51,523 nt of DNA from an uncultured Bacteroidota bacterium (GTDB lineage Bacteria > Bacteroidota > Bacteroidia > Flavobacteriales > Flavobacteriaceae), in NCBI GenBank assembly GCA_902609185.1, contig CACLQX010000003.1:1-51523 (forward strand), read 5' to 3'. Positions 1 through 51,523 of the stretch are shown piece after piece; within the stretch, counting starts at the first letter, position 1; the number at the start of each line of letters is the position of its first letter. A program made the translations under genes and the position numbers. The notes below the pieces were generated by a model that was not told the origin of the DNA, made no database searches, and worked only from the letters and a program-made list of their open reading frames with translations.

Positions 1-566
1 GATTCAAATTTAATCCAAGTTTTATTATTGACACTTTCATCCAAAAGTCTAACACAACCAATTTTAAATGATTTTAACTTAAATATTTGGGAGTTTTTAA
101 AAATAATAACCTCAGTACTCCCACCACCAACATCAACAAAGCAATAATTTTTTGATTTACCAATATGATCAGATATATCTTGTTTAGAAGTGATTTGAGC
201 TTCTTTTTTACCAGAAATCACATCTAATTTAATCCCTGTCTCTTCAAAAATACGTTTTATTATTTCCTGCGAATCCTTTATATTTCTAATTGCAGATGTA
301 GCATATGCAAGGTGTAAATCTACTCCGTTGACCTCCATCAAAAGTTTGAAAGCTTTGAAGGATTTTATTAATTTTTCAATACTCGATTCAGTTAGGGTTG
401 AATCAGAAAAAGATTCTTTACCTAATCTTAGAGGAATCCTAACAATATTATTTTTTGTACTTATTTTTTTTCCATTGATATTATAAACATTAGAAACTAA
501 CATTCTTATTGCATTTGATCCAATATCAATTGTTGCAACTCTCTTATAATTTATTTTACTTTTCAA
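1..566 (-). CDS. ppx: Ppx/GppA-family exopolyphosphatase (partial, C-terminus beyond window)
   Basis: Reverse-strand translation reads ...KINYKRVATIDIGSNAIRMLVSNV...ATSAIRN...FVDVGGGSTEVIIF, the Ppx/GppA ASKHA motifs. Likely TTG start at 566, overlapping the end of ppk1. Open at the left edge. Confidence 0.88.
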   Translation of the reverse strand, partial: MKSKINYKRVATIDIGSNAIRMLVSNVYNINGKKISTKNNIVRIPLRLGKESFSDSTLTESSIEKLIKSFKAFKLLMEVNGVDLHLAYATSAIRNIKDSQEIIKRIFEETGIKLDVISGKKEAQITSKQDISDHIGKSKNYCFVDVGGGSTEVIIFKNSQIFKLKSFKIGCVRLLDESVNNKTWIKFE

Positions 567-2604
567 TTTTTTTTAAATAATAATTATAAACTGAGTTTTG
601 TGCTTGTAAGGTTTCTTTTACGTTTTTTGAATACTCATTTATACGTGAAGAATTGAGTTTTCGTGATTTTGTATTATCGGACCAATAAATGTCAAATATA
701 TCCAAAATCTCTTTTTTATTAGCGTTATCAAGAATTGGACAGGTGACTTCAATTCTATTTTCCAAATTTCGTGTCATCCAGTCTGCAGATGAAATATAGG
801 TCTTATTTTTATTTCCTGAGCAAAAAATAAAAAATCTCGTGTGTTCTAAGTACCTGTCTACAATACTTTTGGCTTCAATATTTGCACTGTGTTCTGTATT
901 TTCTGGTATTAAACAACATATTCCTCTAACAATCATTTTAATTTTAACGCCCTCGATACTTGCCTTATATAGTTCTTCAATCATCTCATAATTAGTGATA
1001 CTGTTTAGTTTAATTTTAATCCATGCGTCTATACCCTTTTTTGCGTTTTTAATTTCATCTTTTATCAGTTTTTTGAATACAGACTTAGTTTTAAATGGAG
1101 ATATAAACAACTGATTATAATTAGTTTTTTTGTAGTTGATTTCTATAAAATCGAATATCTTGGAAACATCATCTAAAATCTCTTTATTAGAGGTGAATAA
1201 CGTTATATCAGTATAAATTTGAGCAGTTGATTCGTTAAAATTGCCGGTACTTATAAAACCATATTTCTCAAGTTTTCTTCCATTTTTCTTTTCGACAACA
1301 CAAATTTTTGCATGTACTTTAAGATTTGGTAAACCAAAAACTAGCTTAATACCATTCTCTTCAAATAATTTCGCATATTTAATGTTTGCTTTTTCATCAA
1401 ACCTTGCTTGAAGTTCAATTTGAACTGTAACCAACTTCCCGTTCTTAGCTGCATTAATGAGCGTATTTGCAACCATTGATAGTTTTGAAAGTCGATATAT
1501 AGTTATTGAAATGGATTTAACATCAGGATCAATTGAAGCCTCAGACAAAAATCTTAAAGTATATATAAATTTATGATAAGGTGTATGTTGTAAAACATCA
1601 TTATTTTTTATTGTTTGAAAAACACTTTCATTTTCATTAAATAGCTTAATACTTAAAGCCCTTCTTTTTGAATAAGTTAAGTTAACCTTTCCAAAATCAG
1701 GAAATTTCATAAAATCACGTCTATTATGATATCTTTCTGCAGGAATTATACTATCTGTATTTTTATTTATACCCATTTTTCTGATGAGAAAACTTAATGT
1801 ATCATCATGAATTGAAGAATCATATACCAATCTTACAGGTTTTCCTCTTTGTCTCTTTTTTAAACTCTGAGAAATCTTTTCGAGATAACTTTTCGAGATG
1901 TCATAAGCAAAGTCCAATTCCGCATCCCTAGTCATTTTAATATTAAAAGCAAAGATTTTTTTTGGTTTAAAAATTTTAAAAATATCAACTAAGTGATACC
2001 TAATTATATCATCAATAAATATTACATATTTTTTATCCGATTCTTCAATAACAAAAAATCTATTCAATTGTTCAGGAATCTTTATTAAAGCATACTTTAT
2101 AGATTCAGTTTCAATTTGAATTTTAACTATGAGAAATGAATTTGAATCTTTTAAAACTGGAAATGAGTTTGATTTATCAAAAATAATTACCTCCATTTGA
2201 GGTAAAATCTTTTCTGAAAAAAAAGAATAAATCTTATCTATTTGCGTGCTTGGTATTGTTTTTTCATCAACAAAAAAAATATTTTCTTTTTTTAGATCAG
2301 ACTTTATGGAATTTAAAATTTTAGAACTTTTATTCTGAACTTCAATAGTTTTTTTGTTAATCTCACTTAATAAATCTTTTGCTGTGAGTCCCTTATATAA
2401 TTTCCTATTTTTCTGAGGAGAAACAGCAATTCTTTTGACAGTAGCGTACCTAACTTTAAAAAACTCATCTAAATTACTAGAAAAAATCCCAATAAATCTG
2501 ATTCTTTCAATTATTGGAACTGTTTTATCTTGAGCTTCTTGTAAGACTCTTTCATTAAATTCAAGCCAACTTAACTCACGATTTTTAAATTCAAACTTTT
2601 TCAC
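556..2604 (-). CDS. ppk1: polyphosphate kinase 1
   Basis: 682 aa ORF; NRELSWLEFNERVLQEA N-terminus and typical PPK1 motifs (IYRLSKLS, STGNFNE, SADWMTRNLENR). GTG start overlapping the upstream TGA (GTGA). Confidence 0.96.
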   Translation of the reverse strand: MKKFEFKNRELSWLEFNERVLQEAQDKTVPIIERIRFIGIFSSNLDEFFKVRYATVKRIAVSPQKNRKLYKGLTAKDLLSEINKKTIEVQNKSSKILNSIKSDLKKENIFFVDEKTIPSTQIDKIYSFFSEKILPQMEVIIFDKSNSFPVLKDSNSFLIVKIQIETESIKYALIKIPEQLNRFFVIEESDKKYVIFIDDIIRYHLVDIFKIFKPKKIFAFNIKMTRDAELDFAYDISKSYLEKISQSLKKRQRGKPVRLVYDSSIHDDTLSFLIRKMGINKNTDSIIPAERYHNRRDFMKFPDFGKVNLTYSKRRALSIKLFNENESVFQTIKNNDVLQHTPYHKFIYTLRFLSEASIDPDVKSISITIYRLSKLSMVANTLINAAKNGKLVTVQIELQARFDEKANIKYAKLFEENGIKLVFGLPNLKVHAKICVVEKKNGRKLEKYGFISTGNFNESTAQIYTDITLFTSNKEILDDVSKIFDFIEINYKKTNYNQLFISPFKTKSVFKKLIKDEIKNAKKGIDAWIKIKLNSITNYEMIEELYKASIEGVKIKMIVRGICCLIPENTEHSANIEAKSIVDRYLEHTRFFIFCSGNKNKTYISSADWMTRNLENRIEVTCPILDNANKKEILDIFDIYWSDNTKSRKLNSSRINEYSKNVKETLQAQNSVYNYYLKKIEK

Positions 2605-3089
2605 CTGTACTCTTTTGGGAAGAAAAAAGAAAAATTCTTGGATTTTTCAATTTCAGCCCATAAAGATACACTAAATTCAAAAATTAGCATTCCACAAGTT
2701 GGTACGTGTAAATTGAATTTATCAGAAAAATCATTTACTAAGAAATTACAGGAGTTATTGTGAGTAAAAATTAATACTGTTGAAAGGTTATTAGGCAAAT
2801 TTCTAATAAATGATTTTACATTATTTCCTTTAAAGTCATACAATTTCTCAGATTTTAAACATTCCAAATCCTTTAAAAAATCACATCTATCTATAAATAT
2901 TTCTGAAGTTTCGATTGTTCTTTTTGCAATACTTGTATATATAACCTCAGGCTTTAAATTTTCAGAATTAAAAATATCTGAAATTGTTTCAGCATCATTA
3001 ATACCTCTTGTTGATATCGGTCTATCTAGATCAGAAACATGTTTTGACCAATCAGATTTTGCATGACGAATAATGATCAGTTTTTTCAA
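2601..3089 (-). CDS. sixA: SixA-type phosphohistidine phosphatase (histidine phosphatase family)
   Basis: KKLIIIRHAKSDWSKHVSDLDRPISTRG is the RHG phosphatase motif of the SixA type. A TTG start at 3089 overlaps the pdxH TGA (TTGA); the ORF track extends upstream to 3113. Confidence 0.85.
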   Translation of the reverse strand: MKKLIIIRHAKSDWSKHVSDLDRPISTRGINDAETISDIFNSENLKPEVIYTSIAKRTIETSEIFIDRCDFLKDLECLKSEKLYDFKGNNVKSFIRNLPNNLSTVLIFTHNNSCNFLVNDFSDKFNLHVPTCGMLIFEFSVSLWAEIEKSKNFSFFFPKEYR

Positions 3090-3724
3090 GGACTTAATCT
3101 TTTCGCAATCCAAGAATCATTATTCGATTTAGAAAAAACAATTCTGTCGTGTAATCTATTACTTCTACCCTGCCAAAATTCAAACTCATTTATATTTATA
3201 AAAAATCCACCCCAATTATTAGGTCTGGTAAGATTTGGTGAATTTTTCTTTATTTCATTAAACTTTTTTTCTAGGTATTCCCTACTAGGGATTTCCTTAC
3301 TCTGATCAGAACTTATTGCTCCTAATTGACTATCCAAAGGTCTTGAATAAAAATAATCATCTGATTCTTTTTTGGAAATTTTAGAACATATTCCATTAAT
3401 TATAATCTGTTTTTCTAATGAAGGCCAAAAAAAAGATATACAAACATTATGGTTTTTTTTTATTGCATCTCCTTTTTTGCTTTCATAATTTGTAAAAAAA
3501 ACTATTCCATTTTTTTTTAGCATTTTCATTAAAACCACTCTATTTCTAGGTTCATTTTTGTCATTGACTGTACTAAGGGTCATTGCATTAGGTTCATCAA
3601 TTTGACTATCATCTTCAGCCATCTTTAACCAACTTTTAAACAAGACAAATGGATTTTTAACCATCTCATGGTCCAAAAGACTAGATTTTGAATAATTTTT
3701 TCTAAAGTCTGAAAAATCTTTCAC
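3086..3724 (-). CDS. pdxH: pyridoxamine 5'-phosphate oxidase
   Basis: 212 aa; AMTLSTVNDKNEPRNRVVLMK, RPLDSQLGAISSDQS, EFWQGRSNRLHDRI motifs; C-terminal RLSP. Confidence 0.96.
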   Translation of the reverse strand: MKDFSDFRKNYSKSSLLDHEMVKNPFVLFKSWLKMAEDDSQIDEPNAMTLSTVNDKNEPRNRVVLMKMLKKNGIVFFTNYESKKGDAIKKNHNVCISFFWPSLEKQIIINGICSKISKKESDDYFYSRPLDSQLGAISSDQSKEIPSREYLEKKFNEIKKNSPNLTRPNNWGGFFININEFEFWQGRSNRLHDRIVFSKSNNDSWIAKRLSP

Positions 3725-3735
3725 GCACGTTAAAA

Positions 3736-4029
3736 TTAATCAATTATTCTTTCAATTTCTTCAATTTCAATTATGTCTTTAGCCTCTTGAAATGTAGGAG
3801 AAAATGAAAATTTCAATTTATCTTTATTTTCAAATTTTTCAGAGATTATAACAATTGATTTATTTTTCAAATTCACAAATGAGTTGTAGATGTTCGTGTG
3901 AGATAAATTAAAATCATTGAGGTCTTGGTATTCAATAATCAAGTTTTTAGAAAATTGGAAAATAAAAGGCTTAAAATCTTTTTTTTCCAAACCCTTTTTT
4001 ATAGATATGACTTCAAAATTTAAACTCAT
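3736..4029 (-). CDS. small conserved flavobacterial protein next to pyrB (STAS-like; often annotated from its usual neighbour ribonuclease Z)
   Basis: 97 aa; the C-terminus FSPTFQEAKDIIEIEEIERIID resembles the 'PTLQEAEDIIQMEEIERDL' tail of the small protein commonly beside pyrB/rnz in flavobacteria (from memory). Confidence 0.55.
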   Translation of the reverse strand: MSLNFEVISIKKGLEKKDFKPFIFQFSKNLIIEYQDLNDFNLSHTNIYNSFVNLKNKSIVIISEKFENKDKLKFSFSPTFQEAKDIIEIEEIERIID

Positions 4030-4952
4030 AATTTCGATGCTAGCAGATATAAAACTGCCATCCTGACTGCAACGCCATTTTCAACTTGATCTAAAATCAC
4101 AGTTCTTCCAGTGTCAATTAAATCGGTTGAAAGTTCAACACCACGATTTATTGGTCCAGGGTGAGTTATTATAATATCCTTTTCGATTTGACTTAATTTA
4201 TTAAGATTTAACCCAAACTGTTTGGCATACTCGCGAGTTGTTGGAAAATAACTTTGATTCATTCTTTCGTTTTGAACTCTTAACATACTAGCTACATGAC
4301 ACCATTTCAAACCATTATCCAATGATGGTTCATATTCAACACCCAAGGTTTCAATATATTTTGGAATTAATGATAGTGGTCCACAAACCTTTACATTAGC
4401 TCCAAGCTTTTTGAAAAGAAGAATATTAGATAGAGCTACCCTTGAGTGAAGAACATCACCAACTATTAAAATGTTTTTATTTGAAAATTCCTTGAGTTTT
4501 GATTTTAATGTAAAAGCATCTAAAAGTGCTTGAGTTGGGTGTTCATGACAACCATCACCTGCATTAATTATACATGACTTAACATTTTTAGATAAAAAAA
4601 CACTTGCTCCAGGGCTTGGGTGTCTAATAACAATCATATCAACCTTCATTGATAAAATATTATTTACTGTATCTGTTAATGTTTCTCCTTTTTTGATAGA
4701 TGATCCTGTTGAATTAAAGTTCACAACATCGGCAGATAATCTCTTCTGCGCTAATTCAAATGAAATTTTAGTTCTTGTGCTATTTTCAAAAAATAAATTT
4801 GCAATAGTCACATCTCTTAAACTTGGTACTTTTTTTATTTTTCTATTAATGACTTCCTTAAAATTTTCAGCTGCATCAAATATCGAATATACATCTTCCA
4901 AACTCATATATTTTATTCCTAATAAATTCGAAATTGATAATTTACTTTTCAT
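4026..4952 (-). CDS. pyrB: aspartate carbamoyltransferase catalytic subunit
   Basis: 308 aa; FFENSTRTKISFELAQKRL, HPTQALLDAFT, HPGPINRGVE motifs. Confidence 0.97.
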   Translation of the reverse strand: MKSKLSISNLLGIKYMSLEDVYSIFDAAENFKEVINRKIKKVPSLRDVTIANLFFENSTRTKISFELAQKRLSADVVNFNSTGSSIKKGETLTDTVNNILSMKVDMIVIRHPSPGASVFLSKNVKSCIINAGDGCHEHPTQALLDAFTLKSKLKEFSNKNILIVGDVLHSRVALSNILLFKKLGANVKVCGPLSLIPKYIETLGVEYEPSLDNGLKWCHVASMLRVQNERMNQSYFPTTREYAKQFGLNLNKLSQIEKDIIITHPGPINRGVELSTDLIDTGRTVILDQVENGVAVRMAVLYLLASKL

Positions 4953-5496
4953 TTTGTAAAATATAAACTGAACCTTCTTTATTTTTTTTATCCCATTTAA
5001 CTTCCACCCTTTGATTATTTATTGAATCAACCTTTATTCCATAATAATCAGGTTGAATTGGTAAGTGTCTCGAAAAACGTCTATCAACTAGACTTAATAA
5101 CTCAACCTTTTTAGGCCTACCAAATGATTGAATTGCTGCCAATGCGGCAGTAACACTTCTTCCTGTGTATAATACATCGTCAATTAAAATAACTGATTTA
5201 CCCTCTACCGTAAATTCTATTGAGGTCTTGTTAGGTCTAAGAATTTTATTTTTTCTTCCAAAATCATCTCTAAAAAAAGTAATATCGAGTAATCCTAGAT
5301 TGATTTTTTTAATTTCATACTCATTAATTAAAATTTCTTTTAATTTTTCAGAAAGTATTTTTCCTCTAGGTTGAATACCAATTAATACAGCATCTTCAAA
5401 ATGATTATGATTTTCATAAAGCTGACTGGCAAGACGTCTTAGAATCAAAGACAGTTTTGAGGTGTTTAGGATTTTTTTTGCATTGAATGCGCACAT
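4942..5496 (-). CDS. pyrR: bifunctional pyr operon regulator / uracil phosphoribosyltransferase
   Basis: IGIQPRGKILSEKL, VILIDDVLYTGRSVTAALAAI PRPP motif. The ORF track starts at a TTG at 5499; an ATG follows at 5496. Confidence 0.93.
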   Translation of the reverse strand: MCAFNAKKILNTSKLSLILRRLASQLYENHNHFEDAVLIGIQPRGKILSEKLKEILINEYEIKKINLGLLDITFFRDDFGRKNKILRPNKTSIEFTVEGKSVILIDDVLYTGRSVTAALAAIQSFGRPKKVELLSLVDRRFSRHLPIQPDYYGIKVDSINNQRVEVKWDKKNKEGSVYILQNEK

Positions 5497-5503
5497 CAAA
5501 GCG

Positions 5504-5511
5504 CAAATGTA
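5504..5511 (-). promoter_or_regulatory. candidate Bacteroidota -7 box (TACATTTG) just upstream of pyrR
   Basis: Reverse strand TACATTTG matches TAnnTTTG; it ends 7 nt before the pyrR ATG. Confidence 0.4.
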
Positions 5512-5528
5512 ACAAAAATTTAAAAATA

Positions 5529-6779
5529 TCAGTCTGCTTTAAATTTTTCTGATAATTTTTTATAATAGCCCCCAACCAATTTTTCTCTAATTTCAGAAAA
5601 TGAATTTAATGTCTCTTTGATATCCTCAACAGTGTGAGTAGCTGTTGGAATTAATCTAAGAAGAATTAAACCTTTAGGTATTACCGGGTAAACAACTATA
5701 GAGCAAAAAATATTATATTTTTCTCTTAAATCTTTAACTAAGACCATTGCTTCAGGGACCTCACCTTTGAGAAAGACGGGGGTAACACAACTTTGTGTTT
5801 TACCAATATCAAATCCGTTATCCTTTAAACCATTTTGAAGCATTTCAACATTGTCCCACAGCTTTGCTTTGTGATTTGGTTCATTTCTAAGGATTTCTAA
5901 TCTTTTTAAAGCACCTACTACTAGTTGCATTTGCAATGATTTGGCAAACATCTGCGAACGCATGTTATATTTTAGAAATTTGATAACTTGTTTAGAACCC
6001 GCAACAAATGCACCAGTGGATGCCATTGACTTAGCAAATGTGGCAAAGTATACATCAATTTCATCCATAACTCCTTGCTCCTCACCGACGCCAGAGCCAG
6101 TTTCTCCTAATGTTCCAAAACCATGTGCGTCATCAACAAGAAGTCTAAAATTATATTCATTTTTAAGTTTTACAATTTCCTTGATTTTCCCTTGCTCACC
6201 CCGCATTCCAAAAACCCCCTCAGAAATCACTAAGATGCCTCCACCTGTTTTTTCTACGATTTTTTCAGCTCTTTTAAGATTGATTACTAGGCTTTCTATA
6301 TCATTATGCTTAAAAGTAAATCTCTTACCAAGATGTAATCTAACTCCATCAACTATACAGGCGTGCGCATCAACATCATAAACTATAACATCATTTTTAG
6401 ATACTAGAGTATCAACGATTGACAAAATACCTTGATATCCAAAATTAAGCACATATGCACTTTCTTTATTTACAAAATCTGCGAGCTGGTTTTCTAATTT
6501 TTCATGCATAGAAGTGTGTCCTGACATCATTCGGGCACCCATTGGATAGGCAGAACCATACTCATCAGCTGCCTCAGAGTCAATTTTTCTAACTTCTGGA
6601 TGATTAGAAAGTCCTAAGTAGTCATTAACACTCCATGTAATAACTTCTTTTCCATTAAAATTCATCCTATTAGAAATCTTTCCTTCTAATTTTGGAAACA
6701 CAAAATAACCTTCAGCAATGCTAGCCCATTTACCAAGTGGACCCATACTTTTATTAAATTTTTGAAATAAATCAGACAT
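5529..6779 (-). CDS. PLP-dependent alpha-oxoamine synthase (serine palmitoyltransferase / KBL-like; candidate cysteate fatty acyltransferase)
   Basis: 416 aa; EVITWSVNDYLGLSNHPEV, GARMMSGHTSMHEKLE, VDDAHGFGTLGETG, PLP-Lys region ATFAKSMASTGAFVAG. Confidence 0.85.
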   Translation of the reverse strand: MSDLFQKFNKSMGPLGKWASIAEGYFVFPKLEGKISNRMNFNGKEVITWSVNDYLGLSNHPEVRKIDSEAADEYGSAYPMGARMMSGHTSMHEKLENQLADFVNKESAYVLNFGYQGILSIVDTLVSKNDVIVYDVDAHACIVDGVRLHLGKRFTFKHNDIESLVINLKRAEKIVEKTGGGILVISEGVFGMRGEQGKIKEIVKLKNEYNFRLLVDDAHGFGTLGETGSGVGEEQGVMDEIDVYFATFAKSMASTGAFVAGSKQVIKFLKYNMRSQMFAKSLQMQLVVGALKRLEILRNEPNHKAKLWDNVEMLQNGLKDNGFDIGKTQSCVTPVFLKGEVPEAMVLVKDLREKYNIFCSIVVYPVIPKGLILLRLIPTATHTVEDIKETLNSFSEIREKLVGGYYKKLSEKFKAD

Positions 6780-6782
6780 CTT

Positions 6783-7823
6783 TTACTTTACATATTCAAT
6801 TGAAGAAAATTGTTCTTTACTAGTTTTTAAATTAAATCCCTGCTCTTCCATCCAACTATCACTATATATTTTACTCATGTACCTAGATCCATGATCACAG
6901 AAAATTGATACAACAAAACTATCATCTTCAAATACATTTTTTTTGTTCAGTTGTTTTAAAGCCTGTAAGCAAGCTCCTGATGTATAACCAACAAATAAAC
7001 CCTCTTTAGTTGCAATATCTCTTGAACAATGTGCACTTTCCTCATCTGTAACTTTTTCATAATAATCAATTACGTTAAAATCCGTTGATGTTGGAATTAA
7101 ATTTTTTCCCATCCCTTCAATTCTGTAAGGGTAAATCTCAGATTCATCAAACTCACCAGTTTCATGGAATTTTTTTAGGGCTGAACCGTAAGCATCCACA
7201 CCAATAATTTTAATACTTTTGTTTTTTTCCTTTAAAAACCTACCAATTCCAGAAATTGTACCACCTGTGCCACTACTAGCAACAAGATGAGTTATTTTAC
7301 CATTTGTTTGATTCCATATTTCTGGTCCTGTTGTTTGATAATGAGCATCAATATTCAAATGATTGAAGTATTGATTTACATAAAAAGAATCTTTTATTTC
7401 CTCATTTAGTTTTTTTGCAACTTGATAATAGGATCTATTATCATCGGCAGGTACGTTCGATGGGCATACATAAACTTTTGCACCCATTGATTTCAACATG
7501 TCAATTTTATCAGGTGATGATTTTGAAGATACAGCAACGATACATTTATAACCTTTAACCATTGCAATCATTGAAAGACTGTATCCAGTATTACCAGAAC
7601 TAGTCTCAATTATTGTTGAATCTTTGTCAATTAAACCAGATTCTTCAGCCTTTTTGATTATGTGTAGAGCAATTCTGTCCTTATTAGAGTGCCCAGGATT
7701 GTATGCTTCATATTTACAAAAGTGAGTGCCAGAAATTCCCTTAATTACTTTATTTAATCTTATAAGTGGTGTTTTTCCTATCAGGGAGAGTATATTTTCG
7801 TGGACATCAAAATCTTGTTTCAT
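6783..7823 (-). CDS. CBS/cysteine-synthase-family PLP enzyme (candidate cysteate synthase)
   Basis: NILSLIGKTPLIRLNKV, YNPGHSNKDRIA, ETSSGNTGYSLSM, SSGTGGTISGIGRFLKEK. The ORF track begins at a TTG at 7835; the likely ATG is at 7823. Confidence 0.85.
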   Translation of the reverse strand: MKQDFDVHENILSLIGKTPLIRLNKVIKGISGTHFCKYEAYNPGHSNKDRIALHIIKKAEESGLIDKDSTIIETSSGNTGYSLSMIAMVKGYKCIVAVSSKSSPDKIDMLKSMGAKVYVCPSNVPADDNRSYYQVAKKLNEEIKDSFYVNQYFNHLNIDAHYQTTGPEIWNQTNGKITHLVASSGTGGTISGIGRFLKEKNKSIKIIGVDAYGSALKKFHETGEFDESEIYPYRIEGMGKNLIPTSTDFNVIDYYEKVTDEESAHCSRDIATKEGLFVGYTSGACLQALKQLNKKNVFEDDSFVVSIFCDHGSRYMSKIYSDSWMEEQGFNLKTSKEQFSSIEYVK

Positions 7824-7843
7824 ACAAGAATACAATAACTTTT

Positions 7844-7876
7844 CAAATTTAGGTAAAAAAAATCAGTTACATCAAA
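7844..7876 (-). promoter_or_regulatory. candidate Bacteroidota promoter (TTTG-N21-TAAATTTG) for the CBS-type/oxoamine synthase pair
   Basis: Reverse strand TTTG (7876-7873), 21 nt spacer, TAAATTTG (7851-7844); fits -33 TTG / -7 TAnnTTTG. 20 nt upstream of the ATG at 7823. Confidence 0.55.
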
Positions 7877-8907
7877 AGATTTTCCGCGTTGATTTTTGAT
7901 AGTAAATTCATAAATTTTTCATGATGATTAGCTGTGTAATCTGCATGAGTAACCAATCTTAATTTATTATCTCCCATCCCAATCAATTTAACACCATTAT
8001 GATCCATAAAATTTATAAAATCTTGTGTGGAAAATTGATTTTTATTTTTAAAGATAATAATATTCGTTTCGACTGGATAAACCTCCTCAACAAAATATGA
8101 TTCTTTTAGCAAATTTGATATCTCTTTTGCTCTTCTGTGGTCATGACTTAGTCCTTTAATATTATTATCAAGCGCATATATTCCACATGCTGCTAGATAT
8201 CCTGATTGCCTCATGCCTCCACCAAAGATTTTTCTAATTTTTAATGCTTTCTGAAAGTATTTTTCTTTACAAATTAAAATTGATCCGACAGGACATCCTA
8301 GACCTTTACTTAAACAGACTGATATTGTATCAAATAATTTTCCAAAATCGGAATATTCATACCCTTTTTCTACACATGCATTCCATATTCTAGCTCCATC
8401 AAGATGAAATTTCAAATTATTTTTATTACAAACTTTTTTTATTTTTTTTATTTCATCTAAATCCCAACATGCTCCTCCTCCTTTGTTGGTAGTATTTTCA
8501 ATACAAACAAGGGAAGTATTAGGGCTATGGTAAAAATCAGGTGGATTTATTGCATCAATTACATCCTGATGATTAAATAATCCTCTAGGTTTATTAATTA
8601 ACTTACAAGATACACCAGAATTAAAACTAACACCACCGCCTTCGTAATTATATACATGAGCATATTTGCTGCATATCAATTGATCTCCAGGAATGGTAAG
8701 TATGTTAATTGCGGATTGATTTGCCATAGTTCCGGATGGAAAAAAAAGGGCACAATCCATTCCAAATAAAGAAGATATTTTTTTTTCAAGTTCATTTACT
8801 GTTGGATCTTGTTTAAAAACATCATCACCAACATTAGAATCATACATGAAATTTAACATTCCCTTTGATGGTTTTGTAATGGTATCGCTAATTAAATTAA
8901 TTTCCAT
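7867..8907 (-). CDS. ltaE: low-specificity L-threonine aldolase (beta-eliminating lyase family)
   Basis: 346 aa; NLISDTITKPSKGML, LFFPSGTMANQSAI, HLDGARIWNA, SVCLSKGLGCPVGS. Confidence 0.92.
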   Translation of the reverse strand: MEINLISDTITKPSKGMLNFMYDSNVGDDVFKQDPTVNELEKKISSLFGMDCALFFPSGTMANQSAINILTIPGDQLICSKYAHVYNYEGGGVSFNSGVSCKLINKPRGLFNHQDVIDAINPPDFYHSPNTSLVCIENTTNKGGGACWDLDEIKKIKKVCNKNNLKFHLDGARIWNACVEKGYEYSDFGKLFDTISVCLSKGLGCPVGSILICKEKYFQKALKIRKIFGGGMRQSGYLAACGIYALDNNIKGLSHDHRRAKEISNLLKESYFVEEVYPVETNIIIFKNKNQFSTQDFINFMDHNGVKLIGMGDNKLRLVTHADYTANHHEKFMNLLSKINAENLLM

Positions 8908-8964
8908 TACAGTAAATATAATTTATGATGGTTTTAAAAGCAATTAATTATTTAAATTTACTTT

Positions 8965-10048
8965 GTGGTAACATCAGATCAAATTAAAGATTTAATCGAA
9001 CGCCTTGGTGCTTTAAGGAGGTATCTTTGACCTAAACGAAAAGAATAAAAGCATTTCTGAATTAGAAAATAAAACAATCCAAAACGATTTTTGGAAAGAT
9101 TCGAAAAAAGCTCAGCTGATTTTAAAAAAACTTAGTTTAACAAAAACTAAAGTATCTGAATTTAAAGAAACATCCGAATTATGTGATGAGTTAGAGGTAC
9201 TTTATGAGTTTTTTAAAAATAAAGAAATTGATGAAGTAGAGATTAATAAGGCTTTCAATAGTGCAAAGGAAAGCTTGGAGTCCCTCGAATTTAAAAATAT
9301 GCTTTCAAGTGAAGGTGATGAAATGTCAGCAGTTGTTCAAATAACAGCAGGTGCAGGTGGGACTGAAAGTTGTGATTGGGCTCAAATGATCTCAAGAATG
9401 TACTTGATGTGGTGCGAAAAAAGAAATTTTAAAACCAAAGAATTAAATTGTATTGATGGAGATGTTGCTGGCATAAAATCCATCACAATCCAAATTGAGG
9501 GGGAATACGCATTTGGTTGGCTTAAAGGAGAAAATGGTGTCCATAGACTAGTTAGAATTTCTCCATTTGACAGTAATGCAAAAAGACATACTTCTTTTGC
9601 ATCGGTTTATGTCTACCCACTGGTGGACGATAGTATAGAAATTGAAATCAATAATTCTGAAATTGAGTGGGAAACCATGAGATCAAGTGGAGCAGGTGGA
9701 CAGAGTGTTAATAAAATTGAAACAGCTGTGCGATTAACACATAAACCAACTGGGATAATTGTTGAGAACTCAGAAACGAGATCTCAACTTGACAATAAGA
9801 ATAAAGCAATTTTATTACTTAAATCGCAACTTTACGAGATTGAATTAAATAAAAAGCTCCAAGCAAGGAAAGAAATAGAAGAAAACAAAAAGAAAATTGA
9901 ATGGGGATCGCAAATAAGGAATTATATACTTCATCCTTATAAAATGGTTAAAGATGTAAGAACAAATATAGAAACAACGGATGCTGTTGGTGTTCTAAAT
10001 GGTGATATAGAAGGATTTTTAAAATCTTATCTTCTAAATTTAAACTAA
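8965..10048 (+). CDS. prfB: peptide chain release factor 2, programmed +1 frameshift (CTT TGA C)
   Basis: GTG start at 8965: [20 protein letters not shown] then TGA at 9028-9030. A +1 shift at CTT(9025-9027)/T gives GAC CTA AAC... = [24 protein letters not shown], continuing in frame with the track ORF at 9275 (RF2 motif [11 protein letters not shown]). Confidence 0.97.
9016..9031 (+). promoter_or_regulatory. RF2 recoding signal AGGAGG-TAT-CTT-TGA-C
   Basis: AGGAGG at 9016-9021 is the stimulatory Shine-Dalgarno-like element, 3 nt before the CTT slip codon and TGA. Confidence 0.95.
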
Positions 10049-10050
10049 AT

Positions 10051-10206
10051 TTATTTACTTTTTTTTCTTTCTTTTAGCCATTCAAAAAAGGAACCTGTAA
10101 CCCAATATGGAATTATAAATGTGAGCAGTAGAATCATTAACCAAAACCCAATTGTAACAACAGTCATGAAAACTAAAAAACCAAGATACTGATCGAATTC
10201 GAACAT
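10051..10206 (-). CDS. small membrane protein (51 aa), function unknown; absent from the ORF track
   Basis: Translation MFEFDQYLGFLVFMTVVTIGFWLMILLLTFIIPYWVTGSFFEWLKERKKSK*; a long hydrophobic stretch and a basic C-terminus; fills the prfB-fumC gap. Confidence 0.65.
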   Translation of the reverse strand: MFEFDQYLGFLVFMTVVTIGFWLMILLLTFIIPYWVTGSFFEWLKERKKSK

Positions 10207-10271
10207 ATTCAAAGATAATTAATAATGATTAAAGAATTCTAAGGAAAAAAAAATACTTTATCAACAATTCG

Positions 10272-10279
10272 TAAATTTG
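10272..10279 (+). promoter_or_regulatory. candidate Bacteroidota -7 box (TAAATTTG) 4 nt before the fumC ATG
   Basis: Exact TAnnTTTG; no clear -33 TTG at the expected spacing. Confidence 0.4.
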
Positions 10280-10283
10280 CATT

Positions 10284-11672
10284 ATGGAAAAAAAATTTAG
10301 AGTTGAATCTGACACTTTAGGTGAAGTTAAAATAGATCACAAAGCTCTCTGGGGGCCACAAACTCAAAGGTCAATAAATAATTTCAAAATTGGTCAGCCA
10401 TATTCAATGCCTATTGAAATTATTTATTCATACGCAATTTTAAAAAAATGTTGTGCAATCGCAAATAATGAATTAAATAATCTTGATAAAAGAAAAATGA
10501 AATTAATTTCAGAAATATGCGATGAAATTTTAAACAACAAACATAATCTTGAATTTCCATTAGTTGTTTGGCAAACAGGCTCTGGAACACAAACTAACAT
10601 GAATATTAATGAAGTAATTTCAAATAGAGCAAACTTATTAATTGGTAAAACACTTTCTGATTCAAGATATATAAAAGCTAATGATGAGGTAAACATGTCT
10701 CAATCATCTAATGATACATTTCCAACAGTTATAAATATTTCTGTAACTAAGCTCATACATGAAAAATTTATTCCATCAATTGAATCATTTATAAAAATTC
10801 TTAAAATAAAAAAAGAAGAATTTAATAGTGATATTAAAATTGGTAGAACACACATGATGGATGCGACTCCTATTAGCCTGGGTCAAGAATTTTCTGGTTA
10901 TGAGGCTCAAATGAAATTTGGATTGAAGGCATTGAAAAATACTCTCATGCATTTAAAACAACTTGCAATTGGTGGAACTGCAGTTGGTACTGGACTTAAT
11001 GCACCTGCTGGATTTGATAAAATTGTGGTGAAAAATATTTCTAATTTTACAAAAATTAAATTCGAAGTTGCAGAAAATAAATTTGAAGCAATTGCATCAA
11101 AAGATGCCCTAGTTGAAACTCATGGGGCACTAAAACAGATTGCTGTCTCTCTTTTTAAAATCGTTAATGATATAAGACTTTTGGGAAGTGGTCCAAGATC
11201 TGGATTTGCAGAACTTATTTTACCTGCTAATGAACCTGGAAGTTCGATTATGCCTGGAAAAGTAAATCCAACTCAGTGTGAAGCCGTATCTATGGTTTGT
11301 ACACAGGTGCTTGGAAATGATACAACAGTTAGCTTTGCAGGAAGTCAAGGTCACTTAGAACTTAATGCATTCAAGCCTGTTATTGCTAATAAATTGATTG
11401 AATCCATTAATTTGTTATCTGATTGTATGGAAAGTTTTAATAAAAACTGTTTAAATGGTTTAAAGGCTAATAAAATAAAAATCAACCAACATCTCAACAA
11501 CTCATTAATGCTTGTAACAGCACTCAATAAAAAAATAGGGTATTACAAAGCAGCCAAAATTGCAAATGAAGCTCACAATAATGGCACCACTCTTGAGGAA
11601 GAAGCAGTAAAGTCAGGTTATGTTACTAAAGAACAATTTAAAGACTGGGTAAACCCTGAGAATATGGTTTAA
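10284..11672 (+). CDS. fumC: class II fumarate hydratase
   Basis: 462 aa; ALWGPQTQRSINNFKIG, GSGTQTNMNINEVI, GSSIMPGKVNPTQCEA. Confidence 0.97.
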   Translation: MEKKFRVESDTLGEVKIDHKALWGPQTQRSINNFKIGQPYSMPIEIIYSYAILKKCCAIANNELNNLDKRKMKLISEICDEILNNKHNLEFPLVVWQTGSGTQTNMNINEVISNRANLLIGKTLSDSRYIKANDEVNMSQSSNDTFPTVINISVTKLIHEKFIPSIESFIKILKIKKEEFNSDIKIGRTHMMDATPISLGQEFSGYEAQMKFGLKALKNTLMHLKQLAIGGTAVGTGLNAPAGFDKIVVKNISNFTKIKFEVAENKFEAIASKDALVETHGALKQIAVSLFKIVNDIRLLGSGPRSGFAELILPANEPGSSIMPGKVNPTQCEAVSMVCTQVLGNDTTVSFAGSQGHLELNAFKPVIANKLIESINLLSDCMESFNKNCLNGLKANKIKINQHLNNSLMLVTALNKKIGYYKAAKIANEAHNNGTTLEEEAVKSGYVTKEQFKDWVNPENMV

Positions 11673-11842
11673 ATTCTACCTTTAAGGGCATTAAAAGCCC
11701 AACCAATAGCAATAAATCCAACTCCAGCAACAGAAAATCCAATAGCATATTCAGAATATTTTAAGACGCCTAATAATATCAGTGCTATTCCAAGTAAGGT
11801 CAATATAAATGACCCCCAAGCAAATATGGTATTTTTATTCAT
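11669..11842 (-). CDS. 57 aa two-TM membrane protein (resembles the flavobacterial CAL67264 family); absent from the ORF track
   Basis: Translation MNKNTIFAWGSFILTLLGIALILLGVLKYSEYAIGFSVAGVGFIAIGWAFNALKGRI*; two hydrophobic segments; stop codon interlocked with the fumC stop. Confidence 0.75.
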   Translation of the reverse strand: MNKNTIFAWGSFILTLLGIALILLGVLKYSEYAIGFSVAGVGFIAIGWAFNALKGRI

Positions 11843-11848
11843 TATAAT

Positions 11849-12766
11849 TCAATTTAATGACCCTAGCAGTTTTTCTCTCCAGTTAGTCCAATTATACTTT
11901 TTTGAAAAATAAAGAAGAATTAAAATTTGTAAAGGAATTGATGTAAGAAACATGATTGACATATTTGGTTCACCAACATATTTGAGTAATGAATCAGTTT
12001 GAAGAACAGTCCAATCAGCAGTCATCAGCAAAATACCAATAAAATTATTCCCAAAATGCATACCCAAGGCAAGTTCTAAACCATCATCCATTAGTGTGCA
12101 TATTCCCCATACAAGTCCCATAATAAAGTATGCACCAAGAAAACCATAACCCATTTTATCAATCTCAGGATTAGCAAGGTGTAATAAAGCAAACAATAAA
12201 GTGGGAATTAAAAGTGCAAGAAGTCTACTTTTAGTAGTAATTCCTATCCCTTGTAATAAATAACCTCTTACAAGATATTCTTCAAAACTGGTTTGAAAGG
12301 GTAATAAAAATATTGCTATTAGAGATAAATAAATAAAAGATTGTGGCTTAAAATTAAACTCATAAACACTTGGATCGTACAAATAAGCAACTAACATCCC
12401 GATCGCATTAACAGTTGATATCACAAAAAAACCATTGAATATTCTTTTAAAATCAACTTTATCTCTTGATGTAGTTAAGGACTTTATTGTTTGTTTATGA
12501 ACAACTTTAACAGTAAAAAAAATTCCAATCAGACCGACCAAAAAGGTTATACAGAAGAGTGCTAAACCAACATTATAGTTTGGAAATGCACTTAAAAAAT
12601 TTGATTCGTTTAAAGTTTGTAATTTGTCTAGGTCTGCAACAGAGAATAGACCAACTAATAATGGAATAGCACCTAAAAACTGCCAAAAAACAACTATTAT
12701 TAAAGGACCAACCAAGAGATATCTCCACCACTCATTTTGTGTATTTTTAACTTTTTCTATAAACAT
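11849..12766 (-). CDS. CPBP family (CaaX protease/Rce1-like) intramembrane metalloprotease
   Basis: 305 aa, multi-TM; EExxxR (SFEEYLVRGYLLQG), FxxxH (FALLHLANPE) and HxxxN (HFGNN) motifs. Confidence 0.9.
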   Translation of the reverse strand: MFIEKVKNTQNEWWRYLLVGPLIIVVFWQFLGAIPLLVGLFSVADLDKLQTLNESNFLSAFPNYNVGLALFCITFLVGLIGIFFTVKVVHKQTIKSLTTSRDKVDFKRIFNGFFVISTVNAIGMLVAYLYDPSVYEFNFKPQSFIYLSLIAIFLLPFQTSFEEYLVRGYLLQGIGITTKSRLLALLIPTLLFALLHLANPEIDKMGYGFLGAYFIMGLVWGICTLMDDGLELALGMHFGNNFIGILLMTADWTVLQTDSLLKYVGEPNMSIMFLTSIPLQILILLYFSKKYNWTNWREKLLGSLN

Positions 12767-14127
12767 TATGTTAAAAATAGATTAAAGAAGATTACAATAA
12801 ACAACCCATAAAAAATTTGAAGGTATATGGTCTTTAGATTAGAGTGGATTAGTTCTCTTTTGTCATAATTTTTGTACAAATTAATAAAAGCATAAAATCC
12901 ATATGTAAAAAGGGCAACGTTTCCAACTATGAAAATATTTTTATCAAAATCTCCAAACATTTCAAGTGAAGGAATTAATAAAATCGAGGAAATAAAAGCT
13001 GCAATTAATATTAATAAATATCCCCAGCGAGCATTTTTCTTTCCAAAGGTTACAATTAAATGATTTTTACCTGTCTTTGCATCGCTTATAGTATCTGGGT
13101 ATTGGTTTATATAGAGTATATTGGTGGTCAATAATCCATGGGGGATTCCTACTAATAATGCCAAATAAAAAAGATCAGAAAAAAGTTCAATAGTAGATGA
13201 TGAAATAGCGAACAATGCTCCTAGTGTCATCAAGGGCCCAAATGACAAAAATATGGCTAACTCACCCAAACCTCTTCTCGAGACTAATCTTATTGGTCTG
13301 GCGGTATAAAAATATCCTAAGAACCCACCTAAAAAGCCAACAATAAGTGCATGAAGAGCATTTGAAAATTCACCTGTAACATAAATACTGTTAAACAATA
13401 AACCAGATGTTACAAATAAAGTTATAATTAACATTTTTCTTGCCAATGAAAGAGTTCCTTTGTGAGTAATTAATCCTAATTCAACCGCTCTACTTCCACC
13501 CGAAAGTTGTGCACCTTCGAGCATTGTCGAATTCAAACCTGCATTAAAATATTCAGTATTTGCTCCATCTGTACCATCTTTCACATCATAATAATCATTA
13601 AACAAGTTTGATGCAACGTGTAAAAAAACAATTCCAAGTGAACACAAAACCAATGAAAATGGACTGAAAAGATTTTCACCAATACCAGCTAAAAAAGCTG
13701 CGACAGCAAAAATCGGGAATAGTGATGCGCTCGTAAAACCTCCCCTGGTTATTGCAAAAGCCCATTTTATAAAAATTGTCGAAAACTTAATTGGAATATT
13801 GACTTCCTCTTCAATTGGAACAGTGATACCGCAATAACCCGTCTGAGGATTATTTTTCCCATTTGCAAAAGTGGGGGTTATCTTAATTTGAGCGTTGAAC
13901 TTTTTTCCATTTTTATTTTTGAAATATGTTTTCGTGGAATAGTGGCCATTTTTATTTGCTTTAGATAACCACATACCTACATTTTGAATTACTATTTCTC
14001 CATCAGAGAATAAGGAAACTCTTTTTTTTCCAACAAGTTCTTCCTTGCTGTAACCAAATAATTTTTCACCATCAGGGTTTATAGTCTCAATGACACCCTC
14101 CATGTCACAAATTATAACACTTTTCAT
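12766..14127 (-). CDS. PAS domain - UbiA/MenA-family prenyltransferase fusion
   Basis: 453 aa single ORF: residues ~1-105 PAS-like (GVIETINPDGEKLFGYSKEELVGKKRVSLF...NGKKFNAQIKITPTF); residues ~115-453 UbiA with NDYYDVKDGTD and YPDTISDAKTGK Asp-rich motifs and multiple TM segments. Confidence 0.88.
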   Translation of the reverse strand: MKSVIICDMEGVIETINPDGEKLFGYSKEELVGKKRVSLFSDGEIVIQNVGMWLSKANKNGHYSTKTYFKNKNGKKFNAQIKITPTFANGKNNPQTGYCGITVPIEEEVNIPIKFSTIFIKWAFAITRGGFTSASLFPIFAVAAFLAGIGENLFSPFSLVLCSLGIVFLHVASNLFNDYYDVKDGTDGANTEYFNAGLNSTMLEGAQLSGGSRAVELGLITHKGTLSLARKMLIITLFVTSGLLFNSIYVTGEFSNALHALIVGFLGGFLGYFYTARPIRLVSRRGLGELAIFLSFGPLMTLGALFAISSSTIELFSDLFYLALLVGIPHGLLTTNILYINQYPDTISDAKTGKNHLIVTFGKKNARWGYLLILIAAFISSILLIPSLEMFGDFDKNIFIVGNVALFTYGFYAFINLYKNYDKRELIHSNLKTIYLQIFYGLFIVIFFNLFLT

Positions 14128-14189
14128 TGATTAAAATTAAAGTGCAAATTTATAAATTAATAATAGTATTCTTTGGATAAATTAATAAA

Positions 14190-16091
14190 TTATTTAACTT
14201 CTTCAAAATCAACATCCTGGACATCATCATTATCATCTTTTTTCGATGATTTTTTTTGATCACTTGGATTTGCTTGAGCTTGATTTTCAGCTTGAGCTTT
14301 GTATAACTCCTCAGATGCATTTTTCCAAGCTTCATTAACCTTTTCAAGTTCTGACTTTATATTATCAACATCTTTGGATTCATGAGCTTTCTTTAGAGAT
14401 TTTATTGCATCCTCAATTGCCTGCTTTTTTTCATCTGGGAGCTTATCACCATGCTCCTTAAGCTGAGATTCAGTTTGAAAAATCATTGCATCGGCACTAT
14501 TGATAGTATCCGCATCATCTTTCAACTTTTTATCAGAATCAGCATTTGCCTCTGCTTCTTGTTTCATCTTTTCGATCTCTTCTTCCGTAAGGCCTGAAGA
14601 TGCTTCAATCCTTATGTCTTGTGATTTATTTGTAGCCTTATCAAGTGCAGTGACATGTATAAGTCCATTCGCATCTATATCAAAAGTAACTTCAATCTGT
14701 GGTGTTCCTCTTGGTGATGGGGGTATGCCGTCGAGGTGGAATCGTCCAATTGTTTTATTATCAGTAGCCATAGCTCTATCACCCTGCAAAACATGAATCT
14801 CAACGGACGGCTGATTATCAGCAGCTGTAGAAAAAATCTGTGATTTTTTTGCAGGAATAGTGGTGTTAGATTCAATAAGTTTTGTCATAACTCCACCCAT
14901 AGTTTCTATACCTAATGAAAGTGGAGTAACATCTAAAAGTAGAACGTCCTTTACATCCCCTGTCAGAACTCCACCTTGTATTGCAGCACCAACTGCAACA
15001 ACCTCGTCTGGATTAACACCTTTAGAGGGTTTTTTTCCAAAAAACTTTTCAACCTCATTTTGTATAACTGGGATTCTGGTAGATCCACCGACAAGAATTA
15101 TTTCATCGATATCACTTTTGTTTAGAGACGCATCTTTTAAAGCTTTTTTTACAGGTTCCATTGATCTTTTAACTAAATCAGAACTCAATTGCTCGAATTT
15201 TGCCCTTGTTAATGTTTTAACAAGGTGTTTTGGACCAGAGTCCGTAGCTGTTATGTATGGTAGATTAATTTCAGTTTGAGTAGACGCTGAAAGTTCTATT
15301 TTCGCTTTTTCAGCAGCCTCCTTGAGTCTCTGTAGTGCCATTGGGTCTTTTCTTAAATCTACACCTTCCTCTTCCTCATATTCAAACGACATCCATTGTA
15401 TGATCGCATCATCAAAATCATCACCACCTAACCTTGTATCACCATTCGTAGATAGTACTTCAAAAACACCATCACCAAGTTCTAAAATAGAAATATCAAA
15501 TGTACCTCCACCCAGGTCATAAACTGCAATTTTTTGATCTTTACCTGACTTATCTAAACCATAAGCAAGTGCTGCAGCGGTTGGTTCATTAATTATTCTT
15601 TGAACTTTTAGACCAGAAATTTCCCCTGCCTCTTTGGTTGCCTGTCTTTGGGCATCGTTAAAGTATGCTGGTACAGTAACCACTGCCTCATTCACAGAGG
15701 ATCCTAGGTAATCCTCTGCTGTTTTTTTCATTTTTTGCAAAATCATTGCAGATAGCTCTTGAGGAGTGTACAATCTTCCGTCAATATCTACCCTAGCAGT
15801 ATCATTATCACCTTTGACAACTTTGTAGGGTGATCTTTTTGCATCTTCTTTTGACTCAGAATATTTACTACCCATAAATCTTTTGATTGATGAAATGGTC
15901 TTTGTTGGATTGGTTACAGCTTGTCTTTTAGCTGGATCCCCTACTTTAATTTCTCCACCATCAACAAAACCAATTACAGAGGGAGTTGTTCGTTTTCCTT
16001 CGGCATTAGGAATTACAACAGGTTCATTTCCCTCCATCACGGAAACACATGAATTAGTTGTACCTAAATCTATACCAATTATTTTACTCAT
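14190..16091 (-). CDS. dnaK: molecular chaperone DnaK (Hsp70)
   Basis: [21 protein letters not shown]..., [15 protein letters not shown], acidic C-terminus [12 protein letters not shown]. True start is the ATG at 16091, not the ORF-track start at 16157. Confidence 0.98.
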
Positions 16092-16112
16092 AGTTATATT
16101 TTTTAAAAATTT

Positions 16113-16128
16113 AGCAATTCCTGTGCCA
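16113..16128 (-). promoter_or_regulatory. putative sigma-54 (-24/-12) promoter of dnaK
   Basis: Reverse strand TGGCACAGGAATTGCT: exact TGGCAC-N5-TTGCT; -12 element about 22 nt before the dnaK ATG. Confidence 0.7.
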
Positions 16129-16139
16129 TTGAAAATTAG

Positions 16140-16153
16140 TGACACTTTGACAG
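16140..16153 (-). promoter_or_regulatory. CTGTCAAAGTGTCA direct-repeat element upstream of the dnaK promoter
   Basis: TGTCA-N3-TGTCA direct repeat, 11 nt upstream of the -24 element. Confidence 0.4.
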
Positions 16154-16199
16154 TCATAATATTTTTTTATTTATTTATTTTTACGACACATTATTAATT

Positions 16200-17003
16200 A
16201 TGGAATACAAACGAATTACTACTAAAACATTGTTAGAAATGAAAAACAATAATGAGAAGATTTCGATGTTGACAGCATATGACTATACTTTTGCAAAAAT
16301 TATTGATCAATCTGATATCGATGTTATTCTTGTTGGTGACTCAGCATCAAATGTTATTGCTGGTAATGAAACAACAGTTCCAATTACTCTAGATGAGATG
16401 ATTTATCATGCTAAATCTGTTGTTAAAGCAGTCAAAAGAGCTTTAGTTGTGGTTGATCTACCATTTGGAACTTATCAGTCCAACCCAAAGCTAGCCTTGA
16501 GATCTGCAATAAGAATCATGAAGGAATCTGGAGCACATGCAGTTAAGTTGGAGGGTGGCAGTGAAATTAAAGACTCAGTTTCAAAAATTATTAAAGCAGG
16601 TATTCCAGTAATGGGACATCTAGGTTTGACTCCTCAGTCAATTTATAAATTTGGCACTTACTCAGTAAGAGCTAAAGATAAAAATGAAGCTGATGAGCTA
16701 ATTAATGATGCGATACTTCTTGAAGAAATTGGATGTTTTGCAACTGTACTTGAAAAAATACCCTCAGAATTAGCCAAAAAAGTATCCACAAAAGTAAAAT
16801 ACCCCTTGATTGGAATTGGTGCTGGTAACCAAGTTGATGGACAAGTTTTAGTAATGCATGACTTGTTAGGTCTGACTACTGAATTTAACCCTCGATTTAT
16901 TCGCAGATATTTAAATCTGAATAATCAAATTGTTGATGCAATAAAATCTTATGTATCAGACGTTAAAAAACTAAATTTTCCAAGTGATGATGAAATGTAC
17001 TAA
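16200..17003 (+). CDS. panB: 3-methyl-2-oxobutanoate hydroxymethyltransferase
   Basis: 267 aa; [63 protein letters not shown]. Confidence 0.97.
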
Positions 17004-17009
17004 GATTTA

Positions 17010-17672
17010 ATGGAAAACATAATTTTTGAGGACAATCATCTACTTATAGTTGGTAAAAAATCTACAATTCCAGTACAATCAGATATCTCAGGTGACAAGT
17101 GTCTGCTAGACTACAGTAAAGATTATATTAAAAAAAAATATGATAAAAAGGGTAATGTTTTTTTAGGTTTAGTTAACAGAATTGATAGACCAACAAGCGG
17201 TATTGTTATAATGGCAAAAACAAGTAAATGTCTGAGGAGAATGAACGAAAAGATTAGGTTAAGAAAAATTAAGAAAAAATACTGGGTATTAGTTCAAAAA
17301 GCTGACTTAAAAAACAAAGGTATTTTAAAAAATTTTTTGAGAAAAAATCAAAAGATAAATAAATCTTTTGTTGTTGAGAAAAAATCTAAAAATGCAAAGG
17401 AAGCAATCCTTGAATATAAAACTTTAAAAAAATTAAGAAACTACCTGTTTTTAGAAGTTATTTTAATAACGGGGAGACATCACCAAATAAGAGTCCAATT
17501 CTCGAATCTTGGATCACCTGTTCGTGGTGATGTAAAATATGGGGCAAAAAAAGCGTTAAATGATAGAAGCATTAGTTTACATTCGAGAGAAATAGAATTT
17601 GAACATCCTGTGAATAATGAATTAATGAATCTAAAATGTAAGCCACCAGATGAATTCATATCCAAAATATAA
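17010..17672 (+). CDS. RluA-family pseudouridine synthase
   Basis: 220 aa; NRIDRPTSGIVIMAKT (HRLDRxTSG motif, H->N), ITGRHHQIRVQF. Confidence 0.92.
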   Translation: MENIIFEDNHLLIVGKKSTIPVQSDISGDKCLLDYSKDYIKKKYDKKGNVFLGLVNRIDRPTSGIVIMAKTSKCLRRMNEKIRLRKIKKKYWVLVQKADLKNKGILKNFLRKNQKINKSFVVEKKSKNAKEAILEYKTLKKLRNYLFLEVILITGRHHQIRVQFSNLGSPVRGDVKYGAKKALNDRSISLHSREIEFEHPVNNELMNLKCKPPDEFISKI

Positions 17673-17717
17673 GTTTAAAAAAATTTTTATTACTATTTTT
17701 ATCGGCTTACTTGAGAG

Positions 17718-18872
17718 ATGGGTAAAGAAATAGTTAAGATTTTTGACACAACACTTAGAGATGGTGAGCAAGTTCCAGGCTGTAAGCTAGAGACTGAAAA
17801 AAAAGTCGAAATAGCCATGAGGTTGGATGAATTAGGAGTTGATATAATTGAAGCAGGCTTTCCAATTTCTAGCCCTGGAGATTATAAATCAGTTCAAGAA
17901 ATTTCTCAAGTTATAAAAAACTCCTCCGTATGTGGATTATCAAGAGCAGTCAAAAAGGATATTGAAGTTGCTGCTAATGCTCTTAAAAAGGCAAAAAAAC
18001 CTAGAATTCACACAGGTATTGGCACTTCTGATAGCCACATTAAATTCAAATTCAAATCCAACAGGGAAACAATAGCTAAAAGAGCGGTTGATGCTGTAAA
18101 ATATGCCAGAAACTTTGTTGAAGATATCGAGTTTTATGCAGAAGATGCAGGAAGAACTGACAATGATTTTCTGGCAAGTATTTGTGAAAAAGTCATTAAT
18201 GCAGGTGCAACTGTTTTAAATATTCCTGACACGACTGGTTATTGTCTACCAAATCAATATGCAAAAAAAATTGAATATTTAGTAAATAATGTTCCAAATA
18301 TTGATAAGGCAATTATTTCATGTCACTGCCACAATGATTTAGGTTTAGCTACAGCAAATTCAATTCAAGGTATAATAAGTGGTGCAAGGCAAATTGAATG
18401 TACTATAAATGGAATTGGTGAAAGAGCTGGAAACACATCTCTTGAAGAAGTTGTAATGGTTATGAGACAACATAGCGAACTTGGTTTTGATACAAAAATT
18501 AATTCAAAATTACTTTACAACACAAGTAAAATGGTATCAGAAATTATGGGTATGCCTGTTCAACCTAACAAAGCCATAGTTGGTTCTAATGCCTTCTCAC
18601 ACAGCTCAGGAATTCATCAAGACGGTGTAATTAAAAACAGAGAAACATATGAGATAATCAACCCGAATGATGTTGGAGTCAACGAATCTTCAATTGTTCT
18701 CACAGCAAGAAGTGGCAGAGCTGCTATTGCTTATAAATCTAAAAAAATCGGATTCAATCTAAGCAAAATTGAATTAGATAAAGTTTATGAGTTTTTTTTA
18801 AAATTTGCCGATATAAACAAAGAGGTTAAAGACACAGATTTACCAACTATAATAAAACAAGCATTGAAATAA
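17718..18872 (+). CDS. leuA: 2-isopropylmalate synthase, short form without C-terminal regulatory domain
   Basis: 384 aa; [55 protein letters not shown]. Confidence 0.9.
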
Positions 18873-18875
18873 ATT

Positions 18876-20267
18876 ATGTCTAATACATTATTTGATAAAG
18901 TTTGGGACTCTCATGTGGTGAAAAAAATTAAAAATGGACCAGATGTCCTGTTTATTGATAGACACTTAGTACATGAAGTTACAAGTCCAGTTGCATTTTT
19001 GGGTTTAAATAATCGAAAGCTAAATGTTCTATTTCCCGAAAAAACTTTCGCTACTGCAGATCACAATACACCCACTAAAAACCAAAATCTTCCGATTAAA
19101 GACCCTTTGTCTGCAAAACAATTACAAACATTAAAAGTAAATGCTAAAAAACACAAAATACCATATTGGGGGTTAGGACACAAAAGAAATGGTATAGTTC
19201 ATGTTATTGGGCCAGAAAATGGAATTACATTACCAGGTGCTACAATTGTATGTGGTGATTCACATACTTCAACTCATGGAGCATTTGGAGCAATTGCATT
19301 TGGAATTGGAACTTCGGAGGTTGAAATGGTTTTATCAACTCAGTGTGTTTTACAACCTAAACCAAAGAAAATGAGAATAACCATTAATGGTGTTCTAAAA
19401 AAATATGTGACACCAAAAGATGTTGCTCTTTATATTATCTCACAAATTACAACATCCGGTGCAACAGGTCATTTTGTTGAATATGCTGGAAATATTTTCG
19501 AACAAATGAGTATGGAAGGAAGAATGACGGTTTGCAACTTAAGCATTGAAATGGGAGCACGAGGAGGTATAATTGCACCAGATCAAAAAACAATTAATTA
19601 TGTAAAAGGTAAAGAGTATGCTCCAAAAGGTGATGAATTTTTAAAACTATCTAAATACTGGATTAGTCTCAGAACTGAAAAAGATGCTTTGTTTGATAAG
19701 GAATTCTTTTTTGATGGAAATCAAATTGAACCAATGATTACCTATGGAACTAACCCTGGTATGGGTGTTTCAATTAGTGATGAAATACCTTGTTCAACAG
19801 ACTTAAATGTAAATAAAGAAACATTTGAAAAGTCTTTAAAATATATGAACTACAAAGAGGGTGATAACTTAATTGGGAAAAAAATTGATTTTGTTTTTTT
19901 GGGTAGTTGTACTAATGGAAGAATTGAGGATTTTAGGGAATTTGCCAACTTTGTCAAGGATAAAAAAAAATCCCCAAATGTCACTGCATGGCTTGTCCCG
20001 GGATCTCACAAAGTTCATAACGAAATAGTAAAGGAAGGTATTTTTGATATACTAATCAACTCTGGTTTTGAAATCAGAGAACCCGGATGCTCAGCTTGTC
20101 TTGCAATGAATGAAGATAAAATCCCTAATGGAAAATACGTTGTAAGCACATCAAATAGAAATTTTGAGGGAAGACAAGGTCCTGGAGCAAGAACACTTTT
20201 GGCAAGCCCAATAGTTGCAGCAGCAGCAGCTGTTACTGGAAAAATCACTGACCCAAGAAAAATTTAA
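18876..20267 (+). CDS. leuC: 3-isopropylmalate dehydratase large subunit
   Basis: 463 aa; [59 protein letters not shown]. Confidence 0.97.
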
Positions 20268-20268
20268 A

Positions 20269-20865
20269 ATGAGTTACGATAAGTTTATTAAGTTAAGTAG
20301 TACTGTAGTTCCATTGCCAATTGAAAATATTGATACGGACCAAATCATTCCAGCTAGATTTTTAAAAGCAACGGAAAGGGTTGGTTTCGGCGAAAATTTA
20401 TTTAGAGATTGGAGGTATGATGAGAATAATATAAAAAAGAAAGATTTTGTTCTAAATAATCAGAAATTTTATGGGGATATTCTAGTAGCAGGTAAAAATT
20501 TTGGATCAGGATCATCGCGTGAACATGCTGCTTGGGCAATATATGATTACGGCTTTAGATGTGTTATTTCTAGTTTTTTTGCTGATATATTTAAAAATAA
20601 TTGTTTAAATATTGGTGTTCTTCCAGTTCAAGTAAGCTCAACGTTTTTAGAAAAAATCTTTGAACTTGTTCATGCAAATCCTGAGACTATTGTCAATGTT
20701 AATTTGGCTAGACAAAGTGTTTCTGTTAAAAACACAAAATTGATTGAAAATTTTAATATAAATGAATACAAAAAAAATAACATGCTAAATGGATTTGATG
20801 ATATTGATTATTTATTAAATATTAAAGATTCAATTATTAATTTTTCAAAAAACAGTCCGATATAA
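20269..20865 (+). CDS. leuD: 3-isopropylmalate dehydratase small subunit
   Basis: NIDTDQIIPARFLKATERVGFG, GSGSSREHAAWAIYDYGFRCVISSFFADIFKNN. ATG at 20269, immediately after leuC; the ORF-track start at 20215 lies inside leuC. Confidence 0.96.
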   Translation: MSYDKFIKLSSTVVPLPIENIDTDQIIPARFLKATERVGFGENLFRDWRYDENNIKKKDFVLNNQKFYGDILVAGKNFGSGSSREHAAWAIYDYGFRCVISSFFADIFKNNCLNIGVLPVQVSSTFLEKIFELVHANPETIVNVNLARQSVSVKNTKLIENFNINEYKKNNMLNGFDDIDYLLNIKDSIINFSKNSPI

Positions 20866-20867
20866 AA

Positions 20868-22382
20868 ATGAAAAATATAGAGGTCATGGATACAACATTG
20901 AGAGATGGTGAACAAACCTCGGGAATGTCATTTTCAGCTAGTGAAAAATTAACTATTACAAAACTTTTAATTAATGAGCTAGGTATTGATAGAATTGAGG
21001 TTGCATCAGCGCGTGTCTCATCCGGAGAATTTGATGCTGTCAAATCTATCACGAAATGGTCAAAAAAAAATAATTTAATTGAAAGAGTTGAAGTTCTTAC
21101 TTTTATTGACAACGGAATATCAATTGATTGGTTAAAAAAATGTGGTGGTAAAGTTCAAAATATTTTAGCAAAAGGGTCTTTAAATCATCTCAAATATCAA
21201 TTAAGAAAATCAAAAAATGATCATTTTAATGACGTACAAAAAATGATTGAATTAGCTGATAAAAATGAAATTAGCTCTAATATTTATTTAGAAGATTGGA
21301 GTAATGGAATGAAAAGTTCGCCTGATTATATTTATGAATTTATTAAAATGCTTAGGGGAACCAGTATTAAAAGGATCATGCTACCTGATACATTGGGGGT
21401 TCTTAACCCCGCAATGACGTATTCATATACAAATAGTCTATGTAATGAGTTTCCTGACTTGCATTTTGATTTTCATGGGCACAACGACTATGATTTGAGT
21501 GTTGCCAATACTCTCGAGGCAATTAAGGCTGGATGTAATGGTATTCACTCAACTATTAATGGAATGGGGGAAAGAGCTGGAAATACACCATTGGCTAGCA
21601 TAATTGCAGCAAATAACGATTTTTTAGAAAATTATAAGTTTGAAATTAATGAAAAAAATCTATATAATGTAAGTAAGTTGGTTTCTACGTTCAGCGGTTT
21701 TAGAATACCTCCTAATAAACCTGTTATTGGAGAAAATGTTTTTACACAAACTGCTGGTATTCACGCAGATGGAGATAGTAAAAATAACCTATACTACAAT
21801 AAATTACTTCCAGAAAGATTTGGTAGAAAACGAAAATATGCTTTGGGTAAAACCTCTGGAAAAGCTAACATAAAAAAGAATATAGAAAATTTAGGCTTAA
21901 ACTTATCTGATGATGAAATTAAAAAAGTTACAGCCAGGGTTATAGAACTGGGGGACAAAAAAGAAAAAGTGTCTGCTGATGATTTGCCATATATTATATC
22001 GGATATATTTAAAACAGGTAATTTTAAAAAGAAAATACAAATAAAGTCCTATTACCTTAAACACAAGAAAAAAAATAAACCATCTGCAAAGATAGAGGTT
22101 GATTATAAAGGAAAAATACACAAAGAGAGTGGTAAAGGAGATGGTCAGTTTGATGCATTTATGTCAGCATTAAAAAAACTTTATAAAAAAATTGATTTAG
22201 AACTTCCACTTCTTATTGATTATTCAGTCACAATTCCACCAGGTAGCAATTCAGATGCCCTATGCGAGACTTTTATAACATGGAAAAAATCAAATATGGA
22301 GGAGTTTGTAACAAGAGGTTTGGACTCTGATCAAACCGTATCAGCAATAAAAGCAACCGAAAAAATGTTAAATACAATTTAA
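20868..22382 (+). CDS. second isopropylmalate synthase-family enzyme with C-terminal LeuA dimerisation/regulatory domain (2-IPMS or citramalate synthase)
   Basis: 504 aa; [47 protein letters not shown], plus a C-terminal LeuA-dimer-like domain. Confidence 0.85.
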   Translation: MKNIEVMDTTLRDGEQTSGMSFSASEKLTITKLLINELGIDRIEVASARVSSGEFDAVKSITKWSKKNNLIERVEVLTFIDNGISIDWLKKCGGKVQNILAKGSLNHLKYQLRKSKNDHFNDVQKMIELADKNEISSNIYLEDWSNGMKSSPDYIYEFIKMLRGTSIKRIMLPDTLGVLNPAMTYSYTNSLCNEFPDLHFDFHGHNDYDLSVANTLEAIKAGCNGIHSTINGMGERAGNTPLASIIAANNDFLENYKFEINEKNLYNVSKLVSTFSGFRIPPNKPVIGENVFTQTAGIHADGDSKNNLYYNKLLPERFGRKRKYALGKTSGKANIKKNIENLGLNLSDDEIKKVTARVIELGDKKEKVSADDLPYIISDIFKTGNFKKKIQIKSYYLKHKKKNKPSAKIEVDYKGKIHKESGKGDGQFDAFMSALKKLYKKIDLELPLLIDYSVTIPPGSNSDALCETFITWKKSNMEEFVTRGLDSDQTVSAIKATEKMLNTI

Positions 22383-23449
22383 TGGACATAAAGATTACAA
22401 AATTATCAGGTGATGGAATTGGACCTGAAGTAATAAATGAAGCTGTAAAAGTTTGTGAGGCTATCTCTAAAAAATTTAACCATAAAATTATTTGGAGTGA
22501 AGGAATTGTTGGTGCAGATGCTATTGACAAAGTTGGGAATCCCTATCCTGATGAAACTCACATTAAATGTTTAAATTCTGACGCAGTTTTATTTGGAGCA
22601 ATTGGAGATCCAAAATTTGATAAGGATCCTAGTTTAAAAATTAGACCAGAGCAAGGACTTTTATCCATGAGAAAAAAACTGGGTCTTTACGCCAATATTC
22701 GTCCTACATTTACTTTTAAAGAATTAATTGACATGTCACCCTTAAAAAGAAAAATTATAGAGGGGACTGATATTATTTTTGTTAGAGAACTAACTAGCGG
22801 AATATATTTTGGAGAAAGAGGAAGATCAAATGATAGAAACTCTGCATTTGATACTTGTTATTATAAAAAAGAAGAAATTGAAAGGCTTGCAAAAGTTGGA
22901 TTTGATCTCTCAATGAAAAGATCTAAAAAACTATGCTGTGTAGACAAAGCTAATGTTCTAGAATCTTCAAGATTGTGGAGGGAAACAATTCAAAAAATGG
23001 AATTAAAGTATCCTGAAGTCAGCACTACATACGAATTTGTAGATGCAGTTGCCATGAGACTTATTCAGAATCCTAGTGAATATGATGTTTTAATAACCAG
23101 TAATTTATTTGGGGATATCTTAACTGATGAAGCATCAGTGATTTCTGGATCTATAGGGTTGATGCCCTCTGCATCAATTGGAGAAAAAACATCTGTTTAT
23201 GAGCCAATTCATGGGTCATACCCAGAAGCTGCGGGAAAAAACATTGCTAATCCTATAGCTACTGTACTATCATGTTCTATGATGTTTAAAGACTTTGGTT
23301 TAATTGAAGAATCAAAGCTAATTGATTATAGTGTCAAAGAGTCAATCAAAAACAGAAAATTAACAAAGGATTTATCTCATAAAAACTTCGTTACAACAAG
23401 TGAATTGGGAGATTGGATTGTCAAAAATATATATGATTTTAAATTTTAA
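22382..23449 (+). CDS. leuB: 3-isopropylmalate dehydrogenase
   Basis: 355 aa; KLSGDGIGPEVINEAVK, LFGAIGDPKFD, FVRELTSGIYFGERG, EPIHGSYPEAAGKNIANP. Confidence 0.96.
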   Translation: MDIKITKLSGDGIGPEVINEAVKVCEAISKKFNHKIIWSEGIVGADAIDKVGNPYPDETHIKCLNSDAVLFGAIGDPKFDKDPSLKIRPEQGLLSMRKKLGLYANIRPTFTFKELIDMSPLKRKIIEGTDIIFVRELTSGIYFGERGRSNDRNSAFDTCYYKKEEIERLAKVGFDLSMKRSKKLCCVDKANVLESSRLWRETIQKMELKYPEVSTTYEFVDAVAMRLIQNPSEYDVLITSNLFGDILTDEASVISGSIGLMPSASIGEKTSVYEPIHGSYPEAAGKNIANPIATVLSCSMMFKDFGLIEESKLIDYSVKESIKNRKLTKDLSHKNFVTTSELGDWIVKNIYDFKF

Positions 23450-25431
23450 ACTTCATCATCCATTTTCTTTTTCAAATCTACCAGAACGTCTAGATCACCC
23501 AATGTTGATTTATCAACTTTTTCTTTCTTAACCTTACTAGATATTTCTTTCTTCTTTGAGTATGTTGCTAAATGAGAAAGAACTATTCTTTTAAATTCAC
23601 TATTACACTCGATAACATTAAAGATTGTAACATCTCCTTTTTTTAGTAATGAACCATCTTCTTTAGTCATATGTTTTTTGGGAACAAAAGCTGAAAGTTC
23701 TTTACTTAAAATTATATTGGCACCTCTATCAGTTACGGAATCAATTTTTAATTCATGTGAGGTGTCTATGGCATATGTTTTTTCGTAAGTCACCCATGGA
23801 TTTTTAGTTGTTTGTTTATGTCCTAAACTTAGTTTTCTTTCGTCAACATCAAGTTCAAGCACAACAACTTCAATTTCATCTCCAATCTGGAAAAGCTCTG
23901 ATGGATGTTTAATCTTTTTTGTCCACGATAAGTCAGAAATGTAAACTAATCCATCTATACCTTCTTCCAGTTCCACAAAAACCCCAAAGTTTGTAAAATT
24001 TCTAATCTTTCCTTTGTGTTTAGATTTAGTAGGGTATTTTTCAGTTATGTCAGTCCATGGATCTGATGATAACTGTTTAATACCCAGTGACATTTTCCTT
24101 TCTTCTCTATCAATTGAAAGTATAACAGCTTCTACCTCATCACCAACATTAACAAAATCTTGTGCAGATCTTAGATGAGTAGACCATGACATTTCCGAAA
24201 CGTGAACTAAACCCTCTACACCGTCTGCAATTTCAATAAAGGCTCCATAATCAGCCAAAACTGAAACTTTTCCCTTAACATTATCACCTTCCTTAAGTTT
24301 TGAATCGAGATTTTCCCAAGGATGATCACTTAATTGTTTTACACCTAGCTGTATTCTTGATTTATCATCATCAAAATCTAAAATCACAACATTTAACTTT
24401 TGATCTAACTCTAATATTTCAGTAGGATGATTAATTCTATTCCAAGATAAATCAGTGATATGAATTAATCCATCAACTCCTCCAAGATCAACAAAAACAC
24501 CATAGGTAGTAATATTTTTTACAATGCCCTCTAGAACTTGTCCTTTTTCCAATTGTGAAATAATTTCTTTTTTCTGTTCTTCAATATCCGCCTCAATCAA
24601 AGCTTTATGAGAGACAACAACGTTTTTAAATTCATGATTTATTTTCACAATTTTGAATTCCATGTTCTTATTCAAATATTGATCGTAATCTCTTATTGGT
24701 TTAACATCAATTTGAGATCCTGGCAAAAATGCTTCTAATCCAAAAACATCAACAATCATCCCACCTTTTGTTCGGCATTTAACGAATCCAGTAACAACAG
24801 TTTCTTTATCATGTGCTTCAATAACCCTCTCCCACGCTTTTATTGTTCTTGCCTTTCTGTGTGATAAAACAAGTTGACCAGTCTTGTCTTCTTGAATATC
24901 TACAATTACCTCAACTGTATCACCAACCTTTAAAGCAGGGTTATATCTGAATTCATTTAAAGAAATAACACCTTCAGACTTGGCGTTGATATCAATAATA
25001 GCTTCTCTTTCAGTAATATTAATTACCACACCTTGAATTACATTTTCATCATAAGTGTCAACAAAATTTTCATCAATTAATTTTTCAAATTCCTTAATCT
25101 TTTTTTCTTCAATTAGCTCAATCCCTTCCTCAAACTTAGACCAGTCAAAATCATCAGGACTTTCTACTTCTAATTTTTTTGATTTAGACTTAGATTCTAT
25201 TTTTCTTTTGGACACAGATTTTTTTGTTTCGGTTGTTTTCTTCGAAACTGTTGTTTTCTTTGCAGCTGTTGTTTTCTTTGCAGCTGTTATTTTCTTTGCA
25301 ACTGTTGTTTTCTTTGCAACTGTTGTTTTCTTTGCAGCTGTTGTTTTATTTGCTGTGCTTATTTTTTTTGTAGTTACCTTTTTAGGAATTTTTGATGATT
25401 TGGATTCATCATCTTTTTTTTGAGGACTCAT
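23446..25431 (-). CDS. rpsA: 30S ribosomal protein S1 with Lys/Ala/Thr-rich repetitive N-terminal tail
   Basis: 661 aa; repeated S1 domains ([29 protein letters not shown]-like units); N-terminus [34 protein letters not shown]. Confidence 0.95.
   Translation of the reverse strand: [661 protein letters not shown]
25232..25357. repeat. ~7 tandem copies of an 18-bp unit (gttgttttctttgcagct) encoding [12 protein letters not shown] hexapeptides
   Basis: Read directly: units start at 25232, 25250, 25268, 25286, 25304, 25322 and 25340 with 0-5 substitutions. Confidence 0.92.
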
Positions 25432-25447
25432 ATTTACAAATTGTATT

Positions 25448-25478
25448 CTATAATTTTGTGGACTTAGGAAAATTATAG
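25448..25478 (-). promoter_or_regulatory. 10-bp perfect inverted repeat (11-nt loop) in the rpsA leader
   Basis: CTATAATTTT...AAAATTATAG, ending 17 nt upstream of the rpsA ATG. Confidence 0.5.
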
Positions 25479-25498
25479 AAGAAGTTATTTTAATTAAT

Positions 25499-25531
25499 GC
25501 CTTTTATTTATCCACAAAACCTTTAAAAGGC
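25499..25531 (-). promoter_or_regulatory. 8-bp perfect inverted repeat (17-nt loop) in the cmk-rpsA intergenic region
   Basis: GCCTTTTA...TAAAAGGC; the loop contains the complement of the proximal hairpin's loop. Confidence 0.5.
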
Positions 25532-25568
25532 AAGCGAATTTAGTATCAATAATTATTTTTAGCAAATG

Positions 25569-26261
25569 TTAAGGCATTTTTTTATTTATGATACTTTTAG
25601 TGTGATCCAACATTTGCTTTAAAACATCTCCAATTGATCTGTCATCATTATTAATGAACAGCGAATTTTTAGGAATAATTAGAGGTGAGTTTTTTCTATT
25701 TTTATCAATTTTATCTCTGCTTAAAAGATCATACCGAACCTCATCTATAGATAATTTTTTTTCTGATTGTTTTAGTTGATTATAGCGTCTCACAGAACGA
25801 GTTTTAATTGAAGAATCAATATAAAACTTGACATCAGCATCAGGAAAAACAAATGAACCAATATCTCTACCATCCATTACAATAGATTTATCTTTAGAAA
25901 TATCTCTCTGAATTTTAAGAACAAATTCTCTAATTTTTTGAAATTTAGCAATCTCACTTACATGATTTGAGACTTTTGATCCTCTAATTTTGTCTTCTAC
26001 ATCTAGATCATTAATGTGCATTTTAAAAATTCCATTTTTGTCTTCTTTTAATGAAATGTTAGATATTGATAGACTACTAATTAATTTATTTATTAAAAAT
26101 TTTCCATTTAATAATAGATTATTTTGTAGTGCGTATAATGTCACTGCTCGATAAATAGATCCAGAATCAATATGAGCAAATGATAGTTTTTTTGCAAGTT
26201 TCTTTGCTAGTGTACTTTTTCCTGAGGAGGATGGGCCATCAATTGTAACTATGAAATTCAA
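25569..26261 (-). CDS. cmk: cytidylate kinase
   Basis: 230 aa; IDGPSSSGKSTLAKKLAKKL, IDSGSIYRAVT, VMDGRDIGSFVFPDADVKFYIDSS; upstream of rpsA, the same order as in E. coli. Confidence 0.96.
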   Translation of the reverse strand: MNFIVTIDGPSSSGKSTLAKKLAKKLSFAHIDSGSIYRAVTLYALQNNLLLNGKFLINKLISSLSISNISLKEDKNGIFKMHINDLDVEDKIRGSKVSNHVSEIAKFQKIREFVLKIQRDISKDKSIVMDGRDIGSFVFPDADVKFYIDSSIKTRSVRRYNQLKQSEKKLSIDEVRYDLLSRDKIDKNRKNSPLIIPKNSLFINNDDRSIGDVLKQMLDHTKSIINKKMP

Positions 26262-26264
26262 AAT

Positions 26265-28688
26265 TTATAATTTATTATTTTCAAGTGAAAAATTAATTAC
26301 TTCAATCATTTTTTCAACATACCTAAATTTTAAACCCTTGATATATTTTTTTTCAATTTCATCTACATGTTTTTTGTTTGCAACAGGTAAAACTATTTGT
26401 TTAATATTTGCTCTTTTAGCAGCTAAAATTTTTTCTTTAATTCCACCAACTGGAAGAACTTTTCCTCTCAATGTAATCTCTCCACTCATTGCTAAGCTTG
26501 ATTTTACTTTCTTATTTTTGATTAAGGAAACCAATGAGGTCAAAATAGTTATGCCTGCACTTGGACCATCTTTTGGAGTTGCACCCTCAGGTACATGAAT
26601 ATGAAAATTATTCTCAAAAAAGTCTTGATTTTCTACACCCAATAATTTGGAGTTTGATTTCAAATATTCAAGAGCAATGGTGGCAGATTCTTTCATTACC
26701 TTACCTAAATTTCCAGTAATCGAAAGGCTACCTTTTCCTTTTGACATTGTCGATTCAATAAAAAGGATTTCACCCCCGTATTGGGTCCAAGCTAGTCCAT
26801 TAACAATTCCTGTGATATCATTATTTTCTGAAATTGTCTGTTCTAATCCGATTCCAAGAATATCTTTAAGATGATGGATCTTTAAACTACTTTCGTAAGG
26901 TTCTTTTTTTACAATTGATTTTGCAACCCATCGTGATATTTTTGAAATTTTTTTGTCTAGCAATCTTACACCTGACTCTTTTGTGTATCCCTTAATTATT
27001 GCTGTTATTACATCATTGTCTAAGTCAAAAGCATCATTTCCTAGACCATGATTGTCTTTTTGTTTCTTTATCAAATATTTTTTTGCAATTTGTACTTTTT
27101 CTTCGAGACTATATCCTGAAATATTAATTAATTCCATCCTATCAAGCAATGCAGGTTGAATATTATTAATATTATTTGCTGTGGCAATAAATAAAACTTT
27201 TGATAAATCAAACCCTAATTCTAAAAAATTATCATAAAACGATATATTTTGTTCTGGGTCTAAGACCTCTAGCATTGCAGATGAGGGATCTCCTTGATTT
27301 CCAATACTCATTTTATCAATTTCATCTAAAACAAAAACAGGATTAGAAGTCTTTACCTTTTTTAAATTCTGTATTATTCTACCTGGCATTGCGCCAATGT
27401 AGGTTTTTCTGTGGCCTCTTATTTCAGATTCGTCTCTTAATCCGCCAAGGGATATTCTAACATATTCTCTACCCAAAGCTTTTGCAATAGATTTACCTAG
27501 TGATGTTTTTCCAACACCCGGTGGTCCATAAAAACATAAAATTGGAGCACTCATGTCACCCTTCAATTTTAAAACAGCAATTTGCTCAATTATTCTCTCC
27601 TTAACTGTTTTTAAGCCAAAATGATCTTTGTTTAGAGTCCTCAATGCATTGTCAAGTTTATAATTATCTTTTGAAAATTCGTTCCACGGTAAATCTAGAA
27701 GAAGATCAATATAGTTTCTCTGAATAGAATACTCAGCCATTTGAGTATTAATTCTTTGGAGTTTGACTAACTCTTTTTCAAAGTGATTTTTAACATCTTT
27801 GTTCCATTTTTTTATACTTGCTTTTGTTCTTATATCTTCAATATCTTTATGGCTAGATGAGCTACCCAACTCCTCCTGAATAGTCTTAAGTTGTTGATTC
27901 AAATAATATTCACGTTGTTGTTGGTCAAGATCATTTCTAACTTTTGATTGTATATCGTTTTTCAATGATAGTTTCTGAAATTCAATATTCATATATTTTA
28001 AACATTCAATTGCCCTGTTTTGGTGACTATCAGTTTCTAAAATTTTGTATTTATCTGAAACACTTATATTCATATTTGATGAAACAAAATTTACCAAAAA
28101 TGTATTGCTGTGGATATTTTTAATTGCTATCGATGCCTCAGATGGAATATTTGGATTTTCATCAATAATTTTTAAGGCTAAGTCTTTAATTGAATCTATG
28201 GTTGCATTATATTTTTTATCATTTTTTTGAGGTTTGATTTCGTTTATTTCGCATATATCAGCTTTTATAAATGGCTTTTCTGACAGAATTTTTTCTATTT
28301 TAAACCTTTTCTTGCCCTGTATAATGATTGTTAGGTTGCCATCCGGCATTTGTAAAACTCTTAGAATTTTGGCAACTGTGCCAATATTATTAATATCTGC
28401 TATTTTAGGATCAGAAACCTTATTATTAATTTGCGAAACAACACCAATTAACTTATCTCCTTTGTTGGCGGCCTTAATTAACTTAACAGATTTGTTTCTA
28501 GTAGCTGTTATTGGAATAACAACACCAGGAAATAGCACTGTATTTTTTAATGGAAGAATTGATAATGACTTTGGTAATTTTTCTTTATTTATAGCTTCTT
28601 CATCATCAGATGTCATAAGAGGAATAAGCTCCGACTCTTCATTAATTATATTGCTTGAGAGTGTATTTAAATCAAATAAGTTTTCCAT
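26265..28688 (-). CDS. lon: ATP-dependent endopeptidase La
   Basis: 807 aa; CFYGPPGVGKTSLGKSIAKALGREY, Walker B FVLDEIDKM, catalytic PKDGPSAGITI and proteolytic Lys region GIKEKILAAKRA. Confidence 0.98.
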   Translation of the reverse strand: MENLFDLNTLSSNIINEESELIPLMTSDDEEAINKEKLPKSLSILPLKNTVLFPGVVIPITATRNKSVKLIKAANKGDKLIGVVSQINNKVSDPKIADINNIGTVAKILRVLQMPDGNLTIIIQGKKRFKIEKILSEKPFIKADICEINEIKPQKNDKKYNATIDSIKDLALKIIDENPNIPSEASIAIKNIHSNTFLVNFVSSNMNISVSDKYKILETDSHQNRAIECLKYMNIEFQKLSLKNDIQSKVRNDLDQQQREYYLNQQLKTIQEELGSSSSHKDIEDIRTKASIKKWNKDVKNHFEKELVKLQRINTQMAEYSIQRNYIDLLLDLPWNEFSKDNYKLDNALRTLNKDHFGLKTVKERIIEQIAVLKLKGDMSAPILCFYGPPGVGKTSLGKSIAKALGREYVRISLGGLRDESEIRGHRKTYIGAMPGRIIQNLKKVKTSNPVFVLDEIDKMSIGNQGDPSSAMLEVLDPEQNISFYDNFLELGFDLSKVLFIATANNINNIQPALLDRMELINISGYSLEEKVQIAKKYLIKKQKDNHGLGNDAFDLDNDVITAIIKGYTKESGVRLLDKKISKISRWVAKSIVKKEPYESSLKIHHLKDILGIGLEQTISENNDITGIVNGLAWTQYGGEILFIESTMSKGKGSLSITGNLGKVMKESATIALEYLKSNSKLLGVENQDFFENNFHIHVPEGATPKDGPSAGITILTSLVSLIKNKKVKSSLAMSGEITLRGKVLPVGGIKEKILAAKRANIKQIVLPVANKKHVDEIEKKYIKGLKFRYVEKMIEVINFSLENNKL

Positions 28689-28736
28689 TTCTAAGACAGA
28701 TTAATCTTGAATAAGCTTTGTTGCTGATGGAATATT

Positions 28737-28752
28737 TTCAAGGACCATGCCA
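28737..28752 (-). promoter_or_regulatory. degenerate sigma-54-like element upstream of lon
   Basis: Reverse strand TGGCATGGTCCTTGAA (TGGCAt-N5-TTGa), 12 nt downstream of a TGTCA; parallels the dnaK arrangement. Confidence 0.3.
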
Positions 28753-28772
28753 TCATAAAACAATTGACAAGA

Positions 28773-30083
28773 TTACAGTTTTTTCATTTTTATATCCTTT
28801 AAAAGTATTGCGCCAAAAATAAAAATGACAGCAAAGACAATAATTGAATTTCTTAAACTTCCAGTAAATTGATCAACTATTCCAGACATAAATGTTCCCA
28901 GTGAAATACTTATTATCATGCACATTTGATAAAAACTAAAATATGAACAAGTGTTTTTTGTTTCTGGTATTAATTTAGAATATGTCGATCTGGACAACGC
29001 TTGAATTCCACCCATTACTAATCCAACTAGTGCTGCAATAACATAGAATTCATGAGAAAACTTAATAAAATAACCTCCTACACAAAGGAAAAACCAAAAG
29101 ATATTGAGAAAAATTAAGGTTTGTATATTACCAAACTTTTCTGAGAATTTTGCGGTTAACATTGCTCCAATAATGGCAATTAACTGTATTAGAAGCATAC
29201 TAATTATTAATCCAATTTGCTTCTCACCCTCTCTCCATATAATTTCTTGCTCTCCAAAATAAGTTGCAATTAAAATAATTGTTTGTAAAGCACAACTAAA
29301 AACAAAAAAAGCAATAAGAAATTTTTTTATTGATTTTTGTTTTTTTATCATTTTCCAAACATTGTTTAACTCCGAAAAACCACCTAATAATACAGCTTTT
29401 TTTAAAATATTTTTATTTGTCGATTGTATTTGATTTTTTGGTAAATAGTAAAAAGTGTATTGACTAAAACCAGCCCACCACAAACCGACCATAACAAAAG
29501 AAATTTTCATTGGTTCGATTGTATCTTGAAAACCAAAGGTTGATGGGTATAAAACCATTAAAAGGTTGATCAATAAAAGCAAAACACTTCCAATGTACCC
29601 ATAAGAGAAACCTTGAGCACTGGCTTTGTCTTGCTGATGAGGAAAAGCAATTTCGGGTAAATAAGAATTATAAAACACTAAACTAGCCCAAAAACTAAAT
29701 AATGCAAAAAAGTAAAAAAATAATCCTAAATATATATTTTCAATTGTAAAAAAATATAATCCTATACATGAAACACTTCCTAAATAGCAGAAAAATTTTA
29801 AAAATGAAACTTTATTTTTAAGATAGTCTGCAACTCCTGAAAGTATTGGAATCATGAATGCAAGGCAAAGAAAAACTAGACTAGTTAAATGTTGAATTAG
29901 AGCAGTGTTTTTATAATTAACTCCAAAAACCTCTACATAAAGACTTTCTTCAAATAAAGTTCCAAAATATTGAGGAAATATTGCAGTAGATATTACAAGG
30001 GCATAAACAGAGTTAGCCCAATCATAAAAAGCCCATGCTCTCAACAATTTTTTATCTCCCTTTTTATATTTAGTTTTTGGCAT
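28773..30083 (-). CDS. MFS transporter, UMF1/Atg22-like
   Basis: 436 aa, ~12 hydrophobic segments; RAWAFYDWANSVYALVISTAIFPQYF is characteristic of this family. Confidence 0.88.
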   Translation of the reverse strand: MPKTKYKKGDKKLLRAWAFYDWANSVYALVISTAIFPQYFGTLFEESLYVEVFGVNYKNTALIQHLTSLVFLCLAFMIPILSGVADYLKNKVSFLKFFCYLGSVSCIGLYFFTIENIYLGLFFYFFALFSFWASLVFYNSYLPEIAFPHQQDKASAQGFSYGYIGSVLLLLINLLMVLYPSTFGFQDTIEPMKISFVMVGLWWAGFSQYTFYYLPKNQIQSTNKNILKKAVLLGGFSELNNVWKMIKKQKSIKKFLIAFFVFSCALQTIILIATYFGEQEIIWREGEKQIGLIISMLLIQLIAIIGAMLTAKFSEKFGNIQTLIFLNIFWFFLCVGGYFIKFSHEFYVIAALVGLVMGGIQALSRSTYSKLIPETKNTCSYFSFYQMCMIISISLGTFMSGIVDQFTGSLRNSIIVFAVIFIFGAILLKDIKMKKL

Positions 30084-30131
30084 AGTTGCTGATTATGTTG
30101 AAAATATAAATTATTTTTGAACAAACTTTAA

Positions 30132-30596
30132 ATGAAGTATATAAATTTTCTTTTTCTATCTCTATTATTTTTAACAGCTTGCAAATCACAAACTAATGAA
30201 ATTAACTACGAAGTAATTAAAACTGATAATGAGTGGAGAGAGCAACTTGATCAAATGTCCTATCTGGTTTTAAGAAAAGCTTACACTGAAAGACCTTACA
30301 CTGGTAAATATGATAATTTTTATGAAAAAGGCACATATCACTGTGCAGGTTGTAATGAACCACTTTATAAATCCAATAATAAATACAACTCCTTTTGTGG
30401 TTGGCCGAGTTTTGATAAAGAAATTAATGATAAATTAGTTTATGATGTCGATTATAAATTGGGTTATCCCAGAACAGAAATAAAATGTAAGAAATGTGGT
30501 GGTCATTTAGGTCATGTATTTAGCGATGGGCCAAAAGAAACTACGGGCATTCGACATTGTGTAAACTCTGCTGCATTAATTTTTAAAAAATCATGA
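30132..30596 (+). CDS. msrB: peptide-methionine (R)-S-oxide reductase, predicted lipoprotein
   Basis: Signal/lipobox MKYINFLFLSLLFLTAC; CAGC / CKKCGGHLGHVFSDGP / GIRHCVNSAAL MsrB motifs. Confidence 0.94.
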   Translation: MKYINFLFLSLLFLTACKSQTNEINYEVIKTDNEWREQLDQMSYLVLRKAYTERPYTGKYDNFYEKGTYHCAGCNEPLYKSNNKYNSFCGWPSFDKEINDKLVYDVDYKLGYPRTEIKCKKCGGHLGHVFSDGPKETTGIRHCVNSAALIFKKS

Positions 30597-30976
30597 TTAA
30601 TAAAGACAATAAATACTGGAAATCTAAATTAGATGAACTAAGCTACAAAGTTTTAAGAGAAGCAGCAACTGAAATTCCATTTTCTGGAAAATACAATCTA
30701 CATTTCAAAAATGGAAATTACAGGTGTAAAGGATGTGATGCAGTTTTATTTGAAAGCGATTCAAAGTTTGATAGCGGGTGTGGCTGGCCAAGTTTTGACA
30801 GAGCAAAAAAAGGAAGTATAACTTACAGAGAAGATAGATCATTGATGAGAATTAGAACAGAGATATTATGTTCAAATTGTAATGGTCATATAGGCCATGT
30901 TTTTAATGATGGTCCAACCGAAACAGGTATGAGATACTGTGTTAATTCTGCAAGTATAAATTTTGAAAATAAATAA
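30593..30976 (+). CDS. msrB: peptide-methionine (R)-S-oxide reductase, cytoplasmic
   Basis: 127 aa; CKGCDAVLF, CGWPSFD, CSNCNGHIGHVFNDGPTETGMRYCVNSASI; ATG overlaps the previous stop (ATGA). Confidence 0.95.
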   Translation: MINKDNKYWKSKLDELSYKVLREAATEIPFSGKYNLHFKNGNYRCKGCDAVLFESDSKFDSGCGWPSFDRAKKGSITYREDRSLMRIRTEILCSNCNGHIGHVFNDGPTETGMRYCVNSASINFENK

Positions 30977-30977
30977 T

Positions 30978-32366
30978 ATGGAAAATTATGATATTGTTGT
31001 ATTAGGAAGTGGTCCAGGTGGTTACGTAAGTGCTATAAGAGCTTCCCAATTAGGTTTTAAAGTAGCCATAATTGAGAAGGAAAGTTTAGGTGGTATTTGT
31101 CTAAATTGGGGGTGTATACCAACTAAAGCCCTAATCAAGTCTGCAGAAGTATTTGATTATCTAAACAACATAAATGATTATGGGATTACTGTTGAAAATT
31201 ACAACCAAAACTTTAATAAAATTATTGATCGAAGCAGAAATGTTGCAGATAAAATGAGCAAAGGGGTTCACTTCTTGATGAAAAAAAATAAAATAAAAGT
31301 TTATGAGGGTTTTGGAAAAATAAAAGAAGATAAAATATTAGAGATAACCAATGATAAAGAGTCTTTTGATATATCTGCAAAAAATATAATTATAGCCACA
31401 GGTGCTAGATCTAGAGATATAGAATCGTTAAAAAAGGACGGAGAAAAAATTCTGGGTTACCGTGATGCTATGACATTGAATAAGCAACCTAATAGTATGA
31501 TTATTGTTGGATCTGGTGCAATAGGAATTGAGTTTGCATATTTTTATAATTCCTTAGGAACGGAAGTAACTGTTGTTGAATTTCAAGATAGAATAGCTCC
31601 AAATGAAGATCACGAGATATCAAAAGAATTAGAAAAAATTCTAAAGAAAAAAAATATTAATATTCTAACCAGCTCAAAAGTTGTTTCCTCAGAAATAAGC
31701 AATGATAAAGTAAAGGTAGAAATTGAGAGTAAAGACAATAATCTCGAACTTGTCAGCGATGTTGTTTTAAGTGCTGTTGGTATAAAGTCAAATATTGAAG
31801 ATATTGGATTAGAGCAAATTGGTATTAAAGTTGAATCTGATAAAATATTAGTTAATGAATTTTACAAGACAAATGTTGATGGTATTTTTGCCATTGGCGA
31901 TATTGTCTCTGGACAGTCTCTAGCTCATGTTGCATCAGCTGAAGGTATAACATGTGTTGAATACATAAAAGGCTTAAACCCTCATCCCATCGACTACAAT
32001 AATATTCCTGGCTGTACTTATAGTAAACCTGAGATTGCTTCAGTTGGTTTCACAGAAAAAAAGGCTATAGAAAATGGTTATGAAATAAAAGTCGGTAAAT
32101 TTCCCTTCTCAGCATCTGGTAAAGCCCAAGCTTCTGGTCATACTTATGGTTTCGTGAAAGTTATTTTTGATTCTAAATACGGAGAATGGTTAGGATGCCA
32201 TATGATTGGTAGCAATGTCACTGAAATGATTTCAGAGGCAGTTGTTGGAAAAAAACTAGAAACTACAGGGCATGAAATTTTAAAATCTGTTCATCCACAT
32301 CCTACAATGAGTGAAGCAGTAATGGAGGCAGTGGCAGATGCATATAATGAAGTTATTCATCTTTAA
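30978..32366 (+). CDS. lpdA: dihydrolipoyl dehydrogenase
   Basis: MENYDIVVLGSGPGGYVSAIRASQLG, GGICLNWGCIPTKAL disulfide motif, C-terminal HPHPTMSEAVMEA. Confidence 0.96.
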   Translation: MENYDIVVLGSGPGGYVSAIRASQLGFKVAIIEKESLGGICLNWGCIPTKALIKSAEVFDYLNNINDYGITVENYNQNFNKIIDRSRNVADKMSKGVHFLMKKNKIKVYEGFGKIKEDKILEITNDKESFDISAKNIIIATGARSRDIESLKKDGEKILGYRDAMTLNKQPNSMIIVGSGAIGIEFAYFYNSLGTEVTVVEFQDRIAPNEDHEISKELEKILKKKNINILTSSKVVSSEISNDKVKVEIESKDNNLELVSDVVLSAVGIKSNIEDIGLEQIGIKVESDKILVNEFYKTNVDGIFAIGDIVSGQSLAHVASAEGITCVEYIKGLNPHPIDYNNIPGCTYSKPEIASVGFTEKKAIENGYEIKVGKFPFSASGKAQASGHTYGFVKVIFDSKYGEWLGCHMIGSNVTEMISEAVVGKKLETTGHEILKSVHPHPTMSEAVMEAVADAYNEVIHL

Positions 32367-32793
32367 TTCTGTCTACAAAACTAATAATAGCTAACTCATA
32401 ACTCAACAAGCCAAAACCCTGGATAACCCCTTTAACATGCGGGCTTATATATGATTTGTGTCTATAATCCTCCCTCGATTTAGTATTAGATATGTGAACT
32501 TCAACTACAGGTGTTTCAATCGCTCTTACAGCATCAGCTATACCAACAGATGTATGTGTGTAGGCTGCAGCATTAAGAATAATTCCATCAAAAGAGTATC
32601 CAACTTCCTGTATCTTGTCTATGATTTCACCCTCAATATTGGATTGAAAATAATCAATATACAATTCAGGGTATTTATTTAATATATGATCCAAATAATC
32701 ATCAAAACTCATAACCCCATATATACTTTTTTCTCTTTGGCCAATTAGGTTTAAGTTGGGACCATTTATAATTTGTAACTTCATATTTTTCAA
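32353..32793 (-). CDS. aroQ: type II 3-dehydroquinate dehydratase
   Basis: LQIINGPNLNLIGQRE, QSNIEGEIIDKIQE, ILNAAAYTHTSVGIADA, EVHISN. Confidence 0.97.
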   Translation of the reverse strand: MKNMKLQIINGPNLNLIGQREKSIYGVMSFDDYLDHILNKYPELYIDYFQSNIEGEIIDKIQEVGYSFDGIILNAAAYTHTSVGIADAVRAIETPVVEVHISNTKSREDYRHKSYISPHVKGVIQGFGLLSYELAIISFVDRIKDE

Positions 32794-32817
32794 TTTATAA
32801 ATTTAAAATTAAAAGAC

Positions 32818-33708
32818 TTGAATCTAACAACTTATTTTAAAGATTTTGAAAATTTTTTAAAATTAGAAAGAAATTTATCTAAAAATACAATCCAAAGTTA
32901 TAGATCAGATTTAAAAAAATTTGAAGTTTTTTTATTAAAAACTAATGTTAAAGAATTGAAATATATAAAGCCTGAAATAGTTCGTGAGTTTTTATATGAA
33001 CAATCAAAAAAAGTTACTGGAAAAACGCAAGGAAGAATTATATCAACACTAAGATCGTTTTATAATTTTTTAGTTTTAGAAAAAATAGCAGAAAACAATC
33101 CAATTGAAGACATTGATTATCCAAAAATTTATTCTAAAGTTCCTTTTGTCCTTTCAACTAATGAAATAGATAAAATAATACTGCAAGCTTCTCATACAAA
33201 ATTTGGTACAAGAAATCAAACAATGATTGAAGTAATGTACAGTTGTGGTCTTCGTGTAAGTGAGGTGATAGAAATGAAAATATCGAATATATTTTTTGAT
33301 GAATCTTTAATTAAGGTTTTGGGTAAAGGCAAAAAAGAGAGGTTTGTTCCTTTAAGTTGTATCGCAAAAAAATTACTATACAATTATATTGAATGTGAGA
33401 GAAAGGAATCTAAGTTTGATAAACAATCCGTTGATATTGTTTTTTTAAATAATAGAGGTGGAAAATTGAGTAGGATAATGCTATACAATATTATAAATGA
33501 TGCTGCTTTAGCAGCAAAAATTACCTCTAAAATTAGCCCACATACATTGAGACATTCTTTTGCAACACATCTCATCGAAAATGGAGCCGATATCATAAGT
33601 ATTCAAAAAATGATGGGACATGAAAATATTGTTACAACTGAAAAATATTTGAACGTAAATAAAAAACACTTAGTTGAAACCATGATTAAGTACCATCCTA
33701 GAAAATAA
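32818..33708 (+). CDS. xerD: site-specific tyrosine recombinase XerC/XerD
   Basis: 296 aa (TTG start); RNLSKNTIQSYRSDL, CGLRVSEV, PHTLRHSFATHLIENGADI, GHENIVTTEKYL. Confidence 0.92.
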   Translation: MNLTTYFKDFENFLKLERNLSKNTIQSYRSDLKKFEVFLLKTNVKELKYIKPEIVREFLYEQSKKVTGKTQGRIISTLRSFYNFLVLEKIAENNPIEDIDYPKIYSKVPFVLSTNEIDKIILQASHTKFGTRNQTMIEVMYSCGLRVSEVIEMKISNIFFDESLIKVLGKGKKERFVPLSCIAKKLLYNYIECERKESKFDKQSVDIVFLNNRGGKLSRIMLYNIINDAALAAKITSKISPHTLRHSFATHLIENGADIISIQKMMGHENIVTTEKYLNVNKKHLVETMIKYHPRK

Positions 33709-33710
33709 AT

Positions 33711-34409
33711 TCAAATTGATAATTTAAATCCTTTACCATGAATGTTATCAATTCTTATTGACGGGTCCTTGGACAGATATTTTCTAATCTTAGTAATATA
33801 AACATCCATAGACCTTGACGTAAAATAATTATCATCCTTCCAAATCTTAATTAATGCTTCTTCTCTCGACGTTAAATCGTTTATATTTTCAATTAGTAAT
33901 TGAAGTAAATCCGACTCTTTTGGAGATAATGTAACAGGCTTCCCATTATTAAAAATTAATTGTCTAAGTTTTGAATCGAAGGTGAACTTAGAAAACTTAT
34001 AATCAGTTTTTTTGTTTTCGATCAGAGTTGATCTAAAATTCCTTTTAAAATGTGATTTAATTTTTAATAAAAGTATATCAGAATCAAATGGTTTTATAAT
34101 ATAATCGTCTGCACCAATTTTAAAACCTTTTACAACGTCATCCTTTAAAGATTTTGCAGTCAAAAAAATGATAGGAACATTATAATTTAGGTTTCTAATT
34201 TCTTTTGCAAGAGTAAATCCATCCTTGAAAGGCATCATAATATCCAAAATACACATATCAAAATTTTGAGATTTAAATTTTTTTAAGCCGTCAACACCAT
34301 TCTTTGAAAGTGTAACTTTAAAAGAATGTAATCTGAGAAAATCAACTAATATTGATCCAAAGTTTGGATCATCCTCAACAATTAATATTTTTTTACGTTT
34401 TATTGACAT
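33711..34409 (-). CDS. OmpR-family response regulator (RprY-like)
   Basis: Receiver ILIVEDDPNFG...MCILDIMMPFKDGF...FLTAKS; C-terminal winged helix SRSMDVYITKIRKYL. Confidence 0.93.
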   Translation of the reverse strand: MSIKRKKILIVEDDPNFGSILVDFLRLHSFKVTLSKNGVDGLKKFKSQNFDMCILDIMMPFKDGFTLAKEIRNLNYNVPIIFLTAKSLKDDVVKGFKIGADDYIIKPFDSDILLLKIKSHFKRNFRSTLIENKKTDYKFSKFTFDSKLRQLIFNNGKPVTLSPKESDLLQLLIENINDLTSREEALIKIWKDDNYFTSRSMDVYITKIRKYLSKDPSIRIDNIHGKGFKLSI

Positions 34410-35979
34410 TATTAAAAGTTATTTTAAACGTTGTGCCCTTACCCATTTGGCTTTTAACAGAAATAGAGCCCGCATGCAGCTCAATAATTTTTTTGACAAA
34501 AGCAAGACCTAAACCATGACCTTTTATGTTGTGAATATTTCCCTTGGTTTCTCTGTAAAATTTTTCAAAAATTTTAGTTTTAATTTTTTTTGTCATTCCA
34601 ATTCCATTGTCTTTAAAAAATACTATCGTATTTGATTTTTCATTCTTTACCATTATTTGAATTACGGGATTTGATTTTGAATATTTAAGAGAATTTTCAA
34701 GAATATTAACAAAAACATTTATCATTTCTTCTTCGGCTAACATCATAATATTTTCTTTTTTATCAAACTTCTTAGTAATCCTTGCCCCCACACTACCTGA
34801 AAGTAGCTCTACCCTATCAATGGCCAACTGAACTAATTTATTTAAATCCATCATCTTCATCTCAAGCTCTATTTTTTCTTTCTCTAATTGTGAAATCATC
34901 AAAACATTTTCAACCTGATTATTCATTCTATTATTTTCATCTTTTATGATATTTAAATAACCCATGGACTTTGTATCTACTTTTCCCATCATCTTTTTCT
35001 TTATAGCATCGATTGCTAGGTTTATAGTAGCTATAGGAGTTTTAAATTCATGAGTCATATTGTTGATGAAGTCTGATTTCATTTCAGAAATATTTTTTTG
35101 TTTTATAGAAATAACGATCGTTGAATAAAATGAAAAAATTATGATAAATGTAAAAAACATTAAAAGTAGGATGAGATAAATAATATTTGAATTAATAAAA
35201 GCAATATTCATGGGAAATCCAACAACTAATACGTAATCAGTTTCACCAATTTGGTTTGCAAATAAAGGGACACTGTGATGTGAAAGTTCATCAAAATTTT
35301 CATATCTACTTGTTCCTAATTTAGTTTCTATTTTCTTATTTAAAATCTTGAAATCATAATCATTTGGTAACCCTCTTTCTTTAAACTCTTTTTGTAAAAG
35401 TAGTTGGACTTCGATATTTGACACTCGATTAGCTATGGGCTTTAAGTTAGCTATATCAATAAAAATCGACTTATATTTTGCTTCATCAATGAGTGAAATT
35501 TCTTCCATCATCTGCAACTTTTCCATTGAACTCATATTATTCATTTCTTTTTCAAATGCATCATCAAAAATTATTGTTGATTTTAAGCTTGTGTAGTCTT
35601 TTATTGAAATACTATCTGATATTCTTGAGTCAAATAAGTTTGAATTAATTTTATAATCCTCCTCCAAAATAGCAGAATAATACAAATAAATGTTTTCGTC
35701 ATCTCTATTCTTGTCTACATACTGGAAGACATCAATAAGCTGGGACTCGACAGGTTCACCAATACTATCTTTTAGTTTTTGATAAACCGATAAGTAATCT
35801 CGCATTTCTCTATCTGAAATAGCATTTGCAACAGTAATTAATGCGCTATTGGTACTCTGAGAGAATTGTTTATCATAAATTTCAAGTGAATTTTTTATCC
35901 AATAAGCTTGTAAAAATATAATACCAATCAGCGACATTGACATGAATGCAATTAAAATAATGATTCTATTTTTTTTCAC
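34393..35979 (-). CDS. sensor histidine kinase (RprX-like)
   Basis: 528 aa; two TM segments, H-box NNMTHEFKTPIATINLAID, N/G boxes ILENSLKYS, FFKDNGIGM, GHGLGLAFVKKI. Confidence 0.94.
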   Translation of the reverse strand: MKKNRIIILIAFMSMSLIGIIFLQAYWIKNSLEIYDKQFSQSTNSALITVANAISDREMRDYLSVYQKLKDSIGEPVESQLIDVFQYVDKNRDDENIYLYYSAILEEDYKINSNLFDSRISDSISIKDYTSLKSTIIFDDAFEKEMNNMSSMEKLQMMEEISLIDEAKYKSIFIDIANLKPIANRVSNIEVQLLLQKEFKERGLPNDYDFKILNKKIETKLGTSRYENFDELSHHSVPLFANQIGETDYVLVVGFPMNIAFINSNIIYLILLLMFFTFIIIFSFYSTIVISIKQKNISEMKSDFINNMTHEFKTPIATINLAIDAIKKKMMGKVDTKSMGYLNIIKDENNRMNNQVENVLMISQLEKEKIELEMKMMDLNKLVQLAIDRVELLSGSVGARITKKFDKKENIMMLAEEEMINVFVNILENSLKYSKSNPVIQIMVKNEKSNTIVFFKDNGIGMTKKIKTKIFEKFYRETKGNIHNIKGHGLGLAFVKKIIELHAGSISVKSQMGKGTTFKITFNNVNKT

Positions 35980-36559
35980 TTAGCGATTCAATTTTATTTA
36001 TTAAACTTAATATTTCTGTTTTTGTTTTTGAAATGTTAATGTTTTCAATAACAAAAGTTGCTAAATTTATTTTTTTTTTATCACTCCACTGAACATTCAT
36101 GATTTTTTCGATCTTTTTTCTGCTTAAATTATCTCTGTTGATAATTCTATTAATTCTCTCAATTTTAGGTGATTTTAAAAGTATATTATAATCCATTAAC
36201 TTGTAAAAGTTACTTTCAAAAAGTATTGCTGACTCTACTAATATTTTTGATTTTAAATTTTTTTTTTCAAATTTTTTAAATTTCTCAAAAACTTTAGGAT
36301 GAACTATACTATTTAAAAGGTCTAACTTTTTAGTATCACTAAAAATAACTTCAGAAATATATATTGAGTTGAAATCACTACCATTGAATGATTTTGATCC
36401 AAAAAAATTTATAATAGATTTCTTTATCTCTATATCAGTTTTGATGATATTTTTTGCAATATCATCAGAATTAAATATTTTAAAATTTTTGTCGGCAAAG
36501 ACTTTAGAAACTGTGGTTTTACCTGAACCAATTCCACCTGTTAATCCAACTTTTAACAT
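35966..36559 (-). CDS. coaE: dephospho-CoA kinase
   Basis: LKVGLTGGIGSGKTTVSKVFADKNFKIFNSDDIAK. Confidence 0.95.
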   Translation of the reverse strand: MLKVGLTGGIGSGKTTVSKVFADKNFKIFNSDDIAKNIIKTDIEIKKSIINFFGSKSFNGSDFNSIYISEVIFSDTKKLDLLNSIVHPKVFEKFKKFEKKNLKSKILVESAILFESNFYKLMDYNILLKSPKIERINRIINRDNLSRKKIEKIMNVQWSDKKKINLATFVIENINISKTKTEILSLINKIESLSEKK

Positions 36560-36564
36560 CGAGA

Positions 36565-37380
36565 TTATTCTTTTGGAATAGAATCAATAATTTCTTGACT
36601 TACACCAACATTACTAAAACCACCATCATGAAATAAATTTTGTAAAGTAACTTTTTTTGTAAGATCAGAAAATAAAGAAACAGTATAATTGGCGCACTCA
36701 TCTGCTGTTGCATTACCAAGTGGAGACATTTTTTCTGCATATTCCATAAAACCATCAAATCCTTTAACACCTTTTCCAGCAGTTGTTGGTGTAGGTGATT
36801 GACTAATTGTATTTACCCTTACTTTTTTCTCTTTTCCAAAAAAATAACCAAAACTTCTAGCCACAGATTCTAGATAAGCTTTGTTATCTGCCATATCGTT
36901 GTAGTCGGGAAAAACTCTTTGGGCTGCCATATATGATAATGCTACAATACTTCCCCACTCATTCATTGCATCTTTGTTATAGAGACACTGCATTAATCTA
37001 TGAAAAGAGGCTGCAGAAATATTCCATCCTTTTGTTAACCAGTCATGATTAAGATTGGTATAGTGTTTTCCTTTCCTCACATTTATTGACATTCCTATTG
37101 AGTGTAAAACAAAATCAATTTTATCATTAAAATGTTTAATAGACTCTTCTATTAAGTTTTCTAAATCCTCGTTGGATGTAGCATCAGCTGGAATTACAAT
37201 TGAGTTTGTTTTTTTAGCAAGTAAATCAATAGACCCCATTCTTACAGCAACAGGAGAGTTTGTTAGAACAAACCTACCACCCTGCTCAAAAACTTTCTCA
37301 GCTGTTTTCCAAGCTATTGAGCTCTCATCAAGAGCACCAAAAATAATCCCTTTTTTATTTTTTAATAATTCGTTTGGCAT
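36565..37380 (-). CDS. fabI: enoyl-[acyl-carrier-protein] reductase [NADH]
   Basis: KGIIFGALDESSIAWKTAEKVFEQGG; SYMAAQRVFPDYNDMADNKAYLESVARSFGYFFG; cofactor/product motifs of FabI. Confidence 0.95.
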   Translation of the reverse strand: MPNELLKNKKGIIFGALDESSIAWKTAEKVFEQGGRFVLTNSPVAVRMGSIDLLAKKTNSIVIPADATSNEDLENLIEESIKHFNDKIDFVLHSIGMSINVRKGKHYTNLNHDWLTKGWNISAASFHRLMQCLYNKDAMNEWGSIVALSYMAAQRVFPDYNDMADNKAYLESVARSFGYFFGKEKKVRVNTISQSPTPTTAGKGVKGFDGFMEYAEKMSPLGNATADECANYTVSLFSDLTKKVTLQNLFHDGGFSNVGVSQEIIDSIPKE

Positions 37381-37399
37381 TTTTATTTTAAATATAATA

Positions 37400-39049
37400 C
37401 TATTTGAGCAACTCTAGTGCCTGGTTTAGTGCAGGGTTTGTTATATTATCTGCTGAAATCATGGCTGCAATTTCTTTAATTCTTTCACCATGATTTAGTT
37501 TTTTTATTAATGTTTTTGGTTTGTTTTGATCTAAGATCTTAGAAACTTTATAATGGTTTGAAGCTTTTGCAGCCACTTGAGGAAGATGTGAGATTGCAAT
37601 AACTTGTGATTTATTCCCTATTCTTTTCAACAAATCAGCAATTACGTTAGCTACTTTTCCTGATGTTCCAGAATCAATCTCATCAAAAATTAATGTTGGT
37701 AAACTCATTTTTTTTGAAAATAATACATTGATTGCTAATAAAATTCGTGATTTTTCCCCGCCAGAGGCAATTTTAATTAATTTATTGAAATTGTTCCCCT
37801 TATCTGAAGAATATAAAACATTAAGGTTATCAATACCATATTTGTTAAGTTTATCAGACTTGTCTAAATCAAATTTTATTCTAGATTCTTTCATGGATAG
37901 TTTATTAAAAATTGATTCAATATCTTTCCTCAAATCATTGATCCTTTGTTTTCTCTTGAGAAAAATTGTATTTGCTTGAATTTGACATTTATTTTCTAAT
38001 TCCCGAATTTCATTTTTTAAAGATTCGACTTCGCTTTGTAAATCTTTTGAACTGGAAAATTGCTTAGATAGATTTTGCTTCACTTGAATTAGATCATTTG
38101 CGGTTTTAGCATTATGTTTCAGAAATAAATCTTTTATTTTAAAGATTCTATTTTGAACATATTCAAATCTTCTAGGATCATAAACTAAATTTTCAGACTT
38201 TCTATTAATTGAATTAATTATATCATCAAATTCAATTTTAAGTTGATCATACCGGTTTTTCAGTGTCTTAAAATCATTTGAAATAGAGGATGTTTTATTT
38301 AAAATTGATGATAAATTGTTCATTAACGAAATAAGACTATCGTGTTCACTAGAAACTATGAGATGGTAATTATTTAACTCATTTTTTAACTTATCGTAAT
38401 TTTTTAAATTTAAAAATTCTTGCTCAAGACTTTCATCTTCGTTGTTTTGCAAATTGAGTTCATCAATTTCGTTATACAAAAACTTATTATAATCCAAGTT
38501 GGATTTAATATTAATAAATTGATTATTTAGGTTCTCATAAATTTTTTGTTTAGATAAATACTGATTGTATTTAATTAAAAACTTTTCTCTTAATAAATTA
38601 ATTTCTAAATCACTATCGATTAGCTTGTAGTAAAAGCTCTTTTCGTTTAAAACCAAATCTTGATTTTGTGACTGTATATTTATTAAGTCAAGGGTTACAT
38701 TTTTTAAAGTTTCTAATTTGACAGGTGTGTCGTTAATAAAAGCTCTGGATTTTCCATTTGATAAAATTTCTCTCCTAAAAAATGACTCTTTATCAAAATC
38801 AATATCCAAACCTAAAAATTTATCCTTTAAATTTTCATCAATCAAAAAGATTGCTTCTATAATACATTTTTTATTACTAGTTCCTACGACTTTGTGATCA
38901 ACTCTAGATCCTGCCAATAAATTTAATGCACCAATAAGAATTGACTTTCCAGATCCTGTTTCCCCTGTAATAATATTGAAATTATTATCAAAGTCAACTT
39001 TAATACTTTCAATTAATAAATAATTTTTTATTTCAATCGTCTTTAACAA
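37400..39049 (-). CDS. recN: DNA repair protein RecN
   Basis: 549 aa; GETGSGKSILIGALNLLAG, ASGGEKSRILLAINVL, IFDEIDSGTSG, AISHLPQVAA. Confidence 0.96.
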   Translation of the reverse strand: MLKTIEIKNYLLIESIKVDFDNNFNIITGETGSGKSILIGALNLLAGSRVDHKVVGTSNKKCIIEAIFLIDENLKDKFLGLDIDFDKESFFRREILSNGKSRAFINDTPVKLETLKNVTLDLINIQSQNQDLVLNEKSFYYKLIDSDLEINLLREKFLIKYNQYLSKQKIYENLNNQFINIKSNLDYNKFLYNEIDELNLQNNEDESLEQEFLNLKNYDKLKNELNNYHLIVSSEHDSLISLMNNLSSILNKTSSISNDFKTLKNRYDQLKIEFDDIINSINRKSENLVYDPRRFEYVQNRIFKIKDLFLKHNAKTANDLIQVKQNLSKQFSSSKDLQSEVESLKNEIRELENKCQIQANTIFLKRKQRINDLRKDIESIFNKLSMKESRIKFDLDKSDKLNKYGIDNLNVLYSSDKGNNFNKLIKIASGGEKSRILLAINVLFSKKMSLPTLIFDEIDSGTSGKVANVIADLLKRIGNKSQVIAISHLPQVAAKASNHYKVSKILDQNKPKTLIKKLNHGERIKEIAAMISADNITNPALNQALELLK

Positions 39050-39060
39050 CTTGTATGATT

Positions 39061-39957
39061 TTATTTAAGACTATTCCACTTCTCAGAGAAAAAAGGTGAT
39101 ACCCTATTTAAGTTATTCTTAAGATTATTTATATAAGCTTTATTACTATTATTTTTATATAAATTAAAAATCTCATCATTTTTTGACTGGAAAAACATTT
39201 GTTGCATAATTGAGTTAGGTCTTAACCTATTTATCAAATTAAATTTTGCAATAGTTTCAGAAATAGTTTCTAAAGCCCTTTCCTTATCCTCAATTATAAT
39301 ATCCAATCCTTTTCTATGATATTCATAGAAAATTTCTTTTATAGTCGAGTAATTTGGTGAAATCAAATTTTCAACCAACCAATATTTATTAATTCTTCCA
39401 TTATTATAATTTTGACTCCACATATTTGATTGGGAATTACTAGATGCAAAATCTAGAATTTTTTTTGAGTTCAGAAAATTTAATTTACCTGAGTCAAGAG
39501 CAAAACTATCTTTATCAAGACCTATAATAATATTAGCATAAAATTCTAGTATTGATGCCAAATCAGATTCAAATCTGTTTTCTGATCTTAAAATATATTG
39601 ATTTGATTCATAGTTAAAACTAACTCCATTGTCCTTAAAAAGAAGAATATTAGTAAAGTAGTCAGAATTATATACTGGTCTAAAGGATTTAATTTCAAAG
39701 TTGCAGTTGAATATGTTATCAGAGTAGTTTAACACAGTTATAATTAGTGTACAATCAATTTTCTCAAAGTTTTGAAGAGATTGATCATCCCAGTCATTTG
39801 TATTTAAATAACTTTCAATATTCCTTTCAAGGTTTGTAAAAATTTTTTTTTCTGTTTGATTGATAAGACTGCTGTTAACAATAACTTCACAATTTAGCTG
39901 TTGGCTATAGGATTTAAATAAGAAAAAGAATAAGAGGCTATAGTTTATAAATTTCAT
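39061..39957 (-). CDS. DUF4835-family predicted exported protein
   Basis: Signal peptide MKFINYSLLFFFLFKSYSQQLNCEVIVNSSLI; flavobacterial recN-DUF4835-coaBC context. The ORF track starts at 39981. Confidence 0.75.
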   Translation of the reverse strand: MKFINYSLLFFFLFKSYSQQLNCEVIVNSSLINQTEKKIFTNLERNIESYLNTNDWDDQSLQNFEKIDCTLIITVLNYSDNIFNCNFEIKSFRPVYNSDYFTNILLFKDNGVSFNYESNQYILRSENRFESDLASILEFYANIIIGLDKDSFALDSGKLNFLNSKKILDFASSNSQSNMWSQNYNNGRINKYWLVENLISPNYSTIKEIFYEYHRKGLDIIIEDKERALETISETIAKFNLINRLRPNSIMQQMFFQSKNDEIFNLYKNNSNKAYINNLKNNLNRVSPFFSEKWNSLK

Positions 39958-41140
39958 GCAAAATATCCTTAGCAACTTCATTTTTATATTTTAATTTGAA
40001 CTTTTTGGTTTTACTTTTAGTTATAAAATGAATTTTATTTTTTTCTGAATTGAAACAAGTATTTTCATTAGACATTGAATTAAGAACTATTGCATCAAGC
40101 TTTTTTTTCTTTAGTTTAATTTTAGCGTTTACAATTTCATTTTCAGTTTCTAGTGCAAAACCAATCATTTTTTGATTGCTTTTTTTCAACTTACACAACT
40201 CAGAAATGATATCAATATTTTTAACTAATTCTAAGTTAAATGTTTTTTTTCTATTCTTTTTAATTTTTGTTTTTGATATTATCATTGGTTTATAATCAGC
40301 AACTGCAGCTGCCATTATTACATAATCAGATTTTATTAAGTCTGTAATGCATTTTTCATACATTTCGTCTGCTGATGTGATTTTAACCACCCTAATGTTG
40401 GTGTTAAAAATATTTATTTGGGTTGGACCTGTAATTAATGTAACATCTGCCCCTAAATTAGCTGCTTCTTTAGCTAGCTGGTACCCCATCTTCCCAGACG
40501 AATAATTACTGATAAATCTAACAGGATCAATCATCTCGTGAGTAGGACCAGCAGTTATTAGGATCTTTTTTTTGTAGTATATAAGTTTTTGAGAGATATG
40601 ATTAATTAAAATATTTAAAATATTTTTTGGTTCTTCTAGTCTTCCTTCTCCATTAATACCACTTGCTAAAAACCCTTTAGCAGGTTTGACAAATATATTA
40701 CCACGGTCAACCAAATTTTTAATATTTTCTTTAGTAGACTCAGAATTATACATCTCAAGATCCATTGCTGGAGCAAAAAAAACATCACACTTGGTTGACA
40801 TGTATGTAGCAACCAATAAATTATCAGCATTACCAGAAACTAACTTTGACAATGTTGATGATGTAATTGGCGCAATAATCATGTAGTCAGCCCACTCTGC
40901 AAGTTCCACATGATTTACCCAATCGACTCTCTCATCATCTTCAAAAAAATCAGTAAGTACTTTTTTCTCAGATAGTGTTGAGAAAGTTAGTTGGGTAACA
41001 AAATTATTTGCACTATCAGAAAAAATAACTTGAACATCAGCTCCCTCTTTCTTTAATAGTCTTAGTAGAATAATTGACTTGTATGCAGCAATACTACCTG
41101 TTACCCCCAAAAGAATATTTTTTCCTTTAAGGACAGACAT
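39938..41140 (-). CDS. coaBC: bifunctional phosphopantothenoylcysteine decarboxylase / phosphopantothenate-cysteine ligase
   Basis: NILLGVTGSIAAYKSIILLRLL, APAMDLEMY, ITAGPTHEMIDPVRFISNYSSGKMGY. Confidence 0.96.
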   Translation of the reverse strand: MSVLKGKNILLGVTGSIAAYKSIILLRLLKKEGADVQVIFSDSANNFVTQLTFSTLSEKKVLTDFFEDDERVDWVNHVELAEWADYMIIAPITSSTLSKLVSGNADNLLVATYMSTKCDVFFAPAMDLEMYNSESTKENIKNLVDRGNIFVKPAKGFLASGINGEGRLEEPKNILNILINHISQKLIYYKKKILITAGPTHEMIDPVRFISNYSSGKMGYQLAKEAANLGADVTLITGPTQINIFNTNIRVVKITSADEMYEKCITDLIKSDYVIMAAAVADYKPMIISKTKIKKNRKKTFNLELVKNIDIISELCKLKKSNQKMIGFALETENEIVNAKIKLKKKKLDAIVLNSMSNENTCFNSEKNKIHFITKSKTKKFKLKYKNEVAKDILHEIYKL

Positions 41141-41145
41141 AAAAA

Positions 41146-41466
41146 TTAACTTTTTTCGGGTTTCCTATGATAAATTTTTTCGTTTAACCAATTATCAATT
41201 GCTATAGCATGAGCTTTGGGAAGCTTTTCATAGAATTTTGAAACCTCAATCTGTTCTTTGTTTTCAAATATTTCTTCCAAGCTTTCACTTGGTGTTGCAA
41301 ATTCTTCCAATTTATTTATCAATTCTTTTTTAATATCCTCATTTATTTGAACAGTCCTTTTGGCAATTATTGAGATTGCTTTGTAAATATTATCTGTTTT
41401 GTTTTCAATAACCTCACGGTCATAAGTTATTGTTGATGTAGGGGCTTTGATTTTTTTAAAATCCAT
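41146..41466 (-). CDS. rpoZ: DNA-directed RNA polymerase omega/Rpb6-family subunit
   Basis: 106 aa; NIYKAISIIAKRTVQINEDIKKELINKLEEFA; context between coaBC and bamD. Confidence 0.8.
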   Translation of the reverse strand: MDFKKIKAPTSTITYDREVIENKTDNIYKAISIIAKRTVQINEDIKKELINKLEEFATPSESLEEIFENKEQIEVSKFYEKLPKAHAIAIDNWLNEKIYHRKPEKS

Positions 41467-41472
41467 ATATTT

Positions 41473-42276
41473 CTATTGATTGGGCGCAAATATAGCAATT
41501 TCTTTGTCTATGTCTGAAATCATAGATTCGGTTTTATTAAAAAATTGAGAATCTGGGTATTCATTAATTAATTCTTCGTAAACTTTTTTTGCATTATTTA
41601 ATCTTTCAAGTTTTTTTGAGGGTATACTGTTAACTGCAATCTTGTAAGATGAGTCGAATAAATAAAACAGAGCATCTTCTCGGTACGGGGTACCAGGATA
41701 ATCAATTATAAAACTGTTTAGCACGGTGATAGCAGAACCATGATCTCTAATAGTGTTGTATTGCTTTGCTATTTGAAATGCTTTTTCTTCAAGTTTTAGT
41801 CTAAGCTCCTGAACATGTTCATTAGCAATATCCAAGTTTTCTGAATAGGGATAAAAATTTATAAAATTTTGCAACTTATCAATAGCTTCAACAGTTTGTT
41901 CTTGATCCAGACTGAATTTTGGTGATTGTTTATAAAAACAATAGGCCTCAAGGTAAGCAGCTTCTTCAACTTTTTGACTAATCGGATAAGCCTTTATAAA
42001 ACTTTCAAATTGATAAGCAGCAAGAACATAATTCTTAATTTCCAAAAGAGATTTTGCATAAAAGAATGTTATTCTCTCTGCTTGAGGTTTGCCTCTGTAA
42101 CTGGGTAATATTTGTTCAAATAAGCCACTTGCTCTCCTAAATTCCTCATTTTCGAAATAATTCTCGGCCTTCTGGTATTTGATTTTAACATCTTCACTTC
42201 TAAGAAGTTTTTGGTACTCATTACAAGATGGAATTAATAGAAAAATAACTACAATGTAAAATAATTTTTTAATCAT
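41473..42276 (-). CDS. bamD: outer membrane assembly lipoprotein BamD
   Basis: Lipobox VVIFLLIPSC; TPR-like YQKAENYFENEEFRRASGLFEQILPSYRGKPQAE. Confidence 0.93.
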   Translation of the reverse strand: MIKKLFYIVVIFLLIPSCNEYQKLLRSEDVKIKYQKAENYFENEEFRRASGLFEQILPSYRGKPQAERITFFYAKSLLEIKNYVLAAYQFESFIKAYPISQKVEEAAYLEAYCFYKQSPKFSLDQEQTVEAIDKLQNFINFYPYSENLDIANEHVQELRLKLEEKAFQIAKQYNTIRDHGSAITVLNSFIIDYPGTPYREDALFYLFDSSYKIAVNSIPSKKLERLNNAKKVYEELINEYPDSQFFNKTESMISDIDKEIAIFAPNQ

Positions 42277-43225
42277 GATCAGGGTGATTTACTAAAAATT
42301 TTAAAATTTTATTTCTCAATGGACTTGAAATTTCAGTCAAAGGTAACCTAACTTTTTCTTTACACAAATTCAATTGACTTAATGCAAACTTTATTCCACT
42401 TGGACTACCCTCTTTAAAAATTAGTTCAAAAAAATTATTTAACAAAAATTTGGATGATTCAAGTTTCGATTCTGAAATGTTTTTTGGTTTTGAATCATCA
42501 TCCTCCCACAATAATCTAATGTAGGATGAATTCATTAAGTTTGGGTAAGCATTTGCTGCTACCGAAATTATACCATCGGCTCCAGATCTTACAGCATCTA
42601 TCATAGAAAAATCATCTCCAGAGATAATTAAGAAGTCATCACGTGTATTGTTCCTGAGGTTAACTATTCTATTTACATTTCCTGATGCCTCCTTGACTCC
42701 AATAATTTTTTTTGAGTAGGAACTTAATTTTATAATTGTTTCATCAGTCATGTCTGAGGATGTTCTACCGGGGACATTGTAAAGTAATATTGGTAAAGGA
42801 GAAATATCAACTGCACTTTTAAAATGCTGGAAAATACCATTTTGTGAAGGCTTATTGTAGTATGGACAAACTGACATAATTGCATCAAAACCAGTGGTAT
42901 CAGTTTTATTAATTAAATCACACAACTCCGAGGTACTGTTTGAACTGATACCTAAAATAAGTGGTAGCTTATTTTTCAATGAGTTAACAAACCTTTTATT
43001 AACAATTTCTTTTTCTTTATCACTTAATGTTGATGACTCACCAGTAGTCCCCTGAACAACTACATATGAAACACCACCTAAAAAAAAATATTCACAAAGT
43101 TTTTTGATTGCATCTAAATCAATATTGCCATTTACATCAAATGGGGTGACGGATGCAACTCCAACACCTGCAAAAATTGATTTATTTTTTTCGAAAATGA
43201 AAGGGTTAATTTTGTAGTTTGACAT
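42269..43225 (-). CDS. dapA: 4-hydroxy-tetrahydrodipicolinate synthase
   Basis: GVASVTPFDVNGNID, QGTTGESSTLSDKEK, PILLYNVPGRTSSDM, IGVKEASGN. Confidence 0.96.
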   Translation of the reverse strand: MSNYKINPFIFEKNKSIFAGVGVASVTPFDVNGNIDLDAIKKLCEYFFLGGVSYVVVQGTTGESSTLSDKEKEIVNKRFVNSLKNKLPLILGISSNSTSELCDLINKTDTTGFDAIMSVCPYYNKPSQNGIFQHFKSAVDISPLPILLYNVPGRTSSDMTDETIIKLSSYSKKIIGVKEASGNVNRIVNLRNNTRDDFLIISGDDFSMIDAVRSGADGIISVAANAYPNLMNSSYIRLLWEDDDSKPKNISESKLESSKFLLNNFFELIFKEGSPSGIKFALSQLNLCKEKVRLPLTEISSPLRNKILKFLVNHPDHD

Positions 43226-43241
43226 TCGTTTTAACTTTTAT

Positions 43242-43760
43242 TTATTTAAGAATCTTTAAATATTTAACCAACTGATTGCTAAACTTTCCAAAATTATTAT
43301 AAATATTTTTAAATATAATATCATTTAGTTTTGGGTTTGATTTTTCAAAACCAACCCTGAATTTTGCATTACTTTTTGAAGAAATTAATGATAATATTTT
43401 ATTTTTTCCAAAATAATTTATTAATAGATCATAATCATAAGAAATAAATTCATTAGCATCTGCAGAGTTTATATTACCAAAAAAATTTATGGATTCATCT
43501 GAAACTCTCATTTTATAAAAAGGATCATTAAAAACAGTTTTTGAATAACTAACTACTTTTAAATCTTTTTCTTTCAATCCTATATTTTCGGTTAAACGAA
43601 CTATATCTAAATAGTCAATTTCAAGCTCAGAGTCTACTATAAATCCTACTTTTCTTATGGGCTTTTTAAATTCTCGAATCTTTGATGACAGTGATGTAAT
43701 TGAATTATCAATTTTTTTTTGCAAAAACTTATTTTTTATTTTTATTAATAACTTTTTCAA
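43242..43760 (-). CDS. DUF6913-like flavobacterial protein of unknown function
   Basis: 172 aa; position between dapA and ligA and general sequence character match the DUF6913 family as I recall it. Confidence 0.6.
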   Translation of the reverse strand: MKKLLIKIKNKFLQKKIDNSITSLSSKIREFKKPIRKVGFIVDSELEIDYLDIVRLTENIGLKEKDLKVVSYSKTVFNDPFYKMRVSDESINFFGNINSADANEFISYDYDLLINYFGKNKILSLISSKSNAKFRVGFEKSNPKLNDIIFKNIYNNFGKFSNQLVKYLKILK

Positions 43761-43770
43761 ATATTATTAT

Positions 43771-46593
<2,823 letters not shown>

Positions 46594-46597
<4 letters not shown>

Positions 46598-47076
46598 AAT
46601 TTTTTTAACATCCAAACTGGGCAAGATGTATGACCAGTCATTCCCAAAGGCTCATGGATTTTTTTAAAATTATATTTTTTATATAAATTTTGTGCAGCTT
46701 TCATGTTATGCATGGTCTCAACATAACAAAATTCATATCCAGCATTTTTGGCAAATTTTATACATTTTTCAATTAATATTTTTCCTATGCCATACTTTCT
46801 AATATTTGGTAAAAAATACATTTTTTGAAGCTCACAAATATTTTTTTTTTGACCATTCAACATACTTATTCCAGCTCCTCCAAATATTTCTTTATCAACA
46901 ACTACAACTAAGTAAATGCTTCGTTTATGCTTATATGATCCAAACATATCATTTAATTCTGGATCACTTAGGGCAGTGCCATTTTCTGGAACATCAAATT
47001 CTTTCATTACACTAATTAATAACTCTTTAACCCTAGGATTATCCTCACTAATAATCTTTCTGATTTCAAATTTCAT
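46594..47076 (-). CDS. GNAT-family N-acetyltransferase
   Basis: 160 aa; LQKMYFLPNIRKYGIGKILIEKCIKFAKNAGYEFCYVETM. Confidence 0.9.
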
Positions 47077-47120
47077 TTTTGTAAATTAGTATTTCATAAA
47101 TATAATGATTTATAAGCCCT

Positions 47121-48089
47121 ATGAATGAGGAAAAATTAATGAAAAGATGTGTGGAAATTGGAAAGTCTGTTCTTGGAATGACATATCCAAATCCTAATGT
47201 AGGATCATTACTTTTTTGTGATGGAAAAATTATTTCTGAGGGATTCACTAGTAAGGCTGGTGGTAATCACTCAGAAATAAATACAATAATAAATGTTAAA
47301 GACCAGTCACTATTTAAAAAGTCAACACTTTTTGTAACTCTAGAACCTTGTTGTCATTATGGTAAAACACCACCATGCACAAATGAGATTATTAAAAGAG
47401 GGATAAAAAATGTAGTAATTGGATGTGAGGACCCTAATCCAATAGTAAAATCCAAAGGAATAAAGTATCTAAAAGATCATGGTATAAATGTTAAATATGG
47501 AATATTAGAGAGTCTTTGTAAAGATTTACACAAAAGACTAATTGTATATTTTGAAAAAAAAAGACCTTACATCATACTAAAATGGGCAGAATCATTGGAT
47601 GGTTTTATAGCTCCTAAGATCAAAAATAATAAAAGGCCACATTGGATATCAAATGAATTATGCAAACAGATTGTTCATAAATGGAGAAGTCAGGAGCATG
47701 CCATAATGATTGGAAAAAAAACAAAAAAAAATGATAACTCTTATTTAGATGTAAGGAATTGGAATAACGTAAAAAATAGAAAATTTATTGTGGGTGATGA
47801 TTTGGAGGCATTAGATGGGTTTGAAATAATACAGACAAATGGTAAAATATTATCTGCTAATGAATTATGTAAGGATTTGTTCAATAAGAAAATACAATCA
47901 ATTATAATTGAAGGAGGACTATTTACATTGAACAAATTTATTGATAGTGAGATTTGGGATGAGGCTCGAGTTTTTAAAAGTGATAAAAAAATCTATAATG
48001 GAACGAAATCTCCAAAGTTAAAGTTAAATTATTATAAGAAAACTCAAATTGAGAAAGATAACTTATACCATTTTAAGAACTACAAATAG
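47121..48089 (+). CDS. ribD: bifunctional riboflavin biosynthesis deaminase/reductase
   Basis: 322 aa; MTYPNPNVGSLL, GGNHSEINTI, LEPCCHYGKTPPCTNEII, EGG near the C-terminus. Confidence 0.95.
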   Translation: MNEEKLMKRCVEIGKSVLGMTYPNPNVGSLLFCDGKIISEGFTSKAGGNHSEINTIINVKDQSLFKKSTLFVTLEPCCHYGKTPPCTNEIIKRGIKNVVIGCEDPNPIVKSKGIKYLKDHGINVKYGILESLCKDLHKRLIVYFEKKRPYIILKWAESLDGFIAPKIKNNKRPHWISNELCKQIVHKWRSQEHAIMIGKKTKKNDNSYLDVRNWNNVKNRKFIVGDDLEALDGFEIIQTNGKILSANELCKDLFNKKIQSIIIEGGLFTLNKFIDSEIWDEARVFKSDKKIYNGTKSPKLKLNYYKKTQIEKDNLYHFKNYK

Positions 48090-48540
48090 CATCTAATATA
48101 TTTTTTGGGCATCTAATTGGTTTATTATTTTTTTTGTTTAAAAAAATTAATTTTGTGTAACCTTGATTAATTAAAATCTTGTTTTTAAATATTTCGAATT
48201 TAAACTCTATTGAGAAAGATGGTACATTTAAGAGAGTAGTTTTTATTTTAAGTTTATCTTCAAAGAAGGCAGGTTTTCTAAATACAATTTTTGTTTCTAC
48301 GACAGGAAGTATTACATTATTTTTTTCCATTTCAAAATATGAGAAACCAATTTTTTTAAGCCAATCTAATCTGCCAATTTCATAGTATTTTAAATAGTTG
48401 CTGTGATGTGAATAAGACATTGCATCGGTTTCTGAATACCTAACTATAATGGATGTATAAAATGATTTTTTTTTATGCAAATACTTATGTACTTTATATA
48501 TACATAATATCGAAAAAAGATTTTTAAAATTCAATAGCAA
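48073..48540 (-). CDS. 4HBT/YbgC-type acyl-CoA thioesterase
   Basis: VRYSETDAMSYSHHSNYLKYYEIGRLDWLK hotdog motif; N-terminal start uncertain (long hydrophobic/basic extension). Confidence 0.85.
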   Translation of the reverse strand: MLLNFKNLFSILCIYKVHKYLHKKKSFYTSIIVRYSETDAMSYSHHSNYLKYYEIGRLDWLKKIGFSYFEMEKNNVILPVVETKIVFRKPAFFEDKLKIKTTLLNVPSFSIEFKFEIFKNKILINQGYTKLIFLNKKNNKPIRCPKNILDAICSS

Positions 48541-48650
48541 AATGATTTTTTTTTAAAAAAAAAATGTACATATTTGTTAGGTCAAGGAGTTTTAAAATCA
48601 TTCTCGAATTTTAAAATTTTTTTTTTGAAACCAAAATAAATTTTGTTTAT

Positions 48651-50072
48651 ATGACCGCATTAACTGTTTGGAATAATTGTCTATCATTTGTGAAAGACAA
48701 TATTCAATTGCAGGCATACAAAACATGGTTTGAACCAATTATTCCAATTAAACTTCAAGACAATATTTTAAGTGTGCAAGTGCCAAGTAAATTCTTTTAT
48801 GAATGGCTTGAAGAACATTACGTAAAGCTTTTAAAAGTTGCTTTAATCAAAGAATTAGGAAAAGATGCTAAGCTTGTATACATTATAAGAATGGAAAATA
48901 AATTTGGAGATGAATCTAGTTTTACAGAGAAAATTCCTAGTGAATATAAACCAAAAATTAAATCACAAAATTTAGATAATTCACCAAATTTCTTAAAAGC
49001 AAATTTGACAAATCCATTTATAATACCAGGAATTAAAAATTTGAAAATTGATTCACAACTAAATCTCAATTATAATTTTGAAAATTTTCTGGAAGGTGAT
49101 TCAAACAGATTGGCAAGATCAGCTAGTTACGCAGTTTCTAAAAGACCTGGTGGCACTTCTTTTAATCCGTTGCTTATTTTCGGTGGTGTTGGTCTTGGAA
49201 AAACACACCTTGCTAATGCTATAGGAATAAATGTTAAACAAGCATTTCCTGAAAAAACTGTTTTATATATTTCCGCTGAAAAGTTTACCCAACAATATGT
49301 AGACTCAGTAAAGAAAAATAACAGAAATGATTTTATTCATTTTTATCAGCTCATTGATGTTTTAATTATTGACGATGTTCAATTCTTTTCTGGAAAGTCT
49401 GGAACACAAGATGTTTTCTTTCACATATTTAATCACCTGCATCAAAATGGAAAACAAGTTGTATTAACATCAGACAAAGCACCTGTAGACATGCAAGAAA
49501 TTGAACAAAGATTATTGTCAAGATTCAAATGGGGACTATCTGCTGAGCTACAAACACCCGATTATGAAACAAGAATTTCAATTATTAAAAATAAGCTAGC
49601 AAGAGATGGAGTTGAGATGGAAGATGATATAATCTATTATGTAGCAAAACACATAAAAACTAACATCAGAGAGTTAGAGGGAGCTATAATATCGCTAATG
49701 GCACAGTCATCGTTCAATAAAAAGCAAATCACATTAGAGTTGGCTAAAGTTATTGTTGAAAAATTTGTAAAAAATACTAAGAAGGAAATATCAATTGATC
49801 AAATTCAAAAAGTTGTTTCTGATTATTTTCAGATGGATGTTAATACGTTACAATCAAAAACTAGAAAAAGACATATAGTTCAGGCAAGACAATTAGCGAT
49901 GTTTTTTTCAAAAAAGTTTACAAAGGCATCGTTGGCAAGTATTGGAACTAAAATTGGACACAGGGATCATGCAACCGTTCTTCATGCATGTAAAACTGTC
50001 GATAATTTAGCCTTTACGGACAAACAATTCAGGAAATATGTTGAAGATTTGGATAAAAGGTTTACTGACTAA
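48651..50072 (+). CDS. dnaA: chromosomal replication initiator protein DnaA
   Basis: 473 aa; NPLLIFGGVGLGKTHLANAIG, VLIIDDVQFFSGK, GHRDHATVLHACKTV DNA-binding signature. Confidence 0.98.
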   Translation: MTALTVWNNCLSFVKDNIQLQAYKTWFEPIIPIKLQDNILSVQVPSKFFYEWLEEHYVKLLKVALIKELGKDAKLVYIIRMENKFGDESSFTEKIPSEYKPKIKSQNLDNSPNFLKANLTNPFIIPGIKNLKIDSQLNLNYNFENFLEGDSNRLARSASYAVSKRPGGTSFNPLLIFGGVGLGKTHLANAIGINVKQAFPEKTVLYISAEKFTQQYVDSVKKNNRNDFIHFYQLIDVLIIDDVQFFSGKSGTQDVFFHIFNHLHQNGKQVVLTSDKAPVDMQEIEQRLLSRFKWGLSAELQTPDYETRISIIKNKLARDGVEMEDDIIYYVAKHIKTNIRELEGAIISLMAQSSFNKKQITLELAKVIVEKFVKNTKKEISIDQIQKVVSDYFQMDVNTLQSKTRKRHIVQARQLAMFFSKKFTKASLASIGTKIGHRDHATVLHACKTVDNLAFTDKQFRKYVEDLDKRFTD

Positions 50073-50694
50073 TATTAGGTCTTCTTTCTTGTTCAATTTT
50101 GATTAGACTATAATTTTTAAAAATTCTTAAATAATCACTTATTGATGTTCCGTTTGCGTCTTTTTTATTGAAATCAGTTGCTGCATTGTTTCTTAAAAAT
50201 TTTTTAACATTTCCAGGACCAGACAAGTGAGCGGCAGCTAAAATTCCAGACTCTGTAATTAACAAGTCTCCTAAAAGTTTATTGGAATAATTTTTAATTT
50301 CCCTTCTCAAAATCCATTTATTTCTTTTAATATTCATCAAAAAAACTTTTTCTTGCAACTCAGGATTATAAATAAAATCATTAGTATCAGTAACACCATA
50401 TATTTTAAGTGTACCTTTCCCAAATTGATATTTACCTAAGTATCCGAAACGATTAATTTTTCTGTAATCAGATCCTGACTCAAAGAACCCTAGGAACTCT
50501 CTAAAACCGATAAAATCCTTTTCTATGAACGGAACAGTATATGATTTAGAAAATAAATCTGGTTTTTCATTTACTAAATATAACACAGATGTTTTTTCTG
50601 TGGTTTCGGAAAACCCAGTTAAAAGCAGTAAAATGATTGAATATAAAAATGTGGATCTATTGATTATTAACTTTATTAAAATAAAAATATTCAT
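50062..50694 (-). CDS. secreted lysozyme/transglycosylase-like protein
   Basis: N-terminal hydrophobic segment; SGSDYRKINRFGYLGKYQFGKGTLKIYGV ... LITESGILAAAHLSGPGNVKKFL resembles lysozyme-like folds in flavobacterial peptidoglycan proteins. Confidence 0.65.
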   Translation of the reverse strand: MNIFILIKLIINRSTFLYSIILLLLTGFSETTEKTSVLYLVNEKPDLFSKSYTVPFIEKDFIGFREFLGFFESGSDYRKINRFGYLGKYQFGKGTLKIYGVTDTNDFIYNPELQEKVFLMNIKRNKWILRREIKNYSNKLLGDLLITESGILAAAHLSGPGNVKKFLRNNAATDFNKKDANGTSISDYLRIFKNYSLIKIEQERRPNISQ

Positions 50695-50760
50695 CGCAAA
50701 AAATATTTTTTATTGCGTTGCAAACTTAAGCTTTTTTTTAATTATCTGATTATCAATATT

Positions 50761-51523
50761 TTATCTTTTTATATTTCTCTCCTTTAACCATCTTGTATAT
50801 TGTCTTTTTTTTCTGTTATGCTCAACAAGTGTTCTTGAAAATAAATGATAACCAGGATTAGAAACATCAGCAACAAAAAATATAAAGTTGTGTTTTGCTG
50901 GATTTAATACAGCTTCAATTGCTGAAAAATCTGGTGTAACAATTGGGCCAGGTGGCAAACCCTTATTCAAGTAGGTATTATAAGCAGACTTTATCCTTAA
51001 GTCCCTGTACAAAACTCTTTTTATTATTTTATCAAAACCTTTTTGTTTTTTAATTACATAAACAATTGTTGGATCTGCTTGTAATTTCATTCCCCTATTA
51101 AGTCTGTTCAAATAAACACCAGCAATTGTAGGTCTTTCGTCAACTTTGGGTGTTTCCTTCTGTACAATTGATGCTAATATAGAAACCTCAATAGGGTTTA
51201 AGTTAATATTTGAAGCTTTTTTAATTCTATTTTCATTCCAATAAATATTAAACTCTTTAATCATTTTTTCACGAAAATCATCTGCACTTGTATTCCAAAA
51301 AAACTCATAGGTATTAGGTAAAAATAATGACAAAACTGAATCACTTGTTAAGTTTAAATTTTTCAAAAAATCTGCATTAGTAAAAGAATTTATTAGGCTC
51401 GTGCTATCAGCCTCAATTTTATTTGAAATATATCCACTTAGCTCTTGAATTGTCTGAATATTATTAAAGGTTACTTTGACAGGGATATTTTTTGATCGTA
51501 AAGAATTAATAATTTTATTATTG
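50761..51523 (-). CDS. mltG: endolytic transglycosylase MltG (partial, N-terminus beyond window)
   Basis: LASIVQKETPKVDERPTIAGVYLNRLNRGMKLQADPTIVY, YNTYLNKGLPPGPIVTP. The frame stays open through 51523 (...NNKIINSLRSKNIPVKVTFNNIQTIQELSGY...). Confidence 0.95.
   Translation of the reverse strand, partial: NNKIINSLRSKNIPVKVTFNNIQTIQELSGYISNKIEADSTSLINSFTNADFLKNLNLTSDSVLSLFLPNTYEFFWNTSADDFREKMIKEFNIYWNENRIKKASNINLNPIEVSILASIVQKETPKVDERPTIAGVYLNRLNRGMKLQADPTIVYVIKKQKGFDKIIKRVLYRDLRIKSAYNTYLNKGLPPGPIVTPDFSAIEAVLNPAKHNFIFFVADVSNPGYHLFSRTLVEHNRKKRQYTRWLKERNIKR

Follow-up and report, generated by a model that had tools for sequence, protein, structure and literature searches.

A PAS-UbiA fusion gene in the men operon slot of small-genome marine Flavobacteriaceae

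Both domains of the protein described here are of known kinds. PAS sensors such as CPS_1291 (3lyx), the FAD-PAS domain of NifL (2gj3) and the haem PAS domains of DosP and FixL act on a kinase, cyclase or phosphodiesterase output, and the UbiA prenyltransferases AfUbiA (4tq4) and UBIAD1 (8djk) possess no sensor domain. Two bacteria with incomplete quinone pathways are also relevant. Porphyromonas pasteri lacks menF, menD, menH, menC, menE and menB, has menA and ubiE, and its growth is supported by DHNA (PMC9704088). In Nitrospira a complete Ubi or Men pathway is absent, and methyl-plastoquinones were then found (PMC12324825).

The DNA analysed, referred to as the window, is a stretch of 51,523 nucleotides from an uncultured member of the Flavobacteriaceae. 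A preliminary description had pointed to a PAS sensor module fused to a UbiA-family prenyltransferase. The encoded protein, PAS-UbiA, shares fold and profile matches with the PAS sensors, but its output would be a prenyltransferase, and it has a conserved cysteine pair where known sensors have a haem or LOV ligand. With AfUbiA and UBIAD1 it has the fold (Foldseek) and both Asp-rich motifs in common, whereas the acceptors differ and the identity is low (16-20%). The genomes possessing the fusion, termed carriers, resemble P. pasteri in that head-group genes are absent while a prenyltransferase and UbiE are present; P. pasteri, however, retains a gene annotated menA, and the free-living marine carriers have PAS-UbiA instead (PMC9704088). 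As in Nitrospira, neither known quinone pathway is complete in the carriers, but their UbiE is not MpqE by the family cut-off and HPPD is missing in most of them (PMC12324825). In PAS-UbiA a PAS domain would be coupled straight to a membrane enzyme of lipid synthesis, which would make it one of few such cases. In a search of open-licence papers we found no description of a PAS plus UbiA fusion, of its conservation or of the in-situ replacement of a men operon.

Structure of the gene and its two domains

The coordinates given in the preliminary description (Table 1) were right, and its reading frame is indeed uninterrupted: from ATG through TAA it encodes 453 amino acids with no internal stop or frameshift, including between the domains. 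The strand, which had been left out, is minus; the plus strand of the same interval is full of stops. Full-length PAS-UbiA reading frames recur in independent assemblies at 43-95% identity. A misassembly artefact can be ruled out, as both the fusion and its locus recur in many independent assemblies.

Table 1. Features of the PAS-UbiA locus (positions in the window)
Feature	Position	Strand	Remarks
fumC-type fumarase	10284..11672	+	downstream border of slot
CPBP/Rce1-like intramembrane protease	11849..12766	-	orthologue sits inside the men operon of non-carriers
PAS-UbiA fusion gene	12766..14127	-	453 aa; ATG at 14127; stop TAA at 12768-12766
UbiA membrane prenyltransferase domain, MenA-like	12769..13785	-	residues 115-453
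Second Asp-rich motif NQYPDTISDAKTGK	13066..13107	-	residues 341-354; D345, D349, K354 invariant
First Asp-rich motif NDYYDVKDGTD	13567..13599	-	residues 177-187; N177, D178, D181, D187 invariant
PAS domain	13813..14127	-	residues 1-105; complete alpha/beta PAS core in model; N-terminal extension absent
Invariant Cys99 codon	13831..13833	-	last PAS strand; 45/45 readable sequences
Invariant Cys7 codon	14107..14109	-	PAS strand A-beta; 46/46 sequences
Short gap to dnaK	14128..14189	-	MenI-like hotdog thioesterase here in most carriers, lost in window
dnaK	14190..16157	-	upstream border of slot
panB + RluA-type pseudouridine synthase	16200..17672	+	order beyond dnaK matches men-operon non-carrier

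The N-terminal module had been called PAS-like, and this is borne out by PAS_9 of Pfam (residues 3-92; 32.8 bits against a curated cut-off of 27), sensory_box of NCBIfam (40.9 against 22.9 bits), a PAS-only profile compared with the PDB (top match PAS domain 3lyx, E 1.8e-7) and Foldseek. An AlphaFold model, proposed as a check and built from a 20-row alignment (mean pLDDT 83), contained both folds, with a PAS-type alpha/beta structure at residues 1-105 followed by UbiA-type helices. Foldseek matched this model to the PAS structures 3lyx (TM 0.79-0.80 over the target), 2gj3 and 1vb6 and to the UbiA structures 4tq4 and 8djk. The description of a full UbiA domain with both Asp-rich motifs was likewise confirmed by PF01040 (70.2 bits against a cut-off of 34.2) and by a 20-sequence alignment, in which the residues of N177-D178-x-x-D181...D187 and N341-Q-x-P-D345-x-x-x-D349 are invariant. 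Both Pfam families were matched in all 20 sampled relatives.

It had further been suggested that a PAS module on such an enzyme implies direct redox, light or ligand control. The fusion has proved ancient and conserved, and control of this general sort is plausible, but two of the forms it might take are not favoured. There is no photoactive cysteine in an NCRFLQ-type motif, the corresponding region reading GKKRVSxFS, which makes a LOV-type light sensor unlikely. Nor does any histidine of the PAS domain, as a candidate axial ligand, reach 90% conservation in 46 sequences, and a haem of the FixL/DOS kind is therefore unlikely too. Cys7 and Cys99 are the only invariant cysteines of the domain. 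The last PAS strand and A-beta are neighbours in the PAS fold, so that a thiol switch between the two residues is conceivable.

Many PAS domains serve for dimerisation rather than sensing, which speaks against gating of the enzyme by this one. Whether the module is structural or dimerising only, with no sensory role, must be considered in this light; we regard this as a minority possibility. It would fit the want of a conserved LOV cysteine or haem histidine and the fact that no cofactor emerged. On the other hand, the set of fixed residues and the two invariant cysteines speak for a sensory role, and the PAS domain is better conserved than the catalytic UbiA domain (69 versus 57% among marine genera, 55 versus 41% across families), which argues against a dispensable add-on.

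Distribution and phylogeny

The full fusion was present in 22 of the 23 genomes of the window's genus, the sole genome without it being 56% complete. Sixteen of 400 sampled Flavobacteriaceae genomes were carriers. Three belong to the window's genus and the other 13 are spread over seven further genera; genome sizes are 1.2-2.1 Mb, and in one of these 13 only a fragment, at the end of a contig, is present. The remaining genomes of this sample gave partial matches of about 30% identity, mostly to UbiA-only proteins. Across the phylum, 396 genomes were surveyed, and full-length fusions turned up also in two distant families, here f25 and f15, with genomes of 2.2-3.3 Mb (one example is L026 on contig JANJTN010000196.1). 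The taxonomic spread within the sampled genomes of the phylum, which the preliminary description had wished to see surveyed, comprises eight genera of Flavobacteriaceae and these two families. Close relatives come from marine Bacteroidetes single cells and MAGs, e.g. AG-337-I22, MED-G60 and MED-G14, and no plasmid copies were found. A MAG titled Gammaproteobacteria (L025, PBKO01000002.1) has the order dnaK, PAS-UbiA, CPBP, fumC and a protein 79% identical to that of the window; the probable explanation is mis-binning of a Bacteroidota contig.

A tree built from 62 UbiA domains by a quick method, with some long branches, placed all 23 PAS-UbiA sequences in a single clade (SH-aLRT 91). The sister of this clade is MenA; CtaB and the geranylgeranylglycerol-phosphate type lie apart from it. 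The nearest relatives of the marine PAS-UbiA group were those of f25/f15, and vice versa. MenA (TIGR00751) is also the top-scoring named family for the catalytic part, and the layout of the motifs is shared. PAS-UbiA differs from MenA, however, in falling below the curated cut-off of this equivalog (63.3 against 102.15 bits; likewise for all carriers), in forming its own clade, in its N-terminal PAS domain and in the absence of DHNA-making enzymes from its carriers. One could imagine that a host's own MenA had been fused to a PAS domain. This was ruled out: the UbiA parts of the proteins from the marine genera, f25 and f15 fall into a single clade, separate from the MenAs of the family, so the fusion was not built from a local menA. 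The simplest reading would be that it was acquired from elsewhere.

The genomic slot

In the window and 20 other loci the gene order is dnaK, (hotdog thioesterase), PAS-UbiA, CPBP, usually followed by fumC on the opposite strand. The thioesterase is MenI-like according to a family scan; it is kept in 9 of 15 carriers and absent from the slot of the window. CPBP and the stop codon of PAS-UbiA overlap by 1 nt (TAATG) in the window, and the two genes are close together in most carriers, which suggests that their translation may be coupled. In the gap before dnaK, TAAATTTG is a putative promoter element matching what we take to be the Bacteroidota -7 consensus. Scans for sigma-70 promoters and terminators, neither of them suited to Bacteroidota, gave results at chance level.

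The same borders enclose a men operon in the non-carrier G115. Between fumC and dnaK-panB-rluA this genome has menE, CPBP, menC, menA, menB, a CvfB-like gene, menD, menF and a MenI-like thioesterase gene, together with a few unrelated genes. Its MenD, MenF, MenB and MenA exceeded curated NCBIfam cut-offs, while MenC and MenE were assigned by best family only. Of this operon, the slot of the carriers retains only CPBP and (usually) the thioesterase, plus PAS-UbiA. Because the borders are shared, CPBP and the thioesterase can be understood as remnants of the men operon, with PAS-UbiA standing where the lost genes were. In other words, MenA in the non-carrier and PAS-UbiA in the carriers occupy the same operon slot, and this ties PAS-UbiA to quinone synthesis.

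Quinone genes of the carriers and possible roles of PAS-UbiA

Quinone genes were compared between 17 marine carriers and five small-genome non-carriers, all Flavobacteriaceae. As the carriers are MAGs or single-cell genomes of 55-95% completeness, absences rest on many genomes rather than a single closed one; for the genome of the window, at 57% completeness, gene absences are judged from relatives, while the slot itself was read directly. MenD exceeded its cut-off in none of the 17 carriers (best score 67.6 against 244.2 bits, the level of acetolactate synthase) but was present in all five non-carriers; in one of these, G035, it was cut by a contig end in a first search and scored 391 bits in another. 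Canonical MenA was similarly distributed (0/17 versus 5/5), and MqnA/MqnD (PF02621) were found in none of the 17 marine carriers and none of the five non-carriers. When 15 carriers were searched with a concatenated men-operon query, MenF, MenB, MenC and MenE gave paralogue-level matches only, UbiE was found in 14 and CPBP in all 15. The canonical menA that had been supposed to lie elsewhere in the genome is therefore absent from the sampled carriers, as are the other head-group genes, and PAS-UbiA looks like a replacement for menA, not an extra regulated copy.

The UbiA proteins above the cut-off in the carriers searched were PAS-UbiA, CtaB and, in some genera, one of the geranylgeranylglycerol-phosphate type; there were no others. 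The last of these was ruled out as a MenA: it scores with geranylgeranylglycerol-phosphate transferases and adjoins a GHMP kinase gene. This arrangement was observed at L110, L113-L117 and L123, and within the window's genus only in G084. CtaB, the haem synthase, is encoded beside oxidase-like subunits (named from sequence), which suggests that the carriers respire aerobically; a quinone would then be expected.

By their gene content these small-genome marine Flavobacteriaceae, many of them open-ocean MAGs or single-cell genomes, should be unable to make the menaquinone of their relatives. Either neighbouring organisms would supply them with a precursor of their quinone, or they would use a quinone that nobody has sought, and the PAS-UbiA gene is a marker and likely a key enzyme of such menaquinone-gene-poor bacteria. 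On balance we lean towards PAS-UbiA being a MenA-like quinone prenyltransferase under PAS regulation, which took the place of menA as the head-group genes disappeared. An ancestor would have lost the head-group genes of the operon and its own MenA, PAS-UbiA taking over. The enzyme would attach the polyprenyl tail to a quinone head group, either imported (e.g. DHNA) or made via an unrecognised route, and UbiE would then methylate the product. The cytosolic PAS domain at the N-terminus probably gates the prenyltransferase and adjusts its rate. Its signal, the weakest step of the proposal, would most likely be the redox state of the quinone/thiol pool, sensed via Cys7/Cys99 or a bound ligand. The score below the MenA family cut-off (63 versus 102 bits) counts against this explanation.

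A specific form of it, which we consider only tentatively, is that the carriers are auxotrophic for the naphthoate head group, PAS-UbiA acting as a functional MenA which together with UbiE converts imported DHNA to ordinary menaquinone. The product would then be nothing new. P. pasteri is an exact precedent in the Bacteroidota (PMC9704088), and the residual gene set of the carriers matches it if PAS-UbiA stands for MenA. The ongoing loss of the MenI-like thioesterase, kept in nine of 15 carriers, is expected once DHNA-CoA is no longer made. However, salvage alone does not require that MenA be replaced by a protein of another clade, and free-living cells would have to live on the free DHNA of the open surface ocean. 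Moreover, f25 also lacks MenD despite genomes of about 2-3 Mb.

That MenA itself was displaced, and not just deprived of substrate, speaks for another possibility: PAS-UbiA may prenylate a non-naphthoate acceptor from an unrecognised route, yielding a benzoquinone or another different respiratory quinone. Homogentisate, the acceptor in plastoquinone synthesis, is one candidate. 4-Hydroxyphenylpyruvate dioxygenase (HPPD) exceeded its cut-off in all six f25 genomes tested, in one non-carrier and in two of the 17 marine carriers (both g138), and fell below it in f15; homogentisate as the common precursor is unsupported in the 15 marine carriers without HPPD. In four f25 loci (L172, L174, L175 and L176) a homogentisate 1,2-dioxygenase-like gene, named from sequence, lies a few genes from PAS-UbiA. 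Nitrospira offers a precedent for such a quinone (PMC12324825). Yet the top-scoring families for PAS-UbiA are MenA types, and UbiE is far from an MpqE-type methyltransferase: it scored 161-183 bits in the three marine carriers scanned and 218 in G475 of f25, against a cut-off of 335, whereas all three marine proteins exceeded the TIGR01934 and NF001244 cut-offs. The neighbourhoods of UbiE were variable and contained no candidate for a head-group gene. A new head group appears rather unlikely to us. Less likely still is the elaborate version, a third type of quinone biosynthesis for this branch of the Bacteroidota, in which the men head-group genes were deleted, a ready-made PAS-UbiA fusion was acquired, and a non-menaquinone respiratory quinone is made from an unrecognised precursor, the output being tuned post-translationally by a redox-sensing PAS cysteine pair.

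The f25 and f15 genomes differ in gene content. MqnA/MqnD (PF02621) were found in both f15 genomes and weakly in three f25 genomes. Four of six f25 genomes tested have a separate MenA-like protein besides PAS-UbiA, its gene adjoining UbiE (e.g. following ubiE in G502, locus L249). In G475, a single-contig f25 genome, none of MenD, MqnA/D and MenA exceeded its cut-off; UbiE, HPPD and PAS-UbiA were present, as were two further UbiA-family proteins. At its ubiE locus (L285, G475:C1:597000-616999) the MenA-like gene after ubiE is missing. Since PAS-UbiA coexists with a MenA-like gene in f25, its function there may differ from that in the marine carriers. This coexistence speaks against extending the preferred explanation, a MenA-like prenyltransferase that displaced menA, to f25. 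It would agree with PAS-UbiA making some other prenyl lipid and sitting in the men slot by chance, finished quinone coming from outside or from unknown genes, as would the lack of men neighbours outside the Flavobacteriaceae. But the men genes were replaced exactly, MenA was lost in 17 of 17 carriers and UbiE was retained, which such an enzyme would leave without a prenylated substrate; we think a role outside quinone synthesis improbable.

Two further observations concern the rest of the window. Around 30132-30596 there are two methionine-sulfoxide-reductase-B-like reading frames, seemingly close together. The reading frame of prfB (release factor 2; 9275-10048) has a late start. A programmed frameshift is usual in prfB, and the frame may be missing an N-terminal part that lies upstream, behind such a frameshift.
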